Source: Pseudanabaena galeata CCNP1313
GTDB taxonomy: Bacteria; Cyanobacteriota; Cyanobacteriia; Pseudanabaenales; Pseudanabaenaceae
Assembly: GCF_029910235.1 (NCBI RefSeq)
Contig: NZ_CP112876.1
Location: 124,001-188,000, forward strand
Direction: 5' to 3'
Length of the DNA: 64,000 bases
This document shows, piece after piece, positions 1 through 64,000 of this stretch; the first letter of the stretch is position 1, and every line of letters starts with the position of its first letter. Made by a program: the position numbers and the translations under genes. The notes below the pieces were generated by a model. It worked only from the letters and a program-made list of their open reading frames with translations. It was not told the DNA's origin and did no database searches.

Positions 1-1900
1 GTCCGCGAGTATGACGAGCAGTTTGATTAGGACCAAGATTACAACCATAGCCAAACACCGTTAAGATATAACGTTCAGACGGATTCTCAATCTTTGACTC
101 AGAACCAGAAACATGACCAAAGTGGCGCACCCAATTGAGCCAATGTTCCACATTACAGAGAATATCCAAAACACTACGTTCAGGGAGCCGTTGTAAAATT
201 GCCGACTCCAACTCTATCGCACCCGATGGAGGCGGCTCCGCCGTAATCCTTTTGAGTACAGGTACAGCATCAGCACTAATCGTCACTTGTGTACCATCCT
301 TACAGATTTGGTCTACAGCAATCGCAGTTTGAGTCAAACAAGATTGAAGCTGTTCAACAAATTTAGCCGCCGTAAGCGCCATACCTGTTTGTTGGCAGTA
401 ATCAGCCAATTTTGGCTGACACTCATCCCAAGACAATAACTGTTCGCGGAAGTCAGCATAGTTTTCCGAACCCACCACACAAGCATCACCACTTTTCAAC
501 TCGGCTGCCAAATAGGTAAAGACACAGACCTCGAATTGCTGACGGACTAACTGTGAAATACCATCAGATTCAACCACCACTAATCGTCGCCAGCGATCGC
601 TCATAAAGCTTAAATCGAGATCTTCCGCAGACAACCATTTAGAGCGACGGTTTTCATGAGCCAAAACCAGAGTCAAAGCTGCCGTCAAGGAAAGATCTTG
701 GCTAGCAGACTGGATTTCTAACCCACGCACCAAGGGAAACAAAACCGAACGATAGCGACTATAAAACCGCCATATTAAAGGCAAATAATTATCGGTATTG
801 TAAGCCGTAATCTCCTCGCACTGTGCTAATAAAGCGGCAGCTCCCCCATGGGTTTCCAAAACAGATTGCACCCGTCCACCCAAACTCGCCGTATCAGTCT
901 CCCCAGTTGATGTCTGTAAAATCTCGGTTAGCACTGCCAACATCGATTCAGTTTTGGTCAAATTCTGTTCTCGTAACTCCACCAATTTATCTTTGGCACA
1001 TTGATGCATTTTCTGCACGCGCTTGAGAAACATCTCTACTAAATGGTCACGGGTTTTAACTTGCACACGATAGAGCAGGCATACCAACAGAGCGCGACGT
1101 TTCGCTAGATTCATCTCTCGGAGATCTGTCATTGCCAAGGCTTTTGCTTGTGCTGCAAAAGATTTGACCTTGGCAGGGGCAATTTTCAGCAGCAACTGCC
1201 TTGCATCACCAAAAGTAAGTATTTGGTCAAACTTAGTTTGTAAAGCCTGAATATGAGAGAGGCGATCACTTTTCGGTGCTGCTCTCAATAAGCTGAAAGT
1301 TAATTCCGATTCTGGCGTTGAATTAGAGACCAATTCATCCACAAAGGCTTGTTGATTTGGACTCATCGCCTTAGCAATACGCTGAAACAAGCGGTTATTC
1401 ACAACAGCACGGATATGACCGACCAAACGATCAATCGTACTAAAAGCAGGTAATTCATAACGCGCTTTCACCAACTCTTCAACCGCAACATTGATTAAAT
1501 CAGCAGGATATTCCATGATCTCCGCCGATGTAGCAATGACAGTAGCGATCGCCGTTTGCGCCTTGCGGTCGAAAGGACTAACTCTCAAATAAGCCCGAAT
1601 CGCCTCAGCATAGTAGTAACGAGAACGTTCGGGCGGGATAGCACAGATATTAGCACTGAGGTTTAAGCAAGCCCGAATATGACTGATCACTGTGGGCGGT
1701 ACATCGGATGACAGTGGGAAATATCCCAATCGTTGAAATGACTTGAGCATGACTAAAAATCGCAGTAACCCCCGCTTACTTTTGACATGACCCTTCGCTA
1801 GATTTATCTCAGATGCTGACGGAGTATATAGTTCAGCAAGTTCTTTCACGGTTGCTTGAGATTTGAATCGAGGATAAGCCGTGCGTTCAATAGCAGTCAT
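1..1900 (-). CDS. tnpA: Tn3-family transposase TnpA, C-terminus cut by window edge
   Basis: DDE transposase that carries out replicative transposition of the Tn3 element. The reading frame is open from an ATG at 1898-1900 to the left edge (about 633 residues) with no stop. It begins MTAIERTAYPRFKS, nearly the same as the start of the second TnpA at 55244, and the two align throughout (for example the shared LPERSVLDILCNVE and YGCNLGP segments near the end of the visible part). The copies are clearly homologous but diverged, so they are related elements and not a recent duplication. The downstream catalytic half lies outside the window. Confidence 0.9.
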   Translation of the reverse strand, partial: MTAIERTAYPRFKSQATVKELAELYTPSASEINLAKGHVKSKRGLLRFLVMLKSFQRLGYFPLSSDVPPTVISHIRACLNLSANICAIPPERSRYYYAEAIRAYLRVSPFDRKAQTAIATVIATSAEIMEYPADLINVAVEELVKARYELPAFSTIDRLVGHIRAVVNNRLFQRIAKAMSPNQQAFVDELVSNSTPESELTFSLLRAAPKSDRLSHIQALQTKFDQILTFGDARQLLLKIAPAKVKSFAAQAKALAMTDLREMNLAKRRALLVCLLYRVQVKTRDHLVEMFLKRVQKMHQCAKDKLVELREQNLTKTESMLAVLTEILQTSTGETDTASLGGRVQSVLETHGGAAALLAQCEEITAYNTDNYLPLIWRFYSRYRSVLFPLVRGLEIQSASQDLSLTAALTLVLAHENRRSKWLSAEDLDLSFMSDRWRRLVVVESDGISQLVRQQFEVCVFTYLAAELKSGDACVVGSENYADFREQLLSWDECQPKLADYCQQTGMALTAAKFVEQLQSCLTQTAIAVDQICKDGTQVTISADAVPVLKRITAEPPPSGAIELESAILQRLPERSVLDILCNVEHWLNWVRHFGHVSGSESKIENPSERYILTVFGYGCNLGPNQTARHTRG

Positions 1901-1962
1901 AGAGACGTTTAGAGGACAAGTAAGCTAGTGCTGGCTGTAGGAACACTCAGTTTGCGTAGACA

Positions 1963-1979
1963 GAGTATAACCAATACTC
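1963..1979. promoter_or_regulatory. Putative TnpI recombination core site of transposon 1
   Basis: GAGTAT-AACCA-ATACTC is a 6+5+6 palindrome in the gap between tnpA and tnpI. The corresponding gap of the second transposon carries GAGTAT-TAATT-ATACTC (55317-55333): same arms, same 5-bp spacer, different spacer sequence. In Tn4430-type elements TnpI acts on an internal resolution site, so this conserved palindrome is the best candidate for the core. The assignment is inferred from conservation and position. Confidence 0.55.
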
Positions 1980-2649
1980 TATCAATTTTGAATAAACACC
2001 CTTTTAAACAATCTATGAATGGGATTTAATCAATATTTAAGTTTGGCTGTTTTCTGAGTTTTGGAGCAGTTGATTTAAAGCTTTGTGAGCAGTTATCTCT
2101 GCTCGTTCAGAAGTAACTTTTTGATAGCGTAAGGTGGTGTTGATATTTGTATGTCCCATTAAGGCGCGTAATTCTTCGATACCCATTAAGCCAACTCTCT
2201 CGGTGGCAAAGGTGTGACGGAGGTCGTGCATTCTGATACCTTGGAGTTTTGGGTCATTCTTAGTTAATTTTGTCCAGTCACGATGGGCTGTCTGATAACT
2301 CAAGGGGGTAACTTTCTCCGTCACAGGCTGTTGGGTGGTGAATAAGGCTGGTGATTCCTTGTGTCGATAGTATTTTAGATATTTTTCTAATCCGGTTGCC
2401 GCATCTTCGCTGTAGAAACACCATCGGGTTTTATTGCCTTTGCCGATCACTTGAAATTTACGTTCTTTGAGGTTGATTTCTGCTAATTGCAAGCTCAGGA
2501 TTTCCGCGATCCTCGCTCCTGTGCGATGCAGCAAGCAGACCAATGCTTTCATGCGACCGTCGCGTTCTACGACTTGGTAGAGACTGACGATCTGTTCGGG
2601 CGATAGGTATCGAATTACTCCATCGGCATGATGTTCTCCTTTCTCTGGG

Positions 2650-4027
2650 GGGTGCGACCTCAATACAATACAATTATTAGACAGCAGCAGGAAACCCATA
2701 CTGATTGAGATTGTCCCAGAATTGCTCCCAACGAGTAGAAGTTAAAACTAAAGCTCTTAAACTCAAAATTATGCTCGCCCCCTTGTCCTTCCAACGCATC
2801 CCAGAGCAACATAATCGTTGCTTTATTAAAGTCTTGCAAGCAGCTTCGGTCACACCAGAGCCAATCGGATAGGTTTTCTGTTGGAATTGAGCATAGTCCA
2901 TTTGCCACAAATGATTGTTAAAGTAAGTAATCGAAGCTTGGAGCTTTTCCCTCATGGTTTCGGTTAGCTTATTTTCAGTCATCGCCAGTACCATCTGGTT
3001 GTAGAATTTTTCGGCACTTCCGATTTCATGTTTGAGTTGATGACAACTATTTTTAAGCCATTCTTTTTGTTCGGGAATTTGCTTAGGATGTAGAACTTCG
3101 GCTAGTATTCCCAAATAACCTGAAGCATGATAAAAATCGAGGATCTGCTCTTCTGTGTGTTCATTTAAGAATTTCCAGTTGGATTCGGCTCCATCAGCAA
3201 TTCCTACATAGGTTGCATTAGGATATCGATCTTTTGTTTGTCTGATTTCTCGCTCTAATCGTTCTAAAAATCGCTTCCTACCATATTCTGGTGTTGCTCC
3301 CAGATAGATCGTGTGCTGACGTTCTCCTTCACTATCATATAATGATATCGTCCCTACCATAGCTTCTCGCCAGCCATCTTCACACATCAGCATACAGGTT
3401 CCATCTAACCCTATACCAACCGATTCAATCTTGACATCTATCTCTGGCGGCTCATAATTGTCACTTTCTTCTTTTGCTTGCACAATGCTGCCAACCGCTT
3501 CGCTCAATCTCTGAATATAGGATACTGCTACCTCACGCCCATGATTATCACGCAAATCTCGTTGTACTTCTCTTGCTACCCCATTAGCCATTTTCGATGA
3601 TATTTGTTTGGCGAACTTTGGTGTTGATGTCACAACTATTCGTGCGTTTCTTTCCATGGGGCAATAAGTTTTTCCCCCACCCGCACTTTGATATACATGC
3701 CTTGCTACTACTACCTCGCCGTAAGGAGTTTGATATGCTTTCTCTTCCTCTCCCTTTGTTCGCCATGTTTTCTCTCCTAGCTTTATTGCTGAACCATCTG
3801 TATCTAAATGTTTCATTGCTTCCTTAGCTGCTATACACCCTGCTTCGTTCAATCCTTCTTGAATATTACCTTCACTATCTAACATCGATTCACTCAATTC
3901 AATTGTAAGTTCGATTTTTACTTTTGTGCCTTCTACACTTATTAACTTTGCCGACATTTTCTTTCTTGATCTCCTTCGTTATTCTTTCATTGTTCTACAA
4001 TCTTCGTATTATGTCAAGGTCGCACCC
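2650..4027 (-). mobile_element. ISKra4-family insertion sequence, complete, with 8-bp target duplication
   Basis: The ends are inverted repeats GGGTGCGACCT (2650-) and AGGTCGCACCC (-4027). They are flanked by direct repeats TCTCTGGG at 2642-2649 and 4028-4035. The element is 1378 bp and has one transposase gene. It is inserted in tnpI of transposon 1. A diverged relic of the same family lies at 40526-40881. Confidence 0.9.
2677..3957 (-). CDS. ISKra4-family transposase
   Basis: 426-residue transposase of the insertion sequence that splits tnpI. The C-terminal signature PIGSGVTEAACKTLIKQR followed by GMRWKDKGA is the ISKra4 hallmark around the last catalytic acidic residue. Acidic residues likely to be catalytic also lie in GIGLDGTCM (about residue 190) and GIADGAESNW (about residue 250). 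Length is normal for the family and the frame is uninterrupted, so the IS may be active. It reads in the same direction as the broken recombinase. Confidence 0.9.
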   Translation of the reverse strand: MSAKLISVEGTKVKIELTIELSESMLDSEGNIQEGLNEAGCIAAKEAMKHLDTDGSAIKLGEKTWRTKGEEEKAYQTPYGEVVVARHVYQSAGGGKTYCPMERNARIVVTSTPKFAKQISSKMANGVAREVQRDLRDNHGREVAVSYIQRLSEAVGSIVQAKEESDNYEPPEIDVKIESVGIGLDGTCMLMCEDGWREAMVGTISLYDSEGERQHTIYLGATPEYGRKRFLERLEREIRQTKDRYPNATYVGIADGAESNWKFLNEHTEEQILDFYHASGYLGILAEVLHPKQIPEQKEWLKNSCHQLKHEIGSAEKFYNQMVLAMTENKLTETMREKLQASITYFNNHLWQMDYAQFQQKTYPIGSGVTEAACKTLIKQRLCCSGMRWKDKGASIILSLRALVLTSTRWEQFWDNLNQYGFPAAV

Positions 4028-4413
4028 TCTCTGGGTTTGGTTTGCGCCGATGCAGTCGGACGATGGGGTTGGCTTTTAGATAACCGCGCTCTACGGCAAA
4101 GTTGAATAGGGCTTGGAGGATGGCTTGGTGACGGTGATGGGTCGTATAGGCGAGATCTGTTAAGCCTTCTAGGTATTTTGTTAGGGTTGCTCGACTCAAT
4201 AATTCAATGGGATAACTGCCATATTCTTTGAGTAGTGGCATTAGGCTTAGTTCGTAGGATTGCACGGTGCTTTGGGCTAGTCCTGTACGCTCTAGGAATT
4301 CAGTGGTAACTGTAGCTAGTGTGATAGTCAATTTATCAGCTAGTTAATGCGGTGAGTTATATAATTCTGTTGATAGTATAGTTTTCTATAAACATACTTT
4401 TAAACACTATTTT

Positions 4414-4893
4414 GTGAATATTTTACAGGGTGATAAATCGCCTAACTCTGGTGAAACCTTGGCTGCCTATGTCAAACGTATCCGAATTTCCCTCGGTTTG
4501 AATCAGAGGGAGTTGGCGGCGATTTCGTCGATTCATTTGCAGAGTTTGGGCAAGATTGAACGGGGACTGACGGCTAAGCTGAGTTCTCATAGTAAAACTG
4601 GTTTGGCTTCGGCTTTGCAAGTTCCCGTGGAATATTTAGAGGCTGTTTCTCGTGGTACTTCCATTGAGCCTGTTTCTATGCTTAAGTTCTGTCCATCTTG
4701 CTGGACTCCTGGCAATCCTGCTGATCCTATGTGGATGGATGTCAGGGCTAAGTTTTGCTTTCTCTGTGGGGGGAAACTTGGCGATCGCTGTACTCATTGC
4801 CAGCAAACTATTTCTTCGCTCAAGCATCACTTCTGTCCTTTTTGTGGTTCTCCCTATAAGTCTAAACTGATTTCTCAAAGCTCGTCTGGGTAA
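4414..4893 (+). CDS. XRE-type regulator fused to zinc-ribbon modules, transposon 1
   Basis: 159 residues with a GTG start, divergent from tnpI. Residues about 15-75 form a helix-turn-helix of the Cro/CI type (LAAYVKRIR, then LNQRELAAISSIHLQSLGKIERG). The C-terminal half carries paired cysteines (CPSC, CFLCGGKLGDRCTHC, FCPFCGSPY), giving two zinc-ribbon-like knuckles. The same architecture recurs at 56371-56841 in the second transposon, so it belongs to the element. Likely role: control of the divergent tnpI/tnpA promoters through the shared 80-bp intergenic region, which contains AT-rich sequence and a TATAGTTTTCTATA palindrome. Function is inferred from the domains. Confidence 0.75.
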   Translation: MNILQGDKSPNSGETLAAYVKRIRISLGLNQRELAAISSIHLQSLGKIERGLTAKLSSHSKTGLASALQVPVEYLEAVSRGTSIEPVSMLKFCPSCWTPGNPADPMWMDVRAKFCFLCGGKLGDRCTHCQQTISSLKHHFCPFCGSPYKSKLISQSSSG

Positions 4894-4905
4894 CGCTTTT
4901 AAGCC

Positions 4906-4943
4906 TATCTTGCAGGTTTTTACACGTATCCTGTAGCTACCCC
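4906..4943 (-). repeat. 38-bp terminal inverted repeat of Tn3 transposon 1
   Basis: Read inward from the end it runs GGGGTAGCTACAGGATACG then TGTAAAAACCTGCAAGAT. The same sequence type bounds the 167-bp miniature element at 63693-63859, and a decayed version lies at 50437-50486. It provides the TAG stop that ends the truncated mfd reading frame. Confidence 0.85.
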
Positions 4944-5254
4944 TATATCTCAATCCTTGTCCAAGCGGTTTCTAAATCGATTTGGGAAGATTCGTAGGGA
5001 AATGTATCAAGGGGTTGATATAGATAGACGCGCCATGACATTGACTGGAGTTGTAAAGCCCATCGGGTTGCTTCTTCGACCGTGGCGGTGACGATGAGTA
5101 ATGGCTTGGCTTGGCATAGGTGGGTGCTAATCAATCCTTTGCCTAAGCGGGATAGTCCTGATAGGGATATGCTTTTGGCTGTTGTCAGTTTCTCGCCTAT
5201 TTTTGTGGCGATGGTTGATCGGGCTATGTTCTCTAGGACTGCTGTGAAGGTCAT
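4944..5254 (-). pseudogene. mfd: mfd (transcription-repair coupling factor), N-terminal 103 residues only
   Basis: Mfd is normally about 1150 residues and couples stalled RNA polymerase to nucleotide excision repair. Only the UvrB-like N-terminal part is present: GLSRLGKGLISTHL, PLLIVTATVEEATRW and YLYQPLDTFPYE match the start of cyanobacterial Mfd. The frame ends exactly at the Tn3 terminal repeat. The helicase and RNA polymerase-interacting domains are absent. It follows the HNH gene by 17 bp on the same strand. Confidence 0.85.
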
Positions 5255-5271
5255 GTTGCTTAAAGAAGTTC

Positions 5272-5685
5272 TTAGAGTACTGGATATTTCCCAATACTAA
5301 TGAGTTGTTCGCGTTCGATAACACGTTCCTGAAGGTTGAATTGGAGAATTTTAGCAGTCACACGTCCTTCAGGAGTAAGTGGGAGAATGTTTCCTCCTTC
5401 TAGGCGAAAGTGATCTGACCACTGCTGCATACGAGGATTAAAAAATGGAGTTAGCTGCTTTGTCTCAGGATCAATAGAACCGAGGTCAGTGCCTTTGAAA
5501 CGATTGCAGCAAGGACAAGCTAAAGCTAGGTTTTCGGCTTCGGTGATGCCATCGTGTTTTTCAGCAATAATATGTTCTATTTCAAAAGTAAAGAAGGAAG
5601 CTGCTTGAGGATATCGACAATACTCACACTGTTCTTCAGCGCGTTGGGTGACTAGCCGACGCAGGGGAACTGATACATAGCTCAT
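5272..5685 (-). CDS. HNH endonuclease
   Basis: 137 residues. A metal-binding HNH core is visible: CEYC at residues 20-23, the EIEHIIAE box with the catalytic His near 38, CPCC at 57-60 and NRFKG after it. This arrangement is typical of the small McrA-like HNH nucleases common in cyanobacteria. It overlaps the upstream 118-residue gene by 4 bp (ATGA), so the two are translationally coupled. The true target and role are unknown; such proteins occur in mobile elements, DNA repair and defence. Confidence 0.8.
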   Translation of the reverse strand: MSYVSVPLRRLVTQRAEEQCEYCRYPQAASFFTFEIEHIIAEKHDGITEAENLALACPCCNRFKGTDLGSIDPETKQLTPFFNPRMQQWSDHFRLEGGNILPLTPEGRVTAKILQFNLQERVIEREQLISIGKYPVL

Positions 5686-6038
5686 GCTGATTTCTGTAAT
5701 TGTTTATAGGCATGTGCTTTAGCTAATCTTACCCAATGCTCTAAGAGTAAATAGCGATCAAGTTCGGCTTCTTCGGTTCTGGAAAGACTTTCAGATTTGT
5801 TGCGTTCGAGTAGTTCGCTCATCCGCGCTTGTAAGGCTGGCGTGGGACGGATGGCGAGGATTGCTTCAGGACTGGGTTGACTTGCTAGAAGTTCGACAAT
5901 TTGGCGATCATCTTGGTAAGAGATCGTTTCTGGGGTGGGAATGTCTTGAAGTAGGCGATCTAGGGTTTCAGGGAGTTGATCGCCCAGTCGTTGTAGTTTT
6001 TCGCCGAGGCGATCGGGGACTTCTAGGATAATTTGCAT
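5682..6038 (-). CDS. Hypothetical protein coupled to HNH endonuclease
   Basis: 118 residues, acidic and leucine-rich, beginning MQIILEVPDRLGEKLQRLGD. The C-terminal half (EAELDRYLLLEHWVRLAKAHAYKQL) looks like a helical hairpin. The stop overlaps the HNH start by 4 bp. Similar small helical proteins precede HNH genes in cyanobacterial genomes, so an antitoxin or cofactor role is possible, but there is no diagnostic motif. Confidence 0.6.
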   Translation of the reverse strand: MQIILEVPDRLGEKLQRLGDQLPETLDRLLQDIPTPETISYQDDRQIVELLASQPSPEAILAIRPTPALQARMSELLERNKSESLSRTEEAELDRYLLLEHWVRLAKAHAYKQLQKSA

Positions 6039-6108
6039 TGGCTATAATTTGGAGATTGTGGGTTGTGTTTATTGTAGCAAGCTTGTTATGGGCGATCGCT
6101 AACTAATT

Positions 6109-6477
6109 CTATAGTTCAATTAAGCCTAAGCTAATTTGAATTGCATTATCCACATATCCCATGAGGTGATCGGAGACAATACCCATTTTTTTGACTAAGC
6201 GTTGTTTATCAATGGAACGAATCTGATTGAGAAGAACTACGGATGTTATAGTTAGTCCGCCTTCTGGGGGATTGATTAAAACTTCTGTGGGATATGTCTC
6301 AGGGTCGAATTGGGAGGTGATGGCAGCAACGATGGTAATGGGGCTGTATTGATTAGAGATATCATTTTGGAGAATGAGAGCTGGTCTAGTTTTTTGAATT
6401 TCTGAACCAACTGTAGGATCAAAGTTAACCAAATAGATTTCGCCTCTCTGGGGAAATTCTATTTTCCGTTTTGCCAT
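6109..6477 (-). CDS. mazF: MazF/PemK-family mRNA interferase toxin
   Basis: 122 residues. It has the conserved MazF fold signatures: RGEIYLVNFDPTVGSEIQKTRPALIL at residues 11-36 and VVLLNQIRSIDKQRL with the catalytic-region Arg/Ser pattern near residues 83-97. It cleaves RNA when released from its antitoxin. The start overlaps the end of the antitoxin gene by 19 bp, the usual order antitoxin-toxin. Confidence 0.9.
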   Translation of the reverse strand: MAKRKIEFPQRGEIYLVNFDPTVGSEIQKTRPALILQNDISNQYSPITIVAAITSQFDPETYPTEVLINPPEGGLTITSVVLLNQIRSIDKQRLVKKMGIVSDHLMGYVDNAIQISLGLIEL

Positions 6478-6701
6478 GATTCCTCATCGATATTAAACCA
6501 GTCTTGAGTAATCCCTAAGTCTCGATCTGCACGACGTAATGCGCCCTGTTTGAGCTTTTCCCGTAGATTTTTCTTGGCTTCGGTGTTGATGTAATATTTC
6601 ACTGCTTGGTCAATGAAGTGACTGCGATCGCCTTTTGGTGCGATGCGATCGAGTAGCTGTAGTGTTTCGTTGGGTAATGTGATGTTAATGCGTTGATACA
6701 T
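6459..6701 (-). CDS. Ribbon-helix-helix antitoxin of the MazF pair
   Basis: 80 residues from the ATG at 6699-6701 (a GTG four codons upstream would overlap the operator). It starts MYQRINITLPNETLQLLDRIA, a ribbon-helix-helix N-terminus, followed by a helix (SHFIDQAVKYYIN) and an acidic C-terminal tail (NIDEESW) that would bind MazF. It lies immediately before and overlaps the toxin gene. Autoregulation through the palindrome at 6710-6726 is likely. Confidence 0.85.
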   Translation of the reverse strand: MYQRINITLPNETLQLLDRIAPKGDRSHFIDQAVKYYINTEAKKNLREKLKQGALRRADRDLGITQDWFNIDEESWQNGK

Positions 6702-6703
6702 AT

Positions 6704-6740
6704 ATGAGTACACATTGTTTATGTGTATTATAATAACTCA
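6704..6740 (-). promoter_or_regulatory. Operator/promoter of the mazEF-like module
   Basis: ACACAT-TGTTT-ATGTGT (6710-6726) is a perfect inverted repeat beside the antitoxin start. A TATAAT-like hexamer on the minus strand lies next to it near 6728-6735. RHH antitoxins normally bind such palindromes to repress their own promoter. Confidence 0.55.
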
Positions 6741-7433
6741 AGTTAACGCATCTCAATCAAGTCAATAATTCACAAAGTGTCGCAACATCTACCTAATCAA
6801 CTAAAAATCGGTGGTTAGATGAAAATATCCGTTTCTTATGCCATATTAAGAAATAGCAAGTCTTATAACTGTTTAATATCCCTAAAACTAAGTTTACTGA
6901 AACTCAATAAGTTATGCCATCAACATCAAGATCTGCACAAATCGCTCAGATTATTCAAAAGCGCCGCCCATTAGCTCAAAAAATTGAAACCGTAGAGAGT
7001 AACCTTAAAACACTTTCGGCTGCGTTGCGTAAACTTGAAAAACAGCGTGACCAAATACTTGTTGATGATGCTGGTGCAGTTGGCAGATCTAGAGAGATTG
7101 ATTTTTCCGCCGTTCAGAGAAATATTGATAATGAGTTGACAACTCTCAACAACCTCAGGGCTAGGTTTTCTCGTAATACTCTTAATATCGGCGTGGTGGG
7201 ACGTGCCAGACAAGGTAAAAGCCGACTTCTTCAAAGCCTAGCGGGTTTATCATCGGCTGAAATTCCTGATGGTAGTGAACAACATTGTACGGGAGTTCGT
7301 AGCAACATTCATCACAATCCTGAAGTGGGAGAAACCTACGCTGAAGTTTATTTTCATACTGAGCGTTCTTTTTTAGATGAAGTGATTGCTCCTTATTATT
7401 GGCAGCTAAAATTAGGACCACATCCACGCACTA

Positions 7434-8562
7434 TACTTTAAACGGGTATAATCTGAGCTTTTTTGAGATTTTGGAAACGGAGAGTGAGTAGCGATAGCAG
7501 TTCTTTTTTATGGTTAATATGAGCGTTCTCAATACATGAAGAAATAGCATCCTGAAACAACGTAAAATCCTCATAGTATTTTGAGTACAAACATTTTTGT
7601 TTGACAAATTTCCAGAATCGCTCAATGAGATTGAGGTTAGGGGAATAACTGGGCAGGAAGAGCAACTCAATTCCGAGAGAATGTGCTAAATCTTGGACAA
7701 GTTGACACTTTTGATATCGAGCATTGTCTAAAACGAGGGTGATGGGGATGGATAAACCGAGGGTAGCCAATTTTTCGAGCAGTTCACAGACACTCAAAGC
7801 ATTGATATAGGAGTCATTGGTGACGGTAATGACTTCATGGGTGATAGCATTTAATGCGGCTAGGACATTAAAACGTTTGCGTCCACAGGGTGCTCGCACA
7901 AACAACCGCTCAAAACACCATACAAATCCTAGAAAAGCCCCCATAACGAAATGAGCTGCATCTACAAAAAAAGGGCTCTTTTCCCTGCTTTAGCTTCTTC
8001 AATGCGAGGTTCTAGCTCTTCGAGTCTGTAGGTTTCCTGTACATCTGGATCTGCCTTGGCTGGAAACACACCAACCTTAAGACATTTCATACCCATGCGC
8101 TTCATAAATAGCCTGACTTGGGTGGGGGATCGACGAATTCCCGTGAGGGTTTCAATGTTTCCGATTGCTGCGTTAATACTTGCGGGTGGGTGTTTACGGA
8201 AATGTGCTTCTATACTTGGTGCATGGTCTATTAACTTGCTACTTGGACGGTGAAATCGGATCTCCTTAAGTCTTTCAATGCCTCCGTCTTCGTACTCACG
8301 CAGATAACTGCGTAAGGTGTTTGCTGAAATCCCGACCAACTGGGTAATAGCTTGATGCTCCATGCCTTGACTTTTTAACCACAGTGCTTCCATTTTGATC
8401 TGCACCCTTGGATGAGGATGATGAAATCTTTCGTGCAGTAGTTTTTTCTTCTCGTCTTCTGAAAATTCGATTGTAATCATGAATTAATTTTGGCGGCAGT
8501 ATTAAATTCTTTAGCCGATTATCCCATTTTCTCAAAGCTCAAGTTCTGACCGTCTAAAGTAT
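7434..8562 (-). mobile_element. IS630-family insertion sequence in the GTPase gene
   Basis: The ends are imperfect inverted repeats TATACTTTAAACGG (left) and TATACTTTAGACGG (right, reverse complement). TA dinucleotides lie at both junctions, as expected for IS630/Tc1-type targets. The element is about 1.13 kb with two overlapping-phase reading frames. Confidence 0.88.
7438..8480 (-). CDS. IS630 transposase, two frames joined by a likely -1 frameshift
   Basis: The first frame (8480-7962) carries the helix-turn-helix DNA-binding half, including MEHQAITQLVGISANTLRSYL. The second (to 7438) carries the DDE half: FVDAAHF, LVLDNARYQK and LPSYSPNLNLIERFW. The frames meet at CCC followed by seven T. 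Slipping back one base after CTT-TTT changes LFL-stop into FFVDAAHF, the normal first catalytic Asp region. IS630 elements with such slippery runs make a fused transposase by programmed frameshifting; a decay mutation is the alternative. Confidence 0.82.
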
Positions 8563-10317
8563 ATTCAAGAATTTGCTAATGCATTACCAATACTTCCTGA
8601 AGAGCTACGGAATGCTCAAGATGAAACAAAATATGGACATTTGCAAAGATACCATAAACCATATCTTGATAAATATAGTAATTTTTTGTCAGAAATTCCT
8701 CTTCGTATTAACCAAAATCAAATTCGCGAGTATGTGGCTCAAGATACAGTAGATGGTAAACGTGACTACTTCAGTTATTTGGCTGTTCGTGAAGTGAAAA
8801 TTGTCTGCTCTTTCCCAAACGTAGATATTGGACAAATTGTTTTAGTTGATATGCCAGGTCTGGGAGATACTGGGATTGGTGATCCAGAGCGAATGATCAA
8901 GACATTAGGGCAGGACATAGACTTAGTTCTATTCGTAAGAAAACCAGATAGTATGGGTGATTTTTGGGCAGATGTAGATGTTTCACTTTACACTTTGGCT
9001 AATAAAGCATTAATTGACCTTCCTGTAAAAGAATGGTCTTTCATGGTACTCAACCGAGTTACGGGAGACGCTGACAAAAAATCTGACAATCTGAGAAATT
9101 GTAAAAGCCTTGCTGAAACAATCTCAGAAAAAAATATTCGTGTCCAAGATGTTGTAATCACAGATTGTTCTGATTCAAAAGAAGCACAAACTGAAATATT
9201 AGATCGAGTTCTTGATTATCTGGGACAAAGAGTTGAGGTATTAGATCGACAATATGCGTCCGCCTGTCAAGACAGACTAGTTCAGATACAAAGAGATATT
9301 TCTAGTGAGTTAGAAAAAGCTAAAAAATCTCTGGGAACAGGAGGCGATGGCTGGTTTCGGATATTCACTACACTTTCTGAAAAATTTTGGAAGGATTTAA
9401 CAAAAGAGCTTCAAGATCTAACTTCATCAATGATTTCTGAAAGAGACACCGACGATCAAAGCTTTAATGTAGCCGTTGATTCTGCGATTACGACTTGTCG
9501 TTTAGAAACAGGAATTCCCGATTTGAAAGAAATTGAGCAGAAAAATGATTGTAAGGGTGCATATATGAGTGCCTATGTTGAGTGCTTGCATGAAGTGCGT
9601 ACTCATCTTTCAAAACAATTTCTTTCTTTGGATATTGCACTAAAGGAGTCTTTAGAGAACGCAAAGTGTCGTGTCGTCAATATTCTCAAGACTCAGTGTA
9701 AATTAGGAAAAATTGCGGAAGGCGATGGCAGTGAATTTTTAAATAATCTATCAGAAAAAATTCCAGATGACTTGACTGGTCTAAAACTTGGTTTTCAAAC
9801 ACTCGCAACTTTTGAGCTTCAATATCGTGGACTAGTTCAACATAGAATTAGAAGACACCTAGATGTCTTAACTCCCAATAGAACAAAATATAAGCTTGAG
9901 AAAGATAAAAGTGGAAGTATTATATGGGACTATCTATTAGGAGTAGAAGAAGATACATCTTCCCCCGCCGAGAGAATTGCTCTTAATCTTTCCAAGGCTC
10001 AATCTGAAGCCGTTGATAACTGCGAAAAGGAACTTAAAAGCCTTTTAAAAGAGCCAAGTCAAGCAGCTTTCGCTATTGTCGAAGAGTTTGCTGATCGTGT
10101 ATTACGCGCTGAAGGTGTTCGTACTGAATGGCAAATTTTTCTACAGGAAGTTGCTTCAGATGTTTGGGGTGATGAATTCAGCGAAGAGGAAAAGCGTAGA
10201 CGATTAAGACAAGACTGGGTGCAGACAATACAAGAGATTGAACATATCAAGCAGCCAGATTCATTAAGTTTTTTGAAATAACAAACAGTTTAAAAATTCT
10301 ACATCAAATAAATCATC

Positions 10318-11442
10318 ATGTTTTTTAAGCAAATAATTTCTATTGTCCTTGCCTTGACGATTTTTGTAGCTCATACGCCTCCAGTTTTTGCGAGTAATAT
10401 GATTTCTTGGGGAATCCCAGAAATAAATATTCAGAATGCGCTTGATGGTACGACCAAGTTTATAGAAACTACAAAGGAGCAAGTCTCAACAACAGTTAAT
10501 CGTATCCAACTGCCTAACATAGATATTCCTAGCGCGTCTGAAATTCTAAAAGACATCAAAAGTATTGATTTACCAGATTTTAAACTATCTTCTAATGACA
10601 TTGCAAATTTACAACTTAACTTACAAGCAACACTAGATGGCGCTAGTAAAGCCACAATCCAAACTTATCAACAAGCAGTAGACAATTTTGATAATGTTGA
10701 TTTGTATGGCTTAGTAGTTAGCGGGGTAGCTGTTGGGGCAGCTACATACACCACGATTAATAAATCTTTGCAAGGTATACCACAAGATTTTTCTGAACTA
10801 TTAAATGCGATGCCTAGTGTTGCAAGGAGAATGAGAACAGCAGGTATGAGAGGAGGAGTCCGACGTATTTGTACAGATGCGTTTCAACTATTCAAAAAAA
10901 TTCCAGCTTTCGTAGAGAGTAGCGAAAAAAAAGTTCTTGATTGGTTAGAAACAAAAGTTGGCAGCCATATCGACAGTTATGCGAATGGTGGTAGTTCTGA
11001 TTCTACTAATATCTTTCTGGAAAATAGTAAGGTAAATCAAGTGCGTGGTAATGCTAATGTAAAACAGGTTGAAATCATCCGTAGTATCTTCCGTAATGGA
11101 GCTGAAGCTATTATTAAGAACAGTAAGGATATTATAAAAATTGGCTCTAAAGCAACGGTTACAGCAGTTTTGATTGATGAGATAGCAGAAAATAGCATTC
11201 ACTTAATCGAACTTGCAAGTGGCGAAATTACAGTCGATGAATTTATGGAATATCTTCAGGTTTCAGCTACAAAAACTGCTATGAGTACGGCAGCATTCTA
11301 TACGCTGAGTATATTAGCTATCTCCTTTGTTCCAGAATTGACAGTTCCCTTCTTCGCATCTCCTGCAATAGTAGCAGCATCACAAATAGTTCTTGGTTCA
11401 CGTTTAGCGATACCACTAATCACTAAACTTGCAGCCTGTTAA
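10318..11442 (+). CDS. Hypothetical exported or membrane protein next to the dynamin-like GTPase
   Basis: 374 residues. An N-terminal signal peptide is evident (MFFKQIISIVLALTIFVA, cleavage likely after VFA). The central part contains a small hydrophobic stretch (YGLVVSGVAVGAATY, about residues 138-152). The C-terminus is strongly hydrophobic (FYTLSILAISFVPELTVPFF and following), consistent with membrane insertion. No known family is recognised. Its position 36 bp after the GTPase suggests that the pair act together at a membrane. Partnership is inferred from context only. Confidence 0.65.
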   Translation: MFFKQIISIVLALTIFVAHTPPVFASNMISWGIPEINIQNALDGTTKFIETTKEQVSTTVNRIQLPNIDIPSASEILKDIKSIDLPDFKLSSNDIANLQLNLQATLDGASKATIQTYQQAVDNFDNVDLYGLVVSGVAVGAATYTTINKSLQGIPQDFSELLNAMPSVARRMRTAGMRGGVRRICTDAFQLFKKIPAFVESSEKKVLDWLETKVGSHIDSYANGGSSDSTNIFLENSKVNQVRGNANVKQVEIIRSIFRNGAEAIIKNSKDIIKIGSKATVTAVLIDEIAENSIHLIELASGEITVDEFMEYLQVSATKTAMSTAAFYTLSILAISFVPELTVPFFASPAIVAASQIVLGSRLAIPLITKLAAC

Positions 11443-11524
11443 CTCTACACAGTGCGATCGCTGATTGATTTTGATGAGAGGTGATCGCTATTCACTTTAT
11501 AACTTTCAACTTTTTCTAAATATC

Positions 11525-11881
11525 TCAAGACAAAGCCCTAGCTAATCTAACCTGTTTTTCAGTAACCACAACAAAACTATCCGCTAACTGCCCCGCATAA
11601 TTTTCTAATAAACTTTGTAAAACATTGATTTTATTAGCATTCCGCTCATCCTCAAGCCTAAGCAAAACCACACCATGATGTAGTCTTCGTTCCCGATAAA
11701 CCTTTTCACCAAAATCCTTATCACAAGAAATCAAAATCCAATTCTCATCCCAAGCCTTTTGCAGAATTTCATCATCATCAGTCCCTCTTGCCTCCTCATA
11801 GACCGAGAAAACCTCATGATTTTGATTGCGTAACCAACGCGCAACCACAACACCCGTATTTTCATCCACCAAAAACCGCAC
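11525..11881 (-). CDS. DUF5615 PIN-like toxin
   Basis: 118 residues with a GTG start directly after the antitoxin stop. It starts with MRFLVDENTG, and the acidic triad typical of PIN-like DUF5615 proteins is visible: DEN near 6-8, TDDDEIL near 35-40, SCDKDFGE near 53-60. It is probably a ribonuclease toxin paired with the DUF433 gene. The same pair type recurs at 57715-58447. Confidence 0.85.
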   Translation of the reverse strand: MRFLVDENTGVVVARWLRNQNHEVFSVYEEARGTDDDEILQKAWDENWILISCDKDFGEKVYRERRLHHGVVLLRLEDERNANKINVLQSLLENYAGQLADSFVVVTEKQVRLARALS

Positions 11882-12166
11882 CTAAGCAATCTCCGCCAAA
11901 GGCATAAAACTTGCACTTTCCAACGCACGAGATGCAAACAGCAAACAAGCCCTAATATCCGCCTCAACCAAACCTTCATACTCTTCCAAAATCTCCGTCA
12001 CAGTTGCACCATGAGCCAGCAGATTGAGAATGTACTCAACAGATAATCGAGTCCCTCTAATGACTGGCTTTCCCACCATCACTCTAGGATTAGAAGAGAT
12101 CCGATTTAACAAATTTTGTTCTTTCATATTTTCTAAGGATTTAACTGGATTTATCACAACCATCAT
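11882..12166 (-). CDS. DUF433 antitoxin
   Basis: 94 residues. The core RISSNPRVMVGKPVIRGTRLSVEYILNLLAHG is the diagnostic DUF433 signature (winged-helix-like DNA-binding fold). The following LEEYEGLVEADIRACLLFA matches the second conserved helix. It is immediately upstream of, and almost certainly neutralises, the DUF5615 toxin. Confidence 0.88.
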   Translation of the reverse strand: MMVVINPVKSLENMKEQNLLNRISSNPRVMVGKPVIRGTRLSVEYILNLLAHGATVTEILEEYEGLVEADIRACLLFASRALESASFMPLAEIA

Positions 12167-12184
12167 ACATAACCATACTTCTCA

Positions 12185-12436
12185 TTACTTTTTGCGAAGT
12201 CTCTCAAGAAGTTGAATCCGTTTTTGTTGCCACCAATCATCATTGATCTCGATCGCCTCACCACTATCCAAACCCTCTAACAGCAAAGTTTCCAGACGCG
12301 CTTGAGCAACCCTCTCCGCCTCTTGACGCAGCAACTGTCGAATATATTCACTCGTAGTGCTGTAGCCACCCTTAGAAACCTGCTCATCGATAAAAGTCTT
12401 CATAGAATCAGGAACAGAGATATTTACTGTAGTCAT
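12185..12436 (-). CDS. parD: ParD-like antitoxin, orphan
   Basis: 83 residues. TVNISVPDSMKTFIDEQVSKGGYSTTSEYIRQLLRQ is a ParD-type ribbon-helix-helix. The tail (EAIEINDDWWQQKR) is typical of cyanobacterial ParD proteins whose ParE toxin normally follows. Here the next gene on the strand is DUF433, 18 bp away, so the ParE partner is missing. It may be a remnant or could have been co-opted to regulate the neighbouring pair. Confidence 0.8.
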   Translation of the reverse strand: MTTVNISVPDSMKTFIDEQVSKGGYSTTSEYIRQLLRQEAERVAQARLETLLLEGLDSGEAIEINDDWWQQKRIQLLERLRKK

Positions 12437-12507
12437 AGCTAGTAGTTATGTATATTTCTGACAATTCAATTATGGCAAATATTGCCAATTTTTGTCAAAC
12501 ACTATAA

Positions 12508-13710
12508 TCAAGACAACTTTTTCGGACTAGGCTTAGTGACTTTACTCGATCGCTTTGACTTTCCCTGAGCAGTTTTCTTCTCCTTCCCAGTTCCAGTCTT
12601 ACCCAAATTCGGCTTAGCCGCCTCATCCAAATCACCAAACTTCTTCGACCACCACCTCCTGAGAAGACCAGAAAAAGACCACATCCGCATGATCCTTGCG
12701 TTGCCGCGCCTGAACATCCGCACACTTCAACATCACCTTATCCACACCATCCTTCGCATAGGGAAACTTAGCCAAAGGCTTACCACAGACAGGACAAGCA
12801 AAACTAGTCACCTCCGCCGTCACTGCATTTTCGCCCTTCGGTTGAGGAATCTCCCACTGATTACGGCGATCGCTCCAAAACATGACCAGATTCTCATAGC
12901 CATGCTCACACTTGAGAAAATGCCCACCACTCACTTTTTTAGAAGGAATTTTACTGAGTGAATTACTACAAGCAGGACAAGCCACATCCGAAAGTTCATT
13001 TTTACGATTACTTGGCTGTAAATCCGCACCAAGATTCGTATATGCCCTCGCCAGCATCGGCTGAAAATAGGACTGATGCCAACCAATCAAATAGCTTTGC
13101 CACTCCAATTTACCCACCGAGATTTCATCCAAGTCGTCTCCATCCCTGCGGTAAAATCGGCTCTGAGCAAATCAGGAAAAGTTTTATGCAACACCTCATC
13201 CGTAGACATTCCCAAAGCCGAAGGTTCAAGCACCTTACCCTTGAGCAACACATAGGTTCTATCCTTCAGCGTCTTAACGATCGCCGCAAACGTACTCGGT
13301 CTACCCACACCCTGACGCTCTAGTACCTGTACCAACTTCGCCTCGCTATACCTAGCAGGAGGTTGAGTTTGTTTCTGCGTAAAGCCCGCATTTACCAAAG
13401 CCAAAGTTTGACCGCTTGTTAAAGCAGGAATATGTTTATCCTTACTCAAATCATTCCAATAGCGCGTATAACCCGCAAAGGTGAGAATACTGCCCCTAGT
13501 CTGCCAAAGCGTCGAACCAGCTTGAATAATCACCCGACTTTTTTGAATCAGCGCATTAGCACATTGAGAAGCCACGGCTCTGCGCCAGATTAACTCATAG
13601 AGTTGATGCTGTTTGGCACTGAGATGATCTCTAACCGTTTTTGGAGTAATACTCAAATAGGTAGGACGAATCGCTTCATGAGCGGATTGAGCAGTTGCCT
13701 GTTCTCGATG
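12508..13710 (-). pseudogene. topA: DNA topoisomerase I C-terminal fragment, frameshifted
   Basis: The fragment starts at AQSAHEAIRPTYLS, the conserved segment just after the catalytic Tyr region of type IA topoisomerases. It continues through PPARYSEAKLVQVLERQG and GRPSTFAAIVKTL, then C-terminal zinc-ribbon repeats (CPACSNSLSKIPSKK, CPVCGKPLAKFPYAK) and a lysine-rich tail. The catalytic Tyr and TOPRIM domain are absent. Frames change near 13130 and again near 12660, so the protein is broken in at least two places. The upstream end abuts an inverted partial copy of itself (13711-13877). Confidence 0.88.
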
Positions 13711-13877
13711 ACCTCAACCTCCTGCTAGATATAGCGAGGCAAAGCTAGTTCAGGTGCTAGAGCGTCAGGGTGTGGGTAGACCGAGTACGTTTGCGGCGAT
13801 CGTCAAGACGCTGAAGGATCGCACCTATGTTTTACTCAAGGGTAAGGTTCTCGAACCTTCAGCTTTAGGAATGTCTA
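13711..13877 (+). repeat. Inverted partial duplicate of the topA fragment
   Basis: The plus strand here encodes ARYSEAKLVQVLERQG and the GRPSTFAAIVKTL segment again. It aligns with the minus-strand topA segment at about 13205-13372 with scattered silent changes and ends at GMST. The two copies form a large inverted repeat that begins exactly where the topA pseudogene starts. A fold-back or inversion event is the simplest explanation; the silent differences show that it is old or that the copy came from a paralogue. Confidence 0.85.
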
Positions 13878-13998
13878 CAGCGATCATCTAGTAAAGTCGC
13901 TAAGCCTAGTAGTCCTAAAAAGTGATTTTGTTATTTATGATTGCTATTTTTTCACCTCACAACGCTTTGCACTGGATTACAGACCTAAATCCATAAAT

Positions 13999-15066
13999 TT
14001 AGGGACATCTGGTGCGGAGCTTGCCAGCTACATTACCGCGTGAACAGACATAAGAACGAGAGGCGATCGCATTTCCTTCCATCCTTTCATCTGTATACAT
14101 CCGAAAGGCAGAGGCTCTGATGCTATCATCGGCAGCACGTTGAATCCAATGGGCTTGATAGCCACCACCATTACCTGCATAGTTATCGATCAAGACTTCG
14201 ATCCAAGGGCGAGTGCTACTGATCCCTTCAGGAATTTCTCCATCTGTCCAGAACATCTCATCTCCATTGAGTTGTAGTTTACCTGATTGCTCCGCCAAAC
14301 CTCGCACCATGGCATAAATGTTGTTGGGCATCTGCTCCCAAGGGGCGCGTACCAAATTCAGTTTTTGCTCATTGACCCATTGCGAGTCATCTGCTTCATT
14401 AAATAGATCGGCACAACCAAACCCTAGTCCACAATCGCGAGGGTTTTGGGTAACGCTGGATTGCGATTGCTGTAGGGATGATTCCTCAAAATTGGCGGCT
14501 ACATTCATCACTGGAATAAAAACCATCTGGATATGTTGGTGAGGAGTTGTATTATTTAGACTCGGATCGGCATTTTCTCTTCCATAGGCACTGACGACAT
14601 CACGATATAAAGCTGGCGATAAGTTGTAATGATCTACCTTCACCCGATAGCTGCGTCCTAATTTTTCATTACTAGGATAGAGCCGCAACCTAATGCGCCA
14701 CGCTGGAGTGGTAGGAATACCCGTTAATCGCACCGCATATTCTAGAGGTCCCATACCTTGAAAATACTTTAAACCGATTTCATTGAGTTGATGGAAACCA
14801 TTGGGGGGGACTGGTTGTAGTCTCAGATTTTTGAGCTTAGATGTTTCGAGATTCGTACTCACTGCTTGACTGGTTACTAATGGCTTTGGGATTTGACTTG
14901 GCTGAACAGTGGAATTGGCGATCGCAGTTACTTGAGTCTTTGCTTGAGTCTTTGCTTGAGCAGTCACCTGACCATCTACCTGATCGCTTTTAGAGCAACC
15001 ACTCAACATTAAAAACGAAAGAAGCAGGAAACTTTGCACAGCAATAGATCTTAAATTTAAAATCAT
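13999..15066 (-). CDS. Predicted lipoprotein of unknown function
   Basis: 355 residues from the ATG at 15064-15066; a TTG 15 codons upstream is less likely. The N-terminus MILNLRSIAVQSFLLLSFLMLSGC is a lipoprotein signal with lipobox LSGC. A Gln/Thr/Ala-rich linker with a short tandem repeat (AKTQAKTQ) follows. The globular part has no motif I can assign. The gene lies in a stretch of otherwise decayed DNA but is intact. Another exported-protein gene follows on the same strand upstream. Confidence 0.65.
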   Translation of the reverse strand: MILNLRSIAVQSFLLLSFLMLSGCSKSDQVDGQVTAQAKTQAKTQVTAIANSTVQPSQIPKPLVTSQAVSTNLETSKLKNLRLQPVPPNGFHQLNEIGLKYFQGMGPLEYAVRLTGIPTTPAWRIRLRLYPSNEKLGRSYRVKVDHYNLSPALYRDVVSAYGRENADPSLNNTTPHQHIQMVFIPVMNVAANFEESSLQQSQSSVTQNPRDCGLGFGCADLFNEADDSQWVNEQKLNLVRAPWEQMPNNIYAMVRGLAEQSGKLQLNGDEMFWTDGEIPEGISSTRPWIEVLIDNYAGNGGGYQAHWIQRAADDSIRASAFRMYTDERMEGNAIASRSYVCSRGNVAGKLRTRCP

Positions 15067-15239
15067 TTTATTTATCAATTTTTTTGTAGGTGTAACTCTC
15101 ACGCGAAGCAATAGAAATAGATTTAGGACTTATACAAAAGGATAAGACGTAGGGACGATTGATGAATTGCCCTTACGATAGAATACAGATTTTAAATCAT
15201 TTTTGCGTAAGTTCTAAGATTTTAAAAACTATCCAAAAA

Positions 15240-15836
15240 TCAAGGAGATGTCGCTATCGAGACAATTCTATTAACTTGATTACGGGAATTTAAAATCAGG
15301 TAAGTTTGTTGTAAATAAATTGTTTCATTGCCATTGTCGTAAGAACCGCTGTACAAAATGATTTTATCTTTTAAATTTTCAGTTTTAGCATAGGGTTTGC
15401 CATCATTAAAAGATTGTCTGGCGATCGTCATGGCTCTTCCTGAGCTTATCCCAGAGTTAAACTTGATATCTGTAAAGAAACCTTCTGTACCTAAAGCTTT
15501 TAAAGAGATTGTTCCATCCTTAAATCTATAGGTTTTAGCCACAGAACAAAATCCTATGCCTGTTAAGCTCTGACAAATATTGCTCCATTTCGGCAATTGA
15601 TTGATCAGTCGTTGGGTAATTGGAGAGTTGCGAAATCGATTGTCAATGGGAAGTTGACGACAATCTCCTTCACATTTCAGAAAATCCAGCAAATCAACGT
15701 TGCTTTGCTGGGCGCTAGCAGGTTGTAAAAACAAAAATTCTGACAATTTATCTGTCTTTGAGTTAACAGGCATCAAAGACACCAGAGAAATAGCCAGAAA
15801 CCAGCCAAGGTGAGTGATTAGTTTTATTTTTAGCAT
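15240..15836 (-). CDS. Predicted secreted protein of unknown function
   Basis: 198 residues. The signal-like start MLKIKLITHLGWFLAISLVS ends around PASAQQ. Four cysteines (CEGDC near 54-58, and NICQSLTGIGFC near 87-98) could form disulphides, in line with export. The remainder is beta-rich (GSYDNGNETIYLQQTYLI). It is not assigned to a family. Confidence 0.6.
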   Translation of the reverse strand: MLKIKLITHLGWFLAISLVSLMPVNSKTDKLSEFLFLQPASAQQSNVDLLDFLKCEGDCRQLPIDNRFRNSPITQRLINQLPKWSNICQSLTGIGFCSVAKTYRFKDGTISLKALGTEGFFTDIKFNSGISSGRAMTIARQSFNDGKPYAKTENLKDKIILYSGSYDNGNETIYLQQTYLILNSRNQVNRIVSIATSP

Positions 15837-15890
15837 CTACTTTATAATTAATTCATTGTAGTTGTAATTGAATCTTATTACAGGGGACTT

Positions 15891-15926
15891 GTTCCCAATA
15901 GAGCGCTTCTCTTAGCGAGTAAGGGA
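15891..15926. repeat. Degenerate copy of a 36-nt CRISPR-repeat-like sequence
   Basis: GTTCCCAATA...TTAGCGAGTAAGGGA is 36 nt and aligns without gaps to the sequence at 17727-17762, sharing the ends and the AGCGAGTA core. No neighbouring repeat-spacer array is present, so it is an isolated relic at best. Confidence 0.3.
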
Positions 15927-16108
15927 AAACGATAGTTGTCAAATTCCTGCTTTTGTAAAGAATGGCACTGGACTGTTAAAGAGGGATAAGTCTCTCAAAG
16001 TATTTCTGGGCAAGCTTTTCACGACCTTGCTACTCAATCACCATAAATCCTTGCTGGATAAGCCTTGTAGCTATTCATCACTTCTTTAACAACCAGTGCC
16101 CTTTTTAG

Positions 16109-16171
16109 GCGATCGCCTGTTCGAGTGAGTAAGCAAACAAAAAAGCAGCCTGTTTGACGGAATGCTTTTTT
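16109..16171. terminator. Hairpin AAAAAAGCA...TGCTTTTTT with upstream repeat, copy 1
   Basis: The stem AAAAAAGCA/TGCTTTTTT (16139-16171) encloses the loop GCCTGTTTGACGGAA. A near-identical hairpin lies at 17950-17982. It is preceded by a 25-bp sequence (16109-16133, containing CCTGTTCGAGTGAGTAAG) repeated exactly at 17121-17145. It could terminate transcription in either direction, but the repeated context suggests an interspersed element. Confidence 0.5.
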
Positions 16172-16216
16172 GTTTAGGCGATCGCGTGCCCTAGCAATTA
16201 AGTGCAACAAATTAGC

Positions 16217-16292
16217 TGATGTTACGTGGAATGCAGATAATGAATCTCTTGCCCTGCTATGCTATGGCAAGGATTCTTTCTACGTAACATCA
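16217..16292. repeat. MITE-like 76-bp fold-back
   Basis: TGATGTTACGT at the left pairs with ACGTAACATCA at the right. A second inner pairing (AATC.CTTGCC with GGCAAGGATT) encloses a loop CTGCTATGCTAT. The structure lies in an intergenic stretch before the Uma2 gene stop. Confidence 0.6.
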
Positions 16293-16325
16293 AAAATTAA
16301 TAGCAATCAGGGAAAATCTATCTCT

Positions 16326-16985
16326 CTAACCTAACTGCTCCATAAACCAAGAACCAATTTGGGAATTATCTATTTCACGGCTACGTTGTAAAGCTTCCTC
16401 TAATAAACTCAATCGTAATCCTCCCAACACAGAGGATTCTGTAATCCTTTCGCTTCCTAAACCCTGCAAAATACGGAATGCAGTGATTTTCATGTTCTGG
16501 ACATCGATCACCCAATATTCACCAACGCGCACTTCTTCGTATAGTAAGCGCTTTGCACCGAGGTCGTAGCCTAATGAGGTATCGGCAATCTCAATCACGA
16601 TATCAGGGGGTAAACTTTCATCAAGATCGACGATCGCGATACTTTGAGGTGCATTCTGAGTGCGATCGCCTACATAATAAGAAATATCTGGCTGACATTC
16701 ACGTATTCCCTCTTTGCGATAGCTACAGTTCGTATAGCCTTTAGCCAAGATATTTCTCTTCATACAGTAAAGTGAAATCAGAATGATTACCACTGTATTT
16801 ACAAAAGCATGATCTGCGCCAACACCCATTTCGCTGTAGTAATTCCCTTGAAAATAGTAAAATTTTGCCTTGTCATTGCTTACTGCCTGAGATATCTGCA
16901 AGAAATCTTCCCAAGTTGTTGCTATCCATCCTTTCGGAATAATGCTTTGAGTTAAGACTTTTTCTTTCTCAACTATTGCAACCAT
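16326..16985 (-). CDS. Uma2-family (DUF820) putative endonuclease
   Basis: 219 residues. It has the Uma2 restriction-endonuclease-like core: CQPDISYYVGD (PDxxx), then DLDESLPPDIVIEIADTSLGYDLGAKRLLYEEVRVGEYWVID with the catalytic-type Asp and Glu residues and the final Lys of the PD-(D/E)XK pattern. Uma2 proteins are highly amplified in cyanobacteria and their natural role is unclear. The gene stands alone between MITE-like debris and is bracketed by an exact 25-bp direct repeat (16109-16133 and 17121-17145). Confidence 0.85.
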   Translation of the reverse strand: MVAIVEKEKVLTQSIIPKGWIATTWEDFLQISQAVSNDKAKFYYFQGNYYSEMGVGADHAFVNTVVIILISLYCMKRNILAKGYTNCSYRKEGIRECQPDISYYVGDRTQNAPQSIAIVDLDESLPPDIVIEIADTSLGYDLGAKRLLYEEVRVGEYWVIDVQNMKITAFRILQGLGSERITESSVLGGLRLSLLEEALQRSREIDNSQIGSWFMEQLG

Positions 16986-17294
16986 AACCTCTTGCCTCTC
17001 AAAATAAAAAGTAAGATCTAAATTCCCAATTGCTAATCCTATAATATCCCATTCTCTTGAGTGGGGTAGCTTTTTTGTGGCAATGTGAGTTTATTGCGAT
17101 TTTAAATGTTTAATTTATTAGCGATCGCCTGTTCGAGTGAGTAAGGAAATCAACATTAAAAATAAGAAGATTGACAACACCTTTATCAAACAAAAGCTTA
17201 CCAATCGGTTCTTCAAACAACTCATTAGACTCTCCTAAGCTAGTAAAAAGAGTGAGAATAATCGAAAAAACTGATAACCAATGACTGGAAAAAA

Positions 17295-17585
17295 CTACTC
17301 CTTATAGGGATCGTACTGAGTCAATATCCGTTCTAACTTTGCTTCATCAATGCGATTAATTAGGCGTTTAGATTCTTCGACATCGCGGACAGTTTTTGAT
17401 AAATTAATGGTCGAACCGACGGTAAATAGTAAACCCATGCCTAAATAACCTTTAACCCACGGATCTGCTGGCAGATAAACAATTCCTAAAGAAGTGGCAG
17501 AAATAGAGACAAGAAAAGATAACCAAGTTTGAAAAATCCATGCTTGAGTATGACTGGGAGCAGTACCGTATTTTTTATCGTTCAT
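17295..17585 (-). CDS. YiaA/YiaB-type two-helix membrane protein
   Basis: 96 residues. Two transmembrane helices (residues about 18-38 and 45-65), with QTWLSFLVSISATSLGIVYLP and LGMGLLFTVGSTINLSKTVRD, match the YiaA/YiaB inner-membrane domain common in cyanobacteria. The C-terminal tail is charged (ESKRLINRIDEAKLERIL). The function of the family is not known. It is a single gene without an obvious operon. Confidence 0.82.
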   Translation of the reverse strand: MNDKKYGTAPSHTQAWIFQTWLSFLVSISATSLGIVYLPADPWVKGYLGMGLLFTVGSTINLSKTVRDVEESKRLINRIDEAKLERILTQYDPYKE

Positions 17586-17726
17586 GATCGTCTCCTAAAT
17601 GTTGTTGCACCTACTTTGTCCGTTCTAGAGGTGCAACAACAATGAGTGTTATCTAGTAGGGGGAGAGGGGGAGAAGTGGGGTGAAGTGGGGTGAAGTTAT
17701 AATCGTTGTCAGAATCTAAGGCTGAA

Positions 17727-17809
17727 GTTTCCAATCGATCTCGTCCCCTAGCGAGTAGGGGAATTGGTTCATCCAGACAAAAAATTGGAGGTAACAAGTT
17801 TCCAATCGA
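17727..17809. CRISPR. CRISPR-like relic: one 36-nt repeat, 35-nt spacer-like gap, partial second repeat
   Basis: A 36-nt unit (17727-17762) begins GTTTCCAATC and contains an internal inverted repeat (TCCCCTA/TAGGGGA), like cyanobacterial type III-associated repeats. After 35 nt the first 12 nt (GTTTCCAATCGA, 17798-17809) recur. No cas gene is in the window and the second repeat is incomplete, so at most this is the remnant of an array end. Confidence 0.3.
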
Positions 17810-17949
17810 AAAAGTGCAGGTCGCTATTTCGATTATTCGAGTGAGTACAGCGCTTTGCGCTAACTTAAAACCCAGAGAAAATTTTGAAACGCCGCTTTCA
17901 AAATTTTCTCTGTACCCCTTAAAGCCTCAATAGGCTGTAAGCAATCAAC

Positions 17950-17982
17950 AAAAAAGCAGCCTGTTTGATGGACTGCTTTTTT
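17950..17982. terminator. Hairpin AAAAAAGCA...TGCTTTTTT, copy 2
   Basis: Same stem as at 16139-16171 and a near-identical loop (GCCTGTTTGATGGAC). It could function as a terminator. The paired occurrence marks it as a member of a dispersed repeat. Confidence 0.5.
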
Positions 17983-18014
17983 ATGAGGCGTTAGCATCCT
18001 CTAGTGAGTAATAT

Positions 18015-18278
18015 AGCGGTTTTCAAATGAGAAAGAGCAAGGTAAAATATTGAGAATACTGGCGCTAAACTGATTTTCTTGCCCACTTATTCTCCTGATT
18101 TATCACCGATTGAGATGTTTTGGTCAAAAGTCAAATCCATTCTGCGTTCGATTGCTCCGAGAACCACTGAGCAGCTTCATGCGGCTATCACTCTCGCTTT
18201 CAATTCTGTTTCCGATTCTGACTTCTTTGGCTGGTTTTACGAATGTGACGCTCGTACCACGCTCATTTGAAAACCGCT
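18015..18278 (+). mobile_element. Internally deleted IS630-like element (264 bp)
   Basis: Perfect 17-bp terminal inverted repeats AGCGGTTTTCAAATGAG (18015-18031) and its complement (18262-18278) enclose only the 3-prime end of an IS630 transposase gene. That piece encodes PTYSPDLSPIEMFWSKVKSI, the motif around the last catalytic Glu, followed by its C-terminus. The DNA-binding and first catalytic parts are deleted, so it is non-autonomous. It differs from the IS630 at 7434-8562. Confidence 0.8.
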
Positions 18279-18288
18279 GTTAACAATC

Positions 18289-18310
18289 GGTCATATATCA
18301 ATATATGACC
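18289..18310. promoter_or_regulatory. Partition-site-like palindrome, copy 1
   Basis: TCATATAT-CA-ATATATGA is the core, extended by GG/CC to 10-bp arms. It lies just downstream of parB. The same 18-bp core occurs at 20312-20329 and, with one change and in inverted orientation, at 20451-20468, both upstream of parA. It is a likely ParB-binding (centromere) or autoregulatory site. Confidence 0.65.
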
Positions 18311-18336
18311 AACACAAATAACCTAAACTTAGATGA

Positions 18337-19473
18337 CTATGAAATTAAAGACTCAATTTCTGTCATCTTTTGCTTTAGCAAATCATAGACATCTCTTAAG
18401 CTTGTAGGGTCGGCAGATCGTAGTAAATCTGAAGAAATCAGATCAACACTTTGCTTGATTTTACCTAACTGTTTATTTGCATCTACTGCATTCTCTGTGC
18501 TAGGACTATACTTAGCGATCGCCTGATTGACCAGCTTGCGAGTTTGTAAAACTGACAAATTCTCTTGGACAACCTTTTTAGTTAAATCCTCTCTTAGTCG
18601 TTTTGCCTTGGCTTGTGACAAATTTAGATTCTTTGCCGAAAGTTTTTGCAAAGCGATCGCATGAACACCCTTTAGCCCCAGATTGCGAATTGCATCTTTG
18701 AGATCGTCGGCTAAGCCCAACATTGGTAGCAAGTTAGCATCAACAGAAGCAGGATTGAGTTGTAACTCCAGTAGAATTTTTAAAATAGCCTGTTCACTTT
18801 CATTGACATGGTTATAATCTGACTTCACATTTTGGCTGGAGGAATCAGATGATAAATTAGCCATGACTTCAGATAGTCGCTTTTGCTTGTTCAATCGACG
18901 AATGACTGTCGATAAAACTCTGGGGATGTCATCAGCTTTTAAACCTGCGTTTAGCGAAATCTCTTTAATGATCGCTTCAGCCTTATCGAGAGGGTTTAAA
19001 TCTTCCCGATGTAATGATGTCAATAAAGCCTTACGGTGCAGATCCTTTGGTTCATCCATCGTCACGGCTTTGATCGTTGACCATCCTAGATCCTTCGCTG
19101 CACGCCATCGACGCTCCCCGTCAAAAAGTAAATAGTTCTCATCTTCTTGAGCAATGACAATAATTGGTGAAAGCTGACCATCTGATGCTAAGGACTGAGA
19201 CATGGCTTCAATACTCTCATTCAGAAAAGTCCGACGGGGTTGATCAGGGTTTTGAATAATTTGGGTAATTTCTAAATCTACTACTCCAGATTGAGACTTT
19301 AATTGTTCCTTTAATGTGGATAGCTGAGTTTCGACTTCCTCGGAGCCAGATGCTCTTAATCTCTCAATTTCGGTTTTGAGTTGAGCAATCTCTTCCTCGG
19401 CATTGGACAGTTGTTGAGTTTGTTTTGCTCCTGAGAAGTAGTCAGCGATATTGGGGGCTTTGCGAGCTGCCAT
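18337..19473 (-). CDS. parB: ParB-like partition protein
   Basis: 378 residues. A coiled coil fills residues about 20-65 (SNAEEEIAQLKTEIERLRAS and following). The ParB/Spo0J nuclease-like domain follows: IIQNPDQPRRTFLNESIEAMSQSLASDGQLSPIIV, then LLFDGERRWRAAKDLGW, the GERRxRA box. A helix-turn-helix region containing HREDLNPLDKAEAI and a helical C-terminus complete it. The gene is 2 bp downstream of parA, so the two are cotranscribed. Its likely sites are the palindromes at 18289, 20312 and 20451. The N-terminal coiled coil before the ParB domain resembles plasmid ParB proteins. Confidence 0.88.
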   Translation of the reverse strand: MAARKAPNIADYFSGAKQTQQLSNAEEEIAQLKTEIERLRASGSEEVETQLSTLKEQLKSQSGVVDLEITQIIQNPDQPRRTFLNESIEAMSQSLASDGQLSPIIVIAQEDENYLLFDGERRWRAAKDLGWSTIKAVTMDEPKDLHRKALLTSLHREDLNPLDKAEAIIKEISLNAGLKADDIPRVLSTVIRRLNKQKRLSEVMANLSSDSSSQNVKSDYNHVNESEQAILKILLELQLNPASVDANLLPMLGLADDLKDAIRNLGLKGVHAIALQKLSAKNLNLSQAKAKRLREDLTKKVVQENLSVLQTRKLVNQAIAKYSPSTENAVDANKQLGKIKQSVDLISSDLLRSADPTSLRDVYDLLKQKMTEIESLIS

Positions 19474-19475
19474 GA

Positions 19476-20282
19476 TTATTTTTTCCTCTTAACTTTCTTG
19501 CCGATTAACTTAACAACATATTCAGAAACTTCTTTGAAGTCAGCTTGGGCGGGATGCTGATGGCGATATAGATGTAATGGTAAACCTTGCCCACTGGCGT
19601 TGATAAATTCTGCTGAGTCTCTAACAGGAGGGAAACAATGAATCTTTAATTGGTCAAGTTGAGTTGGGAGATCTTCTAATATTTGGCGATGGGTTGCGCG
19701 TCTGGCATCGTATTGGTTAGGTACAAATCCCATGACCTGAGGTTGAGGATCTAGCCTTAGTTGTTTGCTGTTGTGATACACCCATTCGATTAATTTGGCA
19801 GAGCCTTGAATTGACTTTGGCTCAAGTTGGACTGGAACTAAAACATGGGTGCAAGCTGATAGAGCTAATAAGGTCAAAGGTCCAAGGGTTGCAGGACAGT
19901 CAAAGATAATTAGATCGTGGGAGATAGGATGGTCTTTGAGACAGTCGCCTAGTAAATAGGCTCCTCGGCGATGTAATACCATTTCATCGGCGACTCTTGT
20001 TAAGATCATCCCTCCTTGGACTACCTCTACTTTATTAGTGGTTTCTGTCCAACACTTTTCTAAGGGCCATTGTCCAGAAAAATCATTGTTTAGTACTGAC
20101 GCTAGAGTTTGTTCGGGTTCGGGTTGTGGCAAACCGCAAAAAAGGCTCAAGGAGCCTTGGGGATCGAGATCCATTAAGGCAACTGACAATCCGTAAAGGC
20201 TCATTTCATAAGCAATATGCACGGATAATGTGGTTTTGCCACTTCCACCTGCATTACTGAGAACGGCAATTCGGGTTTGCAT
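19476..20282 (-). CDS. parA: ParA partition ATPase
   Basis: 268 residues. Deviant Walker A at residues 9-18 (SNAGGSGKTT), then MDLDPQGSLSLFCG (Walker A-prime) and LIIFDCPATLGPLTLLAL (Walker B). This is the MinD/ParA fold that segregates plasmids or chromosomal origins by forming nucleoid gradients. There is no N-terminal HTH, so it is the short type Ib-like or Soj-like form; autoregulation would then fall to ParB. It diverges from brxE with a 232-bp shared control region containing two of the palindromes. Confidence 0.9.
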   Translation of the reverse strand: MQTRIAVLSNAGGSGKTTLSVHIAYEMSLYGLSVALMDLDPQGSLSLFCGLPQPEPEQTLASVLNNDFSGQWPLEKCWTETTNKVEVVQGGMILTRVADEMVLHRRGAYLLGDCLKDHPISHDLIIFDCPATLGPLTLLALSACTHVLVPVQLEPKSIQGSAKLIEWVYHNSKQLRLDPQPQVMGFVPNQYDARRATHRQILEDLPTQLDQLKIHCFPPVRDSAEFINASGQGLPLHLYRHQHPAQADFKEVSEYVVKLIGKKVKRKK

Positions 20283-20311
20283 TTGTTGATATGTCTAAAC
20301 AATCAAGGACA

Positions 20312-20329
20312 TCATATATCAATATATGA
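20312..20329. promoter_or_regulatory. Partition-site-like palindrome, copy 2
   Basis: TCATATATCAATATATGA lies 30 bp upstream of the parA start. It is probably an operator/centromere bound by ParB. Confidence 0.65.
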
Positions 20330-20371
20330 CTTTACAAAGTCATACAGCAAAAAAAGAGTCTAGTACAAACC

Positions 20372-20426
20372 AAAACCCAAGAAGCGAATAGCGGCGCGAA
20401 GCGCCGCTATTCGCTTCTTGGGTTTT
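20372..20426. repeat. Perfect 26-bp-arm hairpin between parA and brxE
   Basis: The arms run from AAAACCCAAGAAGCGAATAG to GCGGCGC, with a 3-nt GAA loop, and the second arm is the exact complement. It belongs to a group of hairpins in this window with GC-rich cores and 3-nt loops (see 35414, 38714, 42619, 57682, 62651). It lies in the divergent promoter region between parA and brxE and could insulate the two promoters. Confidence 0.8.
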
Positions 20427-20450
20427 ATGTCCTAAGCAAAACTTGCTTTG

Positions 20451-20468
20451 CCATATATTGATATATGA
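20451..20468. promoter_or_regulatory. Partition-site-like palindrome, copy 3, in the brxE leader
   Basis: CCATATATTGATATATGA is the reverse complement of the core with one mismatch. It lies 47 bp upstream of the brxE ATG, so a partition-protein complex here could affect BREX transcription. Confidence 0.55.
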
Positions 20469-20514
20469 TGCGTTTTTGATCGGTGTAGAGAAATTAAGAG
20501 GATTAGAAACTTAT

Positions 20515-21072
20515 ATGAGTATTCTTGCAGTTGATCTAGATTTGTTAGATATGATCTTGGATTGGCAAATGACGATCGCATGGATAGGTGAAGCAAACTG
20601 TGAGCCATCACGATTAGGTTGGTGGCGCACTGATTTAATCGATGATCTGGGTGGTGGCGATCTCCTAGTGCGATTGTTGCCACGTACAAAGTTATATGCA
20701 GGGTGGGAAGCTGCTCGTGAGGCGGCGATCGCTACGGATCGGCGGGCTAGACAAAGAATGGCTAATCCTGACAAGTTACGGACGATTTTCTTTTGGGGAT
20801 TTGACTTAGATGAGAAATTGTATGATCGCCTTGCGACAAGAAAACGGCTGGGTGAAAATTTGAAGTTGCCGATCGCATGGGAAGATGGTTTTGATCGTGG
20901 GTTGATCGCTAAGCAAATTAGCGATCGCTGTGGTGAGAGTAAATATGAACTTGTGGCTGGCGGGAGGGAGATTAGAAGGTCTGATTCTGACCAACAAAAT
21001 CTCTTGTTTCTAGTTGCGGCGCTTGTCCCATTTGATCAAAATTATTCAATGCCGTTTTATCGGATTGATTAA
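20515..21072 (+). CDS. brxE: BREX type 6 protein BrxE
   Basis: 185 residues from the ATG at 20515, with an AGAGGA ribosome-binding sequence about 12 bp upstream; an upstream TTG would run through the palindrome. It begins MSILAVDLDLLDMILDWQMT, followed by a segment containing CEPSRLGWWRTDLIDDLGGGD and later KLRTIFFWGFDLDEKL. I identify it mainly by position: it is the first gene of a locus whose order (E-A-B-C-X-Z-D-HI) is that of type 6 BREX. BrxE has no known catalytic motif and none is visible here. Confidence 0.75.
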   Translation: MSILAVDLDLLDMILDWQMTIAWIGEANCEPSRLGWWRTDLIDDLGGGDLLVRLLPRTKLYAGWEAAREAAIATDRRARQRMANPDKLRTIFFWGFDLDEKLYDRLATRKRLGENLKLPIAWEDGFDRGLIAKQISDRCGESKYELVAGGREIRRSDSDQQNLLFLVAALVPFDQNYSMPFYRID

Positions 21073-21360
21073 GGCGCAGCCCTCACCCCCCAGCCCCCTC
21101 TCCCATTAAGGGAGAAGGGGAGTAAGATTAATTTCTTGTTCCCCTCTCCCCTTTTGGGAGCTACCGTGTACACACAAGTTATCTGCTATATCGTGAGTTA
21201 CTAATGATCCCCCTCAATCCCCCTTGAAAAAAGGGGAAGAAGAAAATTCTCCCCCCTTTTTCAAGGGGGGCTGGGGGGGATCTAAACCTTAAAACGTAGA
21301 TAGAGAGACTTATGTGTACAGCGTAGCTTTTAGGAGAGGGGCTAGGGGTGAGGGTCTGGA
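21073..21360. repeat. C-rich palindromic repeat interrupted by a 170-bp MITE-like element
   Basis: The outer repeat starts CCCTCACCCCCCAGCCCCCT and resumes as GAGAGGGGCTAGGGGTGAGG at about 21334. Between them lies 21159-21328, with ends AGCTACCGTGTACACA and TGTGTACAGCGTAGCT (imperfect inverted repeats). That insert itself contains another palindromic repeat (GATCCCCCTCAATCCCCCTT ... GGGGGGCTGGGGGGGATC). So three repeat families are nested in the brxE-brxA gap. Confidence 0.8.
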
Positions 21361-21385
21361 TAACATCAAAGTTATTAATACAAAT

Positions 21386-22234
21386 ATGGATTTATCTATG
21401 GACTTATCTGCAAATTATGGCGCGGAGGTCGTGCAGTTGCATACAAGGCTAATGCGTGTTCCTTTGGCGATCGAAGAGAGTTATAGTTACTGGCAAAATT
21501 ACCAGCCAGAGATTTGCGATCGCATTAATAATAAAGCTGATACTAAAACTGACAAAATCAATCAACTTGCGGAAATAGCCTTTGAGAAGCGTTGGTTTGG
21601 TAGTAAGAGTATGGCGCGGACGCAGTTACTGCTGAAGGAGTTTTCGCAACGTTATGATGCTTATCCTGCGGCGCTATTGGTTTTGCAGCAATGGCAGCCC
21701 CGCGATCTGGTAACTCGGCGCAATCTCTGTCATTGGCATTTACAACTGGCCGATCCCCTTTATCGCGCTTTTACCGATCATTATTTGGGACAACGACGGA
21801 CTTTAAGTGCAGATATTACGGAAGCAATGATTGATCGCGACATTGTAGGACGTTGGGTCAGTCAAAACATGGGACGTGATCATTGGTCGCCTGCGACGAT
21901 CGCCAGAATGGCAACAGGGCTAATTGCGGCAGCAGCATCGGCGGGGCTATGTTCGGACAAGATGGGTAAACGCAATTTGCTATATCCCCAAGTGAGCGAT
22001 CGCGCTGTAGAATATTGGCTATATTTTTTACGCGGTTTAACTTTTGAGGGAACTTTGCTAGATAATCCCTACTGGCGATCGGTGGGTTTGAGTGGGAGCT
22101 TGTTAGAGAGTCGTTTACAACGGTTACCACATATTGATTTTCGCCGCATGGGAGAACTGATTGACTTTGGTTGGCAATGTGTCGATCTCAAGGATTGGGC
22201 ATTGCGATTGGATCGGGAGAGATTGGAGTCATGA
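21386..22234 (+). CDS. brxA: BREX protein BrxA (DUF1819)
   Basis: 282 residues from the ATG at 21386; a GTG at 21314 is open but lies within the repeat element. The DUF1819 pattern is visible: an N-terminal region containing KRWFGSKSMARTQLLLKEFSQRYDAYP, then LVLQQW, CHWHLQLADPLYRAF, and the C-terminal GRDHWSPATIARMATGLI with helix-turn-helix character. BrxA is a small structural/DNA-binding protein of BREX. It ends with an ATGA overlap into brxB, so the two are translationally coupled. Confidence 0.85.
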   Translation: MDLSMDLSANYGAEVVQLHTRLMRVPLAIEESYSYWQNYQPEICDRINNKADTKTDKINQLAEIAFEKRWFGSKSMARTQLLLKEFSQRYDAYPAALLVLQQWQPRDLVTRRNLCHWHLQLADPLYRAFTDHYLGQRRTLSADITEAMIDRDIVGRWVSQNMGRDHWSPATIARMATGLIAAAASAGLCSDKMGKRNLLYPQVSDRAVEYWLYFLRGLTFEGTLLDNPYWRSVGLSGSLLESRLQRLPHIDFRRMGELIDFGWQCVDLKDWALRLDRERLES

Positions 22235-22860
22235 CTAATCGTAGTTCGGCTAGTGCCGTTGATCGGGTGGTATCTGCTCTCAAGACTGACCTCATAGCAG
22301 AAGGTGGCGCAAAAATTAGCACCATGCGGAATTATCAATTTGCGATCGCGGTTTATCCACCTGATCGGGAGTTTGAGATGCGTCGCAAGCTGAAACAAAT
22401 GCAAGATGAATTGCAAGCCGTGGGTTGGAATGTTTTACCTATATCGCTATTGCAACTATTTATTGAGCGATTAAAAAATAAGTCGCCACAGGTTCTAGAG
22501 CGATTAATTGCGATGGAAAAGAGGTTAGCGGATAAGACCAGCGATCGCGGTTTGAACTATCTCAAGGAAAAGTTAACTCCTGAAGTTGAAGGGGCTGATG
22601 GGATTGCACAGGACATAATTAGGAAAATCAATGGGTTTATGCCTGATGCTACACCTGACAAAAAGTTAATCCTTTTAAGCCGTGCGGGAGGTTTGTATCC
22701 TTTCTTTCGTTCATCAGGATTACTTCGTCATCTTGATGGCAAGACGAGCAATCTACCGATCGTTCTGCTCTACCCTGGAGACAGACAAGATGTAAGTTCG
22801 CTATCATTTATGGGAGAACAAACCACCGATCGCGATTATCGTCCCCGCATTTATTCTTGA
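22231..22860 (+). CDS. brxB: BREX protein BrxB (DUF1788)
   Basis: 209 residues, starting within the 4-bp overlap with brxA. It shows DUF1788 features: NYQFAIAVYPPDREFEMRRKL near residues 35-55, LLQLFIERLK, and the C-terminal LLSRAGGLYPFFRSSGLLRHLDGK followed by PIVLLYPGDR. BrxB is an essential BREX component of unclear biochemistry. The stop is followed directly by a C-rich repeat cluster before brxC. Confidence 0.87.
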   Translation: MTNRSSASAVDRVVSALKTDLIAEGGAKISTMRNYQFAIAVYPPDREFEMRRKLKQMQDELQAVGWNVLPISLLQLFIERLKNKSPQVLERLIAMEKRLADKTSDRGLNYLKEKLTPEVEGADGIAQDIIRKINGFMPDATPDKKLILLSRAGGLYPFFRSSGLLRHLDGKTSNLPIVLLYPGDRQDVSSLSFMGEQTTDRDYRPRIYS

Positions 22861-23091
22861 CCCTCACCCCCTAGCCCCCTCTCCCATTAAGGGCGAGGGG
22901 GAATAAGAGAAATTTAACAACTTCTCTTGCTCCCTTTCTCTCATTAAGGGCGAGGGGGAATAAGAGAAATTTAACAACTTCTCTTGCTCCCTTTCTCTCA
23001 TTAAGGGCGAGGGGGGACAAGAAAAACTCAATAATTTCTCTTGCTCCCCTTCTCCCAAGTGGGGAGAAGGGGCTGGGGGATGAGGGCAATT
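22861..23091. repeat. C-rich palindromic repeat with an internal 57-bp tandem duplication
   Basis: The repeat begins CCCTCACCCCCTAGCCCCCT right after the brxB stop and ends with GGGGCTGGGGGATGAGGG. Inside, ATTAAGGGCGAGGGGG recurs at 22886, 22943 and 23000, a period of 57 bp. It fills most of the brxB-brxC gap and could attenuate transcription or change length by slippage. Confidence 0.88.
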
Positions 23092-23123
23092 ATCGCTTTT
23101 GATAAATAATTGGAGAAAACACG

Positions 23124-26100
23124 ATGCTTGTTAAAGATATTTTTGCTAGGGACGTAACGCGGGACATTGCCCCTGTGGTCTATTTCCATGAACAGGAGCC
23201 AGCTAAATTATGGGAAGAGGTTTCGGAATACATCATTACGGGGGGCTATGCTGAAGATGATCCGCGCCATACTCGCACCAATCAGGGCATTCATGAGCAG
23301 TTTGTGCGCTTACTTAAGGCGATCGCCCAAGATTTAGAACAACCAAGTCGAGCAGGTGTGACCTTGCCTGCGGCTTGGATTTCGGGGTTTTATGGCTCAG
23401 GGAAATCGAGCTTTGCCAAGTTGTTAGGACTGGCGCTAGACGATCGCCAAATGCCTAATGGACAAAAACTTGCTGATGCTTTATTGGCGCGGGATGATTC
23501 GCCTAAGTCTGCTGAATTTAGAGAGGTTTGGCAAAAATTAACCAAGCGCATCGAGGCGATCGCCGTCGTGTTTGATATTGGCTCTTTAGCCCGTGATAAT
23601 GAAGATATTCACCAAGTGGCGAAGCGGGAAATTCAAAAGCGGTTGGGCTATTGCAAAACCAGTAACTATGTGGCGGAGCATGAACTGAAGTTAGAGATTG
23701 ATGGGCGTTGGGATACTTTTTTAGAATGTGCGATCGCCACAATTGGTAAACCTTGGGAGCAGATCAAAAATAGTGAATTAGCCGAAGAAGATTTTTCGTT
23801 GATTTTGCATCGTCTTGAGCCTGAAAAGTACATTGAGCCGATGAGTTGGATCGATAGTCGGGCTGGCAATAGAACGGGGCTAGGTTCGGCTGTGGATGAT
23901 ACGACTAAGGCGATCGCTGCCATGCTCAATAATCGCGCTCCTAGCAAAACTCTGTTTATTACCATTGATGAAGTCAGTCAATATATTCATCAAAATGACA
24001 ATCGAATGCTGAAATTGCAGTCTTTTGTGGAGGATCTTGGTCAAAAACTGAAGGGGCGAGTGTGGCTATTGGCAACGGGACAGCAGCAACTAGAGGACGG
24101 CATCGACCAAGGCAATATTGGCAAGCTCAAGGATCGCTTTCCGCCTAGATATCGCGTACATCTAACACCTGCGAATATTCGCGATGTGGTGCATAAGCGG
24201 CTATTGCAAAAGTCACCTGTCCATGAAGTAGAGTTGCGGAGTTTGTTTCAACAACATCGTTCTGACTTGAAGCTCTATGCCTATGGCTGTGAAAATATTT
24301 CGGAAGAGGATTTTCTAGAGGTTTATCCCCTACTGCCCAACTACATCGATCTGTTTATGCAGATTACCAGTAGCTTGCGCTTGACCTCAACCCGTGTCAA
24401 GGGTGATGACTATGCCGTGCGCGGGTTGCTGCAAATGTTAGGGGAACTCTTTCGCACCCAGAATCTAGGCGATCGCAACTTAGGAGCCTTAGTTACCATT
24501 GATGCGATCTACGAGATTCAGCAGACGGCGCTGGATGTGGATACTCAAAATACGATGACGCGGATCTTGAGCGATCGCCAAATTGTCGATAATCTCATTA
24601 CCCTCAAAGTGGCGAAGGCGATCGCTTTATTACAACTAATTCAAGAAGCACAGCCCACAACGACAAAATTGATTAGTCAATGTCTTTATGATGAACTCGG
24701 CGCTGGTAACAATGAATCAGAGGTACAGATTGCCCTCGATAAATTACGCGATCGCGGACATATTACTTATTCTGAGAAGTTGGGCTATAAACTGCAAAGT
24801 TCCGCAGGGCAGGAATGGCAAAGGGAGCGTGATAGTTCGGGTGTGACTGATGATCAACTGACCGCGCTCTTGATGGAAAAACTCAAGGATCTCGTTGGCA
24901 ATAGTGAACCACCTAAATATAAAGGACGTTCTTTCCGTTGGCAGGCTTACTTTAGCGATGAACGTCAGCGCAAGGATGAGCGTCTGATCTCACCCAATGA
25001 TGCGGCGACAGCCATAGTCGATTTGCGCTACATTCGTGATGATCTTAGAGAAGATGTCACGATCTGGATTGCTCAGAGTGGACAAGAAACCTATCGCGAT
25101 CGCCTGTTGTGGATTGTCGGTAATGTGGTGGATGTTCCTGAACTAGCGAGAAGACAGGTGCGATCGCGGCAAATGATCGGTAAATATCAAGGCAGATTTG
25201 CAGCGTTGTCGCCTAATAAGCAACGATTGCTGATCGAGGAGCAATCAGAAGCGGAACGCCTAGATGCAAGTCTTAAAGAAGCGATCGCTAATGCGTTTGT
25301 GCGGGGAACTTTTTATTTTCGGGGTCGGCAACTGGACTCGCAGGGTTCGACATTTTCGAGCTTATTGCAACGCACTGCCGAGAGCATTTTGCCAGAGGTC
25401 TATACCTATTTTCAGGACATGGCGATCGCTCCTAGTGAATTAGAACAATTGTTCAAAAAACAACTTTCAGGAGTATCGCCTAAGTTTATGGAGCGAGAAT
25501 TAGGGATCTTGAGCCTCGATGCAGGGAAATATGTCCCCACCTGTAACGGCGAAATACCGACACTGATCTATAACGAGATTGCCAAAAATAATGGCATGGC
25601 TGGCAATAGTCTATTAACCATATTTGGCAGTGCGCCCTATGGCTACGCTTCCGATCTGGTGCGGGCTTGCCTGTTGGGACTGTTACGGGCGAATAAAATT
25701 CGTATCCGTACTGAAAATCAGCAAATGATTAGTTCCTATGCCGATGCGGGTGTGGAGGATTTATTTAAAAAAGAGCGCGATCTGAAAAAGGCAGAAATTT
25801 TACTTGCCACAGAAAGTGATATCACCGTTCGCGATCGCACTGCCATTTGTAAATTCTTTAATGACCATTTGCAAGTAGAACTAGACCGTGAGAAAGAGGC
25901 GATCGCCGATGCTGTGTTTAAATATTTTCCTTATAAAGCATCGCTATTGCGGGAGCTAGAGGGAAAATATAACCGATTACCCTTACGATTACAGGATGTA
26001 GCCGATCAAAATGGTGATGATCGCCACCAACTCCCTGACAGCTTGCAAAAATTGCAAAAAGCCCTCACCGATTGCTGTCAATCGCGCCAAATCGAAGACA

Positions 26101-26792
26101 CGGTTAGAGCTGTCAAAAAACATTTAGATACCTTGCAAGATGGGATTCAGCGCCTTGGGATCGAAAATAGCGAACTGACCAATGAAGCGATCACTCAAGT
26201 AAAAAAAGCCCATGAGGTCTATAGTCATTGCGTGGAACAGTTGCGCGGTATGGGCAAATTAGCAGACCTCGAACTGATGGCGATCGCCCTGCGTCAACAA
26301 CTGCAAGCGGAACGTCCTTGGCGCGATCTGGCAAGTTTAACCCCGAACATTGAGGCGATCGCCACTCGCTATCGGGAGGTGCGGCGCGAACTGCTCGATG
26401 CTCAATATTTGCAATTAGAGGCAGTGGCGGCAAGGGTAAAGACGCGGCAGGGTTTTGCACGACTCAGTGAAGACAAAGCCGACTATGTGATCCGTCCGAT
26501 TCGACAAGCCGAAATCAAAACCACAGAAGATGCCCTCTATCCCACACTGATTCAATTACGCGACTCGGCTGTAAGACAGCTAGAGCAAGCGGAAATGGAA
26601 GCTAATGCCACCCTTGATCGCCTCATTTCCGAAGAGACTCAAGAGCAGGTGCTTACCCTTGATGTGCTTACTGATTTACGCAATCGCGAACTTCGCAATC
26701 CTGAAGAGGTAAATGCCTTGGTCGATACCCTACGCGATCGCCTGTTGAAGCAGTTGGAGCATAAGAAAAATGTACGGATTCGATTGATCTAA
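23124..26792 (+). CDS. brxC: BREX ATPase BrxC
   Basis: 1222 residues, the usual BrxC size. Walker A GFYGSGKSS lies at residues 88-96 and a Walker B-like LFITIDEVSQYI near 278-289. A long C-terminal region follows with alpha-helical and coiled-coil segments (residues about 960-1200). BrxC is the large P-loop ATPase thought to power the BREX complex that modifies self DNA and blocks phage replication. GGAG lies about 10 bp upstream of the ATG. No repeat has invaded this frame, unlike pglX. A hairpin overlaps the stop codon. Confidence 0.92.
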   Translation: MLVKDIFARDVTRDIAPVVYFHEQEPAKLWEEVSEYIITGGYAEDDPRHTRTNQGIHEQFVRLLKAIAQDLEQPSRAGVTLPAAWISGFYGSGKSSFAKLLGLALDDRQMPNGQKLADALLARDDSPKSAEFREVWQKLTKRIEAIAVVFDIGSLARDNEDIHQVAKREIQKRLGYCKTSNYVAEHELKLEIDGRWDTFLECAIATIGKPWEQIKNSELAEEDFSLILHRLEPEKYIEPMSWIDSRAGNRTGLGSAVDDTTKAIAAMLNNRAPSKTLFITIDEVSQYIHQNDNRMLKLQSFVEDLGQKLKGRVWLLATGQQQLEDGIDQGNIGKLKDRFPPRYRVHLTPANIRDVVHKRLLQKSPVHEVELRSLFQQHRSDLKLYAYGCENISEEDFLEVYPLLPNYIDLFMQITSSLRLTSTRVKGDDYAVRGLLQMLGELFRTQNLGDRNLGALVTIDAIYEIQQTALDVDTQNTMTRILSDRQIVDNLITLKVAKAIALLQLIQEAQPTTTKLISQCLYDELGAGNNESEVQIALDKLRDRGHITYSEKLGYKLQSSAGQEWQRERDSSGVTDDQLTALLMEKLKDLVGNSEPPKYKGRSFRWQAYFSDERQRKDERLISPNDAATAIVDLRYIRDDLREDVTIWIAQSGQETYRDRLLWIVGNVVDVPELARRQVRSRQMIGKYQGRFAALSPNKQRLLIEEQSEAERLDASLKEAIANAFVRGTFYFRGRQLDSQGSTFSSLLQRTAESILPEVYTYFQDMAIAPSELEQLFKKQLSGVSPKFMERELGILSLDAGKYVPTCNGEIPTLIYNEIAKNNGMAGNSLLTIFGSAPYGYASDLVRACLLGLLRANKIRIRTENQQMISSYADAGVEDLFKKERDLKKAEILLATESDITVRDRTAICKFFNDHLQVELDREKEAIADAVFKYFPYKASLLRELEGKYNRLPLRLQDVADQNGDDRHQLPDSLQKLQKALTDCCQSRQIEDTVRAVKKHLDTLQDGIQRLGIENSELTNEAITQVKKAHEVYSHCVEQLRGMGKLADLELMAIALRQQLQAERPWRDLASLTPNIEAIATRYREVRRELLDAQYLQLEAVAARVKTRQGFARLSEDKADYVIRPIRQAEIKTTEDALYPTLIQLRDSAVRQLEQAEMEANATLDRLISEETQEQVLTLDVLTDLRNRELRNPEEVNALVDTLRDRLLKQLEHKKNVRIRLI

Positions 26793-26825
26793 AGCTAGTG
26801 GCGGCTTTACGCCGCCACTAGCTTT
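26791..26825. terminator. Hairpin at the end of brxC
   Basis: AAAGCTAGTGGCGGC pairs perfectly with GCCGCCACTAGCTTT around a TTTAC loop. The left arm starts within the brxC stop codon. It may terminate or stabilise the brxC message; only three T residues follow. Confidence 0.6.
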
Positions 26826-26870
26826 ATAATGCTATGTAGCGCGAATATTTTTAGAGTTTAGAGTCAAACC

Positions 26871-27572
26871 ATGCTGCAACTCGATCGCCAATATTTATCT
26901 AATAATCTCCCTGATAGTGACGAATTACCCGATTCAGACGATACTCCTGTGGATAACGAAGACCAGAATTATTTACCAAACCTCTTGTTATTTCTATTGG
27001 AATATATCTGGAAAGATCGCCATGATTGGTATTTTGGGGTCGATATGGGGATTTATCACACTACAGGCGCAAGCCCTAGAGTGCCAATTGTTCCTGATGG
27101 ATTTTTGAGTGTCGGCGTGGAACGGCGCAAGGCTGGCAAGTCTCGTAAAAGCTACGTGATGTGGGAAGAGAATAATATCGTACCGATTTTGACCATAGAA
27201 ATGGTGTCCCACACCTATGGTGATGAGTACGAGAAAAAGTTAGAGATTTATCGCCATCTTGGGGTGAAATATTACCTGATTTATAATCCCGAATTTTGTC
27301 GGCGTGATGGTCACTTGCCCTTAGAAATATATCAATTAATTGATGGTGATTATCAATTACAGCAATTACAGAACAGTAAACCATTTTGGATGCCAGAGAT
27401 CGGCTTGGGGATTGGGCGTTGCACTTTACCAACTGACCCCTATCAGCGTGAAGTTTTGACTTGGTTCGATCAAAATGGAGATCGCTATCTCACCAGTGAT
27501 GAAAGAGCATCGCAATCACAGCAACAAGTGGAAGCTTTACAGGCTAAGTTGCGATCGCTAGGCATTGAATAG
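26871..27572 (+). CDS. Uma2-family (DUF820) putative endonuclease inside the BREX locus
   Basis: 233 residues. It carries the Uma2 pattern: RVPIVPDGFLSVGVERR (PD), VPILTIEMVSHTYGDEYEKKLEIYRHLGVKYYLIYNP with the Glu and Lys of the nuclease core, and a C-terminal EVLTWFDQNGDRYL. The family is widespread in cyanobacteria and mobile elements. It sits between brxC and pglX in the operon direction, a place not occupied in canonical type 6 BREX, so it is a passenger or an accessory nuclease. Confidence 0.85.
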   Translation: MLQLDRQYLSNNLPDSDELPDSDDTPVDNEDQNYLPNLLLFLLEYIWKDRHDWYFGVDMGIYHTTGASPRVPIVPDGFLSVGVERRKAGKSRKSYVMWEENNIVPILTIEMVSHTYGDEYEKKLEIYRHLGVKYYLIYNPEFCRRDGHLPLEIYQLIDGDYQLQQLQNSKPFWMPEIGLGIGRCTLPTDPYQREVLTWFDQNGDRYLTSDERASQSQQQVEALQAKLRSLGIE

Positions 27573-27945
27573 ATAAAATAAATAAATAAATATGAGTGCG
27601 CGGCATCGCCGCACACTCTTTATAACTGAATTGTGAGCCAAATAAAGCGGCTCCCCTCGCCTTTTCTGAAATTGTGATCACCCTCAGTGACATCTTGCCG
27701 CCGACCCCGTAATTTTTATGTTTCGTAGGGGTAGAGCATTTGCGCCACAATTCCTGAGCTTTCCACCAACATCTCGATCCGCAAATGCTCTACCCTCTTC
27801 GCTATTGTGAGTTAGCTGTGATAGCGTTAAGTTTAGGGCAAAGCATTCCTATATTCAAAACCTAGTGAGATGCCTTAGATGGTTGCAGGAATGCTATGCC
27901 CCTACCAAATCAATACCGAATTAATATTGAGTCAAAATTCCATAA
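27573..27945. repeat. Intergenic stretch before pglX with three fold-back repeats
   Basis: The stretch contains a GAGTG.GCGGC-ATC-GCCGC.CACTC hairpin (27594-27618) and a 16-bp perfect inverted repeat GGGTAGAGCATTTGCG/CGCAAATGCTCTACCC (27729-27744, 27780-27795). It also holds an 84-bp element (27836-27919) with arms GGGCAAAGCATTCCT/AGGAATGCTATGCCC that recurs at 32930-33013. No gene is seen. Confidence 0.8.
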
Positions 27946-30900
27946 ATGACCTACCTCTCTCCTACAACTAAAGCTCAACTCTCCAAAACCATTCGCAATT
28001 TGCGCGATCGCCTGATTACTGACCTACACAACGCCGTTGAGTCCACATACTTGATGGGCGTAAACCTAGAACAGGTGCAGCTAGATGAGGAGCGTCATTG
28101 TAAGCGGGAGCGATTAGAGAAATATTTAGAAGAATTGGTGAAGGGGGATCTTGCGGTTTATAAGGGCAAGCAATCAGCGAAATTAAAGCAGGAATTGCGC
28201 GATCGCCATCGGCAGGATCTCGAAAAACTGGCGGCGGCGACTTGGCTGAATCGGTTGGCGGTGATTAAGAATTTAGAGGCGATGGGGTTGCTGAAGCCGA
28301 AATTGGTGACGGGGGGATGGCAGAGCGCCGCTTTTAAGGAATTTCGGGACTATGCACCAGAGTTTTTGCAAGAGGAAGATCAGGGCTATGGGTTATTGTT
28401 GCGCTTGGTGTTTGATGAACTGGCGATCGACTTGTCGGGTTTATTTGGGCGCGGCGGGTTGAATGGGTATATTGAGCTTATTCCCATGCCTGCGTTGACT
28501 TTGCGGTATTTAGTGGAAGAGCTAGACAAGGTTGAGGCGGATGCATGGCGCGATGATACGACTTTGGGCTGGATCTATCAATATTGGAATGATCCTGAAC
28601 GGGAAAGCATTGATCAAAAGATGAATGATGGCGGTAAGGTGGAGCCGCACGAAATCGCCAGTAAGACGCAGATGTTTACGGAGCGCTATATGGTGGAGTG
28701 GCTATTGCAAAATAGCTTGAATAATCAATGGCTGGATATTTGTGGGTTGAATGGTTGGATTGCTGAGGCGGTGAGCGATCGCACCTTAGAAAATCTCGAA
28801 GCGCGGCGGCAAGTTTGGCGGCAAAGGCGCGAGGCGGGGGAGGTGGCGCTAGATGAGTTGATGGCTATTGAGAATGAGCAAGAACAGCGTTGGAAGTATT
28901 GGGTGAAGCCACCCTCACCCCCAGCCCCTCTCCCATCAAGGGAGAGGGGAGAAAATTCTCTTACTCCCCCTTCTCCCTTAATGGGAGAAGGGGGCAGGGG
29001 GGATGAGGGTCTTCCTAACACCAAAGAATATTGGGAAATCCCCCCGCATCTCAAAGCCAAAATGGTCGAAGTGGCTCGACAGTTTCGCAAAGAACCGACT
29101 GCTAGTGAAAATTTACTATGGCAAGCTTTGCGTAGTCGCCAAATCGAAGGGCGTAAGTTCAGGAGACAGCAGCCCATCGGTGTATTTGTTGTTGATTTTT
29201 ATTGCGCTACGGAACGCTTGGTTATTGAAGTTGATGGTTTAATTCATGAGTCTCAACAAGAAAACGATCGCCAACGTCAAGAGCTACTGGAATCTTTAGG
29301 TCTTAGATTTGTGCGAGTGAGTAGTCAGCTTATTGAGGAAGATTTAGCCGAAGCTATCAATATTGTTCGTCAAGCGATTGTGAGTCCCTCATCCCCCCTG
29401 CCCCCTTCTCCCAGAACGGGAGAAGGGGGGGCAAGAGTAGAAAAGAAAGCAGATTTATCTGTTTCCTCTCTTGCTCCCCTCTCCCTCAATGGGAGAGGGG
29501 CTGGGGGTGAGGGTCTTTCCCTCCGCCACCTCAAACTGATCGATCCTGCCTGTGGGTCGGGGCATTTCCTTGTGATCGCTTTTGACTTGCTGTTTGCTTT
29601 TTATCAGGAAGAATCGCGGCATCGGGGTAAGGTTTGGACGGATGCGGAAATTGCCAATAGCATTTTAGAAAATAATCTCTATGGGATTGATATTGATGCG
29701 CGGGCGGTGCAGATGGCGGCGGCGGCGTTGTGGCTGAAGGCGAAGGGGCTTTGCAAGGATGCTGCGCCGAGGCAGATTAATTTGGTGGCGGCGAATTTGA
29801 ATTTGGCGAATTTGCCGAAGGATGATCCTGAGTTGTTGAATTTTTATGACGAGGTGCGATCGGCGACGGGGATTCCGCCGAAGTTGACGATGCAGATTGT
29901 GGAGGCGCTGAAGGGGGCGGATGTGTGGGGTAGTTTGCTGAAGGTGGATGGGGCGGTGACACAGGCGATCGCTGATTATGAAGCACAGATTAATCAACCT
30001 TTGCAGTTGTCGATTTTGCCCTCATCCCCCCTGCCCCCTTCTCCCAAGGAGGGAGAAGGGGGAGAAAGAAGTCTTGCTCCCCTCTCCCGTTCTGAGGCAC
30101 AAGGGAGAGAAGATTTATCTTCTCTTTCTCTTGCTCCCCTCTCCCGTTCTGGGAGAGGGGCTGGGGGTGAGGGCAAATTTAATGCTACTCAAGCTCAGTC
30201 AAGTATTTTGGAGGCGTTGGAGAGGTTTTTGCAGCAAAGGTCGCAGAGTGATGATCTGGGGGTGCGGTTGTGGGGTGAGCAGTTGGCGGCGGGGGTGAGG
30301 TTTGTGCGGATGGTGCGGGAGGGTCAGTATGATCTGGTGATTGGCAATCCGCCGTATCAGGGGACAAGTAAGATGGCGGATGCTGGTCATTTGTCGAAGC
30401 ATTACCCCAAGGGGAAGGCGGATCTCTATGCGGCGTTTTTGCAGCGTGGTTTGGAGTTGGCGAAGGATGGTGGGTTTTCGGCGTTGCTGACGATGCGAAA
30501 TTGGATGTTTATCAGTCAGTATTCGGCGATTCGGGAGTTTTTGATTGAGAGTTATGATTTGCGATTGTTAGGAGATTTAGAAACGGGTGCGTTTGAAGGA
30601 ATTTCTGGTCAAGTTGTATCGGTTTCTATGACAATTTTTCGAAAATCAAAACCTTCTGATCGATTAAGTATTGCAATTCAGCCAAAAACTTCACAAATTA
30701 GCGAATCTTCTCAACAAACACCAAATAAACGTGCGGCTTTATTGGCTCAAGTGGGAAGATATGAGTTCAAAACGCAAAATTTTAATGTCATCAAAGAAAA
30801 GCCTCTCATTTACTGGTGGGATGATGCCTTTCTCAAACGCTACGCCGAAACTCCGAAAATTGAAGAAGTTTCTCCAGGAAGAGCCGCGCAATCAACAGGA

Positions 30901-32811
30901 GATAATACAAGATTTGTTAGAAGTCCTTGGGAAAGTGAATTTATACAATTTAGTTTTTGTAAAGATTTATGGAAAGAATATCCTTCAAAAAATACATGGC
31001 ATCCATTTATTAATGGAGCTTCTGGATTAGCTTGGATTGAGCCTTTAAGATTTTTAGTGAACTGGAAATATAAGGCGTTAGAAATAAAGCTTCTAAAATC
31101 TACCCAGACAAATAGAGAGGCTTTTATTTTATCAAGCGAAAAATATTTTTATGGTAAAGGAATTGCTTTTGCAATGATTGGACAATCTTTTCTTTCTAGA
31201 ATACATAGATATCCGAGTATTTTAGGTAATAAAGGTTCTTCTATATATTCTGATAATCCATCAAGTCTAGTATGTTTGATGAATAGTCAGCTTGGCAAAC
31301 AAATTTTACAGTCACTAAATCCAGGTGTAGGTTTTGAAGTTGGAGATGTAAATCGTCTTCCGTTATTCCCCATAGAATCCGCAGACGAGATATTTAGAGA
31401 ACTTGAAAAAGCATTTAGCGAACATGAAGCAGGACGCGAGACATCCGTAGAATTTATTAGCCCCCGTCCTAGCCCTTGGCGCACCGCCCAAACATGGGCG
31501 CAAACCGCCGTAGACCGACCCGCAGGCACACCCCTCCCCCCCTACCATCCCGAATACGACCCACCCACCGCCCAAGACTTTATTTCCTACGCCGTGGGGT
31601 TAGCATTGGGGCGGTTTGGAAGACCCTCATCCCCCCAGCCCCCTTCTCCCAGAACGGGAGAAGGGGGAGCAAGAGAATTTGCTCCCCTCTCCCTCAATGG
31701 GAGAGGGGCTGGGGGTGAGGGTGGTAGCTTAAAATCACCCTCATCCCCCCAGCCCCCTTCTCCCAGAACGGGAGAAGGGGGAGAAGATTTATCTTCTAAA
31801 TCTCTTGCTCCCCTCTCCCTCAATGGGAGAGGGGCTGGGGGTGAGGGTCTTCCCATCCTCTACCTCTCCGCCTACAGCCAAGATCTCCCCGAAATCGGCG
31901 ATCGCCTTACCCACCCCGCCGCCGCCCCCATCCATCACGCATGGACAGAACATGGCTCCCAAATCACCAAAAAAACACTCCGCGAATGGTTGCGCCAAGA
32001 CTACTTCAAAGAAGACCACCTCAAACGCTACGACCAACGCCCGATCTACTTCCCCATCTCATCCACCAAAAAGAACTTTGTCGCCATCATCCCCATACAC
32101 CAATGGACAGACAACACCCTGCAAACCCTCCTCGCTGACCACCTCCTCCCCGACCAAAACCACCTCATCGGTGAAATCAACGACCTCATGGCAGCGCGTA
32201 ACCAACCTGACACAAAGGCAATCGCCACCGCCGAAAAACGCTATAGCGAACTATGCAAACTCCAAGAAGAACTGCAAGACTTGATCAACAAAGTCCAAGC
32301 GATCGCTGAACGTGGCGCACCACCAACAAAATCTAGCGATCCGCGCCGTGAAGTCGATGCCACCTTCAAAATGGATCTCGATGACGGCGTAATGATCAAC
32401 AGCGCCGCCCTCTGGACATTGCTCGAACCCCAATGGAACAAACCCAAAACATGGTGGTCAGAACTCAGCACCGCCCAAAACAAAAAAGACTATGACTGGG
32501 CGCACCTCGCAGCCCGCTATTTCCCCAGCCGCGTCGATGCCAAATGCCAAAAAGACCCATCCCTAGCCGTTGCCCACAGCGTCTTCTGGAAATATCACCC
32601 CGCCAAAGCCTACGAGTGGGAACTGCGTTTGCAAGATGAGATCGCCCCTGATTTTCATATCGCAGAACCAGATTCCCAATCTTTGCGCGATGCGTTTATC
32701 AGAGACAATCCTGAGCTAGTTTTAGACTTGCGACAAAAGGAACAAAAACGCAGGGATCGCAAAAAGAACAAAGAAGAAGATCAAATGGCGTTTGAATTGC
32801 AGGAAGAATAA
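27946..32811 (+). CDS. pglX: BREX methyltransferase PglX with in-frame repeat and DUF559 insertions
   Basis: 1621 residues, against about 1200 for typical PglX. PglX is the adenine-specific DNA methyltransferase that marks self DNA. The N-terminal helical domain (1-320) is followed by C-rich repeat peptide (about 322-355), a DUF559 nuclease-like domain (about 360-480), and a second repeat peptide (about 482-525). SAM motif I DPACGSGHF (about 533-541) comes next, a third repeat peptide (about 691-744), then motif IV NPPY (about 800). A target-recognition region follows, a fourth and fifth repeat (about 1226-1302), and the C-terminal domain. Every insertion keeps the frame. Core motifs are intact, so activity is plausible. 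Confidence 0.93.
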   Translation: MTYLSPTTKAQLSKTIRNLRDRLITDLHNAVESTYLMGVNLEQVQLDEERHCKRERLEKYLEELVKGDLAVYKGKQSAKLKQELRDRHRQDLEKLAAATWLNRLAVIKNLEAMGLLKPKLVTGGWQSAAFKEFRDYAPEFLQEEDQGYGLLLRLVFDELAIDLSGLFGRGGLNGYIELIPMPALTLRYLVEELDKVEADAWRDDTTLGWIYQYWNDPERESIDQKMNDGGKVEPHEIASKTQMFTERYMVEWLLQNSLNNQWLDICGLNGWIAEAVSDRTLENLEARRQVWRQRREAGEVALDELMAIENEQEQRWKYWVKPPSPPAPLPSRERGENSLTPPSPLMGEGGRGDEGLPNTKEYWEIPPHLKAKMVEVARQFRKEPTASENLLWQALRSRQIEGRKFRRQQPIGVFVVDFYCATERLVIEVDGLIHESQQENDRQRQELLESLGLRFVRVSSQLIEEDLAEAINIVRQAIVSPSSPLPPSPRTGEGGARVEKKADLSVSSLAPLSLNGRGAGGEGLSLRHLKLIDPACGSGHFLVIAFDLLFAFYQEESRHRGKVWTDAEIANSILENNLYGIDIDARAVQMAAAALWLKAKGLCKDAAPRQINLVAANLNLANLPKDDPELLNFYDEVRSATGIPPKLTMQIVEALKGADVWGSLLKVDGAVTQAIADYEAQINQPLQLSILPSSPLPPSPKEGEGGERSLAPLSRSEAQGREDLSSLSLAPLSRSGRGAGGEGKFNATQAQSSILEALERFLQQRSQSDDLGVRLWGEQLAAGVRFVRMVREGQYDLVIGNPPYQGTSKMADAGHLSKHYPKGKADLYAAFLQRGLELAKDGGFSALLTMRNWMFISQYSAIREFLIESYDLRLLGDLETGAFEGISGQVVSVSMTIFRKSKPSDRLSIAIQPKTSQISESSQQTPNKRAALLAQVGRYEFKTQNFNVIKEKPLIYWWDDAFLKRYAETPKIEEVSPGRAAQSTGDNTRFVRSPWESEFIQFSFCKDLWKEYPSKNTWHPFINGASGLAWIEPLRFLVNWKYKALEIKLLKSTQTNREAFILSSEKYFYGKGIAFAMIGQSFLSRIHRYPSILGNKGSSIYSDNPSSLVCLMNSQLGKQILQSLNPGVGFEVGDVNRLPLFPIESADEIFRELEKAFSEHEAGRETSVEFISPRPSPWRTAQTWAQTAVDRPAGTPLPPYHPEYDPPTAQDFISYAVGLALGRFGRPSSPQPPSPRTGEGGAREFAPLSLNGRGAGGEGGSLKSPSSPQPPSPRTGEGGEDLSSKSLAPLSLNGRGAGGEGLPILYLSAYSQDLPEIGDRLTHPAAAPIHHAWTEHGSQITKKTLREWLRQDYFKEDHLKRYDQRPIYFPISSTKKNFVAIIPIHQWTDNTLQTLLADHLLPDQNHLIGEINDLMAARNQPDTKAIATAEKRYSELCKLQEELQDLINKVQAIAERGAPPTKSSDPRREVDATFKMDLDDGVMINSAALWTLLEPQWNKPKTWWSELSTAQNKKDYDWAHLAARYFPSRVDAKCQKDPSLAVAHSVFWKYHPAKAYEWELRLQDEIAPDFHIAEPDSQSLRDAFIRDNPELVLDLRQKEQKRRDRKKNKEEDQMAFELQEE
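28910..29010. repeat. C-rich palindromic repeat inside pglX, copy 1
   Basis: It encodes proline-rich peptide (PPSPPAPLPSRERGE ... GEGGRGDEG). The nucleotide pattern CCCCAGCCCCTCTCCC ... GGGGGCAGGGGGGATGAGGG matches the intergenic repeats at 32812 and 36608. It forms the left boundary of the DUF559 segment. Confidence 0.88.
29011..29390 (+). other. DUF559 nuclease-like domain embedded in pglX
   Basis: About 120 codons encode a complete DUF559 domain: PTASENLLWQALRSRQIEG, KFRRQQPIGVFVVDFYC, LVIEVDGLIHE, LGLRFVRVSSQ. These hold the Asp and ExD residues of the Vsr-like fold. Stand-alone DUF559 proteins of this length and start (an N-terminal ArgRxLRkxxTxaE-like segment) are common in cyanobacteria. 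It is bounded on both sides by C-rich repeats and lies just before methyltransferase motif I. Confidence 0.85.
29391..29517. repeat. C-rich palindromic repeat inside pglX, copy 2
   Basis: It encodes SPLPPSPRTGEGG and LAPLSLNGRGAGGEG. It forms the right boundary of the DUF559 segment and is followed at once by LRHLKLIDPACGSG. Confidence 0.88.
30019..30174. repeat. C-rich palindromic repeat inside pglX, copy 3
   Basis: It encodes SPLPPSPKEGEGG, then two successive LAPLSR-type units. It is inserted between methyltransferase motifs I and IV, a loop that evidently tolerates about 50 extra residues. Confidence 0.88.
31624..31850. repeat. Two tandem C-rich palindromic repeats inside pglX, copies 4 and 5
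   Basis: Two consecutive units each encode SSPQPPSPRTGEGG and LAPLSLNGRGAGGEG. They are nearly identical, which suggests recent duplication. They lie in the C-terminal third of PglX. Confidence 0.88.
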
Positions 32812-33013
32812 ACCCTCACCCCCCAGCCCCCTCTCCCATTAAGGGCGAGGGGGGGTAAGACTATTTTCTGGTTCCCCTCTCCCATCTTGGGAGAGGGGCT
32901 AGGGGTGAGGGTCTTGCCAACATCCAAGAGGGCAAAGCATTCCTGTTTCAAAATGGTTGCCACAAGCCAAGATAGTCGCAGGAATGCTATGCCCCTACGC
33001 CTATCGATACCGA
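32812..33013. repeat. Repeats downstream of pglX: C-rich palindrome plus second copy of the 84-bp element
   Basis: A C-rich repeat (32812-32912) starts at the pglX stop. Then comes GGGCAAAGCATTCCT...AGGAATGCTATGCCCCTAC (32930-33013), a direct copy of the element at 27836-27919. The two direct copies flank pglX. Confidence 0.85.
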
Positions 33014-33481
33014 TTACAATTCCCAAAACTTGACGCTCAACAATGCATCGACATCGCGCTCAAATTGCCATGTTTTAGGAAATTGACAGCTAGGATAGCC
33101 ATCATCGACCCTGCGTAAAGCTGCCTGAAAACTGCGATCAAAGCGATCGCTAAAATAGCGGCGCAAACTTGGTGATTGTTCCAGTAGCAAGCTGAGTTCA
33201 TCCCTTTGCGTGAGAATCGTATTTTGCCAACCCTTAAAACAATCAGGCAGATTGACATAGCAGCGTTTGAGGATATGTTCTAGCAAAGTAATTAATCTGC
33301 TATCTAATTCTTTGCGATCGCGTCCTGCCAAACCCTCTAACTCCTCAATCAAATTTTCTACATCCAAATTCTCTAAATCACCCGCCTTTAACTGGGCGAT
33401 CGCTGTCTCTAACCACAAATGCAAATCGCGATCGTATATATCCTTGCTTATTGATTGTGGTGGTGAAATTGCTTGAGTCAT
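33014..33481 (-). CDS. DUF29-family protein
   Basis: 155 residues. The DUF29 pattern is clear: YDRDLHLWLETAIAQLKAGDLENLDVENLIEELEGLAGRDRKELDSRLITLLEHILK, then a segment with FKGWQNTILTQR and LSLLLEQSPSL near the middle. DUF29 proteins are multicopy in cyanobacteria and of unknown function. The gene is opposite to the BREX genes and lies between pglX and pglZ, so it interrupts the operon and was probably inserted with the surrounding repeats. Confidence 0.87.
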   Translation of the reverse strand: MTQAISPPQSISKDIYDRDLHLWLETAIAQLKAGDLENLDVENLIEELEGLAGRDRKELDSRLITLLEHILKRCYVNLPDCFKGWQNTILTQRDELSLLLEQSPSLRRYFSDRFDRSFQAALRRVDDGYPSCQFPKTWQFERDVDALLSVKFWEL

Positions 33482-33566
33482 TTACTTTTCTCCTGATAAC
33501 AAATGAATAAGCATGAATAAACTGTTACGATCATTTTGTCACAATACCAAACTATAGGGAGAAAAT

Positions 33567-33899
33567 ATGCTTGCGATCGCTCCTCAACCAATACCCCTAA
33601 AACTTGATGCTGATGGAGTTGTCCGTATTGGTGGCACTCGTGTCACCCTTGATACGATTATCTCTGTTTATCAACAGGGAGCCACTGCCGATGAAATTGC
33701 CTTTCGCTATCCTTCTCTAAAATTAGCCGATGTTTACGCTGCGATCGCTTACTACCTCAACCATCAGCACGAAGTTGAAACTTATCTGACTCAACGCCAG
33801 CAGCAAGCGAAAATTATTCAGCAAACAAATCAGGCAAGATTTAACCCTCAACATTTACGCGATCGCATTGCTGCCCGTCAGTCTACACAATCTGCTTAA
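33567..33899 (+). CDS. DUF433 antitoxin-like protein, no toxin partner
   Basis: 110 residues. LDADGVVRIGGTRVTLDTIISVYQQGATADEIAFRYPSLKLADVYAAIAYYLNHQ is a full DUF433 domain. The C-terminal tail is Gln/Arg-rich. Normally a DUF5615 gene follows directly; here the next 78 bp hold none and pglZ comes next. It may be an orphan antitoxin or a DNA-binding regulator of the downstream pglZ-brxD-brxHI segment. Confidence 0.83.
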   Translation: MLAIAPQPIPLKLDADGVVRIGGTRVTLDTIISVYQQGATADEIAFRYPSLKLADVYAAIAYYLNHQHEVETYLTQRQQQAKIIQQTNQARFNPQHLRDRIAARQSTQSA

Positions 33900-33977
33900 A
33901 ACACTCGCTGATATCGTCTTAATATTTGAATGTTGTCAGCCTGAAGACTTAGATGGGCAAATCTATTATTTACCGTT

Positions 33978-36608
33978 ATGACTAATCCGATCGCTGACTA
34001 TCTCGAACAAGACATTAAACAAAGCATCCGCCGTCAGGGAATAGTGATTTGGCTAGATGCTGAGAGCCGCTATACCGAATTTGTTGATCGCCTAATCACT
34101 CGTTATCAAACAGGGAATTTTGACTTTCCTGTGGTGGGCTTTCGGGGGAGCTATCTGGAATTATTGCTGCAACTAGAAAACTATGGCAATGGACTTGATC
34201 CTGATCGGCTATTAATCCATTTACCAAACCACAACACCCAAACAGTTAAGCAAACTCCATTATTAGAACTCTATCGAGCAGGAAAACGCTACGAAAAAGC
34301 CCTACCTACCCTTGTGCGTGAAGCAGTTACAGGTAAAGTCGCTCCTGATGCGATCGCAGATTTTCTAAAAACGACCGACCTTACCCTCGCAGGAGCCGAA
34401 ACTTGGCTAGATCAACAATTAAATCGACATAATTCTTCAACTGGCGACCTTGGTGATGAATTCCGTAATTATTTAGCAGGGTTAGATCATCAATGGATTC
34501 TCGATGGTTTGCTCAATCAAGATAGCAATCTCCGCACCAAAATCCATAGTGCAGCCGAGCTAAATATTCTGATCGAACATTTTTATATTCATACAGGAAT
34601 GGATATCGCCTTTTTACAATTTTTCCTTAAGAATGATGCTGTAGATATAGACCATTTAGAATTTGCCTTTGTCGCTTGGTTGATGTGTGTGGAATATACC
34701 AACGACCTCACCCGATCGCCCTATCTGCCCGAATTACAACCCTTGCGATCGCTTCCCAAATTATTACAAGCACAATGTCAAAATCTAATTAACCATCTCC
34801 GTGATCGCCATCCCCTGCGTTACATTGCGATCGCTGAAGAAGTCGAAGCCAAAATCAAATTGGAACTCGAACAAATCACGCCCCATGATCTCGGCAAAAT
34901 TGACACCTTCGCCACCGAAGATCGAGTTATGCTCAATGCCTCTATTCAAGCCCTGCTCGCGCAAAATTGGCAACAGGTGATCATCTGGGGGCGATCGCGA
35001 CTGAAAGAGCCTTCCCTTTGGATTCTCCACGATTCTCAAAAACGCCGCCTGTGGTTTTGGGTCTTAAGAGCCGCCCAGTTTGGACAGGTAATTACGCAAC
35101 ACCATCATGTCTTAAACGGGGTGACAACTTTACGCGAAGCCCTTGATCTCTATACCCAAAAGGCTTGGATTGTCGATTCTTACCATCGCGGCTTTGAACA
35201 ACTACGCTTGCAAATAACCACAAATAGTAACCTGCCACAATATGCGTCAATGGAGAAAGTGACACATTTTTTGCGCCAGCTTTATCGTGATTGGGCAGAT
35301 GATTTGGCGCGAGACTTTGCGAAATTATGCGATCGGGTGGGCTTCTTACCTGAAGAGGAATTACAGCAGCGCCATATTTTTGAGCGTCACTGTTTGCCAT
35401 TGATTACTACTCCAGAGAAGGATGGCGCTTCGCGCCATCCTTCTCTAGGACAAGCTGAACAAGGAGATCGCGTTGCTCTGTTCCTCGTCGATGCCTTTCG
35501 CTATGAAATGGCAATGGAATTAAGAAACAAATTCAATCAAGAGGAGTTCCAGACTGACCTCATCGGCTGCTATGCCGAACTACCTACGATTACGGCAATG
35601 GGTATGAATGCGATCGCCCCTGTGTCGCAGGATGGCAAAATCCGCTTACCCGATGGCAAAGACTTTAGTAAAGGCATTAAAGCGGGAGAATATACGGTCA
35701 AAGATCCTGATAGTCGGGCGCGGGCAATGGGCGATCGCACTTTTAGTACTAGTCGCGATCGGCATTCGTTATCCAGTCTCTCGCTGCAACAGGTCGCCCA
35801 ATCAACCAGTGAGGCTTTAGAAAGTCAAGCTAAAAAGGCAGCCTTGCTCGTCATCCATAGCCGCGAAATCGATGATGCAGGTGAAGCAAATGTGGGTCTA
35901 GTTACATTTACCAATTGGATTCAACAACTGAAAGCCGCGATCCATAATCTCCAAAAGATTGGGATTCATACCTGTATCCTCACCGCCGATCATGGCTTCA
36001 TGCTCCTCGACCACACCGTTAAGGAAGTGGAATATGCCACCGCTACTCGCCGCTATGTGCGTCTCGATGATTACCGCCGCGAGGCTGATTGTGTATCTGT
36101 ACCATTGCGATCGCTCAATTATGATGGTCAAGAAGGTTATCTTCTATTTCGGAATGACACCGCTATTTTTAAGGGGAAATCTAAACTCAGTAATGCTTCC
36201 TTTGCTCACGGTGGCAATAGTTTACAGGAGCGTATAATTCCTGTTCTCACAATTACTAAGCGGTTAGCTGTTAAAGCATCCATTAAAAATAGGATCGCTA
36301 AAGCACAACCACAAATTCCAGATCCTATTCAAGATCTAATTCCCGATCTAGTTCCTGAACCAAATCAAGGGTTGATAAGTGCGACTAGCGATCGCTGGCA
36401 AGACAATTTTGATGATCCTGCGATCGTCAAGGTATTTGAGCATCTAGAAAAACATGGCGCGATCGTGGAAACTGAACTTGTGCAAATGCTCGGTTCACCA
36501 CGTAAAGCGCGAAGTTTTGCGAGCAAGTTTGATGAATTTACTGCTAAAGTTCCCTTTACTGTCCAAGCTGAAAATGTCCCTTCAGGTAAGCGGTATATTA
36601 AGAGATAA
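33978..36608 (+). CDS. pglZ: BREX protein PglZ
   Basis: 876 residues. The PglZ domain of the alkaline-phosphatase superfamily is visible: VALFLVDAFRYEMAMEL near 501-517 (metal-binding Asp), PTITAMGMNAIAP (nucleophile-region Thr), and ILTADHGFMLLDH near 665-677 (metal-binding DHG). PglZ is the conserved BREX core protein that partners with PglX. A 33-bp hairpin (35414-35446) lies in frame at residues about 480-490 (EKDGASRHPSLG) just before the catalytic domain. The gene ends directly at a C-rich repeat. Confidence 0.93.
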   Translation: MTNPIADYLEQDIKQSIRRQGIVIWLDAESRYTEFVDRLITRYQTGNFDFPVVGFRGSYLELLLQLENYGNGLDPDRLLIHLPNHNTQTVKQTPLLELYRAGKRYEKALPTLVREAVTGKVAPDAIADFLKTTDLTLAGAETWLDQQLNRHNSSTGDLGDEFRNYLAGLDHQWILDGLLNQDSNLRTKIHSAAELNILIEHFYIHTGMDIAFLQFFLKNDAVDIDHLEFAFVAWLMCVEYTNDLTRSPYLPELQPLRSLPKLLQAQCQNLINHLRDRHPLRYIAIAEEVEAKIKLELEQITPHDLGKIDTFATEDRVMLNASIQALLAQNWQQVIIWGRSRLKEPSLWILHDSQKRRLWFWVLRAAQFGQVITQHHHVLNGVTTLREALDLYTQKAWIVDSYHRGFEQLRLQITTNSNLPQYASMEKVTHFLRQLYRDWADDLARDFAKLCDRVGFLPEEELQQRHIFERHCLPLITTPEKDGASRHPSLGQAEQGDRVALFLVDAFRYEMAMELRNKFNQEEFQTDLIGCYAELPTITAMGMNAIAPVSQDGKIRLPDGKDFSKGIKAGEYTVKDPDSRARAMGDRTFSTSRDRHSLSSLSLQQVAQSTSEALESQAKKAALLVIHSREIDDAGEANVGLVTFTNWIQQLKAAIHNLQKIGIHTCILTADHGFMLLDHTVKEVEYATATRRYVRLDDYRREADCVSVPLRSLNYDGQEGYLLFRNDTAIFKGKSKLSNASFAHGGNSLQERIIPVLTITKRLAVKASIKNRIAKAQPQIPDPIQDLIPDLVPEPNQGLISATSDRWQDNFDDPAIVKVFEHLEKHGAIVETELVQMLGSPRKARSFASKFDEFTAKVPFTVQAENVPSGKRYIKR
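35414..35446. repeat. In-frame hairpin inside pglZ
   Basis: AGAGAAGGATGGCGC-TTC-GCGCCATCCTTCTCT is a perfect 15-bp-arm palindrome with a 3-nt loop. It encodes a short extra peptide immediately upstream of the phosphatase-like domain. Confidence 0.85.
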
Positions 36609-36710
36609 CCCTCACCCCCCAGCCCCCTCTCCCATTAAGGGCGAGGGGGAGTAAGACTAATTTCTTGTTCCCCTCTCCCTTTTTGGGAGAGGGGCTAGGG
36701 GTGAGGGTCT
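36608..36710. repeat. C-rich palindromic repeat between pglZ and brxD
   Basis: CCCTCACCCCCCAGCCCCCT ... GGGAGAGGGGCTAGGGGTGA, closely similar to the copy at 32812-32912 and to the outer repeat at 21073. It begins at the last base of the pglZ stop. Confidence 0.88.
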
Positions 36711-36756
36711 TATAATCTTCCATGTAACGTCAGTTAAAAAATAAAACTGTGTAGCT

Positions 36757-38076
36757 ATGAATTTGAACGCTAAGGATACCGAACATATTTTTGAAAAACT
36801 GCGATCGGGAGTTGTTCCAGAACGGGGGCTAGAAGCCTTTGCTGTCGGCATAGATCGATCGCGGAAGGAAATCCAACGCCAACTCGAACTCGCTGCTGAT
36901 GGTGAAGGCGTATTTAAATTTTTGCGTGGCGGTTATGGTTGCGGTAAAACCTTTATGTCTCGCCTTGCCACCCTCGAAGCCCGCGATCGCGGTTTTGCCA
37001 CTAGTTTTATAGTTGTTTCTGATAATGATCTGCACTTCCATAAATTTGATGATGTCTATCGCAAAGCCATACAGGAACTTGGCACAAATGTATGCCCAAG
37101 GGGAGCGCTAGGCGACATTCTCGATCGCTGGATTGCGAGAGTTGAAGATATGCTGATCGCAGGGGGGAAAGATGAAGATGATCCTAATTTTGATGATGCG
37201 GTGCGCGATCGCCTCGATGAAGAACTTGCCTCGATGACAGGTGGACAAGTTCCTGAAGACATGACACGAGTATTGCGAACCATCTTTACCCTCAAGCAAC
37301 AGGGAAACTTTGCCGAAGCCAGCGCCCTCATTTCTTGGCTATCAGGCAGTGAAAATGTTGCAGCAAGCGCCAAAAAAATTGCAGGGATTAAAGGCGATAT
37401 TGGCAGCCGTGAAGCCCTCGACTATTTACTTGGCATTTTGCAGATCGTCAAGGCGGCAGGTTACAAGGGCTGGGCGATCGTCATTGATGAAGCAGAAACG
37501 ATCTTGCGAATGCGTCAAGACGTGCGCGGTAAATCCTTAAATGGTATTCGTCAAATCTGTGATGCCGCCGATCGCTTTCATGGATTGCTCTGGATTTTTA
37601 CAGGTACGCCTGACTTTTTTGATACGAAGCGTGGCATTGCGGGACTAACACCGCTTCACGATCGCATCAAGTTTGAAACCTATAGCGGTTTTAGTAGTCC
37701 GCGTCAGCCCCAATTGGAACTCACCCCCTTTGATGCCATTCGTTTAAAGGAAGTTGCTCTCAGACTGCGTGAACTTTTTAACGATGGCGATCGCATTCAT
37801 TTAGAACGGAAAATCACCCTTGAATTTATCGATCGCCTGATTGCAGAAGTAACTAAAGGATTTAAAGGCGATGTGGGGGTAGTGCCGCGTCAGTTTTTAC
37901 GACAATATGTGAATCTTCTGGATTTAGTTGCCGATAACCCTGACTTCGATCCGATCAGTGCATTAGCTCTGCCCGCAGATACCCTCAATGATGATGAACT
38001 TCGTATTAAGTCAGGTCTGCCCTATTACGATCCTGAACCAGAAGAAAATGAAGTTTACGCCGTTGTTGAATTTTAG
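36757..38076 (+). CDS. brxD: BREX ATPase BrxD
   Basis: 439 residues, the usual BrxD length. Walker A GGYGCGKT lies at residues 58-65 and Walker B WAIVIDEAETIL near 238-249. The sequence resembles the AAA+ ATP-binding BrxD family found in type 2 and type 6 BREX: GVVPERGLEAFAVGIDRSRKEI at the start, and a C-terminal winged-helix-like region containing VVPRQFLRQYVNLLDLV. It is encoded directly before brxHI, as expected. Confidence 0.9.
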   Translation: MNLNAKDTEHIFEKLRSGVVPERGLEAFAVGIDRSRKEIQRQLELAADGEGVFKFLRGGYGCGKTFMSRLATLEARDRGFATSFIVVSDNDLHFHKFDDVYRKAIQELGTNVCPRGALGDILDRWIARVEDMLIAGGKDEDDPNFDDAVRDRLDEELASMTGGQVPEDMTRVLRTIFTLKQQGNFAEASALISWLSGSENVAASAKKIAGIKGDIGSREALDYLLGILQIVKAAGYKGWAIVIDEAETILRMRQDVRGKSLNGIRQICDAADRFHGLLWIFTGTPDFFDTKRGIAGLTPLHDRIKFETYSGFSSPRQPQLELTPFDAIRLKEVALRLRELFNDGDRIHLERKITLEFIDRLIAEVTKGFKGDVGVVPRQFLRQYVNLLDLVADNPDFDPISALALPADTLNDDELRIKSGLPYYDPEPEENEVYAVVEF

Positions 38077-38133
38077 ACCCTCATCCCCCAGCCCCTTCTC
38101 CCCACTTGGGAGAGGGGGCTAGGGGGTGAGGGA
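38077..38133. repeat. Short C-rich palindromic repeat between brxD and brxHI
   Basis: CCCTCATCCCCCAGCCCCTT ... GAGGGGGCTAGGGGGTGAGG in the 87-bp gap. It is the fifth such intergenic repeat in the BREX locus. Confidence 0.85.
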
Positions 38134-38163
38134 AAATTTTGCGCTTTCTATGGATTTTTAATC

Positions 38164-40329
38164 ATGCATTCCACTTTTGCCAGATTTCCGCCCCGACTAC
38201 AACAGGCGATCGCTGATCGCCTCGGTTGGTCATCATTACGCCCCGTCCAAGAACTAGCAGGTCAAGCCATCCTTGATGGTAAAAATGCTGTCGTTCTCGC
38301 GCCGACCGCAGGGGGCAAAACTGAAGCCGCCATATTTCCGCTATTAGCAAATTTAATTGAAAATGAACCGCAGGGCGTGGGCATACTCTACATCGCGCCG
38401 ATCAAAGCTCTGCTCAATAATCAATGCGATCGCTTTGCCACTTATACCGAAATGGTGGGCTTACGCAGTTTTGTCTGGCATGGCGATATTAAAGGGAAAG
38501 ATAAGCAAGCTTTTCTCAAGGAACCTGCCGAAGTTCTCCTCACTACTCCCGAATCTATCGAAGTGATGCTTCTATCAGCAAAAGTCCCTCACACTAAGCT
38601 TTTCGGTGATCTTCGTGCAGTAATTATTGATGAAATTCACGCCCTCGCAGGTAGCGATCGCGGTACACATTTACTCTCTGTACTAGAGCGTCTAATTACC
38701 GCCGCCAATAACCAAATTTTAGAGGGCGCGGCTTCGCCGCACCCTCTAAAATTTCAAGCCCATGATGTGCAGCGAGTTGGACTGAGCGCCACTGTGGGCA
38801 ATCCAGAGCAAATTCTCCACTGGATGCAAGGCTCATCACAGCGTCAAAGAATCGTGATTGATCCACCAAAAATTCCTGCTAAGCGTGAAATTGCTATCCT
38901 ACAGCGTGACGAGATTGGCGCGATCGCCCGTGAAGCCAGTCGCAAAGCCCTAGGTAATAAGAGCTTATTCTTTTGTCAAAGTCGAGCGCTTGCGGAAGAT
39001 GTCGCGGAACGAATGCGCGATCGTAGTACCGATGTATTTGTGCATCATAGTTCTGTCTCTCGCACTGAACGCGAAACCGCCGAAGAGAACTTTCAAAAGG
39101 GAACTAATGCTTGCATTCTCTGCACCAGTACCCTCGAATTAGGAATTGATATTGGCGATCTTGATCTTGTTCTCCAAGCCAATGCTCCGAGTACCGTGTC
39201 ATCATTTTTGCAAAGATTGGGACGCACGGGTAGACGCGGAGGTAAGGCTGCTAACACTACCTTTTATTGTGAAAATATTGAGACGGTCTTACAAGCGATC
39301 GCCATTGCCGAATTAGCGCGATCGGGCTGGGTGGAGTCTGTTAAGTGTCATAACCGCACATGGACAGTTTTAGTCCATCAATTACTGGCGCTGACTTTGC
39401 AATTTGGCGCAATTAGTCCCGAACTTGCTTGGCAGCAATTATTGCTCATTCCTGATTTTCAGGGCATCGCGGAGACAGAATATCAAATTTTGATTCAGCA
39501 TGGCATTAGGGAAGGTTATTTTTTTCAATCGGGCGGCTCACTGTCCATCGGTGAAAGAGCCGAGAAGATATTTGGGCGCAAAAACTTTATGGAACTCTAT
39601 GCCGTATTCAGTAGCCCAGTTCTCTATAAAGTCAAGACCACAGCAGGTTATACCGTTGGTTCTCTAGAACAAGACTTTGCCGATAAATTAGTACCAAGTA
39701 TGAGTTCCTTTCTCTTAGGTGGCAAAGCTTGGCTAGTTGAAGCGATCGATCACAAGGAACGCTCAATTCGCGTAATTCTCTCTCCAAAAGGTAAAAAGCC
39801 TAACTGGAATAGCTTTTCGCCGCAAATCCTCAGCTATGAACTCTGTCAAAAAATTTACGAGATCCTTACTACCGACATCGACTATCCCTACATAGACGCT
39901 CAATCTCGTTATGCTCTCACAGAAAAACGTGAAGATCTGGGTGTTCTTCTCCGTCAGCAATCTTTCACTGCGATCGATGATGGCGATCGCGTCACATGGT
40001 GGACATTTGCAGGTGGACAAATTAATTACACAATCAAGTATCTCCTAGCAGATCTCCACCCTGAATGGAAAGTCATTGCTGATAACTTCAAAATTGGTAT
40101 TGAAGGCTCTGAGGTGAGTGTGCAGTTATTGCGATCGGCTTTAGATAGATTGCGATCGGATTTTGACTGGCAAAGCGAAGCACATCGATCCAATATCCTT
40201 GCTCAACTTCCTCTCTATCGCTTTAGCAAGTTTCAACCTCTACTCCCTGAATCTTATGCTCTTGAGACTATTGAACGTTATCTACTCGATTGGGAAAGTA
40301 CTAGTCTTTTTTTAAACCGTTTTATCTAA
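38164..40329 (+). CDS. brxHI: BREX helicase BrxHI
   Basis: 721 residues, an Lhr-like superfamily 2 helicase. APTAGGKT (46-53), TTPES, a DEIH box near 156-159, SAT, and QRLGRTGRRGG (motif VI, near 352-362) are all present. A C-terminal Lhr-type region follows. BrxHI is the helicase of type 2 and type 6 BREX and ends this locus. A 19-bp-arm hairpin (38714-38754) lies in frame between motifs II and III, encoding EGAASPHPLKF. Confidence 0.9.
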   Translation: MHSTFARFPPRLQQAIADRLGWSSLRPVQELAGQAILDGKNAVVLAPTAGGKTEAAIFPLLANLIENEPQGVGILYIAPIKALLNNQCDRFATYTEMVGLRSFVWHGDIKGKDKQAFLKEPAEVLLTTPESIEVMLLSAKVPHTKLFGDLRAVIIDEIHALAGSDRGTHLLSVLERLITAANNQILEGAASPHPLKFQAHDVQRVGLSATVGNPEQILHWMQGSSQRQRIVIDPPKIPAKREIAILQRDEIGAIAREASRKALGNKSLFFCQSRALAEDVAERMRDRSTDVFVHHSSVSRTERETAEENFQKGTNACILCTSTLELGIDIGDLDLVLQANAPSTVSSFLQRLGRTGRRGGKAANTTFYCENIETVLQAIAIAELARSGWVESVKCHNRTWTVLVHQLLALTLQFGAISPELAWQQLLLIPDFQGIAETEYQILIQHGIREGYFFQSGGSLSIGERAEKIFGRKNFMELYAVFSSPVLYKVKTTAGYTVGSLEQDFADKLVPSMSSFLLGGKAWLVEAIDHKERSIRVILSPKGKKPNWNSFSPQILSYELCQKIYEILTTDIDYPYIDAQSRYALTEKREDLGVLLRQQSFTAIDDGDRVTWWTFAGGQINYTIKYLLADLHPEWKVIADNFKIGIEGSEVSVQLLRSALDRLRSDFDWQSEAHRSNILAQLPLYRFSKFQPLLPESYALETIERYLLDWESTSLFLNRFI
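38714..38754. repeat. In-frame hairpin inside brxHI
   Basis: The arms read AAATTTTAGAGGG-GCGGC around a TTC loop, paired over 19 bp with one C/A mismatch. It lies between the DEIH box and the SAT motif without breaking the frame. Confidence 0.85.
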
Positions 40330-40333
40330 ACTA

Positions 40334-40525
40334 ACGTGAGTTCGACAAACTAAAAGCAAGCAGGAGGTAGAGCAGGCAGGTCTTTGAAGAGAAGATCCAA
40401 AGCAGGTTTAGTCTCTCGATAGGAATAAGCAACCAAACCAGCCAAAAGGTTAACGAGGAAATTGAAAAAGCTGCGATGTCTTGAATGCTCAATCTGAGAA
40501 ATGTTTTTCAGTTGGTCATTGACCT
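40334..40525 (-). mobile_element. IS982 remnant (3-prime end)
   Basis: It starts with the IS982-type end ACGTGAGTTCGAC. On the minus strand it encodes the C-terminus of the transposase seen at 51449-52360 ([20 protein letters not shown], then [12 protein letters not shown]). The rest is missing and ISKra4 DNA follows. Confidence 0.85.
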
Positions 40526-40881
40526 TACTTTTCCTTGCATCTTATCAGTTTTTGATCGCCTTGCAAACCATTGCTTGTATGCTTTTATTTCTTTTTCAGT
40601 AAGCCCTACTTATTTTCGCAATCATCATCATCAAATGCATTATGTTGAAGCTATGTCCGCCAACTTACCCATTGGTTCGGGGATCACCGAGGCAGCCTGT
40701 AAAGTAATTATCAAAGCTCGATTGTGCTGCTCTGACATGAAATGGAAAGACAAGGGCGCTTCTGTTGTTTTGAGTCTTAGAGCTTTGAGCTATAACAACA
40801 GTCGATGACAGCAGTTCTGGGATAAAATCAGATGCTATAGCTTCTCACTCTAAATCTGTTCATCAAATTCTGGTCACACCC
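40526..40881 (+). mobile_element. ISKra4 remnant (3-prime end)
   Basis: It encodes LPIGSGITEAACKVIIKARL and SDMKWKDKGASVVLSLRAL, then a stop codon, then QQFWDKI. This is the C-terminus of a transposase like that at 2677-3957. It ends TGGTCACACCC, matching the ISKra4 terminal repeat. Confidence 0.83.
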
Positions 40882-40913
40882 ATTGTTATCAGCCTTAAAA
40901 ACTAGAGAACCAG

Positions 40914-42743
40914 TTAAATTGTAATTGGGGATTGTATATAAATTGTCGGATCTTCCATCGTAAAGACAATTCCTTGTTCTGAAAGAGATCTAGCAATTTC
41001 GATGCTTGCCAACTCTAGTAAACGTTTACGCACTTCGATCGCATTATCTTGAGAGCCGAGAATTGCGAAACTAACGCGCAATCGTTTACCCGTACCATCA
41101 GCATCAGAAATATTTGTACTATTCGCATCGATTCCAGACAATGCAGAGGTTTTATCCACAATTACTTGCTGCACAAGCGCAAGTTCGCGTTCTCCTAAAA
41201 CTGCCGCAAAATTCATATATAGCAACACCATAATCTTTTTGGCTAGAGTCACATTTTCGAGCTCGACACTAACTAAGATCGAATTGGGCATGATAATAAT
41301 TGTGCCAGTGCCAAGAGAGCGAATTTTGGTTGATCGCAAACCAATGCTTTCTACTTTCCCTAATTCTCCCGCAGGTAAGCGGATGTAGTCACCAACTACA
41401 AAAGGACGATCTAGATAGAGAACTAGAGTGGCAATTAGTTGTTCAAGAATCTTTTGTGCGGCAAAAGCAACAGCTAAGCCAACTAATCCTAAACTTGCAA
41501 CTAAGCCAATTAGATCAAAGTTAAGACTTTTGGCAAAGGCAACTAAAGCAATAATAAAAATGAGGATATTAATAATAGTTTCAAAGACAAGTATTGCGTC
41601 ATCACTACTAGGGCTAAAGTGTCTACCGATCTTGAATCCATAAGTACGCAAATATCGACTAATTAATTTTACAGATATCCAATATAAACTAGCAGTTAAA
41701 AGCAGATTGGAAATTGGTTTGATTAGGTTATAAGCAACAGGCGCTAAGGACTCTAGTAAAATCAAAGACCAACTAATGGCAATATTAAGAACTACAAATC
41801 GCAACAGGCGATCGCTAGGTTGAATAACATCTTGATAAATCTTTTCGACAGATTGAGGGGCTAATTTTCTCAAGGCAAATTTTACTAAATCTGTAGCGTA
41901 GTGGCTAAATATAAAAGAGCCGATTAAAGCACCGAAAAATATAAGCCATTGGGCTTCAAAAAATGGGGAAATAATATAGTAACGCCAGCTTCGGAAAAGT
42001 GGGAACCATTCAGAACTAAGCCCCGCGATTGCAACCCATCCTAAACCAAAAGCAATTTTGTTGAAAATTCCAGTTTTAAGCTTAAATATTCGAGTTGCTA
42101 TACCAAATAAAATCCTCAATCCGATTAATACCGCAATCGCCATTAAAATCAAAAAAATTCGCTGCAAAAAATATTGAGGAGTTCTTTCTTCCTTAGCTTT
42201 AGCAATCGCCGTTTCTAGAATTTCCCGCCATCGATTAGCTTGTTGTAATGGTGAAAAATCTGGTAACACGTCATTAGCTGTGACCGTAAGCAGATATTCA
42301 CTATTTAAGGAAATAGATGTGGCACTGGTACTACTATCATTCCTTACCTCAATATTTATGTTTGGCGAGGTAGAGATCGCCTCAATAAGAACATTATTTG
42401 CAAATTGTGATCGCTCCTTAGCTGTAAAGCGATCTACTGCTTGCAAATCAAACAGTGGAATCCCATCAACAACCACAGAGGCACCAGCATCGCTAAAGTT
42501 AGGACTGAATTTTTGAACAGAATTTGGCGATGAAATTTGCGTAAACCCAATAGGAATGAATATTAGTAACCAACCCACGAAAAATAATATGATTAGCTTA
42601 AGCAAGCGAGGTAAAAAGGTTTGTTTCCCCGCCAAAGGCGGGGAAACAAACCCGTACTTCACTAGATTGGTAAACGCTATAATTGTCTGTTTAAATATTT
42701 GTTTAGATAGAGATTGGAGCATCCACATAAATTGTTGGTTCAT
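40914..42743 (-). CDS. MscS-family mechanosensitive channel (long form)
   Basis: 609 residues. An N-terminal hydrophobic segment (LLKLIILFFVGWLLIFIPIGF) precedes a periplasmic domain with VVVDGIPLFDLQAVDRFTAKER. Several transmembrane helices follow, then the MscS pore and beta domain: GLVGLAVAFAAQKILEQLIATLVLYLDRPFVVGDYIRLPAGELGKVESIGLRSTKIR. It opens under membrane tension to release solutes. It overlaps the preceding mscS gene by 41 bp. A hairpin (42619-42653) lies in frame near the N-terminus (FVSPPLAGKQTF). Confidence 0.9.
   Translation of the reverse strand: MNQQFMWMLQSLSKQIFKQTIIAFTNLVKYGFVSPPLAGKQTFLPRLLKLIILFFVGWLLIFIPIGFTQISSPNSVQKFSPNFSDAGASVVVDGIPLFDLQAVDRFTAKERSQFANNVLIEAISTSPNINIEVRNDSSTSATSISLNSEYLLTVTANDVLPDFSPLQQANRWREILETAIAKAKEERTPQYFLQRIFLILMAIAVLIGLRILFGIATRIFKLKTGIFNKIAFGLGWVAIAGLSSEWFPLFRSWRYYIISPFFEAQWLIFFGALIGSFIFSHYATDLVKFALRKLAPQSVEKIYQDVIQPSDRLLRFVVLNIAISWSLILLESLAPVAYNLIKPISNLLLTASLYWISVKLISRYLRTYGFKIGRHFSPSSDDAILVFETIINILIFIIALVAFAKSLNFDLIGLVASLGLVGLAVAFAAQKILEQLIATLVLYLDRPFVVGDYIRLPAGELGKVESIGLRSTKIRSLGTGTIIIMPNSILVSVELENVTLAKKIMVLLYMNFAAVLGERELALVQQVIVDKTSALSGIDANSTNISDADGTGKRLRVSFAILGSQDNAIEVRKRLLELASIEIARSLSEQGIVFTMEDPTIYIQSPITI
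42619..42653. repeat. In-frame hairpin at the N-terminus of the long mscS gene
   Basis: GGTTTGTTTCCCCGCC-AAA-GGCGGGGAAACAAACC has perfect 16-bp arms with a 3-nt loop, placed before the first hydrophobic segment. Confidence 0.8.
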
Positions 42744-43815
42744 CTAGAGTAAAAGAAATATTCTGATTTTTTAGCTGCTTGGTAATTTGTTGTTTAGCAA
42801 GATCTAGCAACTGTCTTCTCAGTTCCATTGACAATTCATTGGAACCCAAAATAAAGAATGAAATTTGAGCATTATCATCCCCAAAGGCAACTTCGGTGCT
42901 ACGCCAGTCTAAGCCAAAAATGTCGATGGTGCTGTCCATCACGATTTGACGGATCAATGCTTGCTCTTCATTTGATAAATGCTGCGGGAAAGCAATCATC
43001 ATTACGGACATAACTTTCTTTGCGCCCGAAAAATTTTCAATCGTGGCTTGGGTGAGGGCATTGTTGGGAATAATCGTGAGCGTGCCTTTACCAGAGGTAC
43101 GGATTTTGGTTGACCTTAAACCGATACTTTCGACTCGCCCAAATGTACCTTGTTTGCCTGTAGGTCCATCGGACAAACCAATGTAATCACCCACCGTAAA
43201 CGGTCGATCAAGAGTTAACACAATTCCCCCTAAAAATTGTTCTAAGGTTTTCTGGGCGGCAAAGGCGATCGCAATACCACCAATTCCTAAACTGGCGGCG
43301 ATACCGACAACGTTAATATCATGTTTGATACAGAAGAAGAGAATCAAGGTAATTGCGATCGCAAAGTCACCCAAATAGCGAAGTAAAAAGATTGATTCAC
43401 CTTTAACTTTAGGGTTTGATGCAAAGGTAATTCCTAAAATCTTGGTATCAAAAAAGTCTCTAAATAGTCTGGACAAAAGCCATCCACTGAGTATCGTAAT
43501 GCCTACGCTTAAACAAAATTCAATCCAGCTTAGCCATTCTGTTGCAGGAATTAACAGCAGCATTAATTCCATTGCTACTAAAGTAATTAACGTCAATACC
43601 ACGGATTTAAACGCAATCACAACTCTGCTGTAGATTTCCGTTAGGAATTTTGGAGTAAACCAACTGAAGAGGAAGCTTAGTGCAGAAATAATCACCGCTC
43701 CTCCTACAAACCCAACCCCTCCTGCGATCGTAATTAAGCCAACTTGTAATAGGCGATCGCCATTACTTAAAGCAATCTCTGATACTTGGGCAATCTCGTT
43801 AATTGCGTCTGTCAT
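42703..43815 (-). CDS. MscS-family mechanosensitive channel (short form)
   Basis: 370 residues with an N-terminal helix pair, further transmembrane segments and the MscS core GIGGIAIAFAAQKTLEQFLGGIVLTLDRPFTVGDYIGLSDGPTGKQGTFGRVESIGLRSTKIR, then a beta domain (TIIPNNAL). Its C-terminus (FTLDEPTIYVDAPISI) parallels that of the downstream gene (FTMEDPTIYIQSPITI), so the two are paralogues arranged as an operon with a 41-bp overlap. Confidence 0.9.
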   Translation of the reverse strand: MTDAINEIAQVSEIALSNGDRLLQVGLITIAGGVGFVGGAVIISALSFLFSWFTPKFLTEIYSRVVIAFKSVVLTLITLVAMELMLLLIPATEWLSWIEFCLSVGITILSGWLLSRLFRDFFDTKILGITFASNPKVKGESIFLLRYLGDFAIAITLILFFCIKHDINVVGIAASLGIGGIAIAFAAQKTLEQFLGGIVLTLDRPFTVGDYIGLSDGPTGKQGTFGRVESIGLRSTKIRTSGKGTLTIIPNNALTQATIENFSGAKKVMSVMMIAFPQHLSNEEQALIRQIVMDSTIDIFGLDWRSTEVAFGDDNAQISFFILGSNELSMELRRQLLDLAKQQITKQLKNQNISFTLDEPTIYVDAPISI

Positions 43816-43925
43816 AGCAAATCAATCCACTCACAGCAGAATCACAGCTTGACTACTAGAAATATTGGTTAGGGTATTTCTAGTAGTCTTAGACTGCAAA
43901 ATTTCATCTTTACTTACTTTCAAGG

Positions 43926-44117
43926 CTAACACATTGCTGCAATCTTGTTTAGCAACTTCTCAAATAGCTTTAGCAATAGAGTTCCCAATTGAGCCCCTAT
44001 CAATAGAGACACGACGTTAAAGAGATTCTTGGATAGAGGAACCGTCTTATCTAAATGTTCTACTATCATTGGATGAGGTTTTTCTGCGAGAGCAAAGACT
44101 TGGTAGAAATTAACCAT
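43926..44117 (-). CDS. Small hypothetical protein with one membrane segment
   Basis: 63 residues from the ATG at 44117. It starts MVNFYQVFALAEKPHPMIVEHL, and the C-terminal part LFNVVSLLIGAQLGTLLLKLFEKLL could be one transmembrane helix. Upstream sequence switches to a Tn3 transposase fragment, so the start may be displaced. No family is recognised. Confidence 0.4.
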   Translation of the reverse strand: MVNFYQVFALAEKPHPMIVEHLDKTVPLSKNLFNVVSLLIGAQLGTLLLKLFEKLLNKIAAMC

Positions 44118-44123
44118 AGCTGA

Positions 44124-44283
44124 GATCTTGCACCATTCTCTGAGTAAAATCTGGGGTGGTGGTATTCTCTCCTCTTCCGATGGACAAAGATTTCCAGTAT
44201 CGGTCAAAAATTCTCAAGCTGTAGCTCTACCTCGTTATTTTGGCTATGGCAGAGGTCTAACTTTTTACACTTGGACTTCCGAT
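44124..44283 (+). pseudogene. Tn3 transposase internal fragment
   Basis: The plus strand encodes LSKIWGGGILSSSDGQRFPV, then ALPRYFGYGRGLTFYTWTSD. This is the conserved Tn3 TnpA block around a catalytic Asp (SSSDGQRF) and the RG(L/I)xxY segment. Both sides are foreign DNA. It differs in type from the two full TnpA proteins here and resembles the fragment at the right edge. Confidence 0.8.
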
Positions 44284-44410
44284 CTTTCGCAAATTCAGGG
44301 ATTTGATGTCGCCAAGAGTACCAGAATTCTGGAAATCCATGCAACATCAACATCAGCGCACCTTTACCCTCGGTAACGTAGTGCAATTTTATGCCGTTCG
44401 TATCAACCAA
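44284..44410 (-). pseudogene. Alpha/beta hydrolase N-terminal fragment
   Basis: MVDTNGIKLHYVTEGKGALMLMLHGFPEFWYSWRHQIPEFA is the start of an epoxide hydrolase or haloalkane dehalogenase-like protein (oxyanion HGFPE motif). It ends abruptly at the Tn3 fragment. The nucleophile elbow and all later parts are missing. Confidence 0.82.
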
Positions 44411-45817
44411 GGCGAAGATGCTGTTATCGCTTTGGTGGAAGGACTATTGAAGAAGATAGAGCAACTAGAAGTGCGATTAGAAATATTAGAAAATCAGGCA
44501 AAGAAAGATAGTCAAAACAGTAGCAAACCGCCATCGAGTGACGGATTTGGGAAGCGAACAAAAAGCTTGCGAGGAAAAAGTGAACGGCAAAGCGGTGGAC
44601 AAATTGGGCATGAAGGCAAGACATTAGAGTGGCGAGAAGAAATCGATGAAATCATCGTGCATCGCGCAGACCAGTGTGAAAGCTGCGGAGCCTCGTTAGT
44701 GGGCACAGAGATATTGAATTGGGACTTAAGACAAGTGCATGATTTACCACCAATAGTCCTAAAAGTAACAGAACATCAAGCCGAAGTAAAATGCTGTAAC
44801 CACTGCGGATTATTAAATCGAGGAAAATTTCCTGCCGATGTGAGCAACGTAGTCCAGTATGGCTCAGGACTAAAGGGATTAATTGTCTATCTGATGGAGG
44901 GACAATTACTGCCAACAGAGAGGGTACGGGAACTAATCAGGGACATATTTGACTGCAAACTATCGGAAGGGACAATCTACAACGCAAGAGAATATTGCTA
45001 TGGGCAATTAGAACCCGTAGAACAGCATCTAAAAGAGGGGATGCAAGCTGCCGAAGTAGGACATTTTGACGAAACAGGGATGCGGGTCAAAGGTAAACTG
45101 ATGTGGTTGCATGTGGCAAGTACATCAGGGTTAACCTACTACTTTATGCATACCAAACGGGGTCAAATAGCCATGGATGCGATGGATATTCTGCCCAACT
45201 TTGACGGTATCAGTGTCCATGATGGTTTGTCTAGTTATGCCCAATATGATTGTGAACATGCATTGTGCAATGCACATCATCTAAGGGAATTGATATTTAT
45301 CGTTGAACGTTACCAACAGCTATGGGCAGAGCTGATGATCTCGTTATTGGTTGAAATCAAAGACCAGATAGGAGTTGCCAAAACTGATGGATTCAGCGCT
45401 TTGCCCTCAGAAAAATTAGCGGATTTTGAGCGCCGTTATCAGGAATTAATTGACCAAGGACTTAAAGCTAATCCGCCGCCCCCCATAGATCCTGATATCC
45501 CACCAAGGAAAGGTCGTCTTAAACAAAGTCCAGCCAAGAACTTACTCGACCGTCTTCAAAAAAATCAATCGGCTGTCTTGGCTTTTATGTATGATTTTCG
45601 TGTTCCTTTTGATAACAATCAGGCGGAGCGTGATTTACGCATGATCAAACTCAAACAGAAAGTATCTGGCACTTTTCGCTCTCTCAATGGTGCTCAAATG
45701 TTCTGTCGCATTCGTGGCTATATTTCGACTCTCAGAAAGCAAGGTGTTAATGTTTTGGAGACACTCAAACAAGTGTTTCTTGGAAACCCTTTCTTCCCAA
45801 ATCTCCAGCCTGAGTAG
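44411..45817 (+). CDS. IS66-family transposase, 5-prime end chimeric
   Basis: About 468 residues of IS66 TnpC, open further upstream to 44303 through antisense hydrolase sequence. It has a leucine-rich N-terminal coil, NSSKPPSSDGFGKR, a zinc-finger-like CESC...CCNHCG, and the DDE core: GHFDETGMRVKGKLMWLHVAS, ISVHDGLSSYAQYDCEHALCNAHHLREL, and PFDNNQAERDLRMIKLKQKVSGTFRS. The start appears lost at the junction with the hydrolase fragment, and no accessory IS66 genes (tnpA, tnpB) are present. The 3-prime side inserts into tex. Confidence 0.88.
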   Translation, partial: GEDAVIALVEGLLKKIEQLEVRLEILENQAKKDSQNSSKPPSSDGFGKRTKSLRGKSERQSGGQIGHEGKTLEWREEIDEIIVHRADQCESCGASLVGTEILNWDLRQVHDLPPIVLKVTEHQAEVKCCNHCGLLNRGKFPADVSNVVQYGSGLKGLIVYLMEGQLLPTERVRELIRDIFDCKLSEGTIYNAREYCYGQLEPVEQHLKEGMQAAEVGHFDETGMRVKGKLMWLHVASTSGLTYYFMHTKRGQIAMDAMDILPNFDGISVHDGLSSYAQYDCEHALCNAHHLRELIFIVERYQQLWAELMISLLVEIKDQIGVAKTDGFSALPSEKLADFERRYQELIDQGLKANPPPPIDPDIPPRKGRLKQSPAKNLLDRLQKNQSAVLAFMYDFRVPFDNNQAERDLRMIKLKQKVSGTFRSLNGAQMFCRIRGYISTLRKQGVNVLETLKQVFLGNPFFPNLQPE

Positions 45818-46623
45818 TTACGATAAAACTGCCTGATGGCTGGGGTTTTAGCCTGAATTTGCTGCGAATCTAGGTAAGTTAATAAATGGTCTTCCTCAAA
45901 ATCTAAAGTGAGAGTGAGGATTTCTTCGGTTTCACCTCGCAATAGGGCTAAGAGATTATGGGCGGCGATCGCTTTTACTCTTGCTTGATAGTCGCGGTAC
46001 ATCTCAAACTTGGTTGTGTCCACTGGATGTGCTGCCTTGATTTTTGAGAGAAATACTCCTGTTTGTATCAAGTAGTTTCTGATGTAAACTCGATATTCTC
46101 CATTCTCAGCGACTTCCTCAGCCAGAATATCTGATGCACCTTTAAGAGCTTCTTCGACAGTTTTCACTTGTTCAGATAAATATTTGGCGGCTTCTTGAGG
46201 CAAGGAGGCGGTATTAGTGTTGGGACGGTTAAATGCTTTGATGGCTTCGGCAAGTGGCTCTAGTCCTTTTTCTCTAGCGATCGCTGCTTTAGTTCTTCGC
46301 TTGGGACGATAGGGAAGATAAAGGTCTTCAAGTTCTGTTTTTTGCAAACACGATTCTATTTTGGCTTGCAGAACATCAGTAAGCTTGCCTTGCTCAGAGA
46401 TTGCTTGAATGATTACGGCTTGGCGATCGCGTAGCTCGGTCAGATACGCATAACGATCTTGCAGATCTCTTAATTGAATCTCGTTCATTTCCCCTGTGCG
46501 CTCTTTACGATAGCGAGCAACAAAGGGGAGGGTTGCACCTTCAGCAAATAGCTCTAGGGCATTTTTGACTTGTTCGGGGCGTAGCGAAAGTTCTTGTGCA
46601 ATCAGTTGTTCAAGGTTTTGCAT
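45818..46623 (-). pseudogene. tex: tex (RNA-binding transcription accessory protein) N-terminal fragment
   Basis: MQNLEQLIAQELSLRPEQVKNALELFAEGATLPFVARYRKERTGEMNEIQLRDLQDR is the characteristic Tex N-terminus; EDLYLPYRPKRRTKAAIAREKGLEPLA follows. Only about 265 of the usual 720 or so residues remain before IS66 sequence. The YqgF-like, helix-hairpin-helix and S1 RNA-binding domains are missing. ATG at 46621-46623 is the likely start; a GTG 6 codons earlier is possible. Confidence 0.88.
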
Positions 46624-46861
46624 TAATATTTCAACTTTCACTAGGCTTCTTGCTAACTTTACCAGATGTGCGATCTCCGAAGTGATCTTTGATAAGCTAG
46701 ATTGAACCTAAATTTTTAGATCCCATCACATAGCCAAAGATCTAGTTTTGCAACTGCCTGTATTCTTGTTTAAACAATCATGATGAACAACTCCAACTTT
46801 ATCAAGATAGCAAACTGCTACAGCCGTAATTGAGAAGTCCAGACCACTATCTGAAAATCGA

Positions 46862-47010
46862 GTCTTACTACATGGAATGAGTTGGGAAACTTTTGAACGC
46901 TTGCTTTCAGATGTTGGCGATCAACGTACTTCACTACATTAAGTGTGCTTTAGAGCTTATGTCCTCCCTTTCACCGCATGAAGTTAGCAATCAGTTTATT
47001 GAAGCTTTAT
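46862..47010 (+). pseudogene. Uma2 (DUF820) N-terminal remnant
   Basis: LLHGMSWETFERLLSDVGDQRTS in one frame and CALELMSSLSPHEVSNQFIEALL in another reconstruct the start of a Uma2 protein, with a frameshift near 46935. It is cut at 47011 by a mini-transposon end. Confidence 0.65.
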
Positions 47011-47431
47011 TGTGTGAATATGACCATAAGCTTGCCGCAATTGACACCATAAATTTGCCGCTACTGAGTTTGAAATACCGATTTCACCGTTAGGTTCTCC
47101 TAGATTCGTCCTTCTAGAAGGAAGCATAAGTTTGCCGAAAGTCTGGAATAAGAAGCATAAGCTTGCCGAAAACCGTAAACTCTTGAAGCTCCCAAAAGCC
47201 TTGAGCAGCGTGGTGTTATCTTCCTGCTGCATCTGGATTTTTCTCCCATCGCTGATTTTACCACTCCAGTCACAGACAAATTTTGCCTGTGGCTGGGCTA
47301 AAGGGCTTAAGGAGACTGAATATAGCGGACATCTACTATCAAAACGCTGACTGGCTATGTGTTAGAGTCATTTGTCCTAGAGGTTGATACCATAAGTTTG
47401 CCGCAGCGGCAAACTTATGGTCATAATTACA
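47011..47431. mobile_element. 421-bp non-autonomous element with Tn7/Tn5053-like multi-repeat ends
   Basis: It begins TGT and ends ACA with inverted ends containing ATGACCATAAGCTTGCCGC and GCGGCAAACTTATGGTCAT. A 12-bp motif ATAA(G/A)(C/T)TTGCCG occurs five times direct (47026, 47049, 47126, 47157, 47392) and once inverted (47407-47418). The last two form a 33-bp palindrome. Multiple short sites behind TGT/ACA termini are typical of ends bound by TnsB/TniA-type transposases. No transposase gene lies inside. Confidence 0.6.
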
Positions 47432-47636
47432 AAACTGATGCCATTAATAATTTTCACCCCTAAGTTCTCCAACTTATCTCAGATTAGTCTTAGAGCAAAT
47501 AATCAATACTTATTTGTCATTAAATTTATGTGAATGAGTATTTATGCTTAGTTTGGTTGACGTGTTTTCAAGGTTTGAGGACTTTGCTTGGCGCGTTGCG
47601 ATATATTGAGGGGGTATCTGCTCGTTAGTTAAACAT

Positions 47637-47834
47637 TTATTTATCTTTGGGTTTGCGAAAATTTGATAGTGCGATCGCCGAAATGAGTTTAGATATCATC
47701 ATGACATTAACGAAAAGCTCAACCCAGAATGGTGGGTTATTGCCTTTTGTATTGTCGCCTTGATCTAATTTCTGCATTTCTTGGTTGTGCTTAGATTTTT
47801 CTCCTGCAAATCCTTTAGGCTTTTTTCTAGGCAT
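47637..47834 (-). CDS. Small hypothetical protein with membrane segment
   Basis: 65 residues. A basic N-terminal half (MPRKKPKGFAGEKSKHNQ) and one hydrophobic segment (PFWVELFVNVMMISKLISAIAL). It has an ATG start and lies in a plausible intergenic position, but no family is recognised. Confidence 0.4.
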   Translation of the reverse strand: MPRKKPKGFAGEKSKHNQEMQKLDQGDNTKGNNPPFWVELFVNVMMISKLISAIALSNFRKPKDK

Positions 47835-47917
47835 CTTTCTCTCATCTTCTACACTAAAGCTAATTTTGATAATTGTTCTGTCATGAGTATGTAGATAAAA
47901 AACTAGGATGCAGAGGT

Positions 47918-48289
47918 TTAGCTAAACTGAGATACCAATAGTTCTTGGATGGGAATAAGATTAAACGAGTTAGATTCACTGCCCAGCCATTGAGTCCCAT
48001 CCCAAATATATACCCACTCTTCGGAACAAATCTCTTGCAGATTTCTGAGTTTGGGTTTTTCTGTTCCCCATGATTCTTGGGTATCGCGGTTATAAAATAA
48101 GCAATTGTTGATCGAGATTCCCAGCACACTCATGTTACCTAAAGCTAGAAGCTGATCAACTTGCTCTGTTGTTGCATAATGTGTTTGCAAGAGTACCCCT
48201 GCATAATCAACATAGCCGTCACGATGTAAATACACGGATAAATAAGAGTCATCATCAATTTGTTTGCCAATTATCGCTCTCGTAGACAT
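47918..48289 (-). CDS. Hypothetical protein of the MSTRAIIG type
   Basis: 123 residues, beginning MSTRAIIGKQIDDDSYLSVYLHRDGYVDYAGVLL. Proteins with this start (a beta-rich fold with a YxHxDGYxxxxG segment) occur on bacterial plasmids and phages and have no assigned function. The gene is complete and stands alone, opposite to the MntA/HepT pair. Confidence 0.6.
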   Translation of the reverse strand: MSTRAIIGKQIDDDSYLSVYLHRDGYVDYAGVLLQTHYATTEQVDQLLALGNMSVLGISINNCLFYNRDTQESWGTEKPKLRNLQEICSEEWVYIWDGTQWLGSESNSFNLIPIQELLVSQFS

Positions 48290-48423
48290 AGATTTTTTCG
48301 GTATTTAGATCGTATTACTTGAAACAATAGTATCTTCTGTGTGGATCGATCAAGCTTACATAGTGCCTTGTACTGTATATTTGATCCTATATGAAATTCG
48401 TTGCTGGCTTAGAGGAGATAATT

Positions 48424-48852
48424 ATGAATAGTAATAAACTTTCCTCTCACATTTTGTTCTCTTCTACAACTGAGAGAAAGGCAGAAAGCAAAAATGTTGT
48501 TGATGCTGACAAAATGTATGGCTACATTCTCGCAGCGAGAAAAAGGGAACAAGTAAGGCAAGAAAGTCTCAGACAGTTGCAAAGTCGTGGTGTTGAAACT
48601 GCTAAACAAGCTGCAAGAATTCTACGTCAACAGTTTAGGGCAACAAGAGTAGTTCTATTTGGGTCAATGCTGCAACCCAAAATCCATGCTGATTCAGATA
48701 TAGATCTTGCTGTGTGGAACTTATCAAAATCTGACTATTTCCAAGCAGTTGGTAAACTACAAGGTCTTAGTGAATTTGCAATCGATCTCATCGAGGTAGA
48801 AAATGCGTCTGATTACATGATTGAGGCGATCGCTCAAGGTATGGAATTATGA
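48424..48852 (+). CDS. mntA: MntA-like nucleotidyltransferase antitoxin
   Basis: 142 residues from the ATG at 48424, preceded by GAGGAGA at a good distance; an ATG at 48391 has no such site. The minimal nucleotidyltransferase signature is VVLFGSMLQPKIHADSDIDLAVW (GS at about 80-81, DSDID at about 90-94). MntA AMPylates and neutralises HepT in the characterised pairs. The stop overlaps the HepT start by 4 bp (ATGA). Confidence 0.88.
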   Translation: MNSNKLSSHILFSSTTERKAESKNVVDADKMYGYILAARKREQVRQESLRQLQSRGVETAKQAARILRQQFRATRVVLFGSMLQPKIHADSDIDLAVWNLSKSDYFQAVGKLQGLSEFAIDLIEVENASDYMIEAIAQGMEL

Positions 48853-49319
48853 ACGGTTATAATGTCCTGATTGCAAGACTGAATAACGAGTTGACCAAAG
48901 TTGCTACTACTGTGCAATTGGCCCTCTCACAAGCTCAAAAAGCAAAAACAACAGCAGATGATGACTATTGGTATGCAACTGCTTTTAGTCTGCAAAATTT
49001 TTATATGGGTGTTGAACGCATTTTTGAAGATATTGCCAAGGAAGTGGAAAACAACTTGCCGACAGGTTCGAGTTCTCACAAGCTACTTTTAGAACAGATG
49101 TCGCTGGAGATTCCACATACAAGACCTCCTGTGATTCTTAGTGATACTCTACACAATTTAAATGAATATCGGGGCTTTCGGCATGTCGCAATTCATCGCT
49201 ATGGATTTGAATTAGAAAGTAATCGAATTTCTGAGCTAACGGATAAGCTTATGACAAGTTACACACTATTAGTTAGAGACATAGAGAACTTCTGCCAATT
49301 TTTGCAAGCATTAGAATAA
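48849..49319 (+). CDS. hepT: HepT-like HEPN ribonuclease toxin
   Basis: 156 residues, all helical. The catalytic HEPN motif R-x4-H-x-Y is present as RHVAIHRY near residues 116-123. It is the RNA-cleaving partner of MntA. Coupled translation with the upstream gene supports a type VII toxin-antitoxin pair. The usual acidic residue that lines the cleft may be one of the Glu residues in GVERIFEDIAKEVEN. Confidence 0.88.
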   Translation: MNGYNVLIARLNNELTKVATTVQLALSQAQKAKTTADDDYWYATAFSLQNFYMGVERIFEDIAKEVENNLPTGSSSHKLLLEQMSLEIPHTRPPVILSDTLHNLNEYRGFRHVAIHRYGFELESNRISELTDKLMTSYTLLVRDIENFCQFLQALE

Positions 49320-49449
49320 GTTTGATATTTGATCGCCGAAAGGGTTTGCCGCCACTAAGTGATCGGACTACGACGGAGAATGTCATTAGCCCCGCAGGGC
49401 GAGAAATCATTGTGATTCGTGGATAGATTACTAATCAATTGATACAGAT

Positions 49450-50391
49450 ATGTCCATTCCAGAGCCAATTTTAGTTGTTTATGGTGAACCACCCAAAGAG
49501 ATCGCCGCCACAGACCTTCGCCAAGCAAGAGTTGATGAATTTTTAGCATCGAGGTCTTTGCAACCGAAAAGTCGTAAGGCTTATCAAGCGGACTTATGGA
49601 TATTTATGGATTGGTGCGATCTGGCTTGGGTGGATGTGAGTCGGCGCAAAGTGACACAGTTTAAAACTTTTTTGTTGAAGGAACGCGAACTAGCACTAAG
49701 TTCGGTTAATCGGGTGCTGCGGACTCTGAAATCTTTTTATCGATGGATGTTGCTGTCAGAATATGTAGTTGCCGATCCGACGATTGGCATTCAGCAGGAG
49801 CGATTGCCCGATCCTGTGGCTAAAGATTTGGAAGATGAGGAGGTGTTGCGGATTTATGAAGCGATTGAGTTGAGTAAAGTGATGTTACGCGATCGGGCTT
49901 TGTTTTCGATTTTATTGCATGGGTTGCGGGCGGAGGAGGTTTGTCGTCTGAATATTGAGGATTATGTGAATGGGGAATTGGTGATTAAGGAGGCGAAGTG
50001 GGATAGTAAGGGAGAAGTGCCTTTGACGAAGTTGGGTATTCAAGATTTAGATGCTTATTTGGATTGGAGGAGGGCGCAAGAGGTCGAGTTATTGCCTGAT
50101 AGTGCTTTGTTTGTGTCTTGCTCTAATCGTAGTCAGGGTAAGCGGTTGACATATTGGGGTATTCGTCATGTGATGGACGATCTGGCAAAGAAGACGGGGA
50201 TTGATTTACATTCGCATCGGGGCAGGCATACGTTTGCCACGAATTTGATTGTGAAGTATGAGTTAGATCCTTCTTTGGCGATGGAGTTGACAAGGCATAG
50301 GGATGTCAGGAGTTTTAGGCGTTATACCAATCGTAAGAATAAGATTGCGGCGAAACGTGCTTTTTTGAAAGCATCGGAAAAGTTGGATTAG
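49450..50391 (+). CDS. Tyrosine recombinase/integrase
   Basis: 313 residues, XerC/D-like. The N-terminal SAM-like domain (LQPKSRKAYQADLWIFMDWCD) is followed by a catalytic domain with ILLHGLRAEEVCRL (catalytic Arg), HSHRGRHTFAT (His-x-x-Arg), LTRHRDVRSFRRYTNRKN (His and likely Tyr). It differs from the two TnpI proteins. It could serve dimer resolution of a plasmid or be the integrase of an island; no attachment site was found nearby. Confidence 0.87.
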   Translation: MSIPEPILVVYGEPPKEIAATDLRQARVDEFLASRSLQPKSRKAYQADLWIFMDWCDLAWVDVSRRKVTQFKTFLLKERELALSSVNRVLRTLKSFYRWMLLSEYVVADPTIGIQQERLPDPVAKDLEDEEVLRIYEAIELSKVMLRDRALFSILLHGLRAEEVCRLNIEDYVNGELVIKEAKWDSKGEVPLTKLGIQDLDAYLDWRRAQEVELLPDSALFVSCSNRSQGKRLTYWGIRHVMDDLAKKTGIDLHSHRGRHTFATNLIVKYELDPSLAMELTRHRDVRSFRRYTNRKNKIAAKRAFLKASEKLD

Positions 50392-50436
50392 AGAAGTTGT
50401 GGTATTGACTACAAATCTAAAATAGTTTCTGAAAAC

Positions 50437-50486
50437 TAGTCTGGGCAAAGCTTTAACGGCTATCTTGCAGATTTTTGACTATATCA
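50437..50486. repeat. Decayed Tn3 terminal repeat
   Basis: GTCTGGGCAAAGCTTTAACG then GCTATCTTGCAGATTTTTGA aligns with the inner flank and end of transposon 1 (4886-4930, GTCTGGGTAACGCTTTTAAG then CCTATCTTGCAGGTTTTTAC). It therefore marks an ancient Tn3 right end beside the flavoprotein fragment. Confidence 0.55.
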
Positions 50487-50492
50487 GTGATT

Positions 50493-51202
50493 TCATCCTC
50501 GAAATTGCTGCATAAACTGACGATCAATGGATTCTTTCCAAAACCAGAGTAGTTTTGATGGACCAAAACATAGTCCGCCCCAAGCGATCATCGCTTGTAA
50601 ATATTTTTCGCTAGATTCTATTTTATATCCAGTGCCGATTAGCGAAAGATGATGCTTTTGGGGATAAAAAGGAAGTAGTGGTTGACCTGATGATATGCGC
50701 TGTAAATTTTTAAATAGATGTTTGCCTTGATGTACTGCGAAGACTCCTGCTTTGGGTCTGGGATGGCTAATACTAGAAGCAATATCTCCTGTGGCAAAAA
50801 TGTAGGGATGGGAAATAGATTGCAGTTTATTGTTAATGAGGATAAAGTCTTTCTGGTCAGTGGTTAAACCTGAGTCACGAATCCAAGATGGAGCCATAGC
50901 ATTAGTGAGCCAAAAAATGCGATCGCATAGTAATGTGAATCCTGATTCGCAGCCGATTATTTTTGGTGTTTGTAGGGGATATTGCTCGGATTGATTGTCA
51001 GAATCAGGTTTGACGAAATTTACAGTTTCGCTTAGATGTACATAAATTCCTTGATTAAGTAGAATTTGTTCAAAGCGTTTTCCTACATTTGTAGGATAGC
51101 CCGTCATTAGGGTTACTTGTCGATGAAACAAATGAATTTCTAACAACTGAGTTCCTAGAACCATGGGCGATAATCCTTGCGATTGCAGAATGGCTTCTAT
51201 TC
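50493..51202 (-). pseudogene. NADH dehydrogenase-like FAD oxidoreductase fragment
   Basis: The C-terminal half of a type II NADH dehydrogenase-like flavoprotein: CDRIFWLTNAMAPSW, LINNKLQSISHPYIFATGDIA (FAD-binding GD motif), RPKAGVFAVHQGKHLFKNL, LSLIGTGYK, then LLWFWKESIDRQFMQQF. This is the module often fused to the N-terminus of SelD in cyanobacteria, but no SelD domain follows. The N-terminal GxGxxG part has been replaced by the Tn3 element on the right. The left side abuts a decayed Tn3 end, so the fragment is bracketed by Tn3 sequence. Confidence 0.8.
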
Positions 51203-51373
51203 GGCATGTATTCAGGATACGTGTAAAACAGTGCCACGAAACGCTGAAGCGTTTACTGAGAAAGCTCTTGAGCGATCTCAATTGGCAAGCTAACTGCCAG
51301 ATCCAACGGTTCGGGAATAGTCGTCAGATCGACAACATAGTCGCCATAACGCTTTAAATGTCTAGTCAGATAA

Positions 51374-52376
51374 ACGTCAGTTCGACAGAGTAGACAAAAG
51401 CAAAAGAAAAGCTGAGACTAGGTTTGACAAACTAAAAGCCTCAGCAATATGAACAGTATCGTATCGCACTTGGATATCACGCGAATCTTCTGTGAAGTGG
51501 ATGATTTCTGCGAAAGCTTTGAAAAACACTGGCAAGAGCAACCAATGTTGCCATCAATGCAGGGAGAAAGGAAAAGTCGCTCAAGAATGAGGTTGAGTGA
51601 AGTGATGACCATCGCGATCGCCTTTCATGGGTCAGGATACAAGACCTTCAAAGACTTCTATACCCTAACTGTAATACCGTTTTGGCGGAAAGCTTTTCCC
51701 CACTTGGTAAGCTACACCCGCTTTGTGGAGCTAATGCCTTGGACAATGATGTTGTTATGTTGCTTTCTGCATACACGCAAAGGCGAAGTGACAGGAATAT
51801 CATTCATCGACTCCACACCGATCAATGTCTGTGTACCATGCCGTGCCCATGCCCATAAAGTATTCAAAGGTATGGTCAATTGGGGCAAAAACTCAGTGGG
51901 TTGGCACTTTGGCTTCAAGCTACATTTGATTATCAACGACAAAGGGGAATTGCTTGCCTTCAAGCTCACACCAGCCAATGTTGATGACCGACAACCTGTG
52001 CCTGAGATGGCTCAAGACCTCTTTGGTCAATTGTTTGGTGACCGTGGTTATATCTCCCAAAAGTTGTTTGAGAAGCTCTATGAACAAGGTTTACAACTGA
52101 TTACTAAGCGCAAGAAAAATATGAAAAACTGTTTGGTCAAGTTGATTGACAAGATTTTGCTGCGTAAGCGCGCAATTATTGAGTCCGTCAATGACCAACT
52201 CAAAAACATTTCTCAGATTGAGCATTCAAGACATCGCAGTTTTTTTAATTTTCTTGTCAACCTTTTAGCTGGGTTGGTTGCTTATACATATCGAGAGACT
52301 AAACCTGCTTTAGATCTTCTCTTCAAAGGCTTGCCTGCTCTTCCTCCTGCCATCTTTTAGTGCGTCGAACTCACGT
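51374..52376 (+). mobile_element. IS982-family insertion sequence, complete, 7-bp target duplication
   Basis: 1003 bp with ends ACGTCAGTTCGAC (left) and GTCGAACTCACGT (right), flanked by CAGATAA at 51367-51373 and 52377-52383. Inserted in the 3-prime end of tnpA of transposon 2. Confidence 0.92.
51449..52360 (+). CDS. IS982-family transposase
   Basis: 303 residues. IS982 features: MNSIVSHLDITRIFCEVDDFC at the start, LSEVMTIAIAFHGSGYKTFKDFY, FIDSTPINVC (first Asp), HFGFKLHLIINDKGELLAFKLTPANVDDRQPVPEM, LFGDRGYISQKLFE (second Asp), and [15 protein letters not shown] (Glu). The frame is intact. A 3-prime relic of the same gene type is at 40334-40525, and its termini define the MITE at 62651-62717. 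Confidence 0.93.
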   Translation: MNSIVSHLDITRIFCEVDDFCESFEKHWQEQPMLPSMQGERKSRSRMRLSEVMTIAIAFHGSGYKTFKDFYTLTVIPFWRKAFPHLVSYTRFVELMPWTMMLLCCFLHTRKGEVTGISFIDSTPINVCVPCRAHAHKVFKGMVNWGKNSVGWHFGFKLHLIINDKGELLAFKLTPANVDDRQPVPEMAQDLFGQLFGDRGYISQKLFEKLYEQGLQLITKRKKNMKNCLVKLIDKILLRKRAIIESVNDQLKNISQIEHSRHRSFFNFLVNLLAGLVAYTYRETKPALDLLFKGLPALPPAIF

Positions 52377-55316
52377 CAGATAAGGACTCAAAGTAGAGAG
52401 TAACTCGCGGTCAACCTTATGCCCCTCCTCAACCAAACTCCGTACCGCAGCAGAAATATCCACAGTATTCTGAAAAATCACCGCACTGGCAACTAAGTCG
52501 AGATACTTGAGCCGCTTCTCTTGTTCTTCAGGATCGTGGTCTGTAAGTACCCCCTGCTTACCAAAAAATAACCAGTCCAGAAAATTGTGATAGCCTTCAA
52601 CAATATTGGTGCAAGCTGTAATCTCCTGACGTAAAGCGCGGTCGGAAATATATTGCAGCAAAAACAACGTTCTAACAACCTGTCCCAAGGCTTGAAAAGT
52701 CTGGTACAGGCGATTCTTGCGACTATTACTCCCTAATCTTCGCAAGATCGTTGAAGGCATCAACTTACCCGCCTGAATAGACAAAGTTACACGAATTAAA
52801 TCCTGCCAATGAGTTTGAATCAACTTCCAATCCACCACATCCGTAAATAACGGATCGATGTATTTATACACAGCCTCTGGACTCGGACGAAAGAACGTAT
52901 AATCCTGCCAGTTCCGAATCCGAGGCATCAGCTTGATTCCCAATAGATAGGACAAAGCAAAGACAGTCAATGATTGACCTTGAGTATCCGCATGTAAGGT
53001 ATCTGGTTGAATATCCGAACTGTTCTTCAGTAACCCATCCAAGATATACACTGCCTCCCATACTCCACAGGTAATAAAGTGGGTGAACAGCGCAATGTAA
53101 GTATCTGAGACATGATGGTAAGCAATCCCACCATAACCGCCATAGCGGATATGGTACTCTGACATCAAACTGTTTTCATGAATCTGAAACTTGCTTCCAT
53201 CAGCGGCTGCGCGTTTCCCCGTTCCCCAACACTTGGGCAATGGGAATAAATTGTAAGCATTAATCAGCTCCCGTATTGCTGCTTCGATTTGGCTGGTTTG
53301 AATATGTAGCCGATTGATGCGCGACAACATCTGTCCATTGATCAGTCCGCGTGTATGACGTGCTGTTTGATAGGGACCTAGGTTACACCCATAACCAAAC
53401 ACAGCCAGAATATACCGCTCAGTGGGTTGGTCTATTTTAGCCTCAGAGCCTGAAGCTAATCCAAAATGCCGCGTCCAGTTGAGCCAATATTCCACATTGC
53501 ACAGGATGTCCAATACGCTCCGCTCTGGCAAACGTTCCCAAATCTTAGCTTCGAGTTCATCGGCACCAGACGGTTTCACTTCTGCTACCAAACGTTTGAG
53601 GACGGGTGCTCCAACTTCGTTAATGGTAATTTGACTACCATCTTGACAGATCTGGTCAACTGTCTGTGCCACCTCTGTTAATTGCTGTTTTAAAGCAGCC
53701 ACAAAGGACTCAGCGGTTACTGGTAAACCGCTTTGTATTCCATAACTTGCCAAGTCGTGTTCACATTCTTCCCATGAAAGTAACTGTTCGCGAAAGTCGG
53801 CGTATTGCTCGGAACCAGCGACAGAGATATCTCCTGTCTTCAACTCAGCCGCTAAATAGGTGAAGATACATACTTCCAGATGAACTCTCGACAGTACTTG
53901 CTCTTCCCCACGCTGTTCTACCACCAATCGTCGCCACCGCTCACTGATGAAACTCAAATCGAGATCGTCGCTGGGTAAATATTTACTGCGCCGCTGTTCG
54001 TGCTTCAACACAAACGCCAAAGCTACAGGTAACGATTGATCTTGAGAGGTCGATTGAAGCTCCAAAGATCTGACCAATTCAAATAGCAACGGACGATAAC
54101 GACCGAAGAAATGCCGAATTAATGGTAAATAATTATCGCTGTTGTAAGTCGTAATCGCCTGACAGCGTTCGAGTAGCTCGGCGGAACCACCATGAGACTG
54201 TAGTAGGGCTTGCACTTGATTTCCGAATGTTTGTTCGTCAGGATGATCGACAGATACCTCTAAAATCTCCGCTAACACCCCTAGCATCACTTCAGTTTGC
54301 TTGAGATGTTGTTCTCTGAGTTCTACCAACCGTTGGCGGGCAAGGTAGTGAATTTTCCGCATCCGTTTGAGAAACAGATCGACCAAATAATCTCTGGTTT
54401 TAACTTGCGCCCGATAGAGTAAACACACCAGTAAAGCGTGTCGTTTATTAGTTTTGATATCTCGAAAATCCGAAATGTCCAGCGCTTTAGCTTGGGCTGC
54501 AAAAGATTGAATCTTACCCTTAGCAATCCCCGCTAACAACCGTTGGGCATTGCCAAAAGACATTAACTTGTCAAATTTAGATTGCAACTGAATGATGTGG
54601 GAAAGTCTAACACTCTTGGGCGGAGATTTGAGTAAATTGAGCGTGACCTGACCTTCGACGGATTGAGATAAGAGTAGCTCGTCTAAAAAGGTCTGCTCCG
54701 CAGGAGTTAACTTTGATGCCACCTGTTGAAATAATCTGTGATTGGTAATCGAACGTACATTGCCAGCTAGTCGATCTAAGGTACTAAACGCTGGTAACTC
54801 ATAGCTTTCTTTGACCAATTCCTCAATCGCCACATTAATTAAATCGGCGTTACGATCCATAGTTGTCGCCGCCGTTGCGATAGCAATAGCGATATGTTGA
54901 CGTGCGCCAGCATCAAAGATTTTAACTTTTAGAAAAGTCCGAATCGCTGTTTCATAGCGACGTTGTGACCGCAGGGGGGCAATGGCATCAACTGAACTGT
55001 TTAAATTCAATAGCTTCCGTAAATGCTCAATGAGTGCGGTTGGAATTGATGCCGCATCTGGAAAGTACCCTAGTCGCTGAAAAGCTTTCAGAGATATCAA
55101 CAAGCGAAATCGACCTTCTTTACTGGCAGTTTGGACACGAGCAAAAGCTAGCTCGGATTCAGTTGGGGTATAGAGTTCGGCTAATTCTTTGAGATTCGGG
55201 AGAGATTTAAAACGAGGATAGGCGGTGCGTTCGATTGCGGTCATTAAATTAGGCGATTACCGCCGATTTTCGGTAACACAAACGTTAATTAGCGTTAGGC
55301 TCACTTTCCTATTTGA

Positions 55317-55333
55317 GAGTATTAATTATACTC
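55317..55333. promoter_or_regulatory. Putative TnpI recombination core site of transposon 2
   Basis: GAGTAT-TAATT-ATACTC, the counterpart of GAGTAT-AACCA-ATACTC at 1963-1979, located in the tnpA-tnpI gap. Arms and spacing are conserved while the neighbouring sequence has diverged. Confidence 0.55.
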
Positions 55334-55376
55334 CTAGCTCAAACCACTTGTAGATTAATAAGGTGCTTAACAATTC

Positions 55377-56288
55377 TCAGAACGCTCGAAATTCATCATC
55401 AAATTTTAGTAACTTATTTAAAGCTGTTTGAGCAGCAAGTTCAGCCTGCTCGGAAGTAACTTTTTGATATCGCAAAGTGGTCTGAATATTTTGGTGTCCC
55501 ATCAATGCTCTTAGTTCTTCAATCCCGATTAATCCGACTCTTTCTGTCGCAAAAGTATGCCGCAGATCGTGAAGGCGAATACCTGCTATTAAGGGGAAAG
55601 GATCTGTCAAGTCTCGCCATCGCTGATGAATATTTGGATAACTCAATCGCACCACTTTCTTACTGAGTCGGTGTTGAGCTGTCCACAGAGCTGGATGCCC
55701 TTGGTGTCGGTAGTATTTGAGGTATTTCTCTAGCAATAGTGCTGCATCCTCACTGTAGAAGCACCAGCGGGTCTTATTGCCTTTCCCAACGACCTGAAAC
55801 CTCTGCCCTTGCAGATCTAGATCTTCTAGATTTAAAGCTAAGAGTTCGGCAATTCTTGCTCCACTGCGGTGTAAAAGTCGAACTACAGCATTCAGGCGAC
55901 AATCGGGTGTAATCGCCTCATACATTTGCTGGAGTTGGGTGGTACTCAGATAGCGGATGACGCAATCTGAGGCATGTTCGCCTTTACTAAAATCTGGCTT
56001 ACGCCGTCGTAAATGAGCAATTGGATTGACTCTGATATATCCTTGTTCGACAGCAAAGTTTAGGAGGGCTTGAACGATGGATTGATGTCGGTGGTGAGTT
56101 GTATAGGCTAGATGGTTCAAGCCGTTGAGATACTCTTCTATTACTGCACGACCCAGAATCTCAATTGGATATCGTCCATACTTTTGTAGTAGCGGAATCA
56201 GTGTCAGTTCGTAAGACTTTTGGGTGGCGATACTCAGTCCAGGACGCTCTAAAAATTGAGTAGTAACTGTTGCTAAAGTCAGCGACAT
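55377..56288 (-). CDS. tnpI: TnpI-type tyrosine recombinase of transposon 2
   Basis: 303 residues, intact. The N-terminal domain MSLTLATVTTQFLERPGLS is followed by the catalytic domain: LLHRSGARIAELLALN (Arg), GKGNKTRWCFYSEDA, LHDLRHTFATERVG (His-x-x-Arg), LRALMGHQNIQTTLRYQKV (His and Tyr). It would resolve cointegrates formed by TnpA at the core site between the two genes. It aligns along its full length with the interrupted copy at 2037-4331 and could act in trans for it. Confidence 0.88.
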   Translation of the reverse strand: MSLTLATVTTQFLERPGLSIATQKSYELTLIPLLQKYGRYPIEILGRAVIEEYLNGLNHLAYTTHHRHQSIVQALLNFAVEQGYIRVNPIAHLRRRKPDFSKGEHASDCVIRYLSTTQLQQMYEAITPDCRLNAVVRLLHRSGARIAELLALNLEDLDLQGQRFQVVGKGNKTRWCFYSEDAALLLEKYLKYYRHQGHPALWTAQHRLSKKVVRLSYPNIHQRWRDLTDPFPLIAGIRLHDLRHTFATERVGLIGIEELRALMGHQNIQTTLRYQKVTSEQAELAAQTALNKLLKFDDEFRAF

Positions 56289-56370
56289 ATACTACCTCCA
56301 TCAGTCTAAACTTAAGGATAAGATTATTTTAAAAGTATATTTCTTTATTGATACTTTAATCTAGACTTAT

Positions 56371-56841
56371 ATGCAGCTTCTTGATTCTTTACTTGCGCCT
56401 AAAGCTGATGAATCACTCGGTCAATATCTTCGACGGCTCAGACTACACAGAGGTTTGAGTCAAGCCGATGTGGTCGAACTTGCGGGTATTCATTTGCAAA
56501 GCTTGGGTAAAATCGAACGAGGGAGAACGCTTAAACTCAATCACAAAACTTGTAGTGGGTTGGCTTATGCTCTTAATGTTCCGAAAGAGTATCTCGAATC
56601 GGTTGGCAGAGGTGTTGCCGTGGATGTCCCATCTGCGCTCAAGTTTTGTCCGAGTTGCTGGACTGTAGGAATGGCTCCTGAGTCGATGTGGCTGGATTTA
56701 AGAGCGAAGTTTTGTTTTCTCTGCGGGATGGAGTTACGTCATCGCTGTGTTGGCTGTCAGGAGCCGATTACTTCCCTGAAGCATCGTTTCTGCCCTTTTT
56801 GTGGGACATCTTATCAATCTTCTTCATCTTTAAAAGTTTGA
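56371..56841 (+). CDS. XRE-type regulator fused to zinc-ribbon modules, transposon 2
   Basis: 156 residues, divergent from tnpI by 82 bp. HTH: LGQYLRRLRLHRGLSQADVVELAGIHLQSLGKIERG. C-terminal cysteine pairs: FCPSCWTVG, FCFLCGMELRHRCVGCQ, FCPFCGTSY. Homologous to the gene at 4414-4893 and in the same position, so it is an integral part of this transposon family. A likely operator is the AT-rich AAAGTAT...ATACTTT palindrome in the intergenic gap (about 56329-56353). Confidence 0.78.
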   Translation: MQLLDSLLAPKADESLGQYLRRLRLHRGLSQADVVELAGIHLQSLGKIERGRTLKLNHKTCSGLAYALNVPKEYLESVGRGVAVDVPSALKFCPSCWTVGMAPESMWLDLRAKFCFLCGMELRHRCVGCQEPITSLKHRFCPFCGTSYQSSSSLKV

Positions 56842-56914
56842 TAGCTGAAAGAATTTCACAGTAAAGATTTCAGCGCTTCGTGGCACTGTTTTACACGTAT
56901 CCTGACTATACCCC

Positions 56915-57683
56915 AAAATTTGTATCGCTCGGAGATCTTAGAAATCTAAAACTTCCACTCCCCCCGATCGCAGAACAAAAACGTATAGCAGAGATACTCG
57001 ATCGCACTCAGTCACTAATATCAAAACGCAAAGAGGCGATCACCCAACTCGACACCCTCACCCAATCCATCTTCCTAGAAATGTTCGGCGATCCAGTCAC
57101 AAATCCGAAAGGGTTAGGAATAAAGAAATTTAAAGATATTGGAACTCTTGATCGTGGAGTTTCAAAACATCGTCCTCGCAACGCTCCTGAATTATTAGGC
57201 GGTATATATCCATTAATTCAGACTGGTGATGTTGCAAATTGTGGTGGATATATTCGTCAATACCAAAGCACCTACTCAGAAATTGGATTACGTCAGAGTA
57301 AAATGTGGCGTTCTGGCACACTTTGTATTACTATCGCCGCTAATATTGCAAAGACTGGTATTTTGACATTTGATTCTTGCTTTCCCGATAGTGTTGTTGG
57401 ATTTCTTTCAGAAGATTTAGCAACAATTGAATTTGTTCGTGTATGGCTTTCGTTCCTTCAGAAAACATTAGAAGAAACAGCACCAGAATCAGCACAAAAA
57501 AATATTAACTTAGCTATTCTCCGCGATCTCAATGTCCCATTTCCACCTCTTCCACTACAAAAAGAATTTGCTCAACGAGTCGAAGCCGTAGAAAAACTCA
57601 AAGCAACACATCGCGCATCACTTAGCCAACTCCAAGCCCTCTTTGCCTCATTACAGCATCGCGCCTTTAGAGGAGAATTGTGA
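56915..57683 (+). pseudogene. hsdS: Type I restriction specificity subunit HsdS, N-terminal half lost
   Basis: It begins within the first conserved region: LGDLRNLKLPLPPIAEQKRIAEILDR, then a helical spacer (SKRKEAITQLDTLTQSIFLEMFGDP). A complete second target-recognition domain and final conserved region follow (VPFPPLPLQKEFAQRVEAVEKLK ... LFASLQHRAFRGEL). The first target-recognition domain is cut away by the Tn3 right end. No hsdM gene is present upstream, so this locus cannot form a normal type I methyltransferase. Confidence 0.88.
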
Positions 57684-57715
57684 TCGTTCCCTGAGCGAAG
57701 TCGAAGGGAACGATC
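57682..57715. terminator. Hairpin between convergent hsdS and DUF5615 genes
   Basis: GATCGTTCCC pairs with GGGAACGATC around a CTGAGCGAAGTCGAAG core. The same core (CTGAGCGAAGTCGAAGGGA) is inserted repeatedly inside hsdR. It may act as a bidirectional terminator here. Confidence 0.6.
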
Positions 57716-58071
57716 TACCTTCGCCACTGATTTAGCCAAACTACCCGACCACACCAATCAGAGCCTTTAGACTCAGACAACAAACTATCCAATGCAGCAA
57801 TTAACTCCGAAAGCGACCAACTATTTTGAGCAGCAAGGATAATCCCCCCATGTTGAGGATACAGATGCGCTAGAGCCATAAAATCCTTCACATTAAAAGT
57901 AAAAATACATCTACCCTGAGCAGTCGATTGCAACAATTGCATTTCATCACTCGCATCCAAAGGCATCCAATCCATTGGAGTCCGAGTTACATCATGCCCC
58001 TTAGTTACCAAAGCCAAATGCAAAGACTTAATTGAAGCATCAGCATCTAGATGCAGCTTTAGCCTAGCCAT
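57715..58071 (-). CDS. DUF5615 PIN-like toxin
   Basis: 118 residues from the ATG at 58071. LKLHLDADASIKSLHLALVTKGHDVTRTP shows the N-terminal acidic residue of PIN-like DUF5615 proteins, and CIFTFNVKDFMALAHLYPQHGGIILAAQ shows the second conserved block. It overlaps the end of the DUF433 gene. The pair separates hsdS from hsdR, as such pairs often do in type I loci of cyanobacteria. Confidence 0.8.
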   Translation of the reverse strand: MARLKLHLDADASIKSLHLALVTKGHDVTRTPMDWMPLDASDEMQLLQSTAQGRCIFTFNVKDFMALAHLYPQHGGIILAAQNSWSLSELIAALDSLLSESKGSDWCGRVVWLNQWRR

Positions 58072-58447
58072 TCGCAACCTCTAAAGATTGCTCAGAATCG
58101 ATCGCCGTATCAATCTGTAACTTATTAGCCCCATAAAAAGCCAACGCCTCACATACTTGAGACTCCGTTAGATCATACTCATTCGCAAGTTGACTTGCAT
58201 TCATACCCCACTTTTGAGAAGCGATCGCGATCGTCAGCACCCGAATCCCTGTACCTTTTAGAACTGGTACAAGTTGACCACTTGCCCCTTGTCGATAAAC
58301 AACCTGTGGGAAAGAAGCCTTTAAAGTGCTTACTTTTTCTGTCACCGCCCATAGGATGAATTGGTCAAGTGTTATGCCTTGACTCCGCGCCAACAGCTCG
58401 ATCTCATTCTGCAAATGATTAGGTAAATTTAGAGCGTATGCTGACAT
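58064..58447 (-). CDS. DUF433 antitoxin with N-terminal extension
   Basis: 127 residues. An N-terminal RHH/HicB-like segment (MSAYALNLPNHLQNEIELLARSQGITLDQFILWAV) precedes the DUF433 domain (GQLVPVLKGTGIRVLTIAIASQKWGMNASQLANEYDLTESQVCEALAFY). The partner toxin starts within its last codons. It is probably autoregulatory through its DNA-binding segments. Confidence 0.83.
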   Translation of the reverse strand: MSAYALNLPNHLQNEIELLARSQGITLDQFILWAVTEKVSTLKASFPQVVYRQGASGQLVPVLKGTGIRVLTIAIASQKWGMNASQLANEYDLTESQVCEALAFYGANKLQIDTAIDSEQSLEVANG

Positions 58448-58618
58448 TTTTGATAAGTTCTAGCTATACGAACATCATAATGGCACATCGTCAAAAAATG
58501 TACTTAATTGCATTCATAGCGATCGCCCAACAAAAGATACAAGCATTATATAGTAGTTATCAATTGTTGATAGTCATGCAATATTGGCTATCCTAAAATA
58601 AAAATACTAGGGGGCGAC

Positions 58619-61600
58619 ATGAGCCAATTCAGCTTTCTCAAACCAGAATTTCCCACAATCTACGAATCCGCCCACAAAGCCTTTAGAACCGCCTACCGCG
58701 ATCCGCGTACAGCCTGCTTCTATGCCCGTCGCGCCCTAGAGCTAACCGTAAATTGGCTATACAAATACGACACATCCCTGAGACTCCCCTATCAAGACAA
58801 CCTCAGCGCCCTAATCCATGAGCCAACCTTTAAAACCCTCGTCGGTCAAGCCATATTTTACAAAGCCAAACTGATCATCAAAATAGGCAACAACGCCGTC
58901 CACGATCAAAAACCCATCCCCACCCAAGATGCCATCATCGCCATTCGCGAATTTTTTCACATCGCCTACTGGCTTGGACACACCTACGGACGCACCACCA
59001 AACCCGATCCATCCCTCAAATTTGACAGCGAAGCAATCCCCAAGAAAAGCACACAGGCTTCGGCTTCCCTTCGACAAGCTCAGGACATCGCGCTCAGCCA
59101 ACAAGGACAATCTAGCTCACTGAGCGGAGTCGAAGGGACGGCAACCACAGCCGCACAACTTCAGAAACTAGAACAGGAGCTAAGCGATCGCGATGAAAAA
59201 CTATCCATACTGTTAGCCGATAAAAATGCGATCGATGAAGAACTAAAACGCCTCCGCGCCGAACTCATCGCCGTCAAACAAGCCAATACAGTTCAACCAG
59301 ATACCCACGACTATTCCGAAGCCCAAACTCGTGACCTATTTATCGACCTATTACTCAAAGAATCAGGCTGGGTATTGGCTTCGGCTCCAATGGCTTCGAC
59401 TCCGCTCAGCCATCGGCAAAAAACTAGCTCCCTGAGCGAAGTCGAAGGGACGGCAAACGCAGCAGAAAATGTTGAAGGGAGGCAAGGAACTACATCCGCA
59501 GCAAAAGATGCTAGTGGGGTTTTGGCTTCGACTCCGCTCAGCCAGCGTAAACAATCCAGCTCCCTGAGCGAAGTCGAAGGGACGGTAAACGCAGCAGGAA
59601 ATATTGCAGGGAACGAAGGGACGGCAAACGTAGCAAGAGAGTTTGAAGTCTCAGGAATGCCAAATGAGACAGGTAAAGGCTTTGTCGATTATGTCCTCTG
59701 GGGTGACGATGGCAAACCCCTCGCAATAGTCGAAGCCAAACGCACCAAAAAAGACCCAAGAGTAGGACAGCAGCAAGCAAAACTCTATGCCGATTGTCTT
59801 GAGGCACAATTTGGACAACGCCCGATTATCTTCTACACCAACGGCTACGAGCATCACATCTGGGATGACACCAACTACCCACCCCGCCAAATCCAAGGCT
59901 TTTACAAAAAATCTGAACTAGAACTACTCATCCAACGCCGCACCACCCAAAAACCTCTCTCAACAGCAAACATCAATCCTGCGATCGCCTCCCGCCATTA
60001 CCAAGCCCGCGCCATCCGTAAAGTCTCTGTAGCCTTCGAGCAGAACAAAGAGCGCAAAGTCTTAATTATCATGGCAACAGGCGCAGGCAAAACCAGAACC
60101 GCGATCGCCCTAGTCGATTTACTGATGCGTTGCAAATGGGTCAAACGCGCCCTATTTCTCGCTGACCGAGTATCTCTAGTTAACCAAGCGATAAAAGTAT
60201 TCAAAACACATCTACCCGACTCCGCACCCGTAAACCTGCTCACCGAAAAAGAAACCGAAGGGCGCGTCTATGCCTCCACCTACGGCACGATGATGGGGCT
60301 AATCAATGACACTAAAAACGGTCAAAAACGCTTTGGAGTCGGACATTTTGACCTCATCATCATCGATGAAGCTCATCGCTCCGTCTTCCAAAAATATCGT
60401 CATATCTTTAACTACTTTGACTGCCACTTACTCGGACTCACCGCCACACCCAAGGATGAAATTGATCGCAACACCTACGGCTTATTTGACCTAGAAAACG
60501 GCGTACCCACCGATGCTTATCAACTAGAAGATGCAGTCAAAGATGGCTACCTAGTCCCCACTCAAGCCATATCTGTACCCCTCAAATTTCAACGAGAAGG
60601 CATCAAATATGATGAACTTTCTGAATCTGAGAAAGAAGAATGGGACGCAATGGAATGGGATGAAGAAGGTAATATTCCCGATCTCATTGAAGCAGGAGCA
60701 TTAGACCAGTGGTTATTTAATCAAGACACCGCCGACAAGGTGCTAGAGCATCTGATGACCAGAGGTTTAAAAGTAGCAGGAGGCGATCGGCTTGGTAAAA
60801 CGATCATCTTCGCCAAAAATCAAAAACACGCTGAATTTATCGAAGACCGCTTTAATGCCAATTACCCACACCTCAAAGGTGAATTTGCCAGACTGATCAC
60901 CAATAGAACTCCCTATGCTCAAAGCCTAATTGATGACTTCTCTAAAAAGGATAAAGCACCCCATATCGCCATCTCCGTCGATATGCTCGACACAGGCATT
61001 GATGTGCCTGAAATCGTTAACCTTGTCCTTTTCAAACTGGTACGCTCAAAAACTAAATTCTGGCAAATGGTCGGACGCGGCACTCGTCTCTGTCCCGATC
61101 TATTTGGCGATGGTCAAGACAAACAATTTTTCTACCTATTCGACTATTGCCAAAATCTCGAATTTTTCAAACAAAATGTTCAAACCATTGATGCCCCTAT
61201 CCCCAAGTCTTTAGGCAAACAACTATTTACCACCAGATTAGATCTAATCGCCGAATTAGATAAACAATCTAGCTCCCTGAGCGAATCAAAATCTAGCTCC
61301 CTGAGCGTAGCCGAAGGGACGGCAAACGAAGTAGAAGATGCTAGTGGGGTATTGGCTTCGACTTCGCTCAGCCAGCGTAGAGCATCTCGTTCCCTGAGCG
61401 TAGCCGAAGGGAGCAATGGAGCGCCCTACAATCCAACAACTAATCCCGAATCATCACTACGCAATCAGATCGCGCAGATCCTTTACTCAGAAGTTGCAGC
61501 TATGAATATTGAAAACTTCATCGTGCGACCCAAAAGGCAACTCGTTGAAAAATATAACAATCCCGAAACATGGCGATCGCTATCAGAACAAGATCTAAAC

Positions 61601-62470
61601 GAACTCAACCAAGAAATTGCAGGATTACCCGCGCAAACTGAACCCGAAGCCGAAGAAATTAAAAGGTTTGATATCCTCATCCTCAAATTACAACTAGCCA
61701 TCCTGCGATCGCACACATCATTTACGCGGCTACGCGATCAGGTTAAGGCGATCGCTAACCTGCTAGAGCAAAAGTCATCTATTCCCCTAGTCCAAGAACA
61801 GTTAGAACTAATTCAAGACATCCAGACCGATGAATGGTGGCAAGACGTAACCTTACCTATGCTAGAAGCAGTCCGCAAACGCCTACGCGGTCTAGTTAAG
61901 CTGATCGAAAAACAAGAGCGTCAACCGATTTATACCAACTTTGAGGACGAGATGGGTGATGAAACCATTGTCGAATTACCTCACTTCACCTCATCCGACA
62001 GCTTTGAAAAATTCCGAGCTAAAGCTAGAGACTTTTTGCGATCGCATCAAGACCAGATGGTCATCTTCAAGCTCAGAAATAACAAACAACTCACTGAAAC
62101 CGATCTATCAGAACTAGAGACAATCTTGATAGAAAACGGTTTAGGCAATGCCGAAGACCTGGACCGTGCCAAGCAAGAATCTCATGGACTAGGATTATTT
62201 GTGCGATCGCTGATTGGACTAGATCGCGAAGTAGCCAAACAAGAGTTTGGCAAATTTCTCACCGATAAAACTCTCAATGCTAATCAAATCGAATTTATCA
62301 ACATGATCATTGACTACCTCACCGAACACGGCGCGATCGCCGCAGAACGTCTCTATGAATCTCCGTTTACCGACTTCGCATCTCAAGGCATCGACAGTTT
62401 ATTCACATCTTCTCAAGTAGATGAATTATTTGCTTTGCTAGATGATGTTTATACAAAAGCTGCTGCGTAA
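58619..62470 (+). CDS. hsdR: Type I restriction endonuclease subunit HsdR with in-frame repeat insertions
   Basis: 1283 residues. The N-terminal DUF4145 (KAFRTAYRDPRTACFYARRALELTVNWLY) is followed by a coiled coil, the PD-(D/E)XK nuclease (VDYVLWGDDGKPLAIVEAKR, about 355-375), the SF2 motor with Walker A ATGAGKT (about 485), DEAH (about 582), LTATP and QMVGRGTRLCPD, and an EcoEI-type C-terminal domain. Peptides such as SSSLSEVEGTANAAENV and LASTPLSQRKQSSSLSEVEG (about 150-180, 255-325, 880-935) come from palindromic repeats inserted in frame. Without hsdM and complete hsdS, the subunit probably has no partners here. Confidence 0.92.
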   Translation: MSQFSFLKPEFPTIYESAHKAFRTAYRDPRTACFYARRALELTVNWLYKYDTSLRLPYQDNLSALIHEPTFKTLVGQAIFYKAKLIIKIGNNAVHDQKPIPTQDAIIAIREFFHIAYWLGHTYGRTTKPDPSLKFDSEAIPKKSTQASASLRQAQDIALSQQGQSSSLSGVEGTATTAAQLQKLEQELSDRDEKLSILLADKNAIDEELKRLRAELIAVKQANTVQPDTHDYSEAQTRDLFIDLLLKESGWVLASAPMASTPLSHRQKTSSLSEVEGTANAAENVEGRQGTTSAAKDASGVLASTPLSQRKQSSSLSEVEGTVNAAGNIAGNEGTANVAREFEVSGMPNETGKGFVDYVLWGDDGKPLAIVEAKRTKKDPRVGQQQAKLYADCLEAQFGQRPIIFYTNGYEHHIWDDTNYPPRQIQGFYKKSELELLIQRRTTQKPLSTANINPAIASRHYQARAIRKVSVAFEQNKERKVLIIMATGAGKTRTAIALVDLLMRCKWVKRALFLADRVSLVNQAIKVFKTHLPDSAPVNLLTEKETEGRVYASTYGTMMGLINDTKNGQKRFGVGHFDLIIIDEAHRSVFQKYRHIFNYFDCHLLGLTATPKDEIDRNTYGLFDLENGVPTDAYQLEDAVKDGYLVPTQAISVPLKFQREGIKYDELSESEKEEWDAMEWDEEGNIPDLIEAGALDQWLFNQDTADKVLEHLMTRGLKVAGGDRLGKTIIFAKNQKHAEFIEDRFNANYPHLKGEFARLITNRTPYAQSLIDDFSKKDKAPHIAISVDMLDTGIDVPEIVNLVLFKLVRSKTKFWQMVGRGTRLCPDLFGDGQDKQFFYLFDYCQNLEFFKQNVQTIDAPIPKSLGKQLFTTRLDLIAELDKQSSSLSESKSSSLSVAEGTANEVEDASGVLASTSLSQRRASRSLSVAEGSNGAPYNPTTNPESSLRNQIAQILYSEVAAMNIENFIVRPKRQLVEKYNNPETWRSLSEQDLNELNQEIAGLPAQTEPEAEEIKRFDILILKLQLAILRSHTSFTRLRDQVKAIANLLEQKSSIPLVQEQLELIQDIQTDEWWQDVTLPMLEAVRKRLRGLVKLIEKQERQPIYTNFEDEMGDETIVELPHFTSSDSFEKFRAKARDFLRSHQDQMVIFKLRNNKQLTETDLSELETILIENGLGNAEDLDRAKQESHGLGLFVRSLIGLDREVAKQEFGKFLTDKTLNANQIEFINMIIDYLTEHGAIAAERLYESPFTDFASQGIDSLFTSSQVDELFALLDDVYTKAAA

Positions 62471-62815
62471 AGCCATTACAAAATTTGTAATGGGGGAATA
62501 CAAAGGGAGTGTCCCCTTTTGGCAAGCAACATAGCTTGCACTCAAATTTGCACATACCTCAAATGACGCAAACTCGTTGAAAATCCACATCGATCATTTC
62601 AAATGCGATCGCAACTTTTGAACGGGTGCGCGATCGCCTTTGTTGTTTTAACGTGAGTTCGATATAGCCATTTGCGGCGTGCGAAGCACGCCGCAAATGG
62701 CTATATCGAACTCACGTTGTTTTAAGGTAATATAACTGTGTCTATTTGTAGCTAATAGGTTCTATTAAGATGCGAAAATGCTACATATAAAGACTTATAG
62801 AGACAAGGATGTACC
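62471..62815. other. Intergenic stretch with an IS982-type MITE
   Basis: 345 bp without a convincing gene. The only structure is the 67-bp fold-back at 62651-62717 (separate entry). Two HIP1-type GCGATCGC motifs are present. Confidence 0.7.
62651..62717. mobile_element. 67-bp MITE with IS982-type ends and 7-bp target duplication
   Basis: Perfect 32-bp arms, starting ACGTGAGTTCGATATAGCCA, enclose a GAA loop. The outer 12 bp equal the IS982 terminus seen at 40334. It is flanked by TGTTTTA at 62644-62650 and 62718-62724, the same duplication length as the complete IS982 at 51374. Confidence 0.85.
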
Positions 62816-63028
62816 ATGAACAACAGTTACACAATAGATATAAATAATGTGAGCAAACGAATACATGTCACTTTGCCCGATAGCTTTTACAAGAAATTAG
62901 AGCTATGGGCTACCTCTGAGGCTCGACCAGTTGCAAATTTGGCTTCATACCTTTTGCAAAAGGCAATTGAAGAAGCTGAGGATCAAGGTAAATTAACCGA
63001 TCGCACCAAAAGCAAAAACCATGAGTGA
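62816..63028 (+). CDS. Ribbon-helix-helix/CopG-like small protein
   Basis: 70 residues. SKRIHVTLPDSFYKKLELWATSEARPVANLASYLLQKAIEEAEDQ is a CopG-type RHH pattern common in plasmid copy control and antitoxins. It overlaps the next gene by 8 bp, so the pair is coupled. It is probably the transcriptional regulator of the unit. Confidence 0.72.
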   Translation: MNNSYTIDINNVSKRIHVTLPDSFYKKLELWATSEARPVANLASYLLQKAIEEAEDQGKLTDRTKSKNHE

Positions 63029-63605
63029 GTCAATCAAAGCAACCCGCGCTACAGTAGCGATCGGTGGTTTAACTGTTGATGGATTTATGCTGCCCGATGG
63101 CACTTATCGGATGTCGCAAACTCAGGCGGCTGAAACTGTGGGCAAAGACGAAATTAACGCCCGACGTTTTTTGTCTTCTAAGAACATAAACGCCATACGA
63201 GGAGAGGGTTATACGCCCGACAGTATTGAGGTTGAGTCACTTTCTGACAAGAGAGGTCAAACTCGCTTTAATGCCCTCCCCTTGGATGTTGTAACCGCTT
63301 ATTGGCTGTATCAAAGTAGTCAGGGCAATCAAAAAGCTCTTGCTCTAGTTTGGGCATTATTGTCTGAATCCCTAGAACGTAGGTTTGATGATGCTTTTGG
63401 TGTGGTTCGCACTGAACAAGAACGCAATGAGGCAACTACATCAAGAATTAAGGCTCTCGAAAGTGACCTTGCTAATTTGGGTGAAGGATTTGCTCTAGAT
63501 GATGAGAGCCGTCGTGAGCGTAATTATTTTGAGTCACTGCTTAAACAAAACGGTATCGAGCCTTATAGTTTGCCTAGCAGCGATCGCACTGAAGGAGATA
63601 AGTGA
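63021..63605 (+). CDS. Hypothetical protein, antirepressor-like features
   Basis: 194 residues. GGLTVDGFMLPDGTYRMSQTQAAETVGKDEINARRFLSSKNINAI has the look of an N-terminal DNA-binding domain of phage antirepressors. QTRFNALPLDVVTAYWLYQSSQGNQKALALVWALLSESLERRFDDAFG follows, and then a helical C-terminus. I do not recognise a named family. It is cotranscribed with an RHH gene. The next sequence is a Tn3 miniature element, so any third gene is lost. Confidence 0.6.
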   Translation: MSESIKATRATVAIGGLTVDGFMLPDGTYRMSQTQAAETVGKDEINARRFLSSKNINAIRGEGYTPDSIEVESLSDKRGQTRFNALPLDVVTAYWLYQSSQGNQKALALVWALLSESLERRFDDAFGVVRTEQERNEATTSRIKALESDLANLGEGFALDDESRRERNYFESLLKQNGIEPYSLPSSDRTEGDK

Positions 63606-63692
63606 GCCAATCAAAGCAACGCACATTAGTGAGTCGATCAGTACAGCAGTCAAAAATCGAGATTGTTTTAACAAATCCGAGAGATCGATGTA

Positions 63693-63859
63693 GGGGTAGA
63701 TACAGGATACGTGTAAAAACCTGCAAGATGACCTTTAAAGCTATACAGGGATTACATTCCAAAAATATGATTTTTTGGTTTTTCATCCAAAAAACAAACG
63801 ATAGGATGTGCGTTTAAGACCGATCTTGCAGGTTTTTACACGTACCCTGTAGCTATCCC
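63693..63859. mobile_element. 167-bp Tn3-derived miniature element (TIME-like)
   Basis: 38-bp inverted ends (left GGGGTAGATACAGGATACG; right, reversed, GGGATAGCTACAGGGTACG) both continue into TGTAAAAACCTGCAAGATC-type sequence that matches the end of transposon 1. The interior is about 90 bp, non-coding. No clear 5-bp duplication is seen. It could be mobilised by the TnpA of transposon 1. Confidence 0.8.
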
Positions 63860-63860
63860 T

Positions 63861-64000
63861 TAATGAAACGATCAAAGATAATAACTTTATCCGAATTGAA
63901 AATGATGAATTGATTGTTTCTCATCTCGACGCGGAAACGGTTCCAGCCACTAAGCAAGAATTGGAGAATTTAGTATCTAAACGATTACCCCATGTGGATT
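63861..64000 (+). pseudogene. Tn3 transposase fragment running off the right edge
   Basis: It starts immediately after the miniature element without a start codon: LNETIKDNNFIRIENDELIV, then VPATKQELENLVSKRLPHVD. The RLPHVD end matches the block before the first catalytic Asp of Tn3 transposases. The sequence type fits the internal fragment at 44124-44283. It continues outside the window. Confidence 0.65.

Follow-up and report, generated by a model that had tools for sequence, protein, structure and literature searches.

Imperfect palindromes of E. coli are made perfect by strand switching, a process called quasipalindrome correction, with which van Noort et al. reportedly dealt in 2003. Minute inversions at chloroplast DNA hairpins are said to have been described by Kelchner and Wendel in 1996, and small dispersed repeats of Nostoc, reportedly, by Elhai and colleagues in 2008.

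Published accounts describe several related cases. In S. cerevisiae genes, template switching between the arms of inverted repeats is reported together with ten spacer inversions, the arms being mostly 10-11 bp (PMC8604942). Template switching is also held to create and maintain RNA hairpins (PMC8794818), and minute inversions at one chloroplast DNA spacer involve a 25-27-bp loop between arms of at least 18 bp (PMC2903610). Nematomorpha mitochondrial genes carry coding palindromes of up to 284 bp, for which template switching is offered as the mechanism (PMC6649704), and Rickettsia palindromic elements are ~150 bp long (PMC10969869). Palindromes are described as over-represented in most bacterial phyla, and as extremely so in the coding sequence of a few genera, including Cyanobacterium (PMC4060949).

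A preliminary description of a 64,000-nt stretch of the Pseudanabaena galeata CCNP1313 genome (hereafter, the window) drew attention to near-perfect palindromes with short loops, both between genes and inside pglZ, brxHI and mscS. Comparison with related genomes leads us to view them as mostly dispersed palindromic repeats that have probably been perfected, flipped and sometimes extended by template switching during replication, a reading to which we assign a probability of about 0.75.

Materials and Methods

The window lies on C3, a contig of 217 kb in a six-contig genome of 5.84 Mb (G000). Relatives named below are Pseudanabaena sp. UBA1465 (G013, a MAG), P. biceps PCC 7429 (G015), Pseudanabaena sp. 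SR411 (G005) and P. frigida ULC066bin1 (G014, a MAG). A chromosome sample of 400 kb was taken from the window's genome, and loci L006-L025 together with the window supplied a set of 219 hairpins. BrxHI, BrxC and PglX were identified by PADLOC models and MscS by Pfam. For orthologous sites, 564 distinct hairpins yielded 354 comparisons. The stem-change test used 64 equal-length comparisons with a mean flank divergence of 8.2%, in which the partner need not be a palindrome; unequal-length comparisons were left out, as were five with arms less than 60% alike (before duplicates were merged).

Results and Discussion

Palindromes scoring at least 10 numbered 26 in the window versus 1, 0 and 1 in three first-order Markov versions of it, and those scoring at least 11 numbered 18 versus none. 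Since the Markov controls were almost empty, a chance origin was ruled out; the window's hairpins are real, far above chance, and lie where the preliminary description had put them. Its coordinates were right for pglZ and brxHI, and off by one for mscS, where the hairpin spans 42618-42652. The further hairpins that it listed were also present: one in intergenic DNA at 20372-20426 (26-nt perfect arms, GAA loop), which belongs to the AAAACCC family and has no counterpart at the orthologous site of either G013 or G015; one at the end of brxC at 26790-26826 (16-nt perfect arms, 5-nt loop), which contains the brxC stop codon; and one, intergenic and weaker, at 27594-27618 (11-nt arms with one mismatch, ATC loop). 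Two more intergenic palindromes lie at 47389-47421 (16-nt arms, 1-nt loop) and 62650-62718 (33-nt perfect arms, GAA loop), the latter from a dispersed family of which 65-70 nt are identical at loci L019 and L020 of the same genome. Another palindrome, at 17873-17912, has the 6-nt centre CGCCGC and appears to derive by deletion from a family centred GCGGCGC-GAA-GCGCCGC in G022.

The chromosome sample held 233 palindromes with an arm score of at least 12. With a score of at least 14 required, that sample had 52.5 per 100 kb and the window 14.1; three further Pseudanabaena genomes gave 20-25, and five genomes representing other families within the class gave 0-5 (40 kb of each). By extrapolation, the whole chromosome would hold a few thousand palindromes. 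Genes were depleted of them: only 13 of 248 fell inside ORFs of at least 150 aa, though such ORFs cover 341 of 464 kb, and five of those 13 were 5-nt-loop repeats in pglX. This gene (27946-32811) contains, within its reading frame, five perfect CCCCCTTCTCCC palindromes with 5-nt loops as well as shorter CCCCTCTCCC ones, and near 31639 the window is ~114 nt longer than G015 and G005. Arms were perfect in 168 of the 219 hairpins (L006-L025 plus the window). The stem mismatches in this set were skewed on the given strand (37 C-A/A-C versus 16 G-T/T-G; two-sided p 0.005), and since the families are not independent, shared descent may explain the skew.

Several palindrome families form part of MITE-like repeats. 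One such repeat, ~116 bp long, occurred at 139 places in three genomes (no more than three mismatches to a 76-nt stretch of it) and is a short non-coding repeat with many near-identical copies and an empty orthologous site (L022:8354, missing in G005); the assignment as a MITE covers this 116-bp family and not the pglZ or brxHI hairpins. When the 139 loops, oriented by their asymmetric flanks, were counted by eye, 73 read GAA, 56 TTC, six AAA and four TTT, with no others, and the share of GAA against TTC (73/129) was not significantly different from one half. Among the 38 places in G000, 18 had a compensated double stem change (eight types, one of them common to nine places) and three a single change, counted by eye under a mismatch limit that biases both figures. 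In 77 hairpins whose loops measure 3 nt and whose arms reach 22 nt or more, the two arms differed from each other at 0.32 of 22 positions; for related copies, the figure was 4.0 of 22 (606 ordered pairs). An insertion of ~100 nt at L007:2129-2228, absent from G005 and ending in AGGACTTACGCAAAA and TTTTGTGTAAGTACT, appears to be a further MITE, one with terminal inverted repeats.

A sequencing or library artefact at hairpins is hardly credible as the source of these patterns. Several relatives are represented by drafts or MAGs, but the window's own six-contig genome has both loop orientations among its MITE copies, and the mirrored stem changes and flank-copying extension described below are not loop noise. 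Transposition, of REP type or other, would explain everything if a different copy had been inserted at each site; the genome has six matches to Y1_Tnp (PF01797), and some orthologous sites are without the 116-bp MITE or other elements. However, four Y1_Tnp loci inspected by eye had palindromes at each and no obvious matching pair close on both sides, and flips and mirrored changes at one site between unchanged flanks would stay unexplained. As a full account, transposition is very unlikely.

The pglZ gene (33978-36608, plus strand; 876 aa) encodes a Pfam PglZ domain (PF08665) at residues 498-676, closely preceded by the peptide that a hairpin at 35414-35446 encodes (plus strand; 15-nt perfect arms, TTC loop). 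The window's gene is 33 nt (11 codons) longer, in frame, than the hairpin-free allele of G013, and the pglZ of P. frigida (G014), 60% identical, is also without the hairpin. In P. biceps PCC 7429 (G015), the identical 15-nt stem encloses GAA as opposed to the TTC of the window; in G005, the stem is perfect but four of its base pairs have changed, each mirrored in the opposite arm, and the loop is TTT. Because of these mirrored changes and the loop flip, the residues encoded by the hairpin differ among the three relatives. Since the closest PglZ by protein identity is that of G013 (89%, versus 84% for G015 and G005), the hairpin may have been lost there, or alleles may have been exchanged. At no more than three mismatches, the pglZ stem occurred once in G000, at 24 places in G015 (pglZ included), once in G005, though not at pglZ, and never in G013. 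Twenty such relatives (the single G005 place, and 19 of the 23 in G015 outside pglZ) were inspected with their flanks: they have a common core and different outer stems, with fully perfect arms in 14 and a mismatch in six. Thus, the suggestion that outer stems differ everywhere holds among the sites of the window, but not beyond it, where this stem recurs in G015 and other Pseudanabaena sequences are related to the palindromes at 20372, 62650, 42618 and 17873.

The helicase gene brxHI (38164-40329, plus strand; 721 aa; PADLOC) carries its hairpin at 38714-38754 (plus strand; 19-nt arms with one mismatch, TTC loop) and is 27 nt (9 codons) longer, in frame, than in G013 and G015. The segment was missing from five of six orthologous loci, the exception being G005, which has it as an imperfect palindrome whose left arm is exactly complementary to the right arm in the window. 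One base of the left arm, one of the loop and five of the right arm differ between the two, a distribution that would fit either correction in the window's lineage or one-sided decay in G005. The stem is similar to a dispersed family as well, matching at 85% over 46 nt in L002. That hairpins in genes arose by insertion and are not ancestral coding sequence is thus borne out for brxHI and probably holds for pglZ. Between two BREX genes, at 38078-38132, there is also an imperfect palindrome with 25-nt arms within an insertion that has a short terminal repeat and is absent from G013, G015 and G005.

The third gene proposed to have gained an in-frame hairpin, an mscS-like channel gene (40914-42743, minus strand; predicted 609 aa; Pfam), is set apart from pglZ and brxHI because its hairpin (42618-42652, minus strand; 16-nt perfect arms, AAA loop), near the predicted N-terminus, belongs to a longer repeat. 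The hairpin is the inner part of a dispersed repeat of ~84 bp (about 42598-42681), of which copies with 80-93% identity occur in G022, G023, G025 and G002; G001 lacks the segment, and in G024 and G006 it differs. The N-terminal ~50 predicted residues come largely from this repeat, residues at about 15-50 match many places in the genus, and the true start codon may lie downstream of the repeat.

Template switching would operate on such sequences as follows. Most of the hairpins would be palindromic repeats dispersed in Pseudanabaena, in several instances as the inner portion of a MITE-like element, and the few that landed in coding sequence would have been retained because they preserved the frame. 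Inverted repeats that are nearly perfect and have very short loops would be hot spots at which the nascent strand, during replication, exits its template in the first arm, takes either the opposite strand (an intermolecular switch) or itself (an intramolecular one) as template, and then returns. A single switch would leave the second arm exactly complementary to the first; an intermolecular switch would also turn the loop into its reverse complement; and a late return would copy flanking DNA and so lengthen the stem. We infer both the replication step itself and the first spread of the families.

Among the 354 orthologous comparisons, the partner had the same stem family in 135, a different hairpin in 149 and no hairpin in 70; the last two figures indicate that turnover by insertion and deletion is also large. 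Merging of the 135 gave 77 pairs at 41 sites (the 149 and the 70 being left out of the pair count), in which the loop was the exact reverse complement in 26, the same in 25, otherwise changed in 23 and lacking in three. The 23 loops that are neither the same nor flipped count against template switching. Seventeen of the 26 flipped loops have at least 3 nt, one of them 7 nt, and the nine flips of 1- or 2-nt loops are weak evidence. Exact flips occurred at 20 of the 41 sites, and compensated stem changes likewise at 20. Where stems were identical and fully paired (18 pairs, all loop lengths), nine loops were flipped, six were the same and three were otherwise changed. In the equal-length set, non-homopolymer loops of at least 3 nt comprised seven exact flips and 18 other changes (11 nearer identity, seven nearer the reverse complement), with no loop simply reversed or complemented; homopolymer loops comprised eight flips and nine other changes, and 12 loops of at least 3 nt, homopolymer or not, were unchanged. 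Since hairpins with unrelated stems flip, a site-specific invertase was rejected, by inference, as the flipper.

Changes in the stems were mirrored far more often than independence would allow. Of 1241 stem pairs, 1072 were the same, and 91 had single, 67 compensated double and 11 other double changes; if arms varied independently at the rate of the flanks, 187 single and 2.8 compensated double changes would be expected. Choosing a perfect hairpin on one side inflates the compensated class somewhat, but not twentyfold. Judged from these alignments, independent point mutation does not explain the changes at orthologous sites. Selection on RNA structure, for example on bidirectional intrinsic terminators, offers another route, in which ordinary compensatory mutation keeps the arms complementary. 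Consistent with it, 235 of the 248 hairpins are at the edges of ORFs of 150 aa or more, or lie outside them, several have A- and T-rich outer stems, and the L007:16070 hairpin follows the 3' end of an apparent tRNA gene. Nevertheless, such selection predicts neither exact loop inversion nor flank copying, and the hairpin in pglZ, where a terminator would be harmful, has the same mirrored changes; we consider this explanation quite unlikely.

At one site (G017:C30 3916, with orthologues in G020, G012, G010, G019 and the window's own genome), the outer stem seems to include the last codons and stop of a gene, and where those codons differ among G017, G020 and G012, the non-coding right arm differs in mirrored fashion (frame assigned by eye).

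Lengthening of a stem was seen most plainly at G005:C198 32333, where the arms are 34 nt versus 15 nt in G012. The left flank is common to both genomes (one difference) and the right flank unrelated; in G005, the left flank recurs in inverted orientation as the outermost 19 nt of the right arm, with TAC in the loop where G012 has GTA. The locus appears to be a clear case of what an intermolecular switch with late return would be expected to produce. At 26790, the window's 16-nt arms compare with a G013 palindrome with 10-nt arms and a 1-nt loop, the window's version being 20 nt longer; the palindrome was not found in G015. At G017:C31 28872, the left arm is perfect, G020 differs from it by several changes and one base of length, and the right arm is common, which is likely to represent arm correction. 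A scan for one-sided outer arms found both outer 10-mers in 194 of 465 comparisons, neither in 220 and one only in 51, but the 51 are not used as an event count, many being threshold effects or chance matches elsewhere in the segment; we regard only G005:C198 as one clear flank-copying extension. An apparent inverted copy of the empty G010 target at L007:6475 was rejected, as similar outer stems recur in other family members, and G010 is for that reason better read there as a deletion derivative. The earlier suggestion that fold-backs may be built around a small core survives insofar as stems are rewritten: the flank copy and flip at G005:C198, the greater length at 26790 than in G013, and the common core with different outer stems among pglZ relatives all agree with it. 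De novo construction of the hairpins as a whole is not supported, many being members of dispersed families or MITEs found repeatedly across Pseudanabaena.

Ectopic gene conversion must also be weighed, since a family copy could overwrite a palindrome in either orientation, and would thereby flip the loop and alter both arms together. Many families are multicopy, which leaves room for it and counts against template switching, and the 23 further pglZ-stem places in G015 (no more than three mismatches) could have donated the pglZ flip. At the same threshold, G000 has no second pglZ-like stem, and the L022:8106 hairpin, whose loop is flipped between G000 and G005, is single-copy in both, so that no donor copy exists at that similarity; moreover, the G005:C198 extension copies local flank. 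We therefore rate gene conversion as unlikely.

Comparison of orthologous sites thus reveals the brxHI insertion, mirrored multi-base arm changes, exact inversion of the spacer and, in one clear case, an inverted copy of the flank. Mirrored changes, loop inversion and extension would all be explained by one process, template switching. Such a template slip looks unusually common in Pseudanabaena. A more far-reaching version, to be held tentatively and at less than even odds, is that switching is so frequent that the orientation of short loops is near equilibrium and that palindromes perfect and sometimes extend themselves, writing their inverted surroundings into the genome, including new peptide in BREX phage-defence genes; on this version, the genus may be without, or have in modified form, a function that elsewhere destroys hairpins or aborts switches.

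These repeats make it possible to count template-switch mutation per site in a natural bacterial system, exact loop inversion marking the intermolecular pathway. Long perfect stems could persist in repeats without any assumed selection, and mirrored, or covarying, changes alone do not prove a functional RNA. Through the pglZ hairpin, such changes would also reach protein sequence.

Comparison with known systems

The mechanism is already known; what seem new are the density, the near-equal loop orientations and the BREX-gene cases. Among the matches listed in our literature search, no title announces template-switched or loop-flipping cyanobacterial hairpins, though earlier work may exist. Quasipalindrome correction in E. 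coli is a laboratory mutational hot spot, whereas the Pseudanabaena pattern is a natural one that extends across species.

The remaining comparisons follow the systems as published accounts present them. Like REPs and REPINs (PMC3116915, PMC3733652), the Pseudanabaena repeats are short dispersed intergenic palindromes in a genome with Y1-type transposases; the features of REP/REPIN are GTAG/CGTC end tags and a dedicated, flanked transposase, and the likeness observed is in the dispersed palindromes and Y1 genes. As with Rickettsia palindromic elements and bacterial MITEs (PMC10969869), palindromes have been inserted in frame in unrelated protein genes (pglZ and brxHI), but at 33 and 27 nt, compared with ~150 bp, these inserts are by length not filed as Rickettsia palindromic elements. 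Nematomorpha also have perfect inverted repeats within protein genes (PMC6649704); theirs are long, with both arms coding for conserved protein, whereas the arms in Pseudanabaena encode extra predicted peptide absent from orthologues.

In chloroplast minute inversions (PMC2903610), too, the loop of an inverted repeat flips repeatedly among close relatives, but the Pseudanabaena loops are mostly of 3 nt, many sites are involved and the arms change as well. As described for RNA hairpins (PMC8794818), one event would make or repair a perfect stem and so yield multibase compensatory changes; those cases concern RNA genes, whereas in Pseudanabaena the sites are dispersed repeats and two protein genes, and loop inversion serves as an extra marker. 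Yeast (PMC8604942) differs in setting, since Pseudanabaena is a bacterial genus with ~50 palindromes per 100 kb, mostly dispersed intergenic repeats. Even so, both have arm homogenisation and spacer inversion in coding genes, and yeast likewise has ttc/gaa spacers and repeated flips across strains.
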